Of a stretch of DNA of 64,000 bases, positions 1-64,000 are shown piece after piece. The DNA comes from an uncultured SAR86 cluster bacterium (GTDB lineage Bacteria; Pseudomonadota; Gammaproteobacteria; Magnimaribacterales; D2472), in the NCBI GenBank assembly GCA_902632555.1, contig CACPCZ010000002.1, forward strand, positions 1 to 64,000. Direction: 5' to 3'. Numbering within the stretch: position 1 is the first letter of the stretch; the number at the start of each line of letters is the position of its first letter. The notes beneath the pieces are model-generated. The model had not been told where the DNA came from and ran no database searches. It saw only the letters and a program-made list of their open reading frames with translations. Made by a program: the position numbers and the translations under genes.

Positions 1-345
1 TTCTGCAGGAGCTACTTCTTCTACTGAAGCTTCTTCTTCTGCTGGAGCTTCTTCTACTGGAGTTATCTTATCTGCTGAAACATCTTCAGATGAATCGGAA
101 GAAAAATGAATCTCCCATGCTTCTAATAGCTGAGCCTTAGTAAGATTGATATCTAAGTCGAGTCCATTATCTTTAGCAGAACTAACAATATCTGCTTTTT
201 TCATCTTATTTAAAGCTGATTTGCTAGGTAATTCTTTTAATTCCTGGGTTATTTTTTGTTCTTTTGTAGCATCTTTAGGCGTAGATGAGCCGCCAAATAA
301 TCTGGAGAAAAATCCTTTTTTCTTATTATCTTTGTTATCGCTCAT
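1..345 (-). CDS. Partial protein (runs off left edge), N-terminal MSDNKDNKKKGFFSRLFGG, SAP/Rho_N-like segment, then acidic EAPAEE-rich region; possibly FtsY-type acidic N-domain
   Basis: ATG at 343-345 on the minus strand, open to the window edge; translation MSDNKDNKKKGFFSRLFGGSSTPKDATKEQKITQELKELPSKSALNKMKKADIVSSAKDNGLDLDINLTKAQLLEAWE...[18 protein letters not shown]. Confidence 0.6.
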   Translation of the reverse strand, partial: MSDNKDNKKKGFFSRLFGGSSTPKDATKEQKITQELKELPSKSALNKMKKADIVSSAKDNGLDLDINLTKAQLLEAWEIHFSSDSSEDVSADKITPVEEAPAEEEASVEEVAPAE

Positions 346-364
346 AATATTCGCCTAAAAAGGG

Positions 365-1096
365 CTATAGGATAGCCTTAGATGACCATTCTTCCAAGAG
401 TTTTTTTTGTTTTTTTGTTAATTTTATACCTTTAAGCAAATCCGGTCTTTTCAAAAAAGTTTTAATCAAAGAGTTTTCATTTTTCCATAATTGAATTTTT
501 TGATGATTTCCTGATAAAAGAATTTCAGGGACTTTCATTGACTCAAATTTTTCTGGTTTTGTATATACATCACCCTTTAATAATCCATTGGAAAAAGTAT
601 CTTTCATATAAGAATCAATGTTGCCTAATGTTCCTGGAACATGTCTCGAAATAGCGTCTATAAGGCATAATGCAGCATATTCTCCTCCACTTAGAACAAA
701 ATCACCTAATGAGATTTCTTCATCTACATACTTATCAATAACTCTTTGATCGATACCTTCATATCTTCCACATATAATGGTTATATTTTTAAGATTCGAA
801 AGTGAGACTACTTTTTTTTGATCTAACTTAATGCCTTGGGGCGATAAATAAACCACCTTCCCGCGTTTTTTTTTATTTATTTGTTTAAGTGTTTTTACAA
901 TTGGTTCTGCCATCAATACCATACCCTCTCCACCACCGTATGGCTTTGAATCAACTTGATTATGTTTGTTAACTGCATTTTTTCGAATGTCAAAGGTTTT
1001 AAGACATATAATTTTATTTTTTAACGATTTCGATATTACCCCTGAATTAAGAGCATCAAATATTTCAGGAAAAATAGTTAATATATTTATATTCAT
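365..1096 (-). CDS. trmD: tRNA (guanine-N1)-methyltransferase TrmD
   Basis: MNINILTIFPEIFDAL..., GGGEGMVLMAEP, SLGDFVLSGGEYAAL motifs; next to rimM. Confidence 0.97.
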   Translation of the reverse strand: MNINILTIFPEIFDALNSGVISKSLKNKIICLKTFDIRKNAVNKHNQVDSKPYGGGEGMVLMAEPIVKTLKQINKKKRGKVVYLSPQGIKLDQKKVVSLSNLKNITIICGRYEGIDQRVIDKYVDEEISLGDFVLSGGEYAALCLIDAISRHVPGTLGNIDSYMKDTFSNGLLKGDVYTKPEKFESMKVPEILLSGNHQKIQLWKNENSLIKTFLKRPDLLKGIKLTKKQKKLLEEWSSKAIL

Positions 1097-1099
1097 TTG

Positions 1100-1621
1100 T
1101 TAATAATCACTTTTCCAAAAAACTCTGATGATTTTTTTTTCTAAATCAATAGACTTAATAAAAACATTTCTAACAAATGGTATTAGTCTAATTTCATTGT
1201 CAACTGAATCTTTAGTGGGATGGACAATCAAGCAATCGTTTGACCCATAATTATTTAGAGCCTCTACCTTACCTAAAATTGTATTTTCGTTTATGTCAAT
1301 TACAAGCAAATCTATGAGTTCATTCCAATAGATATCTCCAGTATTTAAAATAGGCAAATCCTCTTGATTAATAAAGATTTTTTTATTTGTAAACTCTTTT
1401 ATCTCATCTACGTTGTCGATGTCCAAAATTTTTGCAAAAAATTTAGAATTATTTTTTTTTATATACTCAAACTTAACAATATTGTTATCAAAGAATCTGA
1501 TTTTATCTATGTAATCGATTATATTTTCTTCAGGATCACAAAATGAATTTAGAAAAAATTCTCCTTTCAAGCCTCTAGGCTTACCAATTGATCCAATGCA
1601 GGTATATCTATTTTTCTTCAT
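1100..1621 (-). CDS. rimM: 16S rRNA processing protein RimM
   Basis: ORF 1100..1645; start chosen at MKKNRYTCIGSIGKPRGLKGEF (1621); rpsP-rimM-trmD order. Confidence 0.93.
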   Translation of the reverse strand: MKKNRYTCIGSIGKPRGLKGEFFLNSFCDPEENIIDYIDKIRFFDNNIVKFEYIKKNNSKFFAKILDIDNVDEIKEFTNKKIFINQEDLPILNTGDIYWNELIDLLVIDINENTILGKVEALNNYGSNDCLIVHPTKDSVDNEIRLIPFVRNVFIKSIDLEKKIIRVFWKSDY

Positions 1622-2060
1622 TTTCTGAAGATTCAGTTTCATCAATATCTTCTGTTGATGAATTTTCTTCAGCTGGAGCTTCGTCTGATTTTTCTTCCTC
1701 TGCTGGAGCCTCTTCTTCTGCTGAAGCCTCTTCTTCTGCTGGAGCCTCTTCTTCAGCTGGAGTTTCTTCTGCTGCTGCTTCCTCTACTGGAGCTTCTTCT
1801 TCGTCTGATTTTTCTTCCTCTGCAGAAACTTCTTCATCTGCAGAAACTTCTTCATCTGCTGGAGCCTCTACTTCTGCTGGAGACTCTTCTTCAGCTGGTG
1901 CTTCTTCTTCTGCTGGAGCTCTTCTTCTGCTGGAGCTTCTTCTGCAGGAGCTTCTTCCTCTGCAGGAGCTTCTGCTGCTGCTGCTTCCTCTACTGGAGCT
2001 TCTTCTTCTGCTGGAGTTTCTTCTACTGGAGCCTCTTCTTCAGCTTTTTTAGCCGCTTCT
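1608..2060 (-). repeat. Low-complexity degenerate GAAGAAGCTCCAGCA-type repeat encoding (E)EAPAEE
   Basis: Repeated tcttctgctggagc units on the + strand, acidic Ala/Pro/Glu translation on the - strand. Confidence 0.9.
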
Positions 2061-2386
2061 TTTGCTAATTTTTCAGCCAAGGCAGCTTTTTTTGCATCGG
2101 CTTTTGCTTTTTTTGCAGCCAATTTAACTTCTAATTCCTCTGGTGTTAATTGCGCTTCTTTAGCAAGAGCTTTAACTCTATCACTAACTTGTGCACCTTT
2201 ACTCAACCAATCATTAAGTTTGTCAAGATCCAATCTCAACCTTTCTTCTTGACCTTTTGCCATTGGATTAAAAAATCCTAATCTTTCAATAAAAGCACCA
2301 TCCCTTGGACGTCTTTCATCAGCCACTGTAATAAAATAATAAGGCTTCTTCTTTGCCCCACTTCTAGCTAACCTAATAATTACCAT
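1868..2386 (-). CDS. rpsP: 30S ribosomal protein S16 with acidic Ala/Glu/Pro-rich C-terminal extension (probably frameshifted; the acidic frame continues to about 1608)
   Basis: [41 protein letters not shown] core; tail EEAPAEEE then switches to [11 protein letters not shown], which is the same repeat read in another frame. Confidence 0.93.
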
Positions 2387-2487
2387 ATCAAATTTTGTTA
2401 AAATCGTTAAAAAGATGTGTATTTTAGGTTAACCTTGCTAATATTGATAGTATTATTATGCAAAGTTTTAATTATTCTTAATCTTTA

Positions 2488-3051
2488 ATGAGTTTTATTA
2501 CCCAGGTAACTATTAGCATAGTTATTTATTACATTATGCGAATTAGCATGAAGAACGTAAGGTCTCTTTATACAGCCTCCTTAATTGCTGCGATGTCTTA
2601 CGTAATTATTTATCTTTTAACTTATGACTTGATAAATTTACTTCCTACATTACATTTCATGGTAACAGGATTGAGTCTTCTATTTATTTTTATTTCATAT
2701 AATGAAATTATTATTTTAGAAAGAAAAGTAAGAAAAATTAAGAAAGGCGAACTGGTGGGTTTTGAAAGCTTTTCAGTTGAAAAAAACTATAAAATTGTGT
2801 TTAAGCTTTTAGGTTTAGGGTTAATTTTTCTATCTTTTGCTTTGTTATCAGGTTTTAGTATGCAATCAATATTTACAGCAAATATTATATTTAAATCCTT
2901 ATTTACAGTAATTGCATGGCTGATATATGTTATTACTCTAGTTGGTATCAAGTACTTTAATTTCCCTATTAAATATGCCACACGAAGCTTATTTGTTGCG
3001 ATGTGGGCAGTACTAATTGCCTATTTTATGAACTCTTTTATTGTTAGTTAA
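2488..3051 (+). CDS. Shortened YpjD/CcsA-like cytochrome c assembly family membrane protein
   Basis: Resembles the C-terminal part of YpjD: LHFMVTGLSLLFIFIS...LLGLGLIFLSFALLSGF...SLFTVIAWLIYVITLVG; adjacent to a corB-like gene as ypjD is in enterics. Confidence 0.6.
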   Translation: MSFITQVTISIVIYYIMRISMKNVRSLYTASLIAAMSYVIIYLLTYDLINLLPTLHFMVTGLSLLFIFISYNEIIILERKVRKIKKGELVGFESFSVEKNYKIVFKLLGLGLIFLSFALLSGFSMQSIFTANIIFKSLFTVIAWLIYVITLVGIKYFNFPIKYATRSLFVAMWAVLIAYFMNSFIVS

Positions 3052-3053
3052 TC

Positions 3054-4307
3054 ATGATTGAAGAACCTTCATTGCTTTTTTTATTCTCAACATTAGTTTT
3101 ATTATTAATATTAAGTGGATTCTTTTCTGGTTCAGAAACAGGAATGATGGCAGCAAATAAAATAAAATTAAAAAACTTATCAAAAAAATCAAAATATAGC
3201 GCAAAAAGAGCAATTGAACTTCTGAAAAGGCCTGACCAATTATTGTCAGCAATATTAGTAGGAAATAATTTTGCAAACATTCTTGCGTCTGCAATTGTCA
3301 CAATAATTATGATTAATTACTTCGGTGGTAACGTCTTATTGGGCTCTGTAATACTAACAATTATAATTTTGATTTTTTCAGAAATCACGCCTAAAACAAT
3401 AGCTGCTATAAAGCCAGAAAGTGTTGCAACAAGATCCTCATTTTTGCTAAAAATTCTTGTTTACATATTTAAACCCCTAATATTCTTCACAAACTTCATT
3501 AGCAGATCGATCTTGTCAATTTTTAATCTCAACGCAAAAGATGCTTCTAATAATGATAATCTTAATACTGAAGAATTAAGAACATTACTTGATGAATCAG
3601 GGGATTTAATCCCTAAACAATACAGAAAAATGCTTTCTTCAGTTTTGGGAATGGAAGAGCTAGTTGTTGAAGACATAATGATTCCAACCTCAGAAGTTAT
3701 TGGCATAAATATAAAAGATAATCATGTAGAGGCAATAAGTATTATTGAATCCACAGAATATACAAGACTTCCAGTGTTTAGTGATTCTATTGATAACATG
3801 ATAGGTATCTTGCATCTAAAAGATTCGCATTCATTCTTGGAGATGCTTGAGAATAACAAAAAGATAGATAGCACGTTACAAGAAACATATTTTGTTTCTC
3901 AATCTACTGCATTAATGAAACAACTTCGTGAGTTTTTATCCAATGATAAAAGCATTGCCCTGGTTGTAGATGAATACGGTGAAATACAAGGATTAATTTC
4001 TATTGAAGATATCTTCAAGGAAATTGTTGGAAAATTTGGTTCTGCAAAAGAAGAGCTAGAAAAAGAATTTGTTATTCTAAATGATGAGTCTGTAATTACA
4101 GATGGAAATGCGAGAATTAGAGATTTAAATAACTTTGTAAATTGGGACATTTATGATGATAGTTCTAAAACTATAAATGGGCTTGTAACAGAGTATTTGG
4201 ACCAAATTCCCCAGGCTAATTTGTGTATTGAAATAGAAGACTACAGGTTTGAGATTATTGAAATTGAAAACAACTTTATTTCAAAGATTAAAATAAAAAA
4301 AATTTAG
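3054..4307 (+). CDS. HlyC/CorC (CorB, DUF21 + CBS) family transporter
   Basis: FSGSETGMMAANKIKLK..., VEDIMIPTSEVIGI, CBS region LVVDEYGEIQGLISIEDIFKEIVG. Confidence 0.92.
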   Translation: MIEEPSLLFLFSTLVLLLILSGFFSGSETGMMAANKIKLKNLSKKSKYSAKRAIELLKRPDQLLSAILVGNNFANILASAIVTIIMINYFGGNVLLGSVILTIIILIFSEITPKTIAAIKPESVATRSSFLLKILVYIFKPLIFFTNFISRSILSIFNLNAKDASNNDNLNTEELRTLLDESGDLIPKQYRKMLSSVLGMEELVVEDIMIPTSEVIGINIKDNHVEAISIIESTEYTRLPVFSDSIDNMIGILHLKDSHSFLEMLENNKKIDSTLQETYFVSQSTALMKQLREFLSNDKSIALVVDEYGEIQGLISIEDIFKEIVGKFGSAKEELEKEFVILNDESVITDGNARIRDLNNFVNWDIYDDSSKTINGLVTEYLDQIPQANLCIEIEDYRFEIIEIENNFISKIKIKKI

Positions 4308-4579
4308 ATTCTAATCTTAAAAATAACTTTACCTAAAATATCTTTCTTCAAAATTGAAGAGTCATTGATTTCTGAGTAATAAGATTTGTTGTCACTTTGG
4401 AGTTTAAAAGCATTGTTATTTTTAGAAATCACTCTTTTAAGAATATTTCCATGATTTTCTGATCTTACTACTACAACATCGTTAATTTTTGCAGAGAAAA
4501 TGTTAGATGTAATCACTATATCTTGATCAAGATATTTGGGAGCCATGCTAGACCCCCTAACTTTATAAATGTTAATCAC
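4304..4579 (-). CDS. sodX: Nickel-type superoxide dismutase maturation protease (S26 family)
   Basis: VRGSSMAPKYLDQDIVI (catalytic Ser) and ILKRVI (catalytic Lys) motifs; overlaps sodN. Confidence 0.85.
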   Translation of the reverse strand: MINIYKVRGSSMAPKYLDQDIVITSNIFSAKINDVVVVRSENHGNILKRVISKNNNAFKLQSDNKSYYSEINDSSILKKDILGKVIFKIRI

Positions 4580-5036
4580 TCAAAATAGGCACAACCATTT
4601 TTACATGCGGAGGATTTAGTGACGTTTTAGTTTCAGTTTCAACTTCTTTTGTAGTCCAAAAAATCTCTGCAAACCTATTTACTTTCTCAATTAAATCTAC
4701 TCCATTTTGTCTATCAATATCTTGTTTACATTTTGATGCTGTCATCATTATAGAGTGAGCTAACTCATGAATTTCTGGAAATTTTTCCATATGTGGCTCT
4801 TTAAAGTAATCACCCCAAATAGTTCTAACAGCATCTTTTACTTCAATGGCATGATCCTCTTTTTGTTGAACCAGTCTATTCAAATGAGCCAGATCTTTTT
4901 TCGAATCAATGCTATCTGGCATTTCAGCGATCAAATCTAAAAACCTTAACACACTTAATGCTGCATATTGTGCAACTCCAGGGTCATAAACTGCGCATGG
5001 AATGTCGCAATGCGCTTTAACATCTTTAATTCTCAT
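4572..5036 (-). CDS. sodN: Nickel superoxide dismutase
   Basis: Nickel-hook motif HCDIPCAVYDPG after a short leader MRIKDVKA; adjacent maturation protease. Confidence 0.95.
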   Translation of the reverse strand: MRIKDVKAHCDIPCAVYDPGVAQYAALSVLRFLDLIAEMPDSIDSKKDLAHLNRLVQQKEDHAIEVKDAVRTIWGDYFKEPHMEKFPEIHELAHSIMMTASKCKQDIDRQNGVDLIEKVNRFAEIFWTTKEVETETKTSLNPPHVKMVVPILSD

Positions 5037-5209
5037 ATAAATCTCCTATAAACAGCTCTCATAATTTGAACTATAGTTAAACCTAAACAAATGTAAGTGA
5101 AAAATATGATCAATTGAACAATATATTCAATGAAGTGAAAATGAATTGTATTGTCAACATGAGCAAATAAATTTATCGATAATAATGGTAAAAAATATAT
5201 TAATTTCAT
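5033..5209 (-). CDS. Small membrane protein upstream of sodN (signal-like N-terminus, His-containing HVDNTIHFH, one further TM)
   Basis: ORF 5033..5227; likely start MKLIYFLPLLSINLFAHVDNTIHFHFIEYI; overlaps sodN start by 4 nt. Confidence 0.65.
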   Translation of the reverse strand: MKLIYFLPLLSINLFAHVDNTIHFHFIEYIVQLIIFFTYICLGLTIVQIMRAVYRRFI

Positions 5210-5252
5210 TAAAACAGCTCCACACAAATTATTTTAGTTGTTATCAATTATA

Positions 5253-5277
5253 CAAAAAAAAAGGGGCTTTATGCCCC
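5253..5277 (-). terminator. Rho-independent terminator of groESL
   Basis: Minus strand GGGGCATAAAGCCCC hairpin followed by a run of T, just downstream of the groL stop. Confidence 0.85.
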
Positions 5278-5301
5278 AATTTTTTGAATAGTGCTATAGA
5301 T

Positions 5302-6948
<1,647 letters not shown>

Positions 6949-6972
6949 TTATCTCCCTAATAACTTATATAT

Positions 6973-7260
6973 TTATTCAACAATACCGAAGATATCTTTC
7001 TCACATAATATTAGATATTCTTCTCCGTTTAATTTAATTTCATTTCCACCGTATTGTCCGAAAATGACTGTATCTCCAACAGAAACATTCATTGTGGATG
7101 CTTCACCTGCATCATTAGTTTTTCCTGGTCCAACTGCAACGACTTCACCTTGTGATGGCTTTTCTTTGGCAGAACCAGATAAAATAATTCCACCTGATGA
7201 GGTTTCTTCTTCCTCAGTTCTCTTAACGAGGACATTATCATGTAAAGGTCTAAAATTCAT
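6973..7260 (-). CDS. groES: Co-chaperonin GroES
   Basis: MNFRPLHDNVLVKRTEEEETSSGGIILSGSAKEKPSQGEVVAVGPG. Confidence 0.99.
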   Translation of the reverse strand: MNFRPLHDNVLVKRTEEEETSSGGIILSGSAKEKPSQGEVVAVGPGKTNDAGEASTMNVSVGDTVIFGQYGGNEIKLNGEEYLILCEKDIFGIVE

Positions 7261-7301
7261 TTATCTCTCCATATAAATTGCATATTTATCTTAACCAATA
7301 A

Positions 7302-7328
7302 TTATGGGCTAAAAAATATAAATCAATA
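7302..7328 (-). promoter_or_regulatory. Possible heat-shock (sigma32-like) promoter of groES
   Basis: Minus strand TTGATttatattttttagCCCATaAT upstream of groES; partial match to CTTGAA-N13-CCCATNT. Confidence 0.35.
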
Positions 7329-7330
7329 GA

Positions 7331-7678
7331 TTAAATAACTTTTTTTAATCTAAAAATTAAAAGCGCAATTGTAACCCCAATTAGGTTGGCAAGTAAGTCA
7401 AATAATTCAAAATATCTATATGGATGAAAATAATGAATAAGCTCTATAATTGCTCCAATCAAAAAAACCAATGAAATAATTTGATAATCTCCTAGCTCAA
7501 ATTTTGAAATCAATCCTAAATAAGCTAGATAAAAGAATATTAACGTATGTAAAGCTTTATCTGATAAAAAAGAGAGCGCATCAAATCTAGGAATATCTTC
7601 TGCATTAACAAGGCTAAAATAAAAAACTAGTATTATTGAAACAAAGAAAACTATTCTAATTTTTAATATTTTGCTCAT
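7331..7678 (-). CDS. VanZ-like family membrane protein
   Basis: FLSDKALHTLIFFYLAYLGL...EIIHYFHPYRYFELFDLLANLIGVTIALLIF-type pattern. Confidence 0.75.
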   Translation of the reverse strand: MSKILKIRIVFFVSIILVFYFSLVNAEDIPRFDALSFLSDKALHTLIFFYLAYLGLISKFELGDYQIISLVFLIGAIIELIHYFHPYRYFELFDLLANLIGVTIALLIFRLKKVI

Positions 7679-8921
7679 TAAAAAAGCCTTTATTTAGATA
7701 TATCAAGATCATTGCGGGAATTGCTAAACAAGAAGTAAAGACGTAAAAACTCATCCAACCATATGAAAAACCATATAAATTTTGAAAATTTTCCACAAAT
7801 ACGCCAGAAAAACCTCCAAAAATTTTTCCTAAAAATGCCATTAAAGACGTTAACAATGCATATTGAAACCCAGTATATTTTGATGAAACTAAACTAGTTA
7901 AAAAGGTTATATTTACAGTGCCAACAATCCCTGCTGCCAAACTGTCAAAGGCGACAATTGATGCAAGTAAAGAAACGTTTTTCTCACTGACAGCAGAATA
8001 AGAAAAAAATAGATTTGTAAACATTACTAAAAAGGCTCCAATCAGAAGAGATTTATATAAACCTATTTTCTTTATCAGAATTCCTCCAAGAAAAACTCCA
8101 ACTATTGTTGCAATTAAAGCAACCACTTTAACTACATAACCGATTTCTGAAAGTGTATACCCCATATCGATGTAAAAAGGATTTGCCATCGGACCCATTA
8201 CGATATCAGTTAATCTATATGTAGAAACTATAAGTAAAAGTATGGATGCCATTTTTATCCCAAATCTCATAAAAAAATCTTTTATGGGGTCTATTAAAGA
8301 CTCTCGATAATTTAACTTTATGAGATCAGGGTTTGGGTTTTCTTCAGAAATATATATTGATACAACTAAGTTTATTGCCATAATAAAAGCCATTAATTGA
8401 TATGCTGATGACCATGAGAAATTATCAGCAAAAATTAATGCAAAAGAAGATCCAACCAATATAGCGATTCTGTAGCCAAATTGGTATCCGGCAGCTAAAT
8501 TTCCTTGATCTTCTAATTTTGCACTCTCGATTCTATAAGCATCTATTGCTATATCTTGAATAGAGCCCGCTAAAGCAACAGCAAATGCCAATATAGCAAA
8601 AATAACTAAGTCAATTAAAGGATTGATAAATGATAATGCTGTTAATGAAATGATTATCAGGACTTGCATTGTAATAATCCAACTCCTCCTGTGACCAAAT
8701 CTTTTAAAAGTTTTTGTAGGCGATCTATCAACAAAAGGAGCCCAAAGGAACTTTAAAGAATATGTAAGCATTATCCAACTTATAAAACCAATCAAACTTA
8801 AATCAACACCAGCATCTCTCAACCATGCTGTTAAAGTAATAAATATAAGTACGTATGGCAGACCGGATGCAAACCCATAACCTGTAAATGACGAAATTTT
8901 AAAGAAATTTTGATTTGTCAT
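7656..8921 (-). CDS. ampG: AmpG-like MFS muropeptide permease
   Basis: FTGYGFASGLPYVLIFITLTAWLRDAGVDLSLIGFISW...LKFLWAPFVDR; next to ampD. Confidence 0.85.
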   Translation of the reverse strand: MTNQNFFKISSFTGYGFASGLPYVLIFITLTAWLRDAGVDLSLIGFISWIMLTYSLKFLWAPFVDRSPTKTFKRFGHRRSWIITMQVLIIISLTALSFINPLIDLVIFAILAFAVALAGSIQDIAIDAYRIESAKLEDQGNLAAGYQFGYRIAILVGSSFALIFADNFSWSSAYQLMAFIMAINLVVSIYISEENPNPDLIKLNYRESLIDPIKDFFMRFGIKMASILLLIVSTYRLTDIVMGPMANPFYIDMGYTLSEIGYVVKVVALIATIVGVFLGGILIKKIGLYKSLLIGAFLVMFTNLFFSYSAVSEKNVSLLASIVAFDSLAAGIVGTVNITFLTSLVSSKYTGFQYALLTSLMAFLGKIFGGFSGVFVENFQNLYGFSYGWMSFYVFTSCLAIPAMILIYLNKGFFNEQNIKN

Positions 8922-9457
8922 AATCCTTTAAGATACCTTTTCCAATCAAAATTTGCACCAGGATCCGTTTTTCGATTTGGTGCAACTTCTGAATGTCCTA
9001 CAATGTTTTTTGGTTTAATTTTAGGATACTTCTTAATTATTTCATTAGTTGTAGATATTAAAACTTCATATTGATTGTCTGTGTACAGATCCTTTTCATT
9101 GCCTTCAAGTTCGATACCAATTGAATAATCATTACAATCCTCAACTCCCTTGTAGCAGGATACTCCTGCATGCCATGCTCTTTTATTAAAAGGAACAAAC
9201 TGAAGGACTTCACCATTTCTTTTTATAAAAATATGAGGCGAAACTTTAAGATCCTTTATTTCATTGAAATATTCATGTTTTGTTGTATCTAGATTATTTA
9301 AAAAAAAATCTTTTACAAAATCACCACCATATTGATCGGGTGGCAAACTTATACAATGAATAATGATTAATCTAATATCAGATTCATCTGGTCTTTCATT
9401 AAAATTTGGAGAATTATATATTTGTGATTCTTTGAAAATATGATTTTCAATCTTCAT
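8918..9457 (-). CDS. ampD: 1,6-anhydro-N-acetylmuramyl-L-alanine amidase AmpD
   Basis: NERPDESDIRLIIIHCISLPPDQYGG, AWHAGVS, IVGHSEVAPNRKTDPGANFDW. Confidence 0.95.
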   Translation of the reverse strand: MKIENHIFKESQIYNSPNFNERPDESDIRLIIIHCISLPPDQYGGDFVKDFFLNNLDTTKHEYFNEIKDLKVSPHIFIKRNGEVLQFVPFNKRAWHAGVSCYKGVEDCNDYSIGIELEGNEKDLYTDNQYEVLISTTNEIIKKYPKIKPKNIVGHSEVAPNRKTDPGANFDWKRYLKGL

Positions 9458-10396
9458 TTATCTTAATCCAGGAGGAAGTTTAAAATAAATATTTTCATTG
9501 TCTTCTCCATGTTCGATAATTTTAGCTCCGATATGATTTTCTAATGATTTAGCTATCTCCATTACTCTTGATTCAGGAGCAGATGCGCCCGCAGTAATTG
9601 AAATTCTGGAATAATTTGAAATATTGCCTAGATCTAAATCAGCAAACTCATCAATAAGAACAGATTTACATCCACATTTTTCACCAAGCTCTTTCAGTCT
9701 ATTGGAGTTAGAGCTATTTTTAGATCCAACAACTATCATAAAGTCTGACTCTAGAGCCAACTGTTTAACTGCATCTTGCCTATTTTGAGTTGCGTAGCAA
9801 ATATCATCCTTTTTAGGTATTGTTATATTTGGAAAACGATTCTTTAGTATTGAAATTATTGATTTTGTTTCATCAACACTTAACGTTGTTTGCGTTACAA
9901 CTGCAAGTTGATCATTTTTATTTACATCAATAGAATTTGCATCTTCTTCGTCTTGAACTAAATATATGGAACTATGTTCTGAATTAATATGTCTGCCCAT
10001 TGTTCCCTCAACTTCTGGATGTCCCTCATGCCCAATCAAAATAATATCTCTCTCAGCCTTAGCATGTTTTCTTACTTCCATATGGACTTTTGTAACTAAT
10101 GGACAAGTTGCATCAAAAAAATTTAAGTTTCTTGACTTGGTCTCTTCTTCAACCTCGCTTGAAACTCCATGAGCACTAAAAATTACAAGTGAGTTATTGG
10201 GGATTTCATCTATTTCCTCAACAAAAATAGCGCCTCTGTTTTTAAGGTCTTCTACAACAACTTTATTATGAACAACCTCATGTTTAACATAAACTGGTGC
10301 TCCATAAATATCTAATGCCTTATTAACAATATCAATAGCTCTATCAACTCCTGCACAGAAGCCCCGAGGATTTGCTAATTTAATTTGTTTCGACAT
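9458..10396 (-). CDS. ispH: 4-hydroxy-3-methylbut-2-enyl diphosphate reductase
   Basis: LANPRGFCAGVDRAIDIV...YVKHEVVHNKVVV...FSAHGVS...ATCPLVTKVH. Confidence 0.98.
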   Translation of the reverse strand: MSKQIKLANPRGFCAGVDRAIDIVNKALDIYGAPVYVKHEVVHNKVVVEDLKNRGAIFVEEIDEIPNNSLVIFSAHGVSSEVEEETKSRNLNFFDATCPLVTKVHMEVRKHAKAERDIILIGHEGHPEVEGTMGRHINSEHSSIYLVQDEEDANSIDVNKNDQLAVVTQTTLSVDETKSIISILKNRFPNITIPKKDDICYATQNRQDAVKQLALESDFMIVVGSKNSSNSNRLKELGEKCGCKSVLIDEFADLDLGNISNYSRISITAGASAPESRVMEIAKSLENHIGAKIIEHGEDNENIYFKLPPGLR

Positions 10397-10859
10397 TTGT
10401 AAAGTTTGTTTTTATTTCAAAGTATATAATTAAAATTGCGCCTATTGTTATAAAAGCATCAGCGAGATTAAAGACAAAAAACGAATAATTGTTTATTTTT
10501 AAATGAAGAAAATCGGTTACATAATTATCCGCAGCTCTATCAATTATATTACCAAGAGCGCCTCCTGATATAATCATTAATGCTGTGGCCTTTTTAGTAC
10601 TCTGCTCATTTATAGCTAAATTTAAAATATACAAAATAATAATTATTCCTAAAATCAAGAGAAAATAAGAAGTTAATTCATTATTATTATCGAGAATTCC
10701 AAAAGCTATACCAGAATTATATATCAGAAGTAAATCAATGAAAGGTAAGATAAAATCTTTAGTTTGACCAACTGAAAAGTTATTTACAACATATTGCTTA
10801 GTCCACAAATCTATAGTGACAAGGATAGCTAATAAGAGAAAATATCTTAGATTAAACAA
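10380..10859 (-). CDS. lspA: Lipoprotein signal peptidase
   Basis: YNSGIAFGIL, GGALGNIIDR, VFNLADAFI motifs; overlaps ispH. Confidence 0.96.
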   Translation of the reverse strand: MFNLRYFLLLAILVTIDLWTKQYVVNNFSVGQTKDFILPFIDLLLIYNSGIAFGILDNNNELTSYFLLILGIIIILYILNLAINEQSTKKATALMIISGGALGNIIDRAADNYVTDFLHLKINNYSFFVFNLADAFITIGAILIIYFEIKTNFTNVETN

Positions 10860-13620
10860 ACTTCCTTTCTTCTCCGTCTTCTTCTATGTTCAAAATGCAT
10901 CGATTGCAAAGCTCGATATGATTTTGATTACTGCCAACAGACTTATCTTTATGCCAACACCTTACACATTTATTATTTGAAGAATTTTCAATGTTTACAG
11001 TGAAATTTCCTCCAATTTGAGCTTGTGCTTCAGAGGTGATAAACAGGAAATGTAGTTCGTCCCCTAGTTTATCTAGAATTTCTTTATCTTTTTTATCTGC
11101 AGTTAATAGAACAATTGCATCTAAAGAACCTTTTAGTTTATTTTCGTTCCTTAAGGCTTCAATTTTTTGGTTAACTTCTTCCTTAATATCAAAAATTCTC
11201 TCCCATTCCTCCGATGAGATATTAGATGTAACTTTTTCATGTTTAGTATATTTACTAAGAAATATCGATATTTCCTGATCTGAAAGTCTTGAGGTATTCT
11301 GCCAGACTTCTTCTGCGGTATATGATAGTACTGGTGCAATTAATCTCACTAAAATATTGAGTACAATTTCAAGGCTAGTTTGACATGATCTTCTTGCATG
11401 GGAGCTAGATTTACAGGTGTAAAGCCTATCTTTTGTAATGTCGAGATATATACCACCAAGTTCATTCACACAAAAATTATGAATAAGTTGAACTCCCCTA
11501 TGATAGGAATATTTGTCATACTGAGATAAAACTTTTGATTCAAGCTCAATCGTTGAATTTATAATCCACTTATCTAGTTCAACTAGATCATCCAAATTAA
11601 CCTTCTCCTTATGGGAAAAGTTATTCAAATTACCCAATATAAATCTAAATGTATTCCTGATTCTTCTATATTGATCAGAAGTTCTCTTTAAGATTTCGTC
11701 TGATGCGACCATTTCACTTCTATAGTCTGTTGAGGCAACCCAAAGTCTTAATATGTCTGCGCCGAGGTTATCCCAAACTTTTTGCGGTGATACTACATTT
11801 CCCAACGATTTAGATTGTTTTCTTCCGTCTTCGTCTACAACAAAACCATGGGTGAGAACAGACTTATATGGAGCTTTTCCATTCATTGCAACGCTTGTAA
11901 GAAGTGATGACTGAAACCAACCCCGATGTTGGTCAGAGCCTTCCAAATATAAATCTGCTATTACATTTTCTTCAAAGATTTTTGAAGATACTGCAGCATG
12001 CGTAACACCTGAATCAAACCAAACATCTAGGGAATCATTTATTTTTATGTAATCTTCAGGATTATCAATGTAATCTCCAAGACTTAATTTATCCCATGCA
12101 TAAATACCCTCTTTTTCAATTAGATCGGCAAAGATTTTAAACAACTGAGATTGATTTGGGTGAATTTCTCCAGTATCTTTGTGAACTACAAGCGTTATAG
12201 GAACTCCCCAATTACGCTGCCTTGAAATGCACCAGTCAGGTCTATCATCTAACATTGACTCAATTCTTTGAAGTCCCCATGATGGCTCCCAATTAACTTC
12301 TTTAACAGTATTTTTTGCGTCATCTAATAGATTATTTTTTTCCATTGAAATGAACCATTGTGGGGTAGAAGTAAATATTAATGGAGTTTTATGTCTCCAA
12401 CAGTGAGGATACGAGTGATGATAGTCTTCTACATTTACAATGCAATTTTTTTCCTTTAATTTTTCAATTACAGGATCATCTGCTTTTATTGGAGGCAATC
12501 CAGCAATAAATTCAAATTCATCCTTAAAAAACCCTAAACTGTTCAATGCTTTTTTAATTTCAATATTATTTTTCTTACAAATAAAATGATCATCCAAACC
12601 ATGAGCTGGTGCTGTATGAACACATCCAGTACCTGTTTCAGTAGTTACATGATCACCGAGAAGAACAATAGAATTTCTATCAAGAAATGGATGCTGCAAA
12701 CTAATTTTTTCTAGTTCTATGCCGAGACACTCAGATAATATTTTTCCAGACTTGCTCCAGCGCTCCATGCAATCTTCGAACATTTCAGAAGCAATTACAT
12801 AAAAACTATTATCTATTTCAACCAATGCATATTTCAGAGATGGATTGACGCATACTGCAACGTTTGAAGGTATTGTCCATGGAGTAGTAGTCCAAATGAC
12901 GAACGAAATGTTATCACTTAGGTTGACGTTAAAAGCTTTGTTGACTTGATCAAATGACTCTTTTTTTAGATTAAAAGAAACATCGATCGATTTTGATGTC
13001 TTATTTATATATTCTACTTCGGCCTCTGCCAATGCAGAGGAACAATCCTGACACCAATGAACAGGTTTTTCACCCTTTTCAAGATGTCCTGCATTAAATA
13101 TTGAACCAAGTGATCTTACAATATCTGCCTCAAAAGAAGAGTCAAGACTTTTGTATGAATTATCCCAGTCCGCAAATACTCCTAATCTCTTAAAATCCTC
13201 CATTTGACTAGAAATCTGTGATTCTGCGTATTCTTTGCAGGCTTTTTGGAAGGACTCTTTATCCTGAACTATCTCGCTCTTCTTTCCATGTTTCTTTTCA
13301 ACGTTTAACTCAATAGGCAGCCCATGACAATCCCAGCCTGGAACAAATGGTGCATTTAAACCCATCATAGTTTTATATTTAATTGTTATATCTTTCAGAA
13401 TTTTATTAACCGAATGGCCTAGATGTATTGAGCCATTGGCATATGGAGGGCCATCGTGAAGAAGAAATAACTTGCTTTTAGAGTATTTGTTTCTAATTTT
13501 TTTGTATATTTTATTTTTTGCCCAGAAATCAAGAATTTCTGGTTCCTTTTTCGGTAATCCAGCCTTCATGGAGAAGTTAGTTTCTGGAAGATTTAAAGTT
13601 TCCCTGTAATTAATGGTCAT
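10852..13620 (-). CDS. ileS: Isoleucyl-tRNA synthetase
   Basis: HDGPPYANGSIHLGHSVNKILKD, KQSKSLGN, C-terminal zinc-binding CVRCW...CNRC. Confidence 0.99.
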   Translation of the reverse strand: MTINYRETLNLPETNFSMKAGLPKKEPEILDFWAKNKIYKKIRNKYSKSKLFLLHDGPPYANGSIHLGHSVNKILKDITIKYKTMMGLNAPFVPGWDCHGLPIELNVEKKHGKKSEIVQDKESFQKACKEYAESQISSQMEDFKRLGVFADWDNSYKSLDSSFEADIVRSLGSIFNAGHLEKGEKPVHWCQDCSSALAEAEVEYINKTSKSIDVSFNLKKESFDQVNKAFNVNLSDNISFVIWTTTPWTIPSNVAVCVNPSLKYALVEIDNSFYVIASEMFEDCMERWSKSGKILSECLGIELEKISLQHPFLDRNSIVLLGDHVTTETGTGCVHTAPAHGLDDHFICKKNNIEIKKALNSLGFFKDEFEFIAGLPPIKADDPVIEKLKEKNCIVNVEDYHHSYPHCWRHKTPLIFTSTPQWFISMEKNNLLDDAKNTVKEVNWEPSWGLQRIESMLDDRPDWCISRQRNWGVPITLVVHKDTGEIHPNQSQLFKIFADLIEKEGIYAWDKLSLGDYIDNPEDYIKINDSLDVWFDSGVTHAAVSSKIFEENVIADLYLEGSDQHRGWFQSSLLTSVAMNGKAPYKSVLTHGFVVDEDGRKQSKSLGNVVSPQKVWDNLGADILRLWVASTDYRSEMVASDEILKRTSDQYRRIRNTFRFILGNLNNFSHKEKVNLDDLVELDKWIINSTIELESKVLSQYDKYSYHRGVQLIHNFCVNELGGIYLDITKDRLYTCKSSSHARRSCQTSLEIVLNILVRLIAPVLSYTAEEVWQNTSRLSDQEISIFLSKYTKHEKVTSNISSEEWERIFDIKEEVNQKIEALRNENKLKGSLDAIVLLTADKKDKEILDKLGDELHFLFITSEAQAQIGGNFTVNIENSSNNKCVRCWHKDKSVGSNQNHIELCNRCILNIEEDGEERKFV

Positions 13621-14572
13621 TTTGCAATTTTAAAATATCTTTAGCTTTGGAAATATCCTTTTGAATTTGAGATTTTAACATGTCCAAGTTATCAAATTTC
13701 TTTTCATCTCTTATTTTTTCAATGAATTTTATATCAAGCCTTTGTGAATATATATTCTTATCAAAATCAAATAAATGAACTTCTAGAACAGGCGAATTTC
13801 CTCCAATAGTTGGACGAACTCCCATGTTTGCAATTCCGTAAACTTTTTTATTTTTTAAAGTGCATTCAACGACATAAACACCTTTAATTGGAAGTTTTTG
13901 TTTGGGAAGCCATATGTTTGCAGTAGGAACATCTATTGTTCTTCCGAGATGTTGACCATGAACAACTTTTCCAGATATTACATATGGTCTTCCAAGAAGT
14001 TTTTCTGCAAGTTTAAAATTATTATCTAGCAACGCCTTTCTGATCCTAGTACTACTTACTCGTTCGTTTTGATATAAAAACGTTTCTGTATTTTCTATCA
14101 AGATATTTTTCTTTTTACCCCACTTCCTTAGCAAATCAGTATCGCCTCTTCTATCTGCACCAAATTTAAAGTCATCTCCAACTGTAAAACTTAATAAATT
14201 TATAGATTCTAAAATTTCATTAATAAATTCATCTGGTGACATTTGCCTCAGAGAGTTATTAAATTTTAGGAAAAATGCATAGTCAATTTCATTTTCTTTC
14301 AAAAGCATTACTTTCTTTCTCCAAGGAAAAATCCTTGGTGGGGCCTCTATTTGAGAATTTCTAGCATTTGCAAAATACTCAGCTGCATGAGGTTCGGTAA
14401 AAAAGACAATTGTCTTTGCATTTAATTCTTTAGCATTTGTTTTTATTTTATTTAAAATTGACTGATGGCCTAAATGTAATCCATCAAAGTTTCCTATTGT
14501 TCCACATAGTTTTATTTTTGGATGTCTCTTTTTAAAGAGATCTAGATTATGTTGTCCACGAATTAAATACAT
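13610..14572 (-). CDS. ribF: Bifunctional riboflavin kinase/FAD synthetase
   Basis: GTIGNFDGLHLGHQSIL; FTVGDDFKFGADRRGD; VPTANIWLP. Confidence 0.97.
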   Translation of the reverse strand: MYLIRGQHNLDLFKKRHPKIKLCGTIGNFDGLHLGHQSILNKIKTNAKELNAKTIVFFTEPHAAEYFANARNSQIEAPPRIFPWRKKVMLLKENEIDYAFFLKFNNSLRQMSPDEFINEILESINLLSFTVGDDFKFGADRRGDTDLLRKWGKKKNILIENTETFLYQNERVSSTRIRKALLDNNFKLAEKLLGRPYVISGKVVHGQHLGRTIDVPTANIWLPKQKLPIKGVYVVECTLKNKKVYGIANMGVRPTIGGNSPVLEVHLFDFDKNIYSQRLDIKFIEKIRDEKKFDNLDMLKSQIQKDISKAKDILKLQNDH

Positions 14573-14573
14573 T

Positions 14574-16142
14574 TTAATTAAACTGTTTAATAAAAGATGT
14601 TCCCAAAATTAATCGAGCTATTGAAAAATAAATAATTATGGAGAAGATAACTTCAACTCCAAGATATAAGAATCTTTCGGCTTGAGACATGATCATAAAA
14701 TCTGTGAAAGCGGTGTAAAATTTTAAAAAAATTATCAACGCTGTACTTGAAAGTATTATGGCAATAAAAAATCTGTAATTAAGATTTTTTAAATAAACTA
14801 ATCCGTTTTTAAATAAAATAAATTCTAGAATTAACACACTTACAAATGCTGCAATAGAGCTTCCAATAGCTAGCCCTACATGACCGAAGTTAAATAAAAA
14901 TGCTAGTACATAATTTAATATAGCATTTAATAATAGTGCTAAGAACGCTACATACATTGGTGTTTTGGTATCCTTTCTTGCAAAAAAAGCAGGTGTTAAA
15001 ACTTTCATAAGCATAAAAAAAGGAAGTCCAAATGAAAAAGCTATAAGACTATTTGAGGAACGAAAAACATCGATAGGTTGAAATTCACCTCTCAAAAAAA
15101 TAGCAGCAATTAAGTCTTCCGAGCAAAAAACCAAACCAATTAATGATGGTATACCAATAAAAATAACCAAACTTTGACTATTAGCTAATGTATCTATAAA
15201 TTTCTGGCGTTGGCTACCAACATCTAGTTTTGAAAGTCTTGGTAAAAGAACTGTTCCAATTGCTATAGCAAATATTCCCATAGGGAATTGAATAAGACGA
15301 TCAGAAACATAAAGCCAAGTTGGACTCCCAGTCTCTAAAAGTGATGCAAAAATTGTATCTATTAGAATATTTATTTGAATTATTCCTCCAGCAAGAATTG
15401 CTGGCATTATTAACAATAAAAATTTCTTTAATCCTTTATTTTCAAAATTAAGTACCGGTCTTGGCAACATATTAATTGTTGATAAAGGAAAATATTGAAT
15501 GAGCAATTGTAAAAAACCTGCCAATAAAACACCCCAAGCCAATGCGTAAATAGGCATCTCAAAATTAGGCGCAATTATAACTGCAGCAAAAATTAAACAA
15601 ACATTAAATATCACGGGTGTAAATGCTGGAATTGAAAATCTATCATGAGAATTCTGAATGCCGCCAGCAAAAGCAACCAAAGAAATTAAAGCTAAATAAG
15701 GGAACATTATTCTTAAAATATTCACAGATAAATCTTTTTTGACAGGATCAAAATAGAAACCTGGTGCAAAAATAAAAATAAATATTGGCGCAAAGATCAA
15801 TACGAATACTGTGAAAAAGAACAGAAAAGTAACAAGAAATCCTGCTACTGCATTAATAAATTCAAAAATATCTTCCCTATTGTCATTTTTTTTAAAATCA
15901 TTATAAATGGGTATAAAAGCCTGATTAAATGCGCCTTCAGCAAAGAAGCGTCTAAACATATTAGGTATCTTTAATGTAATAACAAATATGTCATGAAAAA
16001 TAGAAGCGCCTAATAGGCTAGTTGTAGAAATATCTCTAATAAGTCCAAAAACTCTCGAAATACCCGTCCATCCTCCAACTTTAGACAGGGATGACATAAA
16101 TGTCGGAGACTTATGAATATCTTCTTTAATTATCTTGTTCAA
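14574..16142 (-). CDS. murJ: Lipid II flippase MurJ
   Basis: [19 protein letters not shown]...[17 protein letters not shown]. Confidence 0.96.
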
Positions 16143-16521
16143 AATCTAGTGAGGCAGAATTTATACAATATCTCAAGCCAGTTGGTTGAGGACCATCATT
16201 AAAAACATGGCCGAGATGAGCATCGCATTTAGAACATCTAACTTCTGTCCTTCGCATGCCGTATGAATTATCTTCATGTTCTTCAATTGATTCTTCACAA
16301 GAGGGGATAAAAAAACTTGGCCATCCGCATCCAGCATCATATTTAGAGGTAGATTCAAATAATTTTTCACCGCAACAGATACATTTATATGAACCCATTT
16401 CATTAAAGTCCCAAAATTTTCCAGAATAAGGTCTTTCTGTTCCAGCTAATCTTGTTACTCTGAAACTTTCATCATCAAGAAGCTCTTTCCATTCAGATTC
16501 ATTTTTAAAAATCTTATCCAT
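16126..16521 (-). CDS. msrB: Peptide-methionine (R)-S-oxide reductase MsrB
   Basis: [11 protein letters not shown]..., [56 protein letters not shown]. Confidence 0.97.
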
Positions 16522-16573
16522 AGCATAATTGTAATTAAAAAGATAAATATTAGATAGAAAGAATGAAATTGAC

Positions 16574-16981
16574 TTATATTGTCTTACTTAAGCTGGAGTT
16601 AACAACATCAGCATATTTAAGAAAATCGTCTATAAGAATTTTGCTAGGTTTGTAAATTCGTCTTCTTCTGTCTTCTTTAGAGCTACTTTCGATAATATAA
16701 TTCAGCTTCACTGCCTGCTTTAAAATTTGAAGTCTCTTTATTCTAGATGCGTATTTTTTTGGAACAAGTGATATTGCATATTCTTGAGATATTTCATTAC
16801 CCTCGAAAAACTCTTTCATAAAACTCATCAAAAAATAAAACCTATATGTATCTGCTTGAAAAAAATTCATTGAATCTGGATTGTTTGGATTATCAATAGC
16901 AACATCTACCACGGTGCTTATAAGACCTTTTGCGTTTTGAATTAGTTTTTTATCGATTGGCTTCAATTTAGCATCCTCCAC
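16574..16981 (-). CDS. Hypothetical protein, possible winged-helix (MarR-like) regulator
   Basis: Clean 135-aa [46 protein letters not shown] resembles wHTH with a basic wing. Confidence 0.6.
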
Positions 16982-17091
16982 TCTTTTTTGAGAACAATTA
17001 AAGTGCGCTAAACTGTTTAAAAATTAGATTTATTATTTATACATTAATATAACACATATTATTTTTTATACACTAATTAAATCAGCCATCT

Positions 17092-17811
17092 TTAATGAGA
17101 TTCATCAGGATTTATAAGGCTCTTAATCCAGTTAAGGAAAGTGTTATCTCCAAGTGTATATTTATCCAGCATATCAAAATCATATGCGAGCTTTTTAGGA
17201 TCTTTATAAAAATCTTTTCTTGTAATAAATCCATCATCATCTAACTTTTTCACTAGCCTGGCTGGGTTTCCTGCATAAACTGAATTTGCGGGAACATTTT
17301 TTGTCACGACTGCACCAGCACCTATTATGCTATTAGCTCCAATTGTGACACCTTTACAAATTATTGCACTATCACCGATCCAGACATTGTCCTCTAAAAT
17401 AATAGGTTTTGTTTTTCCTACTGGTTCAGCTCGATCATAGATTCCATGCCAATCTGCATCTGAAATATATGCTCCATGAGCTATCATACATGCATCGCCA
17501 ATTTCAATTTTTTCTGCAGCCATTATTCTTACTCCAGGAGTTATTAAACAATATTTGCCAATTGAGATAATGCCCTCGTTGTCACCGATATTCCAAGAAG
17601 TGAATTGCAATATAGCATCACTAGCTCCTATCAAGGTTGGATAGTCATCTATAGAAACATTTTTTCCAAAAACTTTTATGTATCTAGGTTTAAAGTACGC
17701 GCCGCCTTTTCCTAGTTTTTTAAATTGTGGTTTAAGAAAATGATTTACATAAACTTTTATAATCCTTTTTGAAAACTTTTTGAGCCAATATGGACGATTA
17801 TCTTTTCTGAT
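17092..17811 (-). CDS. Hexapeptide-repeat acyltransferase (LbH); ORF track starts at TTG 17634 but the conserved frame extends to about 17811
   Basis: IGDACMIAHGAYISDADWHGIYDRAEPVG...EDNVWIGDSAIICKGVTIGANSIIGAGAVVTKNVPANSVYAGNPARLV; in-frame N-terminal IRKDNRPYWLKKFSKRIIKVYVNHFLKPQFKKLG. Confidence 0.85.
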   Translation of the reverse strand: MRKDNRPYWLKKFSKRIIKVYVNHFLKPQFKKLGKGGAYFKPRYIKVFGKNVSIDDYPTLIGASDAILQFTSWNIGDNEGIISIGKYCLITPGVRIMAAEKIEIGDACMIAHGAYISDADWHGIYDRAEPVGKTKPIILEDNVWIGDSAIICKGVTIGANSIIGAGAVVTKNVPANSVYAGNPARLVKKLDDDGFITRKDFYKDPKKLAYDFDMLDKYTLGDNTFLNWIKSLINPDESH

Positions 17812-17861
17812 GTTTTTCTCCTAAGTAATAACTTTTATTATGATAAAGTAGCAAAAAATAT

Positions 17862-19259
17862 TTGCATATAAAATTGATTAATAAATACGTTAAAGAATTT
17901 AGACAACTTATAAAAATTGGTGTGCCAATTTTTGGATCACAAATGTCTTATATGTTAATGGGAACCGCTGACACTATTATTGCAGGTAGAGCAAGTGCAA
18001 ATGATTTAGCGGGGCTTGCAGTTGGCACTGCTTTTGCAAACACCTTATGGTTTTTCGTTACCGGAGTGATATTCTCAGTAACTCCAATTGTTGCTCAGCT
18101 TTATGGAGCAAAAAAATTTCATGAGATTGGTAAAAAGCTCAGAGAAATACTTTGGATAGCAGCATTTTTAGGGTTTCTTTTAGCATTTATTTTCTTTAAT
18201 CTAGATATAATTCTCAATTTATTTCCTATTAAGGAGTCTATAACAGATATTTCAATAAACTATCTTAAAGCAGTTGCTCCAGGCATAGCATTCATAACAA
18301 TATTTACATGTTTGAGGTGTTACAGCGAAGGTATGACCTTAACGAAACCAATATTTTTTATAGCATTTACTGGCATGCTTATAAATATTCCACTTGATTT
18401 AATATTTGTTTATGGCTGGTTAGGTGCACCTAAACTGGGTGGGGTTGGATGTGGTATTGCAACATCCATTGTTGCTATGCTCATGATGATTACTTTATTT
18501 GTATATATTAGTTTTTCTAAAAATTATAAAAAAACAAAACCATTCTCTGAGTTCACCTTACCTTCTAAATCTACCACAAAAGAAGTTTTTAAATTAGGTC
18601 TTCCAATTGGAATTGGTATCTTTATTGAATTAAGTATGTTCTCTGGTGCTGCGATAATTTTAAGCATCCTTGGTGAAACTGTTGTTGCGAGTCACTCAGT
18701 TGCTATCAACATTGCTAGCCTATTTTTTATGGTGCCACTGGCGATAGGATTAGCTGCCGCAACGAGAGTTGGTAATTTAATAGGAGAATCAAATCCCTAT
18801 CAAGCAAAAACAGCTTCAATTTCAACTATATATTTATGTATGATTGGTGCTTTAATTAATAGCTTCATAATAGTCGTATTCGGCTCAGAAATAGTTGGGC
18901 TATATACAACTGAAGTGCCTGTTAAAGAACTTGCAGTAAGTCTTATTATTTTTGCTGCTGTATTTCAACTTCCAGATGGGATTCAGATGGGAGCTTTAGG
19001 GAGTCTTAGAGGTTATAAAGACACATTTATACCAATGGTTCTTTTATTTATATCATATTGGCTATTTGCTATGCCAATTGGATATTATTTAACCAATTAT
19101 GGATTTGGTGACCCTTTCGGCGCCAAGGGAATGTGGTATGGAATGATAATAGGCCTTAGTATCTTTTCCTTCTTATCTATATTTAGATTAAGATGGACAA
19201 TTAAAAGAAATATTAAAAGAAGTGTTACTCAAGAACTTCAGCAACCTTTGAGCCAATAG
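17862..19259 (+). CDS. MATE family efflux transporter
   Basis: [44 protein letters not shown] start. Confidence 0.92.
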
Positions 19260-20094
19260 ACACCAAATTATCTGCTACATGAACTCCGCACTCTTTGAGC
19301 TTTTTAATTTTTTCTTCAGCAGTTCCCTTCCCACCAGCAATAATTGCTCCAGCATGACCCATCCTTTTTCCTGAGGGAGCTGTTTGACCGGCAATATAAG
19401 AAATAACTGGCTTAGTAACATTATTTTTAATATATTCTGCTGCGGATTCTTCCGCAGTTCCTCCAATCTCACCTACCATAACAATTGCCTTAGTTTGATC
19501 GTCTTCTTGAAAAAGTTTTAACATATCTATAAATGATGATCCTGGAATAGGATCACCTCCAATACCAACGCAACTGCTTTGACCAAGTCCTAAATCAGTT
19601 GTTTGCTTTACTGCTTCATATGTTAATGTTCCGGATCTTGAAATAATACCAATTGAACCCGGCATGTGAATGCTGCCAGGCATGATTCCAAGCTTTGCAT
19701 CTCCAGGAGTAATTACTCCAGGACAATTTGGTCCAATAAGCCTTACACCAAGTTCATCAATTTTTTTCTTAACATAAAGCATATCTAACGTGGGCACACC
19801 TTCAGTAATACAAATTATAAGTTTAATTCCTGCATTAGCTGCTTCAAGAATAGAAGACTTACAAAACTTAGCTGGAACAAAAATAATTGACGCGTTTGGT
19901 TCTACCTTGTTTACTGCTTCTTCTACACTATCAAAAACTGGTCTGTCTAAATGTATTTGACCACCTTTTCCAGGTGTCACTCCTCCAACAATATTGGTGC
20001 CGTATTCAATAGACTGTTGTGAATGGAGAGTTCCTTGGGATCCTGTGAAACCTTGAACGATTAATCTGGTGTCTTTATTTACTAATATACTCAT
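19225..20094 (-). CDS. sucD: Succinyl-CoA ligase alpha subunit
   Basis: [36 protein letters not shown]...[11 protein letters not shown]...[10 protein letters not shown]. Confidence 0.99.
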
Positions 20095-21251
20095 TGTGAT
20101 AACTCGACAGCTTTTTTTGCAGCTTCAGCTAAATTATTAATACTTTCAACTTTAATATCTGATTCATTCAGAATTTGTGCTCCCTTTTCTGCACTATTTC
20201 CTTCAAGTCTTACTACCACAGGCACGCTTATTCCAACCTCTTTAATTGCTGAAACAACTCCCTCAGCTATAAGGTCACATCTCACAATTCCGCCAAAAAT
20301 ATTTACAAGCACAACGCTAACCTCAGGATCTTTAAGAATGATTTTGAAAGCCTTGGCAACTCTTTCTTGTGTAGCTGTTCCACCGACATCTAAAAAATTT
20401 GCTGGATTGCCGCCGTAAAATTTAATAGTATCCATGGTGCCCATTGCAAGGCCAGCACCATTCACCATACATCCTATGTTTCCGTCAAGAGAAACATAAC
20501 TTAAGTCACTTCTTGCAGCTTCAGCTTCTTGAGGATCTTCCTGAGATTCATCGTACATTTCTGCTAGTTCAGGTTGTCTAAATAATGCATTTGAATCAAT
20601 ATTTATTTTTGCATCTAAACAATGCAGATCATCTTTATCATTTATAACGAGTGGGTTAATTTCTAAAAGACTAAGATCTTTTTCAATAAAAAGTCTCATG
20701 AGATTGTCAACCATTGGAATAAATTGCTTCATTTGATTTTCGTTAAGCTTTAGTACTTTTCCAATATTGATTGCATGATTCTCTACATCTTTGACATCAG
20801 GATCAATTCCTTCATATATAATTTTTTCAGGTGTATTTTTTGCCACATCTTCAATATTAACGCCACCTTCACTAGATCCAATGAAGACAATTTTTTGAGA
20901 ATCTCTATCTATAATTGCACTAAGATATAATTCACTTTTAATCTCAGTGCATGCCTCAATTAAGATTGAACTAACTGGCTGTCCTTTTGAATCAGTCTGA
21001 TATGTTACAAGTCTATTACCAAGCCATTTGTTTGCAAAATCACTTGCGGATTCTGGTAAATCAATTAACTCTACACCTCCAGATTTTCCTCTTCCTCCCG
21101 CATGAACTTGAGCTTTAACAACCCATTTTTGTCCACCTATTCTGTTACATGCATCAACTGCATCTTTAGCATCAAATATAACCTCACCCTTTGAAACTGG
21201 TAAATTATAATCTGCAAACACTTGTTTGCCTTGATACTCATGCAAGTTCAT
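20091..21251 (-). CDS. sucC: Succinyl-CoA ligase beta subunit
   Basis: [22 protein letters not shown]...[29 protein letters not shown]. Confidence 0.99.
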
Positions 21252-22666
21252 CTTGATTTATTTCCGATATGAATAGCCTGATTATTTGAAGCTAGAGCTG
21301 CTTCATGAAAAGCTTCAGAAACAGTGGGATGACTAAACATGGTCAACGCAATGTCCTCAGCACTTGCACTAAACTCCATAGATATTAATGCTTGTTGAAC
21401 GATTTCAGCTGCTGCAGGCCCAAAAACATGAACACCCAAAATAGTATCTGTTTTAGTATCCGACAATACTTTTACAAAACCTACTGATTGATCAACAGCT
21501 AAAGCTCGACCACTAGCAGCAAAAGGAAATTTTCCAACCTTGTATTCAATCTTTTCACTTTTGAGCTCAGTTTCATTTTTTCCAACCCAAGCAATTTCTG
21601 GATGAGAATATATGACAGATGGAACAAGGTCATAATTAACTTCTGCGTGTTTCTCAGCGATTCTCTCAGCAACCATAATGCCCTCTTCACTTCCTTTATG
21701 AGCAAGCATTGGTCCTCTAACAACATCTCCTATTGCCCAAATGCTATCGACAGACGTTTGACAAAATTTATCAACCTCAATAAACCCATTATTAAGTTTT
21801 ATATCCAATTTTTCTGATAAAACATTTGAAGAATTAGGTTTTCGGCCAACAGCTACAATAAGCTTATCGAACTCTGCTTTAACGTCATTTCCACTATCAT
21901 TGTATGAAACTTTTACAGAATTTTTTAATTCTTTAGCGGCAGTTAGCTTTGAATTCAACTTAATATCAAGTCCTTGTTTTTTAAATTCTTTCATTGAATC
22001 TTTGGCAATATCTGGATCAGCCATTGGCAAAAAAGTGTCCATTGCTTCTATTACAGTAACCTTTGAACCAAGTCTCGACCAAACACTTCCAAGCTCTAAT
22101 CCAATTATTCCTGCTCCAACAATTCCTAGTGATTTTGGAACTTTTTCAAATGACAAAGCGCCTGTGCTATCAACAATATTTTCACCAAATTTGGCTGCTG
22201 GAATTTCAATTGGAGATGAGCCACTAGCTATTATTATATTTTTTGCATCAATAACTTCTACAGCTCCGTCACTTTTAACAACCTCTACCTGACTTTTGCT
22301 TAAAACTTTTCCCCTACCAGAAATTGATTCAACTTTGTTAGCAGAAAATAGTCCTGTTATTCCACCAGTCAATTTAGTAACAATCTCATCTTTTCTCTTC
22401 ATCATTGCACTCAAATTAAGTTTCATATCTTTAATATCAATACCATGTTCAGCCAGATTTTTATTTGCTTCATAGAATCTGTGCGATGAATCAAGCAATG
22501 CTTTAGATGGAATACAACCTACATTTAGACAGGTACCGCCTAGATTTAATTTTCCATCTTCATTTATCGATTCTTCAACACATATTGTCTTTAAGCCTAA
22601 TTGAGAAGCTCTTATTGCAGCAACATATCCTGCTGGACCGCTTCCAATTACTACAACGTCATACAT
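21248..22666 (-). CDS. lpdA: Dihydrolipoyl dehydrogenase
   Basis: [21 protein letters not shown]...[17 protein letters not shown]. Confidence 0.98.
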
Positions 22667-22680
22667 ATCTATTCCTAAGT

Positions 22681-23898
22681 TTATAAGTTTAATAATAGTC
22701 TTTCAGGAGACTCTAGTTGTTCTTTAATTGAAACAAGAAAAGTGACTGCTTCTTTTCCATCTAATAATCTATGATCATAGCTCATTGCTAAATACATCAT
22801 TGGTCGGATCACAACCTCTCCATTAATTGCAACTGGTCTTTCCTGTATTGAATGCATACCTAAAATTGCTGTTTGAGGAGCATTTAAAATAGGTGTTGAT
22901 AACAGAGAACCAAAAACACCGCCATTTGAAATTGTAAAAGTTCCTCCTTGCATTTCATCAATAGAAAGTTTTCCGTTACGAGCCTTTTCTGAATATTCAA
23001 GAATTGACTTTTCTATTTCTGGCAAAGATTTTGTATCAGCATCTTTTATAATTGGTACAACTAGTCCCCTGTCAGTTGAAACAGCTACTCCAATATCCTG
23101 AAAACCATGATAAACAATATCACTGCCATCAATTGAAGCATTAACTACAGGAAACTTTTTTAAGGCTTGAACGGCAGCTATGACAAAAAATCCCATAAAG
23201 CCTAATTTCACTTCATGCTCTTTCTCAAACTCTGCTCCATATTTGGCTCTTAACTCTTTAATTGGTTGCATATCAACTTCATTAAAAGTTGTAAGCATTG
23301 CTGTTTCTTGCTTTACAGAAACAAGTCTTTTTGCAATTGTTGACCTTAGCCTAGACATAGGCACTCTTTTTTCTGGTCTGTCCTCTCTAAATTCGCTAAC
23401 GGGCATTATTTCATTTGAATCATCAACATCTTCTGTTTTAGATGACATATGATTTATTAGATCTGCCTTAGTTAATCTATTATCTTTTCCAGATGCTTCC
23501 ACTTTTGAGGGATCAAGATTCTGTTCGGATAATATTTTTTTTACCGCTGGCCCGTTCTTATTTTTTTTAGGTTTTGAAATTTTAGGTGTCTCAGTTATTT
23601 CATCTTTATTATCATTTTCTTTGTTTTCATCAATTGGGCTAGAGGAAATGGCAGCGGTGTTTCCTTCTTCAAATTCACCAATAATCTCAGCACTGACAAC
23701 AGTTTCTCCTTCGGATTTAATTATTTTTGTAATAACACCATCAGATTGAGCTAAAACTTCAAGTACAACTTTATCAGTTTCAATTTCAGCTATAACATCA
23801 TCTTGTGCAACAGACTCACCTTCCTTTTTGAGCCAGTTCGCAATAGTACCATCTGCTACAGACTCTGGGAAAGTTGGTGATTTTATTTCAACACTCAT
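22681..23898 (-). CDS. sucB: 2-oxoglutarate dehydrogenase E2 (dihydrolipoyl succinyltransferase)
   Basis: Lipoyl domain [11 protein letters not shown]; catalytic [16 protein letters not shown]. Confidence 0.98.
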
Positions 23899-26699
23899 TT
23901 AAATAATGCCTCTATAACAAGTTCCGCTTGTTGCTTAAGATGCAACTTCATTAATCCTACTGCAGGTGCTGCAGCGGCAGGTCTACTTACTAAAGTTACT
24001 TCTTTTTTTTCATCAAATCTGTCTAATACCCTTTGAATTCTATGTCTATGACTAAACCATGCACCCTGATTCATTGGCTCTTCTTGACACCATACAAACT
24101 CTTGTACATTTTCATACTTTGTGAGGATTTCTTCAAGATCATCGTATGGAAATGGATATAATTGTTCTATTCTTATTAAGGCTACATTTTGTAAATTTTC
24201 TTCTTTTCTTTTGTTATCAAGATCATAAAAAACTTTTCCAGAACACATAATAACTCTTTCAACATTCTTTTTATCAACTCCATCATCTATTACACATGAG
24301 AAATGTCCATTATATATTTCTTCAATAGAAGAAACTGCATTAGGATTTCTTAGTAAGCTTTTAGGTGATATAACTACTAAAGGTGTTCGCATTTTTCTAA
24401 TTGCTTGACGTCTTAGAAGATGAAATATTTGTGACGGGGTGCTTGGAACACAAACTTGTATATTTTCAGATGCACATAATTGCAGGAATCTTTCAATTCT
24501 TGCACTGCTATGCTCAGGTCCTTGCCCTTCATAACCATGAGGTAATAACATTACAAGACCAGATAGTCTTTCCCATTTGTGTTGAGCAGAAACAATGAAT
24601 TGATCAATAACTACTTGTGCACCATTTGCAAAATCTCCAAATTGTGCTTCCCAGATTGTAAGACCTGATGGCCAGGTTGCAGAGTAACCGTACTCAAAAG
24701 CTAAAACAGCCTCCTCTGATAATAAAGAATCATAAATATCAAATTTTGTATGGTTCTGCTCTGCTATGCGTGCTAAAGGTATGTAGCCATTGCCAGATGA
24801 AGAGTCAAACACACAAGCATGTCTATGAGAAAAAGTACCTCTTCTTACATCTTGTCCAGTTATCCTTATAGGATAGCCTTCGCTCAGTAATGTGGCATAT
24901 GCCATGCTTTCGGCGTATCCCCAATTTGTAGCTATTTTGGAGTTTGTCATTGCTATTCTGTCTTTAAAAATCTTTGCTGCTTGAGATCCTAAATTGAATG
25001 TTTCAGGCACTTCACAGATTGCTTTACCTAATTCTTTAAACTTTTTCTTGTTAAAAGTAGTATCAACTTTTGGCCACCACTTAACATCCATATGTGGTTG
25101 CCAATCAAACCATAGAGAGTCATTTGGTTTTTCTGCGAGATTTTTAGCAACTGATTTGCCTCCCTCTAATGACTTTCTATAGTTAGTTTTTATTTTTTTA
25201 GCTTTTTCCTCATTGAGAATTCCTTTATTTATAAGTATTTCTTCGTATTGACTTAAAACAGAAGGATGTTTTGAAATTTTTTCATACATTTTTGGCTGAG
25301 TTGCTGATGGATCATCAGCCTCGTTATGCCCTCTTCTTCTGTAACAAAAAAGATCTATAACAATATCTTTCTTAAATTTATTGCGATATTTACAGGCTAT
25401 TTTTGCTGCATTAACAACCATTTCAGGATCATCTCCATTAACATGTATGACAGGTGCCTGAATAATTTTTGCTACATCTGATGAATAATCTGTTGATCTG
25501 GAGTCATTTTTATTGCTAGTGGTAAATCCAATTTGGTTGTTAACTATAATATGGACCGTTCCTCCAACATTGAAGCCTCTTGTTTGAGACATCTGAAGAG
25601 ATTCCATAACAACACCTTGACCAGAAAAGGACGCATCGCCATGCAAAAGGACTGGGACAACTTTTGATCTATCTAAATCTCCAATTCTATCTTGACGAGC
25701 TCTCACAGACCCAACCACAACAGGATCTACAATTTCTAAGTGAGATGGATTATTAAAAAGTGATACGTGAACTTCGCCGCCAGGTGTATCAAAATTTGAC
25801 GAAAAACCTAAATGATATTTAACATCCCCTGTGCTAGCTCCTTCCAACTCAAAATCTTCATCAAATGCAGAAAATAATTCACTTGGAAGTTTACCTAGAA
25901 CATTTACCAACAAATTCAGCCTACCTCTATGCGCCATACCGAAACAAATTTGTTCAGCTCCCATTGAACCTAAATTTTGTATAACGTTTTCTACAAGCGG
26001 AACAAGAGACTCTGCTCCATCAATCCCAAAACGTTTCATACCGGGATATTTTGCGGATAAGTATTTAGCAAGGCCCTCTGCAGAATTTAGCCTTTCGTAT
26101 ATATTTAATTTTTGTTTATCACCAAATGAATATTCTTGAAGCTTTGATTCAAATTTTCTTTGAAACCATCGCCTTTCATTTGATTCCACAATGTGATTGC
26201 ATTCTATGCCAATATTCCCACAATATATCTCTTGCAGATTTTTAAGAATATCTTTAAGTTTCATTTTTTTTGTATCAGTTAAAAAGGTGCCTGTATAAAA
26301 CTCTTCTTCTAGATCATTTTCGTTTAAGCCGTGAAACTCTATATTTAAATCTTCAATTTTTTTTCTTTCCATAAGTCCAAGAGGATCTAAACTCGCCATT
26401 TGATGTCCTCTATTTCTATAAGACTGAATTAGTCGGATAACTTTTCCTTGTCTTTCGTCCACAGTAATTTTTGATACTGAATTTTTTCGAGAAATATTTT
26501 TAAATTCTTTAATTACATTTTGATGTGAAATCTCACCATTGGAGGTGGGATGATGGGGAAGATTTTCGAAAAATTCTTTCCACTCATCTGATAATTGATC
26601 AGGGTCATTTATGAAAGTTTCGTAAAGAGACTCTAGGTAGGCGGCATGGCCTGCTGAAGTATGTGAGCTCCCCCAAAGCTCTTTCATAGATATGGTCAT
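23895..26699 (-). CDS. sucA: 2-oxoglutarate dehydrogenase E1
   Basis: [18 protein letters not shown]...[19 protein letters not shown]...[15 protein letters not shown]. Confidence 0.99.
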
Positions 26700-26713
26700 T
26701 TGCTTTTTAAAAT

Positions 26714-27454
26714 TTAAATTCTATCAGAAGCAATTATATCCTTTTTATTTTTATGTAACATAGATTTTATTTCACCAATTGCCTTATTTGGATTAAGGCC
26801 TTTTGGACATACATTTACACAATTCATAATTCCGTGACACCTATAAACACTAAAAGGATCAGACAAGGCATCTAGCCTTTCCTCAGTTTTTAGATCTCTT
26901 GAATCCGCAAGAAATCTATAAGCCTGAAGGAGAGCAGCTGGACCAACAAATTTATCAGGATTCCACCAAAAGGAAGGACAGCTTGTGGAGCAACATGCAC
27001 ACAAAATACATTCATATAAACCATCTAGCTTATCTCTTTCCTCAGGAGACTGAAGTCGCTCCTGTTCTGGTGCAGTTGTTTCATTTTGTAAGAAAGGTTT
27101 AATTTTTTCATATTGTGCATAAAATTCGGTCATATCAACAACCAAATCCCTTATTACAGGTAATCCAGGCAAAGGTCTTAACTCAATCTTGTTTCTTTTA
27201 ATAACTGATGAAATAGGTGTAATACATGCAAGTCCATTCTTGCCATTAATATTCATTCCATCTGATCCACAAACGCCTTCTCTGCATGATCTTCTGTAAG
27301 AAACAGATTGATCTTGTTCTTTAAGTAAATGCAACAAGTCGAGAACCATGATATCTCTTTCAGGTTTATCGATAGTGTATTTCTTCATGTAGGGGAATTT
27401 ATCTTCCTCTGGATTATATCGATAAAGGCTAACCTGCAGCTTTTTGCCAAACAT
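26714..27454 (-). CDS. sdhB: Succinate dehydrogenase iron-sulfur subunit
   Basis: SYRRSCREGVCGSDGMNINGKNGLAC...ECILCACCSTSCPSFWWN...CHGIMNCVNVCPKGLNP. Confidence 0.99.
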   Translation of the reverse strand: MFGKKLQVSLYRYNPEEDKFPYMKKYTIDKPERDIMVLDLLHLLKEQDQSVSYRRSCREGVCGSDGMNINGKNGLACITPISSVIKRNKIELRPLPGLPVIRDLVVDMTEFYAQYEKIKPFLQNETTAPEQERLQSPEERDKLDGLYECILCACCSTSCPSFWWNPDKFVGPAALLQAYRFLADSRDLKTEERLDALSDPFSVYRCHGIMNCVNVCPKGLNPNKAIGEIKSMLHKNKKDIIASDRI

Positions 27455-29238
27455 TAATACGTCCTCACTTTTGGTGGAAAAGCTTCAACCTTGGATGGTT
27501 CAAAATTAACACCTCTTTTAGAAACTTCTTTAGTTTGAGGATCAAATATTGTATGACATAACCAATTTTCATCATCTCTATCAGGAAAATCATCGCGCGC
27601 ATGAGCTCCTCGACTCTCATTTCTCTGATATGCAGATACAGCAGTGGCTTCTGCTACTTCAAACAAATTTTGTAATTCAATAGCTTCTACTCTACTGGTA
27701 TTAAAAGCGTCGCTTTTGTCCTTAAGGTGAAGATTATCAACTTTTTCTTTTATCTCGTTCAATTGATCGAGGCCTTTCTTCATAAATTCGCCTCGTCTAA
27801 AAACTCCAAAATAATTCTGCATACATTCTTGTAGTTCTCTTTTAACCTCAGCTGGATCAAAGCCATCAGTAGAGTCATTAAGAGCATTTAATCTTTCAAG
27901 TGATTTTTTAATATCGCTTCTGGTTGCGGAATCAACTCCTCCGCCAGATTTAAGTTCTTTTTGTATATGCATGCCAGTTGCCCTTCCAAAAACAACTAAG
28001 TCTAATAGAGAGTTTCCACCTAATCTATTGGCGCCATGAACCGAAACACATGCAGCCTCACCAGCTGAAAAAAGCCCAGGAATTAATTGATCCTGGCCAT
28101 TTTGTCTTGTGAAAGCTTGTCCGTTTACATTTGTAGGTGTTCCTCCCATCATGTAGTGACATGTTGGAACAACTGGTATTGGCTCATATACAGGATCAAC
28201 GTGAGCAAATGTTCTTGAGAGTTCACATATTCCAGGTAATTTAGAATTTAAAACATCTGCACCAAGATGATCGAGCTTAAGAAAGATATGATCATTTTTT
28301 TCACCACAACCTCTTCCTTCAAGGATTTCAAGAACCATTGATCTCGCAACCACATCTCTTCCAGCAAGATCTTTAACATTAGGTGCATACCTTTCCATAA
28401 ATCTTTCGCCGTCTTTATTAATAAGATATCCACCTTCTCCTCTACATCCTTCCGTAACAAGAGATCCTGCACCATAAATACCAGTAGGATGAAACTGCCA
28501 CATTTCCATATCTTGTGCGGGAAATCCTGCTCTAAGAGCCATTGCTAAACCATCTCCTGTGTTTATCAAAGCATTAGTAGTTGAAGCATAAATTCTCCCT
28601 GCGCCACCAGTAGCAAGAACTGTTGCTTGAGCCTTTAAATATGCCACTTCACCATTCTCAATGGAAAATGCAATTACCCCTGTAACCTCATCTTTGGAAT
28701 TTTTAACTAAATCAACAGCAAACCACTCGTTAAGAAATTTTGTACCTTCTTTTACATTATTTTGATATAAAGTGTGCAGAAGCGCATGACCAGTCCTGTC
28801 AGCAGCTGCACATGTTCTTGCTGCTTGTCCACCTTTGCCAAAATCTTTTGATTGACCACCAAATGGCCTTTGGTATATTCGGCCATTTTCAAACCTAGAA
28901 AATGGCAGACCCATATGCTCAAGCTCAAATACAGCTTTTGGGCCTTCAGAGCAAAGATATTCGATAGCATCTTGATCACCGATAAAATCTGCACCTTTAA
29001 CAGTATCGTACATATGCCATCTCCAATCATCATTTGGGTCAGCACTTGCAATAGCACATGTTATGCCACCCTGTGCAGATACGGTATGCGATCTTGTAGG
29101 AAATACTTTTGAGACCACTGCAGTCTTAAGACCAGATTTGGCAAGTTCTAGAGAAGCTCTCATTCCAGAACCACCCCCGCCAACAATCAATGAATCAAAT
29201 TCAATTGTCTTAATATTATCAGTAAAAATATTATTCAT
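27454..29238 (-). CDS. sdhA: Succinate dehydrogenase flavoprotein subunit
   Basis: [17 protein letters not shown]...[14 protein letters not shown]...[16 protein letters not shown]. Confidence 0.99.
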
Positions 29239-29273
29239 TATTAATACAGTTTATAATTACTTATAATTTTCAT

Positions 29274-29636
29274 TTATATCCATATTATATATAAAATTAC
29301 AACTAAATACACAATTCCAAGCATCACAAATGCAAAAAGATACATTTTTCTCATCAAATTAGCTATTTTTGATAAGGATTTATTCAAAAATCCAAGAGTT
29401 CTCTCTGTTAAGTAATCTGTTCCTACTGTCCACAACCCTATGTATGCATGCAGAAGCATAAAAATACATGCTATTGAAGTGAAAAACCTTGTTTGAAATG
29501 ATAAGAAAAACTTTGTCCAATCAAAAAAACTTATTGGTCCTTGAGTGGTAATAATAAAACTGGAAACATATACTAAATAAACCAGTATGACCAACGAACT
29601 ATATCGTTGGAGGTTCCAAATCATAGATCCTTTCAT
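29274..29636 (-). CDS. sdhD: Succinate dehydrogenase membrane anchor subunit
   Basis: ORF 29274..29678, likely start MKGSMIWNLQRYSSL overlapping the sdhC stop; LLHAYIGLWTVGTDYL. Confidence 0.88.
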   Translation of the reverse strand: MKGSMIWNLQRYSSLVILVYLVYVSSFIITTQGPISFFDWTKFFLSFQTRFFTSIACIFMLLHAYIGLWTVGTDYLTERTLGFLNKSLSKIANLMRKMYLFAFVMLGIVYLVVILYIIWI

Positions 29637-30016
29637 AAATATATATAAAGCAATATTAATATTGATGTTACGAACCAAAAAACAACGACAAAAATAGCTG
29701 AGTTATTTGAACCATGCAGAGATTCTCCAATATGGAAGAAATCCATTATTAGATGCCTTACGCCAGTCAAAATATGATACCAAAGAATTAAAAGGCTCAA
29801 ATATATAATAAATGAAAAAATGGAGAGCGATTCTAGGCTTGTTGTTAGCTCTTCAAAATTAGATTTAGATGAGGTAGAAAAATAAATTAAGTACAACATA
29901 ACTGGCAAGGTTATGAAAAAAACATACATGCCTGACAGTCTATGAGTTATTGAAGAAAAAGCGGACATAGGTAATCTAATCTTAGTTAGATCTAGATATA
30001 CTGGCCTTTCTTCCAT
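29633..30016 (-). CDS. sdhC: Succinate dehydrogenase cytochrome b556 subunit
   Basis: RPVYLDLTKIRLPMSAFSSITHRLSGMYVFF; HILTGVRHLIMDFFHIGE. Confidence 0.96.
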   Translation of the reverse strand: MEERPVYLDLTKIRLPMSAFSSITHRLSGMYVFFITLPVMLYLIYFSTSSKSNFEELTTSLESLSIFSFIIYLSLLILWYHILTGVRHLIMDFFHIGESLHGSNNSAIFVVVFWFVTSILILLYIYL

Positions 30017-30123
30017 TGTGTGCTGTGGTTATAAATATCAGTAATTTATTGTTATAAGTTTAGATTATACAGCACATTTCTTTAAGAAACCTCCTATAAG
30101 AACTAATTCTAAAAACCTTAATA

Positions 30124-31497
30124 TTAATTTTTGTGCTTAATTATTCTTTGTCTTTTTTTTGTTTGCCTTGAACTGAGTTTGTTCTTTTTACCTTCAAAGG
30201 GGTTTGAAGATTTCCTAAAAATTAAATTTAATTGAATACTTTCAAGTTTAAGCTGTTTTCTAAAAGAGTTTTCAAGATACTTTTTATAATTTCTCGGGAT
30301 TTTTTTGTCTTGATTCGAGCTAATCATAAATGTTGTAGGATAAATACCACCAAAGTTAATATATTTTAGTTTTAGCTGTCTTCCATTTATCGAAGGTGGA
30401 GAACTTTGTTTGACAAATTTTTCTAAAAGTTTATTTAACATAGAAGTAGAAAAATTCTCTTGTGATTTTAAGATTAATTTATCTGTTAATTTGAAAACTT
30501 TGTTAAAGCCCTTTTTATTTTTTGCAGAAATTTCAACTTTTAATATATTTTGCATAAAATCAGATTGCATTTTTTTGCTTTCGTATAGATCTGAAATTTG
30601 TTTTTTTGACAAGAGATCTATCTTATTAAATACAAATAAAACTGGCTTGCCTGAGCTTATTATCATATTAATAATTTTTAGATCTTGATCGACCACATTC
30701 TCTTGGGCATCACATAAAAAAACTACTATGTCTGATTGTTCAATTGCATGCATCGCCCTTACGTAGGAAAAATATTCAACTTTATGATGATATTTATAAC
30801 CTTTTCTGATCCCTGCTGTATCTATAAAAATAAATTTTTCTTTGTTAATTTCAAATGGAATACTAATTGAATCAATAGTTGTTCCAGCAATCTCACTTAC
30901 AACTAGACGATCTTCGTTAATTAAATTGTTTATAAATGTTGATTTACCTGCATTTGGTCTTCCTAATACAGCAATTTTCTTACCATCTATTTGACGATTT
31001 TGTATATTAGGAATCTTTTTCTCAAGGCTGGATTTTAATTCTGATATATTTAATGAGTGCTCTGCACTTATTTCAAAGAAATCATTAATACCCTCTTTGA
31101 ACATATCATCTTTTACGCTGCTATCAGTTTTTTTATCAATTTTATTAATGACAACAATAAATTCTTTATTCAATCTTCTTAGTTTCTTAAGAATACTAAA
31201 ATCCTCATTTACTAAATTTTCTGAGCCATCTAAGAGAAAAATCACTAAAGATGATTCTTCAACTGCGATCCATGCCTGATTAGATATTGATTCGTTAATT
31301 GAATCTTTTGATTCAGCAATTCCTCCAGTATCAATTAAGAGTGTTCTTTTATCTTTGAGTTCAAAAAAACCATAATTTCTATCTTTGGTTAATCCAGAAA
31401 AGTCTGAAACTATTGCATTTCTAGTTTTTGTTAATTTATTAAATAAGGATGATTTTCCAACGTTTGGGCGCCCTATTATTGCAATTGAAGTAAACAT
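30124..31497 (-). CDS. der: GTPase Der (EngA)
   Basis: Two GTPase domains: IIGRPNVGKSSLFNKLT and VLGRPNAGKSTFINNLI. Confidence 0.98.
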   Translation of the reverse strand: MFTSIAIIGRPNVGKSSLFNKLTKTRNAIVSDFSGLTKDRNYGFFELKDKRTLLIDTGGIAESKDSINESISNQAWIAVEESSLVIFLLDGSENLVNEDFSILKKLRRLNKEFIVVINKIDKKTDSSVKDDMFKEGINDFFEISAEHSLNISELKSSLEKKIPNIQNRQIDGKKIAVLGRPNAGKSTFINNLINEDRLVVSEIAGTTIDSISIPFEINKEKFIFIDTAGIRKGYKYHHKVEYFSYVRAMHAIEQSDIVVFLCDAQENVVDQDLKIINMIISSGKPVLFVFNKIDLLSKKQISDLYESKKMQSDFMQNILKVEISAKNKKGFNKVFKLTDKLILKSQENFSTSMLNKLLEKFVKQSSPPSINGRQLKLKYINFGGIYPTTFMISSNQDKKIPRNYKKYLENSFRKQLKLESIQLNLIFRKSSNPFEGKKNKLSSRQTKKRQRIIKHKN

Positions 31498-31511
31498 TTT
31501 TAATTAACATT

Positions 31512-32672
31512 TTATATTTTTATAGAGAATAAATTAAATGATTCATCTATTACATACAAAGAATTACTTCTACTAAATATTGTTTTAATTGATTTTTTTG
31601 AAATTTTCTTTCTTCCAATTGTTAAACCATTGAGTGGATCCAATACATGCAAGTATCCCTCGTAATCACCAAATACCAAATTACCTTTAAAACTTACCGC
31701 GTTAGACAATGTTCTATTTAAATAATCTTCATTTGTCCACGATTCCTCAAGATTTTTTGAAGAAAATGATTTTAAGTTTGAATTAGCCTCAACAACTATG
31801 ATCAAACCTCTGGTGATAACAGGTGAAAAAAAAGAAGAGGCGTCATATGACCAGACTGACCTTTTTTGAGCAATATCAAAAATATTTAATTTTCCTTGAT
31901 AATTAGTAGTGTAAACTAAGCCGCCCTCAACAACCGGATTTGAATCCGAATCAACTAGATTTTCCAGTTCAGAATTGCTATCTGCATAAGATATTGCTCC
32001 GTCCCAAATTAAATATCCGGAATTAATATCAAATACACCTAACCTTCCATTATCAAAAGTTACATAGACTTGGCCATCGAATATTACAGGGCTACTACTT
32101 CCTCGAATTGTCAAGGTTGGAAGTTTTGATCTATACGACCAAAAAATCTCACCGGAAGATTTACTTAAACCGATTAATTCTCCAGAGCCTGTTTTTACAA
32201 TTACTGTTTTAGGATCTATAGCAGCTTTACTTAAAACTTCTCCTTTTACATTGGTTGACCAAATTTCAGAACCATCATTTTGATCAAGAGCAATAACATT
32301 CCCATCTATATCAGACACAACTATGATTCCAAATGCTGAGGCTACACCAGAAGATAAAAAATTAAGCTCTATCTCCCAATTTTTTTCTCCGCTTGAAGAA
32401 TTTAATGAGACCACCTTGCCCTCGGCATCAGCAAAAAAAATATTTTCTGAACTGAACCCCGGTTCAAAGTTTCCTATTTCATTTTCACCATCAAAAGACA
32501 AATCCCATTCTATTTTTAACGTCTTTTGTTCATTGAAAGATATAAGTTCTCTAGGTTTTTCAGGGTCTATATCATCACTCTTCCAAAATCTAAGTCCATC
32601 TAAACTAGAACATGACGTCAATATAGTTACAAAAAATATTGATATGAAAATATTTTTAGAATAACTATTCAA
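31512..32672 (-). CDS. bamB: Outer membrane assembly lipoprotein BamB
   Basis: Lipobox LTSCSS; PQQ-like beta-propeller repeats; adjacent to der. Confidence 0.94.
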   Translation of the reverse strand: MNSYSKNIFISIFFVTILTSCSSLDGLRFWKSDDIDPEKPRELISFNEQKTLKIEWDLSFDGENEIGNFEPGFSSENIFFADAEGKVVSLNSSSGEKNWEIELNFLSSGVASAFGIIVVSDIDGNVIALDQNDGSEIWSTNVKGEVLSKAAIDPKTVIVKTGSGELIGLSKSSGEIFWSYRSKLPTLTIRGSSSPVIFDGQVYVTFDNGRLGVFDINSGYLIWDGAISYADSNSELENLVDSDSNPVVEGGLVYTTNYQGKLNIFDIAQKRSVWSYDASSFFSPVITRGLIIVVEANSNLKSFSSKNLEESWTNEDYLNRTLSNAVSFKGNLVFGDYEGYLHVLDPLNGLTIGRKKISKKSIKTIFSRSNSLYVIDESFNLFSIKI

Positions 32673-33318
32673 TTGAAGCCTCTAAATTTGCTAACTTCAT
32701 GGAAATAATTGATCTTGATGTTTGATCTGAATATTTTTCAAATGCAGTTTGATACTGACTTTTGGCTAGTTTCAATTGTTCCTTCTTCAATAAAATATCG
32801 CCAGTAAGTTCATGAATATATGCATTAGTATCTGATGAAGAATATTTTTGAATAAATTCAAGTGCTTCGTCAAAATCACCATTTGCTAATTTAATTCTAG
32901 CTGCGCTAACTCTGCCAATTTTATTAAAAATCTTATTTCCATTATATCCATTTGTAATTTCAATCAATTTCTCAAATCCTGCTAAAGCTTCATCAAAGTT
33001 ATTATTATTAGCATCAAGATTGGCTTTAGATAAGAGTGCCACTTGTGTGTAACCTGTTGATTCATATTCGTTAACCAGTGTGGAGATTATTTCATTAAGT
33101 TCTTCTGTGCTAGTTTCTTCACTTGAAAACTTCTCCAGCCAGTCGTCATAAACAATTGCTGCTTCCTCATGATTTTTTTTATTTATTGCAGCAGTCACAA
33201 GAAAGTATAAGGTTAGACTCACAATTAACACACCTAAAAAAATTAAAACCTTTTTATACTTATCAAGAAATTTTAATAAGGGTATAAATTTCATGTTATT
33301 GTCATAAACTTCATTCAT
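32665..33318 (-). CDS. YfgM/AncA-like TPR membrane protein
   Basis: Single N-terminal TM, TPR-like region, between hisS and bamB. Confidence 0.85.
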   Translation of the reverse strand: MNEVYDNNMKFIPLLKFLDKYKKVLIFLGVLIVSLTLYFLVTAAINKKNHEEAAIVYDDWLEKFSSEETSTEELNEIISTLVNEYESTGYTQVALLSKANLDANNNNFDEALAGFEKLIEITNGYNGNKIFNKIGRVSAARIKLANGDFDEALEFIQKYSSSDTNAYIHELTGDILLKKEQLKLAKSQYQTAFEKYSDQTSRSIISMKLANLEASIE

Positions 33319-33328
33319 GTTATTGCCT

Positions 33329-34594
33329 CTAATTAATTGATTTTAAGAAACTCTTAATTTCTTCAACAGTTAATTTCTTCTGATCTGAATTTTCTTCTTT
33401 TAAAGATTTCAACAATATTGTGTTTGATTCAATTTCCTCTTCTCCAACAATAATTGCATAAGTTGCATTATCCTTATTGGCCCTTCTGAGTTTTGATTTA
33501 ATACTACTATCAGAAAGCTGAACCTCAATTACAATGTTCTTATTAACAGATCGCAAGTCGTGGGCTATTTTATATGCTTTTTGTTCAATTTTGTCAGATA
33601 TAATGATGAAAGATAATAATGTCGTTTTATTTTTAAAATCTCTGGCTATATCTGCAAGCCTCTCTATACCGATAGCCATACCAATTGCAGGTAATTTTTT
33701 ACCCCCTAAGTCCTCAAAAAGGTGATCATACCTACCACCACCCAAATAGGAATTTTGTGCTCCCAATTTTTCTGAAATTGCTTCAAATATGAATCCAGTA
33801 TAGTAATCCAGTCCTCTAACTAATTTAGAATCAATTTCAATAGACTCATCGGGAAACGTATTTTTAATTTTATCTAGTAAATGTCTAGAATCTGAGGAAA
33901 CAAAATCTAAAATTGATGGAGCATTTTTAAGAATTTCTTGTGTTTCAGTATTTTTGGAATCTAGAATGCGTAAAGGATTTTTTTTCAACCTTTCAATTTC
34001 CTTCTCATCAATCTCAGACAAGTAAGGCAGAAGATAATCTTTTAATGCAATAGAAAAATTATTTTTTGCTTTTTTATCACCTAGGTGATTAATTTTAATT
34101 TTTGCATCATGAATATCCATTTCAGAATTGATCGAAATTATCATGGATATCATTTCGAGCTCACTCAAACCCTGTGGATAGCCTAATAACTCAACACCAG
34201 CTTGATAAAATTGTCTAAATCTTCCTTTTTGAGGTCGTTCGTACCTCCACATAGGCCCAAGGTACCATAATCTATGAAAATCATTATCCAATTTTTTTTC
34301 AATAATTGATCTTGCAACACCGGCAGTTCCTTCAGGTCTCAAAGAAATGTTTTTGTCATTTTTATCCTTGAATGTATACAATTCTTTATTGACAATATCG
34401 GAGGAATCACCCACCGATCTTTTGAAAAGATTCTCGCTTTCAAGTGATGGAGTTCTAATTTCTTTTAGTGAATAGCTTTCAAAGATTTTAATTAGTCTTT
34501 TTTCAGTTTCAAAAATTTTGTTTGATAAGTCTGATTGATTATCTTTTTGAAAGATCAAATCCATCATGCCTGTAAGTGAATGAAGTTTTTCCAC
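33329..34594 (-). CDS. hisS: Histidyl-tRNA synthetase
   Basis: LTGMMDL...RPEGTAGVARS...RYERPQKGRFRQFYQAGVE...VRGLDYYTGFIFE. Confidence 0.98.
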   Translation of the reverse strand: MEKLHSLTGMMDLIFQKDNQSDLSNKIFETEKRLIKIFESYSLKEIRTPSLESENLFKRSVGDSSDIVNKELYTFKDKNDKNISLRPEGTAGVARSIIEKKLDNDFHRLWYLGPMWRYERPQKGRFRQFYQAGVELLGYPQGLSELEMISMIISINSEMDIHDAKIKINHLGDKKAKNNFSIALKDYLLPYLSEIDEKEIERLKKNPLRILDSKNTETQEILKNAPSILDFVSSDSRHLLDKIKNTFPDESIEIDSKLVRGLDYYTGFIFEAISEKLGAQNSYLGGGRYDHLFEDLGGKKLPAIGMAIGIERLADIARDFKNKTTLLSFIIISDKIEQKAYKIAHDLRSVNKNIVIEVQLSDSSIKSKLRRANKDNATYAIIVGEEEIESNTILLKSLKEENSDQKKLTVEEIKSFLKSIN

Positions 34595-34595
34595 T

Positions 34596-35699
34596 TTAGC
34601 TCCTTAATATAATTTTTTCAGATTCGATCTTTGATTGTGCAACTTTTTCTCGAACTTGGTCTTCAAGTTCATCAACGAGACTATTGTTTGCAATTTTCTT
34701 ATTTGGAGTCCCATCAACGTATAAAAGATTATTTGGGCTAGCTCCAGTTAATCCTATATTAGCAGCTTTACTTTCACCAGGTCCATTGACATAACATCCA
34801 ATAATTGCCACTTCAATATCCTCAGAGATATCCTCGAGTCTTTGTTCAAGTTCGTTAACAACCTTAATTACGTTAAAATTTTGTCTTGAGCAACTTGGGC
34901 ATGCAACAATTTTTACACCTCTACTTCTGATATTTAAACTCTTTAATATGTCCCACCCTACTTTTATTTCATCAACAGGATCTGATGCAAGCGAAATTCT
35001 TATAGTGTCTCCAATTCCCTCTGAAAGAAGCATCCCTACTCCAATCGAGGACTTTACAGTACCTGCTCGAAAACTTCCTGCTTCAGTAATGCCCAAATGC
35101 AATGGCTGATCAATTAAATCTGATATTTTTCTATATGCATCAACGGTCATCTCTATATTAGATGCCTTTAAGCTCATCTTATAATTGTCAAAATTATATC
35201 TATCCAATATATCAACATGCCTCAGTGCAGATTCGACTAAAGCATCTGCATTAGGTTCTCCATATTTCTTCTGTAAATCTTTTTCTAAAGATCCGGCATT
35301 AACTCCAACCCTTATAGGAACATTATTTACATTAGCTGCATTAATGACCTCTTTGATTCTTTCCTCTTTCCCAATATTACCAGGGTTAATTCTTAAACAA
35401 TCTGCAGTATCAGCTACCTCAAGTGCAATCTTATAATCAAAATGAATATCAGCTACTAAAGGCACATCAACCGCTTTTTTAATCTCTTTGAATGCTTTAG
35501 CTTCATCAAAACCGGGGACGGAAACTCTTACTATATCTGCACCAGCAGCTTCAAGATCCTTGATTTGCTTAACAGTAGAAACTACATCACATGTATTGGT
35601 ATTTGTCATTGATTGAATGCTAATAGGGTTGTCACCTCCAACGGAAACATCGCCAACTTTTATAGTTTTAGTTTTTTTTCTTTTTATCCAATTAGTCAT
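34596..35699 (-). CDS. ispG: 4-hydroxy-3-methylbut-2-en-1-yl diphosphate synthase
   Basis: [38 protein letters not shown]...[11 protein letters not shown]. Confidence 0.98.
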
Positions 35700-36450
35700 T
35701 ATTAAATATTATTGTATTTACCCCATTTAGCTCATTAGCATTTTTAGTAAAGTCAATTACCTCACCATTATATGTTCCTTTTACAGAATCAGCATTACCT
35801 ACAACAATTTTAAAAGGCATTTTCACAACTTTAGTATATATGTCTCCCGAATCAAATTGCTGAGCTTCAACTAAATAATCATTTATATAAAGCTCAATCC
35901 AACAACTATCTGTAAAACTCAATTCGATGAGATTATTATCAATTATTTTTGTTTCAAGAGGCTCTAAAATAGGGAAATTATTAGAAACCATTTCCTCGAT
36001 TAACATATAATTTTCAATATCGGATATTTGATATATATCCTCTCTCAAATCAATATTTTTCTGAGAGATTTTGGAAAAAACAAATAAAAAGCTGATAAAA
36101 ATAATTATCATGACTGCAATAACTATTTTTCTCTGTGTTTTTTTATTTAAAGAATATGAAAGCTTTATTTCAGTTTTTATTTTCTTAAATTTTTTACTGT
36201 TTAATTCGGTGAATAGATCAGGGAAATCGCAATCAATTTTTAAAAAATTTTTATATTTTTGAAAGTATGCTTTTGCAAACGCCTCTGAAGGGAATATTGA
36301 ATAATTTCCAGTTTCTATTGCTGAAATATATTCTTTATTTACAAATAATTTTGATGCAACGTCGTCTATTGTTAATTTCAATTCTTTTCTAAGATCTAAA
36401 AATTTTTTTCCGGTCTTTACTGATGTAGCAGATTTAAGATCTTTTCTCAT
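35692..36450 (-). CDS. rodZ: RodZ-like helix-turn-helix membrane protein
   Basis: HTH_25-like [53 protein letters not shown], one TM; between ispG and rlmN. Confidence 0.8.
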
Positions 36451-37529
36451 TACAAAGATTTATGTGATATTAATTTTTTACCTTTTATGGATTTTGTCAA
36501 ATTTCCCACAAGTTGACCACATGCAGCATCTACGCCATCACCCCTAGTTGTCCTCAAAGTTGTTATAAAGCCTTTATTAATTAAGAAAATTTTAAATGCG
36601 TGGATTATGTCATCGCTTGGTCTTTCGTAATTTGAGCCATCAAATTTATTAAATGGTATCAAATTAATTTTACATGAAAGATTTGATAGCAATTTAACGA
36701 GCCTTTTAGCATCATCAAGTGAGTCATTTATACCTTTTATAAGAATATATTCTATAGTTATATGTCTTCTATTTTGATGATTTTTAAGAAAATTTTTACA
36801 TGATTGAATAAGTAATTTTAGGGGATATTTTCTATTAATTGGGACAATTTCATCTCTCAATTTATCGTTAGAGGCATGAAGGGAAACTGCAAGTGAAACA
36901 TCAACAAAATCATTAATTCGCTCTATATTTGGAACAATTCCAGAGGTGCTAATAGTGATCTTTTTTCTTGAGAGCCCATATGCTTTTTGGTCCTTCATGA
37001 TTTTTGCTGATTCAATAACAGCATCAAAGTTTAAAAGAGGTTCACCCATCCCCATGAAAACAATATTAGAGATAGGTTCTTCATTATTATTATAAAAATT
37101 TGCAAGCCATAATTGGCCTATGATTTCGTCACTTCTCAAGTTTTGATCAAAACCCTGAGCGCCAGTTGCACAAAATGAGCATTGAAGAGCACATCCGGCC
37201 TGAGAAGATATACAAAGGGTCTTTCTTTTACCATCGGGTATTACTACCATTTCTACCATAGAGCCAGAATTAAGCTTAATCAAAAACTTCTTAGTGCCAT
37301 CATTTGAGGTGAATTCTTCTTCGATTTGAGGAGGTTTAACCTCAGCTATACTTCTTAAGTTTTTTCTCAGATCTTTATTAAGATCTGTCATAAATTCAAA
37401 GTCTAATATGCCTTTTTGATGAATCCATTTAAAAACTTGACTAGCTCTATATTTAGATTCTTCTAAATTTAAAAAAAAATCTTCTAAAGACTCAAGCGAA
37501 TAACCTAAAAGATTGATTTTTTTCTGCAA
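36450..37529 (-). CDS. rlmN: 23S rRNA (adenine-C2)-methyltransferase RlmN
   Basis: CISSQAGCALQCSFCATGAQGFDQNL; FMGMGEPLLNFD. Confidence 0.98.
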   Translation of the reverse strand: MQKKINLLGYSLESLEDFFLNLEESKYRASQVFKWIHQKGILDFEFMTDLNKDLRKNLRSIAEVKPPQIEEEFTSNDGTKKFLIKLNSGSMVEMVVIPDGKRKTLCISSQAGCALQCSFCATGAQGFDQNLRSDEIIGQLWLANFYNNNEEPISNIVFMGMGEPLLNFDAVIESAKIMKDQKAYGLSRKKITISTSGIVPNIERINDFVDVSLAVSLHASNDKLRDEIVPINRKYPLKLLIQSCKNFLKNHQNRRHITIEYILIKGINDSLDDAKRLVKLLSNLSCKINLIPFNKFDGSNYERPSDDIIHAFKIFLINKGFITTLRTTRGDGVDAACGQLVGNLTKSIKGKKLISHKSL

Positions 37530-37530
37530 A

Positions 37531-37956
37531 CTACTTAATTAATATCTCTTCATCATTGAAAAAATATTCAATCTCCCTTCTAGCACTGATAGGTGAATCA
37601 GAACCATGAACTGCATTCGCGTCGATGCTTTTTGCAAAATCAGCTCTAATAGTTCCGGGCTCAGCTTCTTGTGGATTTGTACTTCCCATTAACTCTCTAT
37701 TTTTTTGCACAGCGTCTTCACCCTCAAGAACTTGAATAAAAACTGGTCCTGAGGTCATAAATTTTTTTAAATCATTAAAAAAAGGTTTTCCATCATGTTC
37801 GGCATAAAACCCTGATGCCATTTCATCTGAGAGATGGATTAGTTTAGCTGCAACAACACACAGCCCATTTTCTTCAAACCTTGAAATAATCTTACCTATT
37901 AAGTTTTTTCCAACAGCATCAGGTTTTATGATGGATAAGGTCTTCTCTATTGCCAT
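37531..37956 (-). CDS. ndk: Nucleoside diphosphate kinase
   Basis: [24 protein letters not shown]...NAVHGSDS. Confidence 0.99.
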
Positions 37957-37995
37957 AATTTTAGCCTCGCAAATAGAAGCTATTATATATTAATC

Positions 37996-38199
37996 TTATT
38001 GATATTCTTCAATCCAATGTGACTGAATGGCTTCTAAGATTTTTTCATTTGATTTTGATGGGTCACCAATAAAGTTGTCTAAACTACATATTTTTTTGTG
38101 GAGATCTGGAAAACTTATCCATTGAGGATCAATATCTGGAAATGAATCACAAAGCTCAATTGCAATATCATATACATCTAACCAATCTATTTTTTGCAC
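37996..38199 (-). CDS. iscX: IscX
   Basis: IDWLDVYDIAIELCDSFPDIDPQWISFPDLHKKI; downstream of fdx. Confidence 0.95.
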   Translation of the reverse strand: MQKIDWLDVYDIAIELCDSFPDIDPQWISFPDLHKKICSLDNFIGDPSKSNEKILEAIQSHWIEEYQ

Positions 38200-38540
38200 T
38201 AATGATCCTCAGAAACCATATTTATATTATATTTTGGAAGTTCAATCTCTATCTCTTCATCCTCTGGAGGAATTGCTTGACAGCTCAACCTGCTGGTCTG
38301 TTCAAGACCCCATGCTTTATCGAGCAGATCCTCTTCAATATCACTTGCATCCTCGAGAGAATCAAAACCCTTTCTGACTATGCAGTGACAAGTTGTACAA
38401 GCACATGACATTTCACAAGCGTGTTCAATTTTAATATTATGTCTAAGCGCGGCCTCACAGATGGTTTCATCTGGTAGAGTCTCAATTTCAGCCCCATCAG
38501 GGCAGATATCCTCATGGGGCCATATTCTTATCTTTGCCAT
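38199..38540 (-). CDS. fdx: [2Fe-2S] ferredoxin, ISC type
   Basis: HACEMSCACTTCHCIVRKGFDSL...SRLSCQAIP. Confidence 0.96.
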   Translation of the reverse strand: MAKIRIWPHEDICPDGAEIETLPDETICEAALRHNIKIEHACEMSCACTTCHCIVRKGFDSLEDASDIEEDLLDKAWGLEQTSRLSCQAIPPEDEEIEIELPKYNINMVSEDH

Positions 38541-38544
38541 TTAA

Positions 38545-38886
38545 TTAAACTGTAAAACTTTCGCCACATCCGCAAACGGCTTTTGCATTTGGATTCACAA
38601 ATTTAATGCCTTTGTTTAATCCATCATCTACGTAATCAACTAAACTACCTTTCAGAAATTCAAGACTTTTTGTGTCAACAAAAATATTGAAGTCTTGTTG
38701 TCTAAAAACTAAATAATCTTCAGAAATTTCATCAACAAAATCAAAGGTATACTCGTAACCTGAACAGCCAGCCTCTTTAACACCGATTTTAATACCCTCA
38801 CCTCTGCCACGTGAATTAAGCATAGCTTTAAAATGACCCAGAGCACTCTCAGAAAAGTTTAGTTCTTCTGGGTTAAAGGTAGTCAT
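38545..38886 (-). CDS. iscA: Iron-sulfur assembly protein IscA
   Basis: KEAGCSGYEYTFDF...NPNAKAVCGCGESF. Confidence 0.95.
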   Translation of the reverse strand: MTTFNPEELNFSESALGHFKAMLNSRGRGEGIKIGVKEAGCSGYEYTFDFVDEISEDYLVFRQQDFNIFVDTKSLEFLKGSLVDYVDDGLNKGIKFVNPNAKAVCGCGESFTV

Positions 38887-38890
38887 GATT

Positions 38891-39295
38891 TTATTGTTTT
38901 GCTTCGTAATCCTCTATTGCTTGCCTTATTGAATCTTCGGCCAGAACAGAACAATGAATCTTTATAGGAGGTAGTTCTAAAGCTTCTACAATTTCAACAT
39001 TTTTTATTGCCTTTGCTTCTTCAAGAGTCATGCCAATAAGCATATCCACTAACTCACTGGATGAAGCTATTGCTGATCCACATCCATATGTTTTGAATTT
39101 AACGTCCTTAATTACGTGAGTATTGCCTTTAGGTTCGCACTTTATCTGTAATTTCATAACATCCCCACAAGCAGGAGCACCAACCATTCCTGTCCCAACA
39201 TTAGTCTCTTTAGGATCAAACCTGCCAACTTTAAATGCCTCAGGGTTATTTAAAGTATTCTCAAATTTTTCTACAACTTTCTTACTATATGCCAT
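38891..39295 (-). CDS. iscU: Iron-sulfur scaffold IscU
   Basis: VGAPACGDVMKLQIK...YGCGSAIASSS...LPPIKIHCSVLAEDSI. Confidence 0.98.
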   Translation of the reverse strand: MAYSKKVVEKFENTLNNPEAFKVGRFDPKETNVGTGMVGAPACGDVMKLQIKCEPKGNTHVIKDVKFKTYGCGSAIASSSELVDMLIGMTLEEAKAIKNVEIVEALELPPIKIHCSVLAEDSIRQAIEDYEAKQ

Positions 39296-39304
39296 ATTTT
39301 TCTC

Positions 39305-40525
39305 CTAATGCATATTCCATTCAACTTCGTCTAGGTCAATGCCATCTAAATGCATTTCCCAAAGTGGCGAGAGTTCCCTCAATCTATGCACAACATTACC
39401 GAGGATCTCAAGAGTGTTATTTACATCGTCATCGCTTGTAAACCTTCCAAATGAAAATCTTATGGAACTATGAGCTAACTCATCTTTTCTTCCTAATGCT
39501 CTCAACACATATGATGGTTCTAGACTTGCAGATGTGCAAGCAGACCCTGACGATACAGCTATATCTTTTAAGCCCATAATGAGAGATTCACCCTCAACAA
39601 AATTAAAACTAATATTTAGAATATTTGGAACTTTATTTTTTAAGTCACCATTGATATAAACATGGTCAATTTCTTTTACTTTATCAAGAAATTTTTTATG
39701 AAATTTATTAACTTTTAAAAGATCTTCTTTCATTTCAACTTTTGCAATTCTAAAAGCTTCGCCCATACCTACAATTTGATGAGTGGCAAGTGTTCCAGAA
39801 CGCATACCTCTCTCATGTCCACCCCCATGAATCAACGCCTCTAATCTGACTCTTGGCTTACGACGAACATACAAGGCGCCAATGCCTTTAGGTCCATATG
39901 TTTTGTGCGCTGAGAATGACATTAAATCAACAGGCACGTTTGATAAGTCAATTTCAACTTTTCCTGTACTTTGAGCGGCATCTACATGAAAAAAAGCACC
40001 ATTATCTCTAACAATTTTTCCAATCTCATTGAGATTATTAACTGTGCCCAATTCATTATTTATATGCATGACTGATACTAAAATAGTTGTATCTTTTATA
40101 GCAGCTTTTACAGCTTGAGGGCTTATTATTCCTCCTTCATCAGGATCTAGGTATGTTACTTCAAAACCCTCTCGTTCTAATTGTCTGCATGGATCAAGAA
40201 CAGCCTTATGTTCAATTTTAGATGTAATTATGTGATTGCCTTTAGTTTTATAGAATCTTGCAACGCCTTTTATTGCTAAATTATCTGCCTCAGTTGCTCC
40301 AGAAGTCCAAACAATCTCTCTTGGATCGCAGTTTACAAGATTAGCAACATGGGATCTTGCTTCCTCAACAGCCTCGTCAGCTTTCCATCCAAATCTGTGT
40401 GATCTAGATGCAGGATTACCAAACTCACCCTCAGGGGTAAGGAACTCCATCATTTTGGACGCAACTCTTGGATCAACAGGTGTTGTTGAAGCGTAGTCCA
40501 AATAAATTGTAGATTGTGTGCTCAT
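39305..40525 (-). CDS. iscS: Cysteine desulfurase IscS
   Basis: [16 protein letters not shown]...[18 protein letters not shown]...[22 protein letters not shown]. Confidence 0.99.
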
Positions 40526-40960
40526 CTAATTTATCTCTCTAACCTTAATATATGGGCTATTATTTGATTCCACAAGGCTATTTATAGTTATTTTTTCTAA
40601 ATATTCTTCGACTATGTTATTTAACTCATGCCATAAATCATGGGTGCTACATTTTTTTCCGTTGTGACATGCAGATGTACCATTACATTTGGTCGCATCT
40701 AAAACTTCGTCCACAGCATGCATGACTTCTTTTATAGAAATTTCAGAGGGATCCTTAGCATATAAGTATCCACCATTTCTGCCCCTAATGCTCTTAACAA
40801 TTCCAGCTATTCGAAGTTTCCGGAAAATCTGTTCTAGATACGTAAGCTCAATATTCTGATTGTTAGAAATATCGCTTAGCGAAACAGGTCCTGAAGACTG
40901 TAAAAAGCTTAGTTCAGTAAGTGCGCTAACAGCATATCTGCTTTTTGTAGTTAATCTCAC
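40526..40960 (-). CDS. iscR: Fe-S cluster regulator IscR
   Basis: [14 protein letters not shown]...[22 protein letters not shown] start. Confidence 0.97.
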
Positions 40961-40966
40961 GAATGA

Positions 40967-40994
40967 ATTATAAATACCCGACTATTTTAGTCAA
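40967..40994 (-). promoter_or_regulatory. iscR promoter with IscR type-1-like site
   Basis: Minus strand TTGACT-16 nt-TATAAT; CTTGACTAAAATAGTCGGGTATT resembles IscR autoregulatory sites. Confidence 0.75.
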
Positions 40995-41704
40995 GTTTCT
41001 ATATTCATGCCCAGCCTATCTGCGACTTGATGATAGGATTCAACAACGTCGCCAAGTCCTTGTCTGAAACGATCTTTGTCCATTTTTTTCATGGTCTCTG
41101 AATCCCATAACCTACAACCATCGGGCGTAAACTCATCAGCAAGCAGAATTTGGTCTTTATAGATTCCAAATTCAACTTTAAAGTCAACCAGTATCAGCCC
41201 GGAATCTAAGAAAAGTTTTGATAAGATTTCGTTAACTCTATATGTTTGTTTTTTCATGTCATCTATTTGTTCTTTAGTGGCCCATCCAAATGAAATAATG
41301 TGTTCATCATTTATTAATGGATCACCTAAATCATCGTCTTTTAAAAAAAATTCAAACAATGGATTCTCGAAAATAAGACCATCTTCTGTCCCAAGTCTTC
41401 TGCATATTGACCCAGATGCTCTATTTCTGATAACACATTCTATTGGAAACATATCCAGTTTATAAACTAATGAGTCTGTGCTATCAATAACATCAATTAG
41501 ATGAGTTTCAATGCCGTTTTCTTTAAGGTGATTCATAATAAATGCATTGAATTGATTGTTAACTGCTCCTTTACCAAGTAATGCCTCTTTTTTCTTTCCA
41601 TCAAAAGCAGAAGTATCATCACTGAAGTGCATAACAAGATGATCTTCATTCTCGGTGGTGAACATTGATTTAGCTTTACCTTTTGTAATTTCCTTAATTT
41701 TCAT
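40991..41704 (-). CDS. purC: SAICAR synthase
   Basis: GKAKSMFTTENEDHLVMHFSDDTSAFDGKKK...EFTPDGCRLWD. Confidence 0.98.
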   Translation of the reverse strand: MKIKEITKGKAKSMFTTENEDHLVMHFSDDTSAFDGKKKEALLGKGAVNNQFNAFIMNHLKENGIETHLIDVIDSTDSLVYKLDMFPIECVIRNRASGSICRRLGTEDGLIFENPLFEFFLKDDDLGDPLINDEHIISFGWATKEQIDDMKKQTYRVNEILSKLFLDSGLILVDFKVEFGIYKDQILLADEFTPDGCRLWDSETMKKMDKDRFRQGLGDVVESYHQVADRLGMNIET

Positions 41705-41706
41705 AG

Positions 41707-42690
41707 TTAGCTCAAAGATTCGTTAATTTTTGAAATTAAATTTTCAGATTCGTCAATATTACCATCTTTTGATATTGCCCTGACAAATGTTTTATTATTT
41801 TCTTCTGTAATAATTATCTCAAATTCAGATTCCTCACTAATTATAATTTCTTCAGCATTTACTGTTTCAGTTCTGCCAAAAAGACCAAAAAGCCCACGCT
41901 CGTCTTCTCTTGCGAAACTTACATAAAAAATTCCGTTACTTCTATCTCTGTCATTTGTAACTATATTTGCTTCAACTAATGCTTTGCTAACAGACGACCA
42001 AGCCCTATCAAAGTTTAAATCCAAAGCGATTACAGTTTTACCGTCTTCAGTGAATATATTTGCCTTTTTCATTTCATTAAGATTTTGTGCTGCAAGAGAT
42101 GTACCTGAAAAGTTATTGATAGATTGGGCAAAATATTCAACTATTTTTGACATTTCATTTTGTAAAAATTCTGGATTACTTTTTATTGTTCCGTCAGCTT
42201 TATTAATTTGATAAAGAAATATTTCTGTTGAGGCCTCTTTAATTCCATGTTCAACACGCATTTGGAGTCTTGTATCTTGATCAAAATCTATATCAATTTG
42301 TCCATTATTTGGATTTGCATTAGTAACTTCATAAATAGATGTATCCCAGTAATTTTTAGATATAGGCCATGAAGTTGATGGTAAGGTTTCAATGTATATC
42401 CACATTAATTCACCAAGTCTGCGCAATTGTACTGAGCTATTTCCAGATGAGGAAAAAATTTGTCTTGGTTTTGGGACTTCAATTTGGTTATCTATACCAT
42501 CAAAATCTATTACAGGATAATGATTTTCAGCATTAATACTGTCAAGAGATCCCGGAAGCGATATTTCCTCTTCGATGACTTCATCTAAAAAGTCGTACTT
42601 TTTTTCAGGGAAGTATCCATCAGATCCTCCAAATGTTGAACATGAACAAATAAAAAGTGTAAATAATGTTACTGTTATATTCTTTTTCAT
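41707..42690 (-). CDS. bamC: Outer membrane assembly lipoprotein BamC
   Basis: Lipobox ICSCST; VPKPRQIF...; between dapA and purC. Confidence 0.88.
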   Translation of the reverse strand: MKKNITVTLFTLFICSCSTFGGSDGYFPEKKYDFLDEVIEEEISLPGSLDSINAENHYPVIDFDGIDNQIEVPKPRQIFSSSGNSSVQLRRLGELMWIYIETLPSTSWPISKNYWDTSIYEVTNANPNNGQIDIDFDQDTRLQMRVEHGIKEASTEIFLYQINKADGTIKSNPEFLQNEMSKIVEYFAQSINNFSGTSLAAQNLNEMKKANIFTEDGKTVIALDLNFDRAWSSVSKALVEANIVTNDRDRSNGIFYVSFAREDERGLFGLFGRTETVNAEEIIISEESEFEIIITEENNKTFVRAISKDGNIDESENLISKINESLS

Positions 42691-43580
42691 AACAATCCCA
42701 ATTTTAACATCTCATTATTTAATTTTTCATGAAATTTTTTATCAAGTTCTATTAATGGAAGTCTTAAGTTATTTTTGATCATATTCATTTTAAACAACAT
42801 CCATTTTGCTGGTACCGGATTAGATTCAATAAACAATAATTCAAATAAATCCTTATACTTTTCGATAATCTTTGTAGCCTTCTCTTCGTCGCCATTCATG
42901 ATAAGAGAACAGATTTCTGAAATTTTGTCAGGTACTATATTTGCAGCAACAGATATTACACCGTGACCTCCCAGTTTCAGTAACTTTATAAAAGACGGAT
43001 CATCCCCAGAGAAAACTGAGAAATCTTTTTCCAAAGAATTAGCCAAATTTATTAGATCCTTCATTCTTTGATTGTCATTAACTGCTTCTTTTATGCCGAT
43101 TATGTTTGGGTGTTGTGAAATTATCTCTACTGTCTCTGGTCTTAAGTCAATTGATGTTCTAGATGGGACATTGTACAAAATCTGTGGAATTTCAACTGAT
43201 TCTGCTATTTTTAAGTAATGCTGAATAAGCCCTGCTTGAGAAGGCTTATTATAATATGGAGTAACTAGCATGCAGAAATCAGCTCCAACTCTTTTTGATT
43301 CCATAGTTGTTTCAATTGCTTGAGCAGTAGAATTCGATCCTGTACCAGCAATCACTGGAATTCGACCTTCTACATAATTAACAGTCTTTTCAATAACATG
43401 TATGTGCTCTTCAACTGATAAAGTTGCAGACTCTCCGGTTGTTCCTACTGAGACTATCCCACAAGTGCCCTGCTCAATATGCCATTCTATTAGATTAGAC
43501 AGCGTTTCATAATCAATTTCTCCACTTTCATGCATAGGAGTAATTAGAGCTACAATACTTCCATTTAAAGCTTGCATCAT
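42687..43580 (-). CDS. dapA: 4-hydroxy-tetrahydrodipicolinate synthase
   Basis: GSIVALITPMHESGEIDYETL...GTTGESATLS...YNVPSRTSIDL. Confidence 0.98.
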   Translation of the reverse strand: MMQALNGSIVALITPMHESGEIDYETLSNLIEWHIEQGTCGIVSVGTTGESATLSVEEHIHVIEKTVNYVEGRIPVIAGTGSNSTAQAIETTMESKRVGADFCMLVTPYYNKPSQAGLIQHYLKIAESVEIPQILYNVPSRTSIDLRPETVEIISQHPNIIGIKEAVNDNQRMKDLINLANSLEKDFSVFSGDDPSFIKLLKLGGHGVISVAANIVPDKISEICSLIMNGDEEKATKIIEKYKDLFELLFIESNPVPAKWMLFKMNMIKNNLRLPLIELDKKFHEKLNNEMLKLGLL

Positions 43581-43645
43581 TTCATAAATAGATAAAAAAT
43601 ATGACTATACACCATTTTGATTAATTTATTTAAAGGAAACACATA

Positions 43646-44113
43646 ATGTCAGACAAATTAGAAGGAAAAAAGTGCCCAAATTTTGAGGGAGAATGTACAA
43701 ACAACGTAAAGATCAATAACAAAGATTTAATTGGAAAAAATTTCATAATTTATTTTTATCCAAAAGATAGCACTCCAGGTTGTACAACTGAGGGACAAGA
43801 TTTCAGAGATAACTTTAAAAAATTTCAAAAGCTTAATACTGAAATATTTGGTGTTTCGAGAGATAGCATAAAGTCCCATGAAAATTTTAAAAATAAACAA
43901 TCATTTCCTTTTGAATTATTGTCTGATCCAGATGAGAAAGTATGCAAAGCTTTTGACGTGATGAAAATGAAGTCTATGTATGGAAGAGAATATTTGGGAG
44001 TCGATAGGTCAACATTTCTTATTGATGACAAAGGTATTGTTAGAAAATCATGGAGATCTGTTAAGGTGAAAGGACATGTTGCTGAAGTTTTAGCTGAGGT
44101 TGAGAACCTCTAA
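43646..44113 (+). CDS. bcp: Peroxiredoxin Bcp/PrxQ
   Basis: IIYFYPKDSTPGCTTEGQDFRD. Confidence 0.96.
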   Translation: MSDKLEGKKCPNFEGECTNNVKINNKDLIGKNFIIYFYPKDSTPGCTTEGQDFRDNFKKFQKLNTEIFGVSRDSIKSHENFKNKQSFPFELLSDPDEKVCKAFDVMKMKSMYGREYLGVDRSTFLIDDKGIVRKSWRSVKVKGHVAEVLAEVENL

Positions 44114-45081
44114 TAAATTTCAACATTTACATCATTTTTTTGAGAAATACTTCCTCTAATCATTCCATCAGTATTAAATGGCATAGCAATATTACCTTCT
44201 TTATCAATTGCAATAAGTCCTCCAAGAGCATTGATTGTCTTCAACTCATTTAAAATTTCCTCTGAAGATTCTGAGATTGTTTTATCCTGATACTCCATTC
44301 TTACACATACTTCTCTAGCTACTTGATATTTTATAAAAAATTCTCCGTGTCCAGTTGTAGATACTGCACAAACTCCATTTTGTGCCCAAGTGCCAGAGCC
44401 AATAATTGGCGAGTCTCCAACTCGACCTGGCATTTTGTTAGTCATCCCGCCTGTCGAAGTTGCAGCTGCCAAATCACCATTTAGATCAAGTGCGACCGCC
44501 CCAACTGTACCGATTCTATCCTGAACAATACTTTTATATGTTAATTTAGCATTAGCTTTTATTTTTCTAAGTCTTTTTAAATTTCTTTCTGAATAAAAGT
44601 AATCTTGGTCAACAATTATCTCGCCAATGCTCTTAGCAAATTCTTCAGCTCCATCTCCTACCAACATAATATGATTGGTTTTTTCAGAAACTTTTCTTGC
44701 TAATTTAATTGGATTTTTAACTTTTTTTACAGATGCAACAGCACCAGCAGATCTATCCCTTCCGTTCATAATAGATGCATCCATTTCTTGAATTTCATCA
44801 GAATTGTATACTGATCCTTTGCCAGCATTAAAAAGAGGAGAGTCTTCAAATTCTGAAACCACAAACTCTACTACATCCATGCTTGAGGCACCATTCTCAA
44901 GCATCTGATAGCCCTTAATAAGCGTTTTACTAACTTTTTGATTAATCATTTCTTTTCTTTCTTCGCTTATATTTTTCATTACGCCTGCTCCTCCATGAAC
45001 GGCAAGTGCAATATGATCAGATGACATTATTATTTGCGATTGAAATAAAGAAATTACAATTATTAAACAACTAGTCCTCAT
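44110..45081 (-). CDS. Isoaspartyl peptidase/L-asparaginase (Ntn hydrolase)
   Basis: LAVHGGAGVM...GTVGAVALDLNGDLAAATSTGGMTNKMPGRVGDSPIIGSGTWA; N-terminal signal-like segment. Confidence 0.95.
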   Translation of the reverse strand: MRTSCLIIVISLFQSQIIMSSDHIALAVHGGAGVMKNISEERKEMINQKVSKTLIKGYQMLENGASSMDVVEFVVSEFEDSPLFNAGKGSVYNSDEIQEMDASIMNGRDRSAGAVASVKKVKNPIKLARKVSEKTNHIMLVGDGAEEFAKSIGEIIVDQDYFYSERNLKRLRKIKANAKLTYKSIVQDRIGTVGAVALDLNGDLAAATSTGGMTNKMPGRVGDSPIIGSGTWAQNGVCAVSTTGHGEFFIKYQVAREVCVRMEYQDKTISESSEEILNELKTINALGGLIAIDKEGNIAMPFNTDGMIRGSISQKNDVNVEIY

Positions 45082-46141
45082 TGGTTAGCGCTGTTCCAGG
45101 CCATGAATTCCATACTGCCTTTATAAATGTTGCTAAGGGTATAGAAAAAAATACTCCCCAAAAACCAAACATACTCCCGAAAATAAACACAGCTAAGATA
45201 ATAATCACAGGATGAAGTTTTACCGCCTCAGAGAAAATTATTGGAACAAGTAGATTTCCATCTAAAAATTGAAGCAATAAATACAATCCAACCAATAAAT
45301 AAAACTGTGAGCCCAAACCAAATTGCAGTATTCCAATTATTATTATTGGTATAGTTACTGTAAAAGCTCCAATATAAGGTATCAATACTGATAGGCCTAC
45401 AAGAACAGATAAAAGTGCTGTGTATTTTAATCCAAAAGATGAGAACAAAATGGCAGCAGTAAATCCAACAATTAAAATTTCTAAAACTTTTCCTCTCACA
45501 TAATTACTAAGTTGAACATCCATTTCCTCCCAAACCTTTGAGAACATGTCTCTTTTTCCTGGAAGAATATTTGTTATACCTTCAACAATATTTTTTCTAT
45601 CAAACAAGAAAAAGAATACTAAAATTGGAAATAAGATTATGTATAAAAGAACAGTTATTGTGCTTTGTATTCCTGAAATAGATGACTTAACAAGGTTCTG
45701 AGTAATTGATGATATCTCAGAAGAAACTGCTTGAAAGAAGACAGATATTTGATCTGATGATACTAAGTCAGGAAACGCAGTTGGCATATTAGATACGAAA
45801 TTTAGAAATTCATTGAATAGTCTAGGTAAATCAAGAACAAACGACTGTAATTGCACATATATAAGAGGAATTAACCAAATAAACATTGCTGCACCAACAA
45901 ATATAAAAATCGTAAAAGACAAAATTAGTGCTAAAGATTCAGAAACATTGTAAGTTTCTATCTTCTTTTGCAGCCCAACTAAAAGATAAGCAACAATGAT
46001 ACTTATAATAAATGGTGTCAGCACAGCTGCAAAAAAATTCAACAAGATTAATGAGGAAAGTATTATTAATGAAAATACTATTGTTTCTTCATTATTAAAT
46101 ATTTTCTTAAATAAGTTGTTAATATGCTCAAACATTCCCAA
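45071..46141 (-). CDS. AI-2E family transporter (PerM-like)
   Basis: Multi-TM; SVLIPYIGAFTVTIPIIIIGILQFG...FWGVFFSIPLATFIKAV. Confidence 0.9.
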   Translation of the reverse strand: MGMFEHINNLFKKIFNNEETIVFSLIILSSLILLNFFAAVLTPFIISIIVAYLLVGLQKKIETYNVSESLALILSFTIFIFVGAAMFIWLIPLIYVQLQSFVLDLPRLFNEFLNFVSNMPTAFPDLVSSDQISVFFQAVSSEISSITQNLVKSSISGIQSTITVLLYIILFPILVFFFLFDRKNIVEGITNILPGKRDMFSKVWEEMDVQLSNYVRGKVLEILIVGFTAAILFSSFGLKYTALLSVLVGLSVLIPYIGAFTVTIPIIIIGILQFGLGSQFYLLVGLYLLLQFLDGNLLVPIIFSEAVKLHPVIIILAVFIFGSMFGFWGVFFSIPLATFIKAVWNSWPGTALTNED

Positions 46142-46230
46142 TATTATATAGAAAATTAGAGCAAAAATTGCATATTCTGATTATGTCTTTAAGGAATATA
46201 ATATAAACTTAATTTAATTATCTAGTTTAA

Positions 46231-47661
46231 ATGAAATTAATAAGTAAATATATTTGCTGCTTTTTTTTAATATCAATTATAAATTCCCTATCATCTCAGG
46301 AGATAGAACTTCCTGAACTCGGTGATAGAGTATCTGGTGCTGTTTCTGCATCTCAAGAAAAAGCTATTGGAGAAATGTTCCTACAACAAATATATTCTCA
46401 GGCTCCGTTGATCTCAGATCCGCTTTTATACGAATATACCGAACACCTTATCTATAGATTATCTGAATATAGTCAGGTATCAGATAGGTATTTTAATATT
46501 TTACTCATTGATGACAATTCTCTAAATGCTTTTGCAGCACCTGGAGGAATTATAGGCGTTAATGGCGGGTTGTTTTTAAATGCTGATAATGAAGGTCAGT
46601 TTGCATCGGTTATAGCTCATGAATTGGCGCATCTTAGTCAAAGGCATTTTGCTAGAAACGTCTTAAAATCAAAAGACTCAAATTTAGCATCAGCACTTGT
46701 GACAGTTTCTTCAATTGCAATTGCGCTTATAAGCAACAATCCTAATGCGATGGTTGTTGGACCTGCAATTTTGCAACAACAAAATCTTAGGTATAGCAGA
46801 TTATTCGAAAAAGAGGCTGACCGTGTTGGTTTTATTAATCTTATTAATGCGGGATACAATCCAAAATCAATGGGTGAAATGTTTGAAAACATGAATGATC
46901 TTAGGAGACTATCCGGAGATCTTCCTCCAGAATTTCTACTCACACACCCACTTTCATCATCAAGAATTAGCGATGCTTTTAATGCCGCAGAAAACCTGTC
47001 TGAAGAAGGTACTAAGAAAGATTCATTAGAATTTTCATTAATGAAAGCTAGGTTGGAAATATATTATGAAACTATTCCAGCAAATGCGGTCAGATTATTT
47101 GAATCAAAACTAAGTGAAAATCCTTCTGATGCCAATATGTACGGGTTATCTCTAGCTCATAAGAACAATAACAATTTCACTGAGAGTGAAAAATTTATTG
47201 ATGGTTTAATTGATAAACATCCTAAAAATCTTGTAATAAATACAACAAAAATTGACTTATTGACACATTTTAAAAAATACGACGAAGCATTATTATTAGC
47301 AAATAAGTTTCTTGAAATTTCTCCCAAAAATTATCCTCTTTCTATTTCTAAATCAAAAATATTAATGCAAACAGGAAAATATTTTGAATCTGAAGAGCTG
47401 ATTAGAGATCAATTATTAAGAAAAAATGATGATCCTGAATTGTGGTTACTGTTGTCAGAAATTCAGAGAGCGAGTCAAAATATTATTGGCTATCATCAAA
47501 GTCGTGCAGAATATTTTCTTCTTCTTGGACAAAATGAAAAAGCTTTAAATCAGTTGCAGTTCGCACTTCAAATGACTCAAAGCAATTATCAAGTTTCTGA
47601 GAGAATAATGACAAAAATAATTGAAATTAAAAAAATCTTAGAGAGTGCTAGAGGTTTTTAG
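46231..47661 (+). CDS. bepA: M48 metalloprotease with TPR, BepA-like
   Basis: ALNAFAAPGGIIGVNGGLF-type region; HELAHLSQRH zinc motif; C-terminal TPR-like region. Confidence 0.93.
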   Translation: MKLISKYICCFFLISIINSLSSQEIELPELGDRVSGAVSASQEKAIGEMFLQQIYSQAPLISDPLLYEYTEHLIYRLSEYSQVSDRYFNILLIDDNSLNAFAAPGGIIGVNGGLFLNADNEGQFASVIAHELAHLSQRHFARNVLKSKDSNLASALVTVSSIAIALISNNPNAMVVGPAILQQQNLRYSRLFEKEADRVGFINLINAGYNPKSMGEMFENMNDLRRLSGDLPPEFLLTHPLSSSRISDAFNAAENLSEEGTKKDSLEFSLMKARLEIYYETIPANAVRLFESKLSENPSDANMYGLSLAHKNNNNFTESEKFIDGLIDKHPKNLVINTTKIDLLTHFKKYDEALLLANKFLEISPKNYPLSISKSKILMQTGKYFESEELIRDQLLRKNDDPELWLLLSEIQRASQNIIGYHQSRAEYFLLLGQNEKALNQLQFALQMTQSNYQVSERIMTKIIEIKKILESARGF

Positions 47662-48904
47662 CATTAGCCCTAGATATTTTTAATCCTACAAAAGATAAAT
47701 ATCCTGCGACAGGAAGAGCAAATAGTGGCAAAGCATTAGAAGCAAGAGAACTTAGACCAGCAATCTTTATAAATGCGCTTCCTGTTAAATCTCCAAATCG
47801 CGAAACAAATGTGTCAACTAAAACTGATGATTTATATCTGTCGTTCTTTCTAAAAGAACTAAAGATAATTTCTCTGGTTGGTTTATTTAAACCATATTCA
47901 AATACTCTTAAAAATACTGTTACTAATGCAACTGCTGTAATTGATGGAGCAAATCCATAAACAAAATATGCAATTAAAAAAATAATTCCATAAGTTAGCA
48001 TTATGTTTTTAATTCCAAATTTATTTATTAATAGATTGGTAAAAAATAATTGGATTATAAGTGTAAGCGGAGAAACAATTTGCTCAATAGTGGCGAAAAA
48101 TGCGATTCTTTGTTGTGAATCTGACGACCAGTCGTCGATAATACCTATTGCTGTAATCCATTGAACTGTCATCAAGCAAGTCCATATCCAAACATAGCTT
48201 GCAATATTTCTTACTTCTGATTGTTTTATTACATTTTTAATTGAGTCAAAACTTCCTCCACCAATATTTCTCTTATCTATGATTTCTTCATTCATTTTTG
48301 ATTTAGTGATCCTCATGCCTAAAATCATTGCAAAAAATAGTAAAATTGCTGCAGACAAAGTGAAAAACTCTAAACCAAATTCGTTGAAGGAATTTGAGAA
48401 TCGTTTTGATATTTCAGATCCGAAAATGGCACCTAGTGAACCTCCGGCCATTATGACTCCGTAAAATGATCTTGTTCTAGAATTTCTAAATATGTTTATT
48501 ATCACCACCCAAAATATTGAAACTACAAAAAACGAATAGACGTTGCACCATACATAAAAAACTCTACCAATCCATATAGATTCTCCAACCGAGAAAAATT
48601 TCCATGTTAGTAAAAATAATAAAAGATTTAATATCAAAAATGAGTAACAAAAAAATATAATTTTTCTTAAATTAGTTTTTGTAACAATGTATGAATATAT
48701 TGGATTTATTAGCAACATCGCTATTGCTCCTGCTGCTAACAAGTATGGTAAGTCATCTACATTTGCTACTGCCATTTCATTTCTAACAGGCCTTAATACA
48801 TACCATGATGACAGCACAAGAAAAAATAAAAATGAACCCAAAATAGATTCTCTTGAAAAGGATTTTTTAATGTCGTTGATAGAGATTTTTATTTCTGCAA
48901 GCAT
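47648..48904 (-). CDS. Multi-TM transporter resembling the NTP/NDP exchange (Npt1/Npt2) / MFS family
   Basis: SSWYVLRPVRNEMAVA N-terminal motif, about 12 TM. Confidence 0.6.
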   Translation of the reverse strand: MLAEIKISINDIKKSFSRESILGSFLFFLVLSSWYVLRPVRNEMAVANVDDLPYLLAAGAIAMLLINPIYSYIVTKTNLRKIIFFCYSFLILNLLLFLLTWKFFSVGESIWIGRVFYVWCNVYSFFVVSIFWVVIINIFRNSRTRSFYGVIMAGGSLGAIFGSEISKRFSNSFNEFGLEFFTLSAAILLFFAMILGMRITKSKMNEEIIDKRNIGGGSFDSIKNVIKQSEVRNIASYVWIWTCLMTVQWITAIGIIDDWSSDSQQRIAFFATIEQIVSPLTLIIQLFFTNLLINKFGIKNIMLTYGIIFLIAYFVYGFAPSITAVALVTVFLRVFEYGLNKPTREIIFSSFRKNDRYKSSVLVDTFVSRFGDLTGSAFIKIAGLSSLASNALPLFALPVAGYLSFVGLKISRANAKNL

Positions 48905-48927
48905 TTAAAATATTATGCCCCATAAAA

Positions 48928-49003
48928 TGGTGGGTCGCACAGGATTCGAACCTGTGACCAATTGGTTAAAAGCCAACTGCTCTACCAGCTGAGCTAGCGA
49001 CCC
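48928..49003 (-). tRNA. tRNA-Lys (anticodon UUU)
   Basis: GGGTCGCTAGCTCAGCTGGTAGAGCAGTTGGCTTTTAACCAATTGGTCACAGGTTCGAATCCTGTGCGACCCACCA; encoded CCA. Confidence 0.98.
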
Positions 49004-49030
49004 ACGTTGATACATAATAGAAAATGGAGA

Positions 49031-49678
49031 TTATTCCATATTTTTCAATAACTGCAAGGCCAAGGATGAAGCAGTATTGTTTGGATACTCTCTGACTACA
49101 AAATTATACTTAACTTTTGCAGCCTTTTGATCATCATTTTTTAAATAGATATCACCTATTTTTTTATGAGCTAAGGGTATTCTATAGTGATTGGGGTATA
49201 GACTAATTAGATCCATATAATAGTTTTCTGATTCATCGTAATCATTATTAATTAGTGATATCTCACCCAACCAAAAGTATGCCAGAGGTGTTTTCTCATC
49301 ATCATTAAAACTTTCGACAAAATATTTAAAAAGATTTAGGGCTTTTTCAAATTCTTGTTTCTCTAATGCAGTCGTGGCTGCTTTATATACTTGCTCCTTA
49401 CTTTTAGGATCCTCAATCCCTCTAAATCTCAAATCTGCATTTAAGGCAAGTATTTCTGTTTGATCATTAATATCTTCACTATTATCTAATGATTCTTCTA
49501 TCAGCTTTTCAATTAAATAATTTTGTGACTCGATTTGATTTCTAAGATTGGCTACCTCAGCTTCTAACTCTTGTATCTTTAAAAATAATATATCAGTTTT
49601 TGCATCTTGGCTTTCATTTGCTGTTGTATCGATATGCAAAAATAATAAAAAAAACAAAAAAGATATTTTTTTTAACAT
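49031..49678 (-). CDS. cpoB: Cell division coordinator CpoB (YbgF)
   Basis: N-terminal signal and coiled coil, C-terminal TPR; downstream of pal. Confidence 0.92.
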   Translation of the reverse strand: MLKKISFLFFLLFLHIDTTANESQDAKTDILFLKIQELEAEVANLRNQIESQNYLIEKLIEESLDNSEDINDQTEILALNADLRFRGIEDPKSKEQVYKAATTALEKQEFEKALNLFKYFVESFNDDEKTPLAYFWLGEISLINNDYDESENYYMDLISLYPNHYRIPLAHKKIGDIYLKNDDQKAAKVKYNFVVREYPNNTASSLALQLLKNME

Positions 49679-50175
49679 TAATTAATTTCTACTCTTCTGT
49701 TTTTTGCATAACTTTCTTCATCGTTACCAAGAGCTAGAGGCATTTCCTCGCCAAAACTTTTAACAACAATTCTATTTTTTTTAATACCATTTAACTCTAG
49801 ATATTGACTAACGGCTTCTGCTCGCCTCTGCCCAAGTGCTAAGTTATATTCACGGGTACCTCTTTCATCTGCATGGCCAGCAAGAACAATATTTAAATTT
49901 GAGTTTTCATTCAAAGCGTCTGCAACACTTTTCAGAATTTGAAGAGACTTTGAAGTAAGTTCAGTCTTATCAAAATCAAAATATATTGTTGCATTTGCAA
50001 AGACTGCTTCACTATCGTAGTTAATGTCTTCAGATTCTATTGTTGAAGCTGCCTGAACTTGAACTGTTTTTACATCACCAGAATATACAGTTTCTTCAGT
50101 AACATTCATGCTAGAGCAGGATGTTAGAAGAAGTAAAAAAAATATTAAATTAAAATTAAACTTAGAAAAAAACAT
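49678..50175 (-). CDS. pal: Peptidoglycan-associated lipoprotein Pal
   Basis: Lipobox LTSCSS; IYFDFDKTEL...GHADERGTREYNLALGQRRAEAV. Confidence 0.98.
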   Translation of the reverse strand: MFFSKFNFNLIFFLLLLTSCSSMNVTEETVYSGDVKTVQVQAASTIESEDINYDSEAVFANATIYFDFDKTELTSKSLQILKSVADALNENSNLNIVLAGHADERGTREYNLALGQRRAEAVSQYLELNGIKKNRIVVKSFGEEMPLALGNDEESYAKNRRVEIN

Positions 50176-50190
50176 AATTACTCCATGAAA

Positions 50191-51435
50191 TTATCTTAAA
50201 AATCCAGACCATGATGGCTCTCTCACAGCTCCATTTTTTGCAGGGAGCCTAAATCTAGCTCCACTAAGCGTAACACCTGCAAGTAGACCCATACCACTGT
50301 CTTTAATAGCGTAAACTATAACATTTCCATTAGGTGAAATACTAGGTGATTCATCCATTTGCGAGATTGTTAAGGGCCTTATAAAGTTTTCATCAAAGTA
50401 CTTCATTGCAATTTGAAAATTTGAGTTCGTCCTATGTACAAAAACAATTCCGTCACTATTTGGTAAATAAGAACCTTTGGCATTGTAATTACCATCAAAT
50501 GTAATTCTTTTTGGTTTTGCATTGTATTTCCTCAGATCTAATTCGTATAGTTGTGGTGAGCCAGATCTTCCTGAGGTAAACATAATCTTTGAACCTTTTG
50601 GAGACCATGTAGATTCAGTATCAATTGAATAGTGATTTGTGAGTCGTGTTAAATTTTTATTAGTCAAATTTAGAATATATATTTCTGCATTTCCATCTTG
50701 ATAAAGCGTTAGGGATAAAAACTTCCCATCTGGTGACCATGCAGGAGAACTAATCTGATTTTTATTTTCAATTACAATTTCTCTTTCACCATTTGCTATA
50801 TTTTGAATAAACACTTGTGCCATTCCTGTTTCAAAAGAAACATAAGCAACTTTTCTCGAATCAGGCGACCATGTTGGAGAGATAATTGGCTCAGAACTTT
50901 CAAGTAAAATTTGTTCATTCTTACCATCCGCATCTGCAACAATCAGCTTGTAATTTCTGTCTTGAGTTACATATAAAATTTTTGTAGATGCTATGCCTTT
51001 GATGCCTGTAATTTCTTCATAAATTCCATCACTAACGTAGTGCGCGAGTTGTCTATTTTTGTTTGGAATTCCATAAACAGTTGAGGTCCTTATTTTAGAA
51101 CCTTTTCTGATGTCATAGACTTCATAGATGATATCTCCATTAAGAACGCTACCCAAAACTAAATAATCAATATTCAAGATTCTAAAATCATTAAAAATAA
51201 TTTCGCTTTCTTTTGAAGGAATCGATAAAAGCTCTGAACTGGTAAAAACTTTAAATTCACCAGATCGCTTTAAATTATTAATTATTATTCCATGAATTTC
51301 AGATGATAATTTCTCTTCTCCATTAAATTGAACTATTGCAACTTTGTATGGATCATCAGTACCTTTTGTAATTTCCAAGATCAGTTCAGCATAAAGAAAA
51401 CATGGTAAAAAGAATAAAATGAAAAATTTTTTCAT
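50191..51435 (-). CDS. tolB: Tol-Pal system protein TolB
   Basis: WSPDSRKVAYVSFE repeats; between tolA and pal. Confidence 0.98.
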   Translation of the reverse strand: MKKFFILFFLPCFLYAELILEITKGTDDPYKVAIVQFNGEEKLSSEIHGIIINNLKRSGEFKVFTSSELLSIPSKESEIIFNDFRILNIDYLVLGSVLNGDIIYEVYDIRKGSKIRTSTVYGIPNKNRQLAHYVSDGIYEEITGIKGIASTKILYVTQDRNYKLIVADADGKNEQILLESSEPIISPTWSPDSRKVAYVSFETGMAQVFIQNIANGEREIVIENKNQISSPAWSPDGKFLSLTLYQDGNAEIYILNLTNKNLTRLTNHYSIDTESTWSPKGSKIMFTSGRSGSPQLYELDLRKYNAKPKRITFDGNYNAKGSYLPNSDGIVFVHRTNSNFQIAMKYFDENFIRPLTISQMDESPSISPNGNVIVYAIKDSGMGLLAGVTLSGARFRLPAKNGAVREPSWSGFLR

Positions 51436-52058
51436 GACGGATTAAATTTAATTTGAATATTTTTAAAATTAGTCTGATATAAACTGACAGAGATCGATTC
51501 AAAGAAATTGAAAGTTTCAAGACGCTCAACTGCTTTTAATGCTGAGTTATCAAATCTAATATTTCCACTACTTTGTATTAAATTTACTTTAATGATTCTT
51601 CCATTTTTATTTATAGTTAATCTCATTAGGCACTCTAGCCCTTCTTGAATATTGATTGGTTTCCTCCATGCAGATTGAATATTAGAAATTATCATAGAGC
51701 TGTATAGGTCAATTTTATCCTGATCAGACTTATCTTGAAGTAAAGTATCTTCATTTAGTAAATCTTGAATATCTGAGATATTTACCGATTTTTCGAAAGA
51801 AATTTCATTTAGGATTGTTTCTTGAATTAATGGAGTACTTTGATCATTTGTTTTATCGACTGCAATATCTGAATTAAGTTCTTTTGGAACAGGTTTTGTT
51901 TGTTTTTGCTCAAACAATAGATTTACATTTATAGGATTGCTGAGAATTGACCTATCAATTTTTTCAAAATAAAAGAAGCCAAATAAATAAACTATTATAA
52001 GGGCATGAATTACGAAAGAAATAAATGAAGCCTCTAAATATCTTGTATTAATCTGCAT
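51432..52058 (-). CDS. tolA: Short TolA-like protein
   Basis: ORF 51432..52094; likely start MQINTRYLEASFISFVIHALIIVYLFGFF; C-terminal domain WRKPINIQEGLECLMRLTINKNGRIIKVNLIQSSGN. Confidence 0.88.
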   Translation of the reverse strand: MQINTRYLEASFISFVIHALIIVYLFGFFYFEKIDRSILSNPINVNLLFEQKQTKPVPKELNSDIAVDKTNDQSTPLIQETILNEISFEKSVNISDIQDLLNEDTLLQDKSDQDKIDLYSSMIISNIQSAWRKPINIQEGLECLMRLTINKNGRIIKVNLIQSSGNIRFDNSALKAVERLETFNFFESISVSLYQTNFKNIQIKFNPS

Positions 52059-52470
52059 ATCCTGTAGTAACAATTCCAATTTTAGATATTCCAATACTCT
52101 GAACTGATGCCATTGCTTTGGCTACATAATCAAAGGAAGCATCTTTGTCACTTTGAAAGACAACTTCAATTTCAGGATTCGCTTCAAAAATGACTTCTGA
52201 CTTTCTTTTAAGCTCCTCTAGATTTATGCTAAGTGATTCATCGCCCACATTAATAAAATATTCTCCCTTTGCATTGATTGATATAACCAAAGGTTCACTT
52301 TGAATGCTCATTTTTGTTGTATCAGTCTTTGGCAAATTTACTTCTATGCCTTGAATGAGCAATGGGGACAAAACCATAAAAATAATTAATAGTACGAGCA
52401 TTACATCAATATAAGGAACAACATTAATTTCAGCTTTTAAGTTTTTCTTCTTACCAAGCCTATATATCAT
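52048..52470 (-). CDS. tolR: Tol-Pal protein TolR
   Basis: EINVVPYIDVMLVLLIIFMVLSPLL. Confidence 0.97.
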   Translation of the reverse strand: MIYRLGKKKNLKAEINVVPYIDVMLVLLIIFMVLSPLLIQGIEVNLPKTDTTKMSIQSEPLVISINAKGEYFINVGDESLSINLEELKRKSEVIFEANPEIEVVFQSDKDASFDYVAKAMASVQSIGISKIGIVTTGYAD

Positions 52471-53135
52471 TTTTTATTTGATTGTTTATAAAAAATACTC
52501 GCCAATTCTTCAGCAAAAATAAGTGTATTTTGACTTATTGACTCTGATTCAGATGTGAACTTGTTAAAAGCTATTACTGCTGGTATTGCAGCAAATAGTC
52601 CCATTCCAGTAGCAATTAGTGCTTCCGAAATACCTGGCGCAACAGCATTGATTGTTGCCTGTGTTGCATCTGACAATCCTTGAAATGATGTCATTATTCC
52701 CCAAACTGTTCCCAGGAGTCCTACATAAGGACTTACAGAACCAACGTTAGCTAAAAAAGACAAGTGTTTGTTCATCTCTTCTTCATCGGATGCTATTGAA
52801 ACTCTCATAGTTCTGCTGATGCTTTCAAGGTCAAATTGATCAAAGTTTTCTGGTGAAACTGAATTTTTATAATCTGAATAAGAATTTTTGAATAAATTTA
52901 TTGCTCCATAGCTAATTCTATTTTTATTTATTTTAGAAAAAAGATTGTCTAGATCTTTTTCAGTCCAAAACTCTTTCAAAAATGCATTATTAATATCTTT
53001 AATTTTTTTAAAAAATCTATACCTCTCAATAATAATTATCCAAGACAATATAGATGCTATAAAAAGCAATACCATTACAGCCTTTACTACAATGCCTGCC
53101 TCAAGAAAAAGATTTAATACTGAAATATCGTCCAT
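52467..53135 (-). CDS. tolQ: Tol-Pal protein TolQ
   Basis: SPYVGLLGTVWGIMTSFQGL...ISEALIATGMGLFAAIPAVIAFN. Confidence 0.98.
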   Translation of the reverse strand: MDDISVLNLFLEAGIVVKAVMVLLFIASILSWIIIIERYRFFKKIKDINNAFLKEFWTEKDLDNLFSKINKNRISYGAINLFKNSYSDYKNSVSPENFDQFDLESISRTMRVSIASDEEEMNKHLSFLANVGSVSPYVGLLGTVWGIMTSFQGLSDATQATINAVAPGISEALIATGMGLFAAIPAVIAFNKFTSESESISQNTLIFAEELASIFYKQSNKK

Positions 53136-53139
53136 AACT

Positions 53140-53553
53140 TTACCTGTTGAAAATTAATAATAAATCATCTGGGAATTTTTTTGGTTTTTTTGTTATTAAA
53201 TCTATAAAACAAACTTCAACTTCTCCTGTTGCATATTCATGTCCACTATGAGTGTTTATTATTTTTTGGGTAAAAATCATCCTAGCATCTGATTTTTTAT
53301 CAACAGATGACTCAACTGTAATTTCATCACCTAACTCTGCAGCGGCAATATATTTTATGTTAATGCCTTTTATAACAAACGCTTTATTTTGCTGTTTAAG
53401 TGCTCTTTGAGATACATTATTTTTTGATAAAAATTCAGATCTTGCTCTTTCAAAAAATTTTATATAATTTGCATGATATACAACACCTTGAAAATCAGTA
53501 TCTTCAACATATATTTTGAAATTTAATGGCTTACACTTGATAATTTTTTTCAT
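53140..53553 (-). CDS. ybgC: Acyl-CoA thioesterase YbgC
   Basis: VYVEDTDFQGVVYHANYIKFFERARSEFL-type motif (IYVEDTDFQGVVYHANY). Confidence 0.96.
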   Translation of the reverse strand: MKKIIKCKPLNFKIYVEDTDFQGVVYHANYIKFFERARSEFLSKNNVSQRALKQQNKAFVIKGINIKYIAAAELGDEITVESSVDKKSDARMIFTQKIINTHSGHEYATGEVEVCFIDLITKKPKKFPDDLLLIFNR

Positions 53554-53956
53554 GCATCTCTATGTCCTCTTGAAATAGTTCAAGAATAATTTGAATAAAG
53601 TCAGGCCATAATAAATCTAAAGTAACTAGATTATTTTTAATGTTTTTGTTTAACGTGCTTGCAAGAATCCTAACTTTAATTGGTCTATTATTAAATTTAT
53701 AAACCAAAGCGGGTTTCATATTTTGGCCAGAAGACGAAGCAATTACTTGATCCCACCAGTCTGGTCTAGGTTCTGCTCCAGTTCCATAGGCTTTGCATTC
53801 AATACACCATGTTCCTAACATCAAGTCAGGAAGCTCTTTTGTTCTAGTCTGCTCTAGAATCCTTTTAACTGGATTCTTGAGATTTAAATCTTCGATAAGG
53901 GCATTAGCGATTTGCCTTTCAAATGCAGCGCCTTTATTTCTTGAATTAATAGACAA
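53531..53956 (-). CDS. Putative PD-(D/E)XK nuclease, Hjc/phage-type Holliday junction resolvase-like
   Basis: NKGAAFERQIANAL (E), ELPDLML (D), CIECKAYG (ExK) motif spacing; between yebC and ybgC. Confidence 0.7.
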   Translation of the reverse strand: MSINSRNKGAAFERQIANALIEDLNLKNPVKRILEQTRTKELPDLMLGTWCIECKAYGTGAEPRPDWWDQVIASSSGQNMKPALVYKFNNRPIKVRILASTLNKNIKNNLVTLDLLWPDFIQIILELFQEDIEMHEKNYQV

Positions 53957-53958
53957 AA

Positions 53959-54696
53959 TTATGCCTTAATCTCAAAATTTTCTGGAAACTCTGCGTTGGT
54001 GTGAACCTCTTGCACATCATCTAAATCATCCATAAATTCCATTATATTTAATACCTTTTCTGACATATCTTGGTCTAATTTAACAAGAGTTTCTGCTCTA
54101 AGTGTTAATTCAGCATTAGAATAAACAATATTTTTCTGTTTTAAAGTATTAATAATATCGTTAAATAGATTAACTTCAGTTGTAATTTCAAAAAAGTCCT
54201 CTTCCTCAGATAAGTCTTCTGCACCAATCTCAATTACTAATTCCATTAACTCCTCTTCAGAAAAACTTTTATCTAAATGAATAATTCCCATTTTCTTGAA
54301 AAGATAAGATACCGATCCATCTGTACCAAGATTGCCACCAAATTTAGAAAATGCATGTCTTACATCTGAAACAGTTCTATTTCTATTATCAGACATTGTC
54401 TCGACGAGAATTGCTACACCTCCTGGCCCGTATCCCTCAAAAATAATTTCCTCTAGGGCTCCTGTCTCTCCAGTTCCAGAGCCTTTCTCAATAGCCCTTT
54501 TAATTGTATCTTTTGGCATATTCGCAGAGTTAGCCTTCTCTAATGCTAGTCTTAATCGAGGATTATCATTAGGATCTGGTCCTTCTTTTGCGGCAACTGT
54601 AATTTCTCGGATAACCTTAGTCCATACTTTACCTCTCGAAGCATCCTGTCTTGCCTTTCTGTGTTTGATATTAGCCCATTTAGAATGACCGGCCAT
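53959..54696 (-). CDS. yebC: YebC/PmpR family transcriptional/translation regulator
   Basis: MAGHSKWANIKHRKARQDASRGKVWTKVIREI. Confidence 0.98.
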   Translation of the reverse strand: MAGHSKWANIKHRKARQDASRGKVWTKVIREITVAAKEGPDPNDNPRLRLALEKANSANMPKDTIKRAIEKGSGTGETGALEEIIFEGYGPGGVAILVETMSDNRNRTVSDVRHAFSKFGGNLGTDGSVSYLFKKMGIIHLDKSFSEEELMELVIEIGAEDLSEEEDFFEITTEVNLFNDIINTLKQKNIVYSNAELTLRAETLVKLDQDMSEKVLNIMEFMDDLDDVQEVHTNAEFPENFEIKA

Positions 54697-54699
54697 ATT

Positions 54700-56466
54700 C
54701 TATTCTTCCTTATGCGTACTGATTATTTTCAGCTCATCAAGTTGTTTTTCATCAACTTTACTAGGTGCTTCTGTTAAAAGGCATGCTGCGCTTTGAGTCT
54801 TTGGAAAAGCAATTACATCTCGGATGTTTGTTGTATCAGTTACAAGCATGACAATTCTATCTAAACCAAAAGCTATCCCACCATGAGGCGGACATCCGGA
54901 AGCCAGAGCTTTTAATAAGAAACCAAATTTATTAGTTGCTTCTTCTTTTGAGATCTTAAGGGTCTCAAAAACAGTTTCTTGCATAGATTTATCAAAAATT
55001 CTAAGTGAACCACCTCCGATCTCATAACCATTTAGCACTACATCATACGCGTATGCTAAAGATGTATCAGGATTATTTTTCAATTCATCTGAATTACATT
55101 GTGGCAAAGTAAAAGGATGATGAAGTGGTGTTAGTTCACCATCACTATTAGTTTCAAACATTGGAAAATTAATTATCCAGCACGGAGCCCATTTAGAATT
55201 GTATAAATTTAAGTCCATACCGATTTTCTTAATTAGACTGCTCATTGATAAATTTACAATTGTTTCAGAACCGGCACCAAAGAAGATTAAGTCATCTGAT
55301 TTAACATCTAAATTATTCAATATGCTTGAAACCGTTTCTTTCTTGAGGAATTTTAGTATTGGTGACTGAATGCCATTTTCTATATCTTCAGCATCATTAA
55401 TTTTAATATAAGCTAATCCTTTTGCGCCAAGCTTAGAAACAAATTTGGTATAGTCATCAATTTGACCCCTTGTTAATGAATTTCCACCTGGCACTTTTAA
55501 TGCAACTACCCTCGAATGTGTCTTTTTAGCCGGCTCTGAAAATACTTTAAACTCCTCATCTTTTACTAAATCGGCAATATCTACTAATTTTAGAGGAATC
55601 CTTAAATCAGGCTTGTCACAGCCATATTCATTCATAGCATTATTCCAATCCATTACCTCAAATTTTTCTAACTTGTCGCCACAGAATTCATTGATTATTT
55701 TTTTAATCATTTTTTCACTCACAGACATAATTTCTTCCTGAGTTATAAAAGATGCTTCTATATCAATTTGAGTAAACTCTGGCTGTCTATCTGCTCTTAA
55801 ATCCTCATCTCTAAAGCATCTTGCAATTTGATAATACTTATCAAGACCTCCCATCATTAAAAGTTGCTTGAATAGCTGGGGTGATTGCGGCAATGCATAA
55901 AAACTACCAGGCTGAACTCTACTTGGTAGGATGTAATCTCTGGCTCCTTCTGGTGTCGCTCTTGTCAAAATAGGTGTTTCAATTTCGTGAAATCCACTTT
56001 TTTCAAGATAATTTCTTATCAATGAAGTTATTTTTGATCTGGTGATTATTCTCTCATTCATTTCGGGCCTTCTTAAATCTAGAACCCTATTTTTTAGTCT
56101 TACATCCTCATTTACATCCTGATATTCATCAATTGGAAATACAGGGGTGTTAGCTTTGCTGAGTATGACGATATCAGACACCTCTATCTCAATTTCACCT
56201 GTATGCATATTTTTATTTATAGTTCCTTCTAGTCTTTTTCTTACGCTACCTGAAACTTGAATAACATATTCATTTCTTATTGACTCAGCAATTTTAAAAG
56301 CTTCTTTATTTTCAGGGTTAACAACTGCTTGGCATATGCCTTTGATATCTCTTACGTCTAAGAAAATAACTCCGCCATGATCTCTTCTTCTGTGAATCCA
56401 GCCACAAATTATTACTTCTTCTTTTATGTCTGAAGAAGTTATTTCACCACAGTAATGAGATTTCAT
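54700..56466 (-). CDS. aspS: Aspartyl-tRNA synthetase
   Basis: ICGWIHRRRDHGGVIFLDVRD...RCFRDEDLRADRQPEFTQID...GIAFGLDRIVML. Confidence 0.99.
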   Translation of the reverse strand: MKSHYCGEITSSDIKEEVIICGWIHRRRDHGGVIFLDVRDIKGICQAVVNPENKEAFKIAESIRNEYVIQVSGSVRKRLEGTINKNMHTGEIEIEVSDIVILSKANTPVFPIDEYQDVNEDVRLKNRVLDLRRPEMNERIITRSKITSLIRNYLEKSGFHEIETPILTRATPEGARDYILPSRVQPGSFYALPQSPQLFKQLLMMGGLDKYYQIARCFRDEDLRADRQPEFTQIDIEASFITQEEIMSVSEKMIKKIINEFCGDKLEKFEVMDWNNAMNEYGCDKPDLRIPLKLVDIADLVKDEEFKVFSEPAKKTHSRVVALKVPGGNSLTRGQIDDYTKFVSKLGAKGLAYIKINDAEDIENGIQSPILKFLKKETVSSILNNLDVKSDDLIFFGAGSETIVNLSMSSLIKKIGMDLNLYNSKWAPCWIINFPMFETNSDGELTPLHHPFTLPQCNSDELKNNPDTSLAYAYDVVLNGYEIGGGSLRIFDKSMQETVFETLKISKEEATNKFGFLLKALASGCPPHGGIAFGLDRIVMLVTDTTNIRDVIAFPKTQSAACLLTEAPSKVDEKQLDELKIISTHKEE

Positions 56467-56479
56467 GATTATTCCCTAG

Positions 56480-56770
56480 TTAATTACTAATTTTATCTTG
56501 TTTGGAGCCTTTCTTGGAGTCAGATTTAGAACTTTCTTTGGATTTATCGTTTTTGCGCGCATCTTTCGTGGATATATTCTTTTTTTTACCAGTTTTAAAG
56601 TCAGTTTCGTACCAGCCACTTCCTTTGAGTCTAAATGATGGTGCTGAAACTAGTTTTTTAAGACTTCTTTTTGAGCATTCTGGACAAACAATCATAGGCT
56701 CATCATTAATCTTTTGAATAACTTCAATTTGATGTTCACAATTAGAACATTTATAGTCATAAATCGGCAT
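56480..56770 (-). CDS. FmdB family zinc ribbon protein
   Basis: MPIYDYKCSNCEHQIEVIQKINDEPMIVCPEC; Ser/Lys-rich tail. Confidence 0.95.
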   Translation of the reverse strand: MPIYDYKCSNCEHQIEVIQKINDEPMIVCPECSKRSLKKLVSAPSFRLKGSGWYETDFKTGKKKNISTKDARKNDKSKESSKSDSKKGSKQDKISN

Positions 56771-56801
56771 ATTTCTATAAAAAAAGATAAAATTATAAAC
56801 T

Positions 56802-58082
56802 ATGTTATTTTCAAAGCTACTTTTACCAACTTTAAAAGATGCACCTCAAGAGGCTGAAGTAGTTAGTCATAAGTTAATGTTACGTGCTGGGATGATTAAA
56901 AAAGTTGCCTCAGGAATATATACATGGCTTCCACTTGGGCTAAAGGTCCTTAAAAAAATAGAAAATATTGTTAGAGAGGAAATGGATGCATCTGGTGCTC
57001 AAGAAGTTTACATGCCAATGGTGCAACCTAAAGAATTATGGGATGAAACAAAAAGATGGGAAAAGATGGGACCAGAGCTTTTAAGAATCCAGGACAGACA
57101 TGAAAGAGATTTTTGTCTAGGGCCAACCCATGAAGAGGTAATCACAGATATTATCAGAGATAATGTAAAAAGTTATAAAGAACTACCGCTAAATATATAT
57201 CAAATACAAACGAAATTTAGAGATGAAGTACGTCCAAGATATGGAATTATGAGGGGAAGAGAATTTCTAATGAAAGACTCTTATAGTTTCAATATTGATG
57301 AAGAATCGCTTCAGGATACATACCTTACTATGCGTAATACTTATAAAAAAGTTTTGGAGCGAATTGGTCTAGATTATAAGATTTCTGCTGCAGACTCTGG
57401 TGCAATTGGTGGAGACAGCTCTGAAGAATTTCATGTCTTAGCAGAAAATGGAGAAGATACTATTGCTATTAGTGACTCATCAGAGTTTGCAATAAATACT
57501 GAGCTTTTATTAAAAGATGGTGAAGAGATAAATTCACTAGAAGGAAAGCCTTCACCAGATGGAAAAGGCACAATTCATATTAAAAAAGGCATTGAAGTTG
57601 GGCATATTTTTAAACTTGGAAAACTTTATGCTGAATCTATGAAAGCTAACGTACTAAATGCTGATGGCAAAGCATCCACATTACACATGGGATGCTACGG
57701 TATTGGTGTATCAAGGCTGGTAGCCGCCGCCATAGAACAAAATCATGATGAAAATGGAATTATTTGGCCGCATAGTATTGCTCCGTTTGATATTAATATA
57801 ATTGCAATAGGTTTTGATAAAGATAAAAAAATTTCATCTGCATCACTAAAATTGTATGAAGATCTGACTGATATGGGTTATGACGTTCTGCTTGATGATA
57901 GAAAAGATGGTTACGGCGCAAAAATGAAAGATTCCGAGCTTATAGGAATTCCTTTAAATATAATTATCGGAAAGTCATTTTTAGATAAGCAAGAAATTGA
58001 ATTAAGAGGAAGGGATGGACAAACATCTTCCAATCCAATTGATGATATTAAAACAATACTAGATTTTTTTAAAAATAAATAA
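56802..58082 (+). CDS. proS: Prolyl-tRNA synthetase lacking the INS editing domain
   Basis: LPLGLKVLKKIENIVREEMDASGAQEVYMP...FRDEVRPRYGIMRGREFLMKD...GCYGIGVSRLVAAAIEQ; 426 aa. Confidence 0.97.
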   Translation: MLFSKLLLPTLKDAPQEAEVVSHKLMLRAGMIKKVASGIYTWLPLGLKVLKKIENIVREEMDASGAQEVYMPMVQPKELWDETKRWEKMGPELLRIQDRHERDFCLGPTHEEVITDIIRDNVKSYKELPLNIYQIQTKFRDEVRPRYGIMRGREFLMKDSYSFNIDEESLQDTYLTMRNTYKKVLERIGLDYKISAADSGAIGGDSSEEFHVLAENGEDTIAISDSSEFAINTELLLKDGEEINSLEGKPSPDGKGTIHIKKGIEVGHIFKLGKLYAESMKANVLNADGKASTLHMGCYGIGVSRLVAAAIEQNHDENGIIWPHSIAPFDINIIAIGFDKDKKISSASLKLYEDLTDMGYDVLLDDRKDGYGAKMKDSELIGIPLNIIIGKSFLDKQEIELRGRDGQTSSNPIDDIKTILDFFKNK

Positions 58083-58108
58083 TCTTGCCAATTGTCTATA
58101 AAACTTAC

Positions 58109-58360
58109 TTAATTCAATAACTCTAATAGATTATTTTTTTCATGAAGACTATGCAAATCATCACATCCACCAATGTGATGTTCATCAAACCAAATTTGAG
58201 GAACAGAAGTTTTACCAGCCTTTAATGCCATTTCGGCTCTTAGTTTAGAATTGAAATCTACAGAAATTTCCTTGTATGGGATTCCTAATTTTTTGAGCAA
58301 TCCTTTAGCTTTATAACAATATGGACAAGTTTTTGTTGTATAAACGACTACCTGTTTCAC
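58109..58360 (-). CDS. grxC: Glutaredoxin 3
   Basis: VVYTTKTCPYCYKAKGLLKKLG...TSVPQIWFDEHHIGGCDDL. Confidence 0.96.
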   Translation of the reverse strand: MKQVVVYTTKTCPYCYKAKGLLKKLGIPYKEISVDFNSKLRAEMALKAGKTSVPQIWFDEHHIGGCDDLHSLHEKNNLLELLN

Positions 58361-58363
58361 TAC

Positions 58364-59542
58364 TTATATTCTTTTTATAATAGTTGCATTTGCAGTTCCG
58401 CCACCTTCGCATATTGCTTGTAATCCATATGTTGACTCTCTTCTTTCCATTTCATGCAATAGAGTTGTCATAAGCTTTGCGCCGGTCGCTCCAAGAGGAT
58501 GACCTAAAGCCATTGCTCCACCGTTAACATTAAGTTTTGATTTATCAGCTTTTAGATCATGTGCCCAGGCAAGTGGAACTGGAGCAAAAGCTTCATTTAC
58601 TTCATATAGATCTATATCTTCAATAGTAAGGTTAGCAGCCTCTAGGGCTTTATGAGAAGCAGGAATAGGCCCTGTCAACATAAACACTGGGTCATCGCCA
58701 ACGACTGAAATTGAAACAATTTCAGCTCTAGGATTAGATTGAATTTTCTTTAATCCTGCATCATTGCAAATCATAACAGCTGCTGCTCCATCAGTGATTT
58801 GACTAGCGTTTCCAGCTGTAATGACTCCACCTTCAGTGACAGGATTTAATCCAGCTAGTTTGTCTAAACTAGCATCAAATCTTATTCCCTCATCAGCTAT
58901 AACCATTTCATTTATACCTTCTGCATTCTTTCCTTCTACTGGAAGTATTTCTCTGTCAAAATATTTTGATTCTGTAGCATTCGAAGCTTTTTGATGACTC
59001 TCAAGGGCAAATTTATCTAAATCTTCACGAGATAAATTCCACTTCTCAGCTACAAGCTCAGCTCCTGTAAATTGAGAAAAGAAAACACCGGGATATCTTT
59101 CTTTCATTCCATCTGAATCAAATGGTAATCCGTGACCCGCATTATATCCATCTGTAACTGCAGCTCCTATTGGCACCATTGACATAACTTCTACACCTCC
59201 TCCAATAACAATATCCTGAGTTCCAGACATAACTGCTTGAATCGCAAAATGGATTGCTTGCTGAGATGAACCACATTGTCTATCTACTGAAGTACCAGGA
59301 ACTGATTCAGGATAAGATGATGATAAAACTGAATTTCTTGCAACATTTCCTGATTGTGCGCCTACTTGATCTACACAACCAAAAATAACATCATCGACTA
59401 AAGCCGGATCCATATCCAGCCTTGTAACAAGCTCATCTAAAACTTTAGCGCCTAAATCAGCAGGATGCCACAAACTTAGTTTTCCGTCTCTTTTTCCACC
59501 AGCAGTCCTTACTGCTTCTACGATATATGCTTTCTCGGCCAT
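58364..59542 (-). CDS. Acetyl-CoA acetyltransferase (thiolase)
   Basis: VDRQCGSSQQAIHFA; GGAMALGHPLGATGAKLM; CEGGGTANATII. Confidence 0.96.
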   Translation of the reverse strand: MAEKAYIVEAVRTAGGKRDGKLSLWHPADLGAKVLDELVTRLDMDPALVDDVIFGCVDQVGAQSGNVARNSVLSSSYPESVPGTSVDRQCGSSQQAIHFAIQAVMSGTQDIVIGGGVEVMSMVPIGAAVTDGYNAGHGLPFDSDGMKERYPGVFFSQFTGAELVAEKWNLSREDLDKFALESHQKASNATESKYFDREILPVEGKNAEGINEMVIADEGIRFDASLDKLAGLNPVTEGGVITAGNASQITDGAAAVMICNDAGLKKIQSNPRAEIVSISVVGDDPVFMLTGPIPASHKALEAANLTIEDIDLYEVNEAFAPVPLAWAHDLKADKSKLNVNGGAMALGHPLGATGAKLMTTLLHEMERRESTYGLQAICEGGGTANATIIKRI

Positions 59543-59591
59543 AAAATAATTCCTATTAAATTAAGTAACAGGAATTATTGTACCAAAAAAA

Positions 59592-60599
59592 CTATTTAGA
59601 TTTTGAGGTTATATAAGAGGACCTTATTTCTTTGACAAGTTTATTTTTGACTTTTACATTTTCTTTTAGAAATTGACTGGCCTTTGTTTTACCCTGTCCA
59701 ATGCTTTCACCATCAAGCTTATAAAAAGCACCTGATTTCTCAACCAAGCCAAGTTTATTTCCAAAGTCTAAAATCTCACCTTCTTGATTTATACCAAGTC
59801 CGTACATAATTTGAAATTCGGCTTGTTTAAATGGTGGAGAGACTTTATTTTTAACAACCTTTACCCTAGTTTCATTACCAGTTACCTCATCGCCCTCTTT
59901 CACAGCACCTATTCTTCTGATATCTAATCTTACAGAAGAGTAAAACTTAAGAGCATTTCCACCTGTTGTAGTCTCTGGGCTTCCAAACATAACACCAATT
60001 TTCATTCTAATCTGATTAATAAAAACTACTGTTGCACCTGATCTTTGAATGTTGCCAGTTATCTTTCTGAGAGCTTGTGACATTAATCTAGCCTGAAGAC
60101 CTACATGGTGGTCACCCATCTCACCCTCAATTTCAGCCCGAGGAACCAAAGCAGCAACAGAATCAATAATAACCAGGTCAACACTCTTAGACTTAACTAA
60201 CATATCAGCAACTTCTAAAGCCTGTTCGCCTGTATCAGGCTGAGACAAAAGGAGTTCATCAACATTAACACCAAGTTTTTCTGCATATTGAGGATCCAAC
60301 GCATGTTCAGCATCAATGAATGCGCATGTACCTCCTTCTTTTTGGCATTGAGCAATAATTTGAAGCGTTAAAGTTGTTTTACCTGAAGATTCTGGTCCAT
60401 ATATTTCAGTTACCCTGCCTTTTGGAATTCCGCCGATTCCAAGAGCAATATCTAGACCGAGTGAACCTGTTGAAATTGAGGGAATATCAAGATTTTCTCT
60501 ATCACCCATTCTCATAACAGTTCCTTTACCGAAATGATTATCTATATCATTTATTGTGTCTTTAAGAGACTTTCCAGTTGTATCTTTTGATTTAGGCAT
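59592..60599 (-). CDS. recA: Recombinase A
   Basis: [20 protein letters not shown]...[26 protein letters not shown]. Confidence 0.99.
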
Positions 60600-60610
60600 A
60601 ATTAGCTCCT

Positions 60611-60630
60611 TACTGTATATTTATACAGTA
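60611..60630. promoter_or_regulatory. LexA (SOS) operator upstream of recA
   Basis: TACTGTATATTTATACAGTA, near-perfect palindromic gammaproteobacterial SOS box, 11 nt from the recA start codon. Confidence 0.92.
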
Positions 60631-60706
60631 TAAGTTAAATTTTAATTTTTTTAAACACTTTTATGTAAATTTAAATATTAGTAGGTTAAAATCTCATTTC
60701 CAAATT

Positions 60707-61309
60707 ATGGCATACGTTGTAACAGAATCATGCATTAAATGTAAGTACACTGACTGTGTAGAGGTTTGTCCTGTTGATTGTTTTTATGAGGGACCTGAAT
60801 TTTTAGTAATTCATCCCGATGAATGTATTGATTGTGGTTTATGTGAACCAGAGTGTCCAATTGAAGCAATATATGCTGATGATGAACTTCCTGAAAATCA
60901 GATTGAATTTATTGAAATCAATGCAAAATTAGCCGATGTTTATGAAAATATTACTGAAGCTAAAGACGCTCTTCCTGATGCTGAAAATTTCAAGGATATT
61001 GAAGAAAAAGTACATTTTTTAAACATTGAAGTAGCTACAGAAGATTCTGATACTGAGATAAAATCCAATAACATTTTGCTATACGATAATGGGGAAATAG
61101 TTTTAAATAATTCAAAATTCAAAATCGACGAACTTTCAACAGTTGATAACATAATTTTTGAAAATACATTACTAGATAATTTAAAAAAAGACGAGGTTGT
61201 GTACCTGGATGTTGAAGGTAAGGCATACCACGAGTGGGCAATGAAGATTATGGAATTTCTTCAAAAAAATCAGTTTTCTAACGTTCAGATTAGAACTTTA
61301 AAAAATTAA
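60707..61309 (+). CDS. fdxA: 7Fe ferredoxin (FdxA-like) with about 85-aa extra C-terminal domain resembling ExbD/TolR
   Basis: [55 protein letters not shown]; extension [15 protein letters not shown]...[35 protein letters not shown]. Confidence 0.93.
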
Positions 61310-62017
61310 ATTTAAGCCAGCAATAAAGATAAGTCCTGAGAAAAAGCACATTAGATATTCGTTATATTTATCGACTAAGTTAGATATAAGTTTTGGCATT
61401 AAATATAAAGATATAAGACAACCTATTCCAAAGGGTATCAGGGTTAAAAAATTTAACTCGGCAACAGCTTCAATTATCAATCTATATTGACCCAATGTAA
61501 CTAATATTGCACTACCAGAAATTCCTGGTACTAAGAAAAATGAGAAAGCTATAAAGCCGATTAATGTCAAAAATAAAATATTACTGCTTATTTCAAGATT
61601 AGGCACTAGATTAATTGCATAACCAAATATAAGACCTGTGCTAATGAATAATAATATGTTTTTGTTAATAGATATAAAGTCCTTCACAATAAATAAGCTT
61701 ATAATTATCATGATTATTGCAAGAAAGGTCTCAAATAAATCGTTAAAGTTTGTATAAAAAAACAAAACTAATTTTGAGAAAAAAATGACGGTAAATGCCA
61801 TTGATGAAATCAATAGTAGCAATAAATCTAAATGAAATCTTGAAGAAATTTCTGATAAATTACCTGAAAAATTCTTTATTCTTATATTTGATAATATTTT
61901 TATGATTTTGGTGTAGATTCCAAATGCTACTGCGATTGTTGATCCAGATATCCCAGGTAATAATTCAGCAATACCAATAAAAAATCCTGAAACAAAAAAT
62001 CTCAATCTTTCATTCAT
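61298..62017 (-). CDS. DUF368 family membrane protein (undecaprenyl phosphate translocase-like)
   Basis: [45 protein letters not shown]. Confidence 0.9.
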
Positions 62018-62691
62018 AAATCAGTGCCATCATTTGAAATCCCTGCCAACATTGGAACAAAAGATACATCATCAAATATCTTTTCCTCTACATGTTTGTC
62101 TTTTTTTGAAATAACTTTTAAAACTTGAGAGGTACCGCCAACTGGGATAACTAATTTTGCTTCGTTTTTTAAAATGTTTATAAGATCATCTGGATAAGAT
62201 CTTGGTGCTGCGGCACATAAAATGCCATCGTATTGGATTTTATTACTCCAGTCTGTATATCCGTCACCATGTTTAAATTTCACATTATGAATCTTTAAGT
62301 TTGATAGATTTTCACGAGATTTATAAACTAATGGTTTTATTCTTTCTATGGCATCAATTTCTTCACAAAAAAAAGAAAGTACTGCAGATTGATATCCACA
62401 TCCGGAACCTATCTCCAAAACTTTCTCAAATACTTTTCCCCTGGTGTTTGTATGAGATATTAATAATTCTGTCATTCTTGCAACAATGTATGGTTGTGAA
62501 ATTGTTTGTTGGTAGCCTATTGTGAGGGATCTATTTTCATATGCTCGAGATCTCAAGGCTTCGTCAACAAAGATATGTCTGGGTACCTGTGAAATTGCAT
62601 CGAGTACTCTAAAATCTTTAATTCCAAGATCAAGCAACTTCTCTATCATTTCCTCTCTTACTCTTCTAAATGTAAAACCAGAATTACTCAT
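62014..62691 (-). CDS. pcm: Protein-L-isoaspartate O-methyltransferase
   Basis: VPRHIFVDEALRSRAYENRSLTIGYQQTISQPYIVARMTELL...VLEIGSGCGYQSAVL. Confidence 0.97.
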   Translation of the reverse strand: MSNSGFTFRRVREEMIEKLLDLGIKDFRVLDAISQVPRHIFVDEALRSRAYENRSLTIGYQQTISQPYIVARMTELLISHTNTRGKVFEKVLEIGSGCGYQSAVLSFFCEEIDAIERIKPLVYKSRENLSNLKIHNVKFKHGDGYTDWSNKIQYDGILCAAAPRSYPDDLINILKNEAKLVIPVGGTSQVLKVISKKDKHVEEKIFDDVSFVPMLAGISNDGTDL

Positions 62692-63433
62692 TTATTATTT
62701 TTGATAAAGGATCGATGAAGGAATCAGAATTAAGGGAATAATCAAGGACTGATAGTGAGATAAATCCATTTTTTATTGACTCAGCATCAGTATCTAAATC
62801 CTCTGAAATAGGTTCACCAGAATAATTATAACGATATCTTTTCTTATTTTTTTCATCAGAAGCTAAGCATATTGGTTTTGGTGGAACTCCTCTTTTTGAA
62901 ACAACAGTGGCTTTAATTCCTTTGTACTCATTTTTAGAAATGTCTGGAAAATTAATATTTATAACCTTACCTTTAAATTCTTCAAAGTTATCAACAATCT
63001 TATGTATTATTTCAATAGACTTATTAGAAATAAATTCCAAATCTTTTGCTTCATAGGATGCTACTGATATAGCTATTGGTGGATATTTTAGATTTCTTCC
63101 TCCAACTGCTGCACCAACAGTTCCTGAATATAAAACATCGTTACCAATATTTGCTCCGTGATTAATGCCTGATATGACTATATCAAATTCAAAATCAACA
63201 ATACTTAATAAACCAAAGTATGTGCAATCTGCGGGCGTGCCATCAACCGCAAATACTTTATCTGATACTTGTTCAATCTCTATTTCTTTCAAGTAAGAAA
63301 TTGCTGCGCTCATCCCGCTGCAATTATTTTTTGGAGCAATTATCCATACATCATGATCTTTTGAGAGTTTTTCATAAAGATATTTAATATTCTTTGCATC
63401 AAAACCATCGTCATTCGTCAATAAAATTTTCAT
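62684..63433 (-). CDS. surE: 5'-nucleotidase SurE
   Basis: MKILLTNDDGFDAKNIKYL...APKNNCSGMSAAIS...VISGINHGANIGNDVLYSGTVGAA. Confidence 0.98.
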   Translation of the reverse strand: MKILLTNDDGFDAKNIKYLYEKLSKDHDVWIIAPKNNCSGMSAAISYLKEIEIEQVSDKVFAVDGTPADCTYFGLLSIVDFEFDIVISGINHGANIGNDVLYSGTVGAAVGGRNLKYPPIAISVASYEAKDLEFISNKSIEIIHKIVDNFEEFKGKVININFPDISKNEYKGIKATVVSKRGVPPKPICLASDEKNKKRYRYNYSGEPISEDLDTDAESIKNGFISLSVLDYSLNSDSFIDPLSKIINE

Positions 63434-64000
63434 AATGAAGTCCTTAAGTTAACAGAACTCTGCACTGCTATTGCCTTGTTTCGACCTATAATTCCAATTT
63501 TCTCTGAAGTTGTAGCTTTTAAACCTATTTTTTCTTCTGGAATTTTTAAAATTTTCGATAAAGATTTTAAAACCTTATCTCTATGTGGATCTAGCTTGGG
63601 TTGTTCACATATTATGGTAGCGTCAACGTTATAGATCTCTAGATTTTTCTTTTTAATACTTTCTAAGCAAAAATTTATAATTTCTTTGCTATCAATATCT
63701 TTATTGAGTGGGTCTTTATCTGAAAAATATTTTCCTATATCACCAAGACCCGAAGCACCAAGAATTGAATCAGCTATTGAATGAAGTAAAACATCACCAT
63801 CAGAATGAGCTATGATCTTGAATTCACAATCAAGAAAATATCCACCTAGGATAATTCCTTTACCCTCCTCATATCTATGAAGATCAAATCCTGTTCCTGT
63901 TCTGGTATTAAATTTATTTAATAAATCTAAATCAGACTCTTCAGTAATTTTTATATTAGATCTTCTTCCTAAAATTTTAGACGAAGCCAAACCCGTATGT
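63430..64000 (-). CDS. ispDF: Partial bifunctional IspD-IspF (IspDF) enzyme; IspF complete, IspD C-terminus at window edge
   Basis: RTGTGFDLHRYEEGKGIILGGYFLDCEFKIIAHSDGDVLLHSIADSILGA preceded in frame by HTGLASSKILGRRSNIKITEESDLDLLNKF; open to the edge. Confidence 0.85.
   Translation of the reverse strand, partial: HTGLASSKILGRRSNIKITEESDLDLLNKFNTRTGTGFDLHRYEEGKGIILGGYFLDCEFKIIAHSDGDVLLHSIADSILGASGLGDIGKYFSDKDPLNKDIDSKEIINFCLESIKKKNLEIYNVDATIICEQPKLDPHRDKVLKSLSKILKIPEEKIGLKATTSEKIGIIGRNKAIAVQSSVNLRTSL

Follow-up and report, generated by a model that had tools for sequence, protein, structure and literature searches.

A predicted phage-type Holliday-junction resolvase in the ruvCAB position of SAR86 bacteria

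SAR86 is among the ocean's most abundant bacterial groups, and RuvABC is counted among the core recombination proteins that nearly all bacteria share. Here we describe a gene for a predicted PD-(D/E)XK nuclease that lies where ruvC, ruvA and ruvB would be expected in SAR86 genomes. We propose, with a probability of roughly 0.78, that a phage-type resolvase took the ruvCAB slot and that it cuts the four-way junctions left by RecA, serving as the chromosomal resolvase of SAR86 without a RuvAB motor. The reading draws on the locus and its conservation, on the predicted fold of the protein, on the recombination genes missing from SAR86 and on a second bacterial lineage in which a related nuclease sits in the same slot.

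The gene between yebC and ybgC and its predicted product

The window (the whole stretch of SAR86 DNA analyzed here, 64,000 nucleotides) keeps the canonical order of aspS, yebC, ybgC, tolQRAB and a pal-like gene, and ruvC, ruvA and ruvB are not among them (Table 1). From two control gammaproteobacteria (G067 and G065) we recovered the order aspS-yebC-ruvC-ruvA-ruvB-tolQ, in line with the preliminary description of the locus as a gammaproteobacterial gene order intact save for the three ruv genes. The 141-aa ORF that had been placed between yebC and ybgC was found there, beginning 2 nt past the yebC stop and overlapping ybgC by 23 nt as described, and it contains the motifs that had been quoted for it, namely GAAFERQ, PDLML and CIECKA.

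Table 1. Positions in the window of the nuclease gene, its predicted functional codons and the surrounding genes
Feature	Position	Strand	Remarks
Predicted PD-(D/E)XK Holliday-junction resolvase, phage type (PDDEXK_15)	53531..53956	(-)	141 aa, TTG start
Codon E13, predicted catalytic residue, motif GAAFERQ	53918..53920	(-)	invariant in alignments A1 and A2
Codon D44, predicted metal-binding Asp, motif PDL	53825..53827	(-)	invariant in A1 and A3
Codons E53-C54-K55, predicted ExK catalytic motif	53792..53800	(-)	E53 and K55 invariant in A1, A2 and A3
AAGG, likely ribosome-binding site, 7 nt 5' of the TTG start, within the end of yebC	53964..53967	(-)	read from sequence
yebC, upstream neighbor, left border of the ruvCAB slot	53959..54696	(-)	
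ybgC, downstream neighbor, right border of the ruvCAB slot	53140..53553	(-)	
tolQ-tolR-tolA-tolB, conserved downstream operon	50191..53135	(-)	
aspS, conserved upstream gene	54700..56466	(-)	
recA, RecA recombinase, retained	59592..60599	(-)	TIGR02012, 528 bits

Separately, we observed that the proline--tRNA ligase encoded in the window at 56802-58082 (+) has just 426 aa and that the family profiles match it in two pieces, as if the bacterial-type internal editing (INS) domain were missing.

A protein search covered 60 SAR86 genomes from 4 families and 11 genera. The nuclease ORF was found in 55 of them, among these every one of the 23 genomes with a completeness of 90% or more, and the gene is single-copy across the order. 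At each of the 80 named SAR86 loci, yebC is the immediate upstream neighbor and ybgC or tolQ the immediate downstream one, and the conserved neighbors were also seen in all four families; in one family (f4, loci L045-L049) the search found no ybgC after the nuclease gene, which abuts tolQ. The protein of the most distant family is 46% identical to that of the window, with 40 invariant columns, and a pN/pS of 0.115 among 14 sequences, for which synonymous sites are mostly saturated, indicates strong purifying selection. Since 46-99% identity is kept over the four families, together with a fixed slot and purifying selection, the ORF is not a chance reading frame. The same selection, combined with order-wide presence and fixed neighbors, shows it to be an old gene under selection that has been inherited vertically in SAR86.

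Upon searching Pfam, we found that the window protein matches PF24608 (PDDEXK_15, "Phage putative PDDEXK endonuclease") with 41 bits, above the curated cut-off of 27, as does every one of the 42 sequences in alignment A2. The protein also matches phrog_244 (1e-13), which is annotated as RusA-like Holliday junction resolvase; despite this label, no Pfam match to RusA was found. Neither Pfam (PF01870, E up to 10) nor NCBIfam (NF040854, E up to 1) gave a match to Hjc, neither database gave one to RecU, and no Pfam match to RuvC (PF02075) was obtained, the predicted fold being PD-(D/E)XK instead. NCBIfam holds no model for the window protein. Residues E13, D44, E53 and K55 are invariant in A1 (22 sequences) and A3 (52 sequences), with D44 present in at least 90% of A2, and all four are conserved in SAR86 and phage homologs. 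This E...(P)D...ExK set assigns the protein to the PD-(D/E)XK superfamily.

An AlphaFold model built from a 52-sequence alignment (pLDDT 87.9, pTM 0.85) predicts a mixed beta sheet flanked by helices, as is characteristic of this superfamily. Sequence searches of the PDB with either the single protein or profile A2 returned no relative, so the structural link rests on the AlphaFold model and Foldseek. The first 14 PDB matches in Foldseek were all archaeal Holliday-junction resolvases (best 2wcw, E 4.4e-4, probability 1.00), and the restriction enzyme 3ndh and SSO0001 ranked below them. TM-scores to Hjc were moderate, about 0.4-0.5 on the query, and a value near 0.5 between model and Hjc points to the same fold and not to close kinship. 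The preliminary description of an Hjc-like PD-(D/E)XK nuclease thus fits the predicted fold and does not carry over to the sequence profile, where the ORF failed to match PF01870 and belongs to PF24608; its likeness to Hjc is, as far as the model goes, structural. Compared with archaeal Hjc and Hje (PF01870; 2wcw, 1gef, 2eo0), the SAR86 protein shares the predicted PD-(D/E)XK fold in a single domain of ~120-140 aa with E...D...ExK, and it differs in its want of an Hjc Pfam or NCBIfam match, its bacterial host, its phage-related origin and a conserved WWxQV motif. It is a direct family member of the PDDEXK_15/phrog_244 phage nucleases, from which it is set apart by being fixed in the chromosomes of a whole bacterial order, at the ruvCAB position.

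Recombination genes missing from SAR86

Profile searches found RuvC in none of the 60 SAR86 genomes; in a class-wide sample of 370 genomes, five of them SAR86, 353 have RuvC. RuvA was likewise found in 0/60 above the cut-off. Every SAR86 genome gave weak RuvB profile matches of at most 36 bits, which we attribute to other AAA+ proteins since the real RuvB of control gammaproteobacteria scores 259-282 bits, and no true RuvB was found in SAR86. Incomplete assembly was ruled out as the cause, as the 23 near-complete genomes agree and several of them are single contigs. An intact ruvABC elsewhere, which would have weakened the idea of a non-orthologous replacement of RuvC, was found neither in the genome of the window nor in its relatives. 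Together with an order-wide nuclease of predicted Hjc fold in the same slot, this supports that idea as well as the suggested loss of RuvAB branch migration.

The loss reaches further than the RuvAB named in the preliminary description. Branch migration in E. coli is served by three systems, RadA, RecG and RuvAB (PMC4786428). RadA/Sms was found in 0/60 SAR86 genomes at 1e-50, a threshold at which E. coli and nine other controls match. Full-length RecG (640-690 bits, frames of ~690 aa) is encoded in families f2, f3 and f4 and in genus g3, and it was not found in any genome of g1, the genus of the window, or of g2, including genomes 95-96% complete. Profile matches of ~320-369 bits in g1 and g2, mostly in frames of ~1,100 aa, were read as Mfd. 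Because RuvAB and RadA are absent order-wide and RecG is absent in g1 and g2, the window's genus and its sister genus g2 are without all three E. coli systems, and RecA is kept. Wigglesworthia and Aquifex have also kept RecA and lost RuvAB (PMC1193525); these two retain RecG, whereas in the SAR86 genus of the window both RecG and RadA are gone too.

So extensive a paring down of late recombination could mean that SAR86 has no dedicated resolution at all, junctions being removed by helicase-topoisomerase dissolution or by replication and the nuclease being peripheral. The loss of three branch-migration systems in the window's genus speaks for this, but it would leave hard to explain why a nuclease with the predicted Hjc fold and a predicted intact catalytic site is conserved across the order in the ruvCAB slot, and we judge it very improbable.

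YqgF (RuvX), in turn, is present in 53 of the 60 relatives and in 23/23 near-complete genomes, and it could act as a junction resolvase in SAR86, possibly a second one. If YqgF resolved junctions, the slot nuclease might be a general structure-selective repair nuclease acting on flaps, forks or nicks, and viral resolvases are described as typically more promiscuous on branched DNA (PMC3864405). YqgF is, however, nearly universal also in genomes that have RuvC. Most genomes combine YqgF with RuvC or RecU, which has been noted to mean that they are not simple analogs (Rocha 2005, PMC1193525). The slot position, the Hjc fold match and the parallel case in f38 described below favor resolution over general repair, and we regard this division of labor as unlikely.

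Phage relatives and a second bacterial lineage

Marine phage contigs hold hundreds of relatives of the nuclease, and outside SAR86 the relatives found are phage or prophage genes, the bacterial family f38 apart. In cultured roseophages the homolog shares a module with genes for a PD-(D/E)XK nuclease, a primase-helicase and an SSB-like protein. In four related roseophages (L262-L264 and L266; CRP-821, CRP-406, CRP-811 and CRP-823), a single position of the replication module is filled from two different subfamilies of small PD-(D/E)XK proteins, and the finding of the CRP-821 type in some and the CRP-823 type in others suggests an interchangeable function. In the nuclease tree, SAR86 forms one clade nested in the phage radiation with 98-100% support. 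The tree is rooted at its midpoint, and the direction of transfer between phage and SAR86 is therefore an inferred one. Taken with the distribution above, the slot nuclease is, by its sequence relationships, of phage type and a trait of the whole SAR86 order. Homologs in two further genomes (G250 and G145) were considered as counter-examples and ruled out, as their neighbors are phage-type genes and both genomes have kept RuvC.

Two phage groups from IMG/VR (L181; L183-L199) branch inside the SAR86 clade, which suggests a later pick-up of the gene by phages. Their nucleases are 50-55% identical to the window protein. We rejected the explanation that these contigs are misfiled SAR86 DNA, since phage lysis and tail genes are present on those that were read and yebC/tol neighbors on none. 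As an observation in its own right, L181 and L183-L199 are possible SAR86 phages that took up a host gene.

The second lineage is f38, another gammaproteobacterial family, represented by two genomes of 1.1 Mb that are 97-98% complete (G093 and G309) and in which RuvC and RuvB were not found. Both have aspS-nudB-yebC followed by a gene for a 104-aa PD-(D/E)XK protein and then ybgC-tolQR. An hhalign probability of 97% relates the 104-aa protein to the SAR86 family; it matches PDDEXK_15 and reaches 19.9 bits with Hjc, a weak match below the cut-off of 21.1. It groups, however, with other phage genes, sharing ~40-49% identity with those of roseophages CRP-823/831 and of Geobacillus phages, and several of these phage relatives are annotated "holliday junction resolvase". 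Common descent of the two bacterial nucleases was rejected, as the nuclease tree excludes a joint clade of SAR86 and f38 (AU p 0.0006), a result to be read with caution given the long branches. SAR86 and f38 also stand apart in the AspS host tree, but their joint placement is compatible with it (AU p 0.167), and the host tree is weak support for independent captures. The best explanation of these data is that ruvCAB gave way to a phage resolvase on two or more occasions, and we regard this double capture into one slot as the strongest evidence for the function of the nuclease.

The same data bear on the possibility that the gene is a phage or defense endonuclease, restriction-like or for superinfection exclusion, that landed in the operon by chance when ruvCAB was lost. 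Its relatives are mostly phage genes and a restriction enzyme, 3ndh, is found lower among the fold matches, as this would predict; a single-copy gene that is vertical across the order, in fixed synteny, with a pN/pS as low as that given above and with no methylase or other defense partner in its operon is not what it would predict, and nor is the independent arrival of another subfamily at this position in f38. We give this possibility very little weight.

Replacement may not be obligatory. With profile A1, no nuclease homolog was found in six other genomes without RuvC and RuvB (G063, G080, G109, G121, G302 and G344), where assembly gaps are possible, and in the stretches read of G121 and G344 no small nuclease of this kind lies beside yebC or aspS. 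If the assemblies are complete, G063, G080, G109, G121 and G344 imply that bacteria can lose RuvC and RuvB and do without such a nuclease.

Proposed function and comparison with known systems

Under the resolvase reading, an ancestor of all SAR86 would have acquired a marine-phage resolvase gene that displaced ruvC, ruvA and ruvB as a block between yebC and ybgC-tolQ; vertical inheritance would since have kept it as the chromosomal resolvase of the order. On the model of Hjc, RecA would form joint molecules, and the nuclease, small, metal-dependent and probably a dimer like Hjc, would bind the four-way junction and nick opposing strands. Without RuvAB, RadA and, in g1 and g2, RecG, it may cut where RecA or spontaneous migration leaves the junction; alternatively, another helicase may move the junction before cutting. 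It is by analogy that we infer junction cleavage, Holliday-junction specificity, dimerization and the role in vivo.

A bolder proposal, which we hold tentatively and at somewhat less than even odds, is that RecA recombination in the window's genus runs on the phage-derived resolvase alone, with no dedicated motor (RuvAB, RecG or RadA), junctions being cut at the point reached through RecA or spontaneous migration, or else being moved by a motor so far unrecognized, and further that capture of a phage resolvase into the vacated ruvCAB slot is repeatable in streamlined bacteria.

The SAR86 protein shares with the RuvABC resolvasome its genomic position and, presumably, the final step of junction cleavage. 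RuvC differs in having a retroviral-integrase-type fold and in working with the RuvAB motor, and none of the three genes is found in SAR86. RecU is, like the predicted SAR86 protein, a PD-(D/E)XK enzyme. It stands in for RuvC in Firmicutes and Mollicutes, a non-orthologous replacement in which RuvAB is kept and RecU adjoins RuvAB in only two genomes of the study (PMC1193525). SAR86 differs from the RecU case in that RuvAB is missing too and the new gene sits in the ruvCAB slot itself.

That an abundant free-living marine order lacks RuvA, RuvB, RuvC and RadA, with RecG missing as well in one genus, suggests that far fewer proteins can suffice for late recombination, and that a core chromosomal job can pass to a phage gene. 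Our literature search found no paper joining SAR86 with ruvC or Holliday junctions. With two independent captures into one operon slot, the predicted function lends itself unusually well to testing, and a cultured SAR86 strain, Magnimaribacter mokuoloeensis HIMB1674, exists (PMC11582366).
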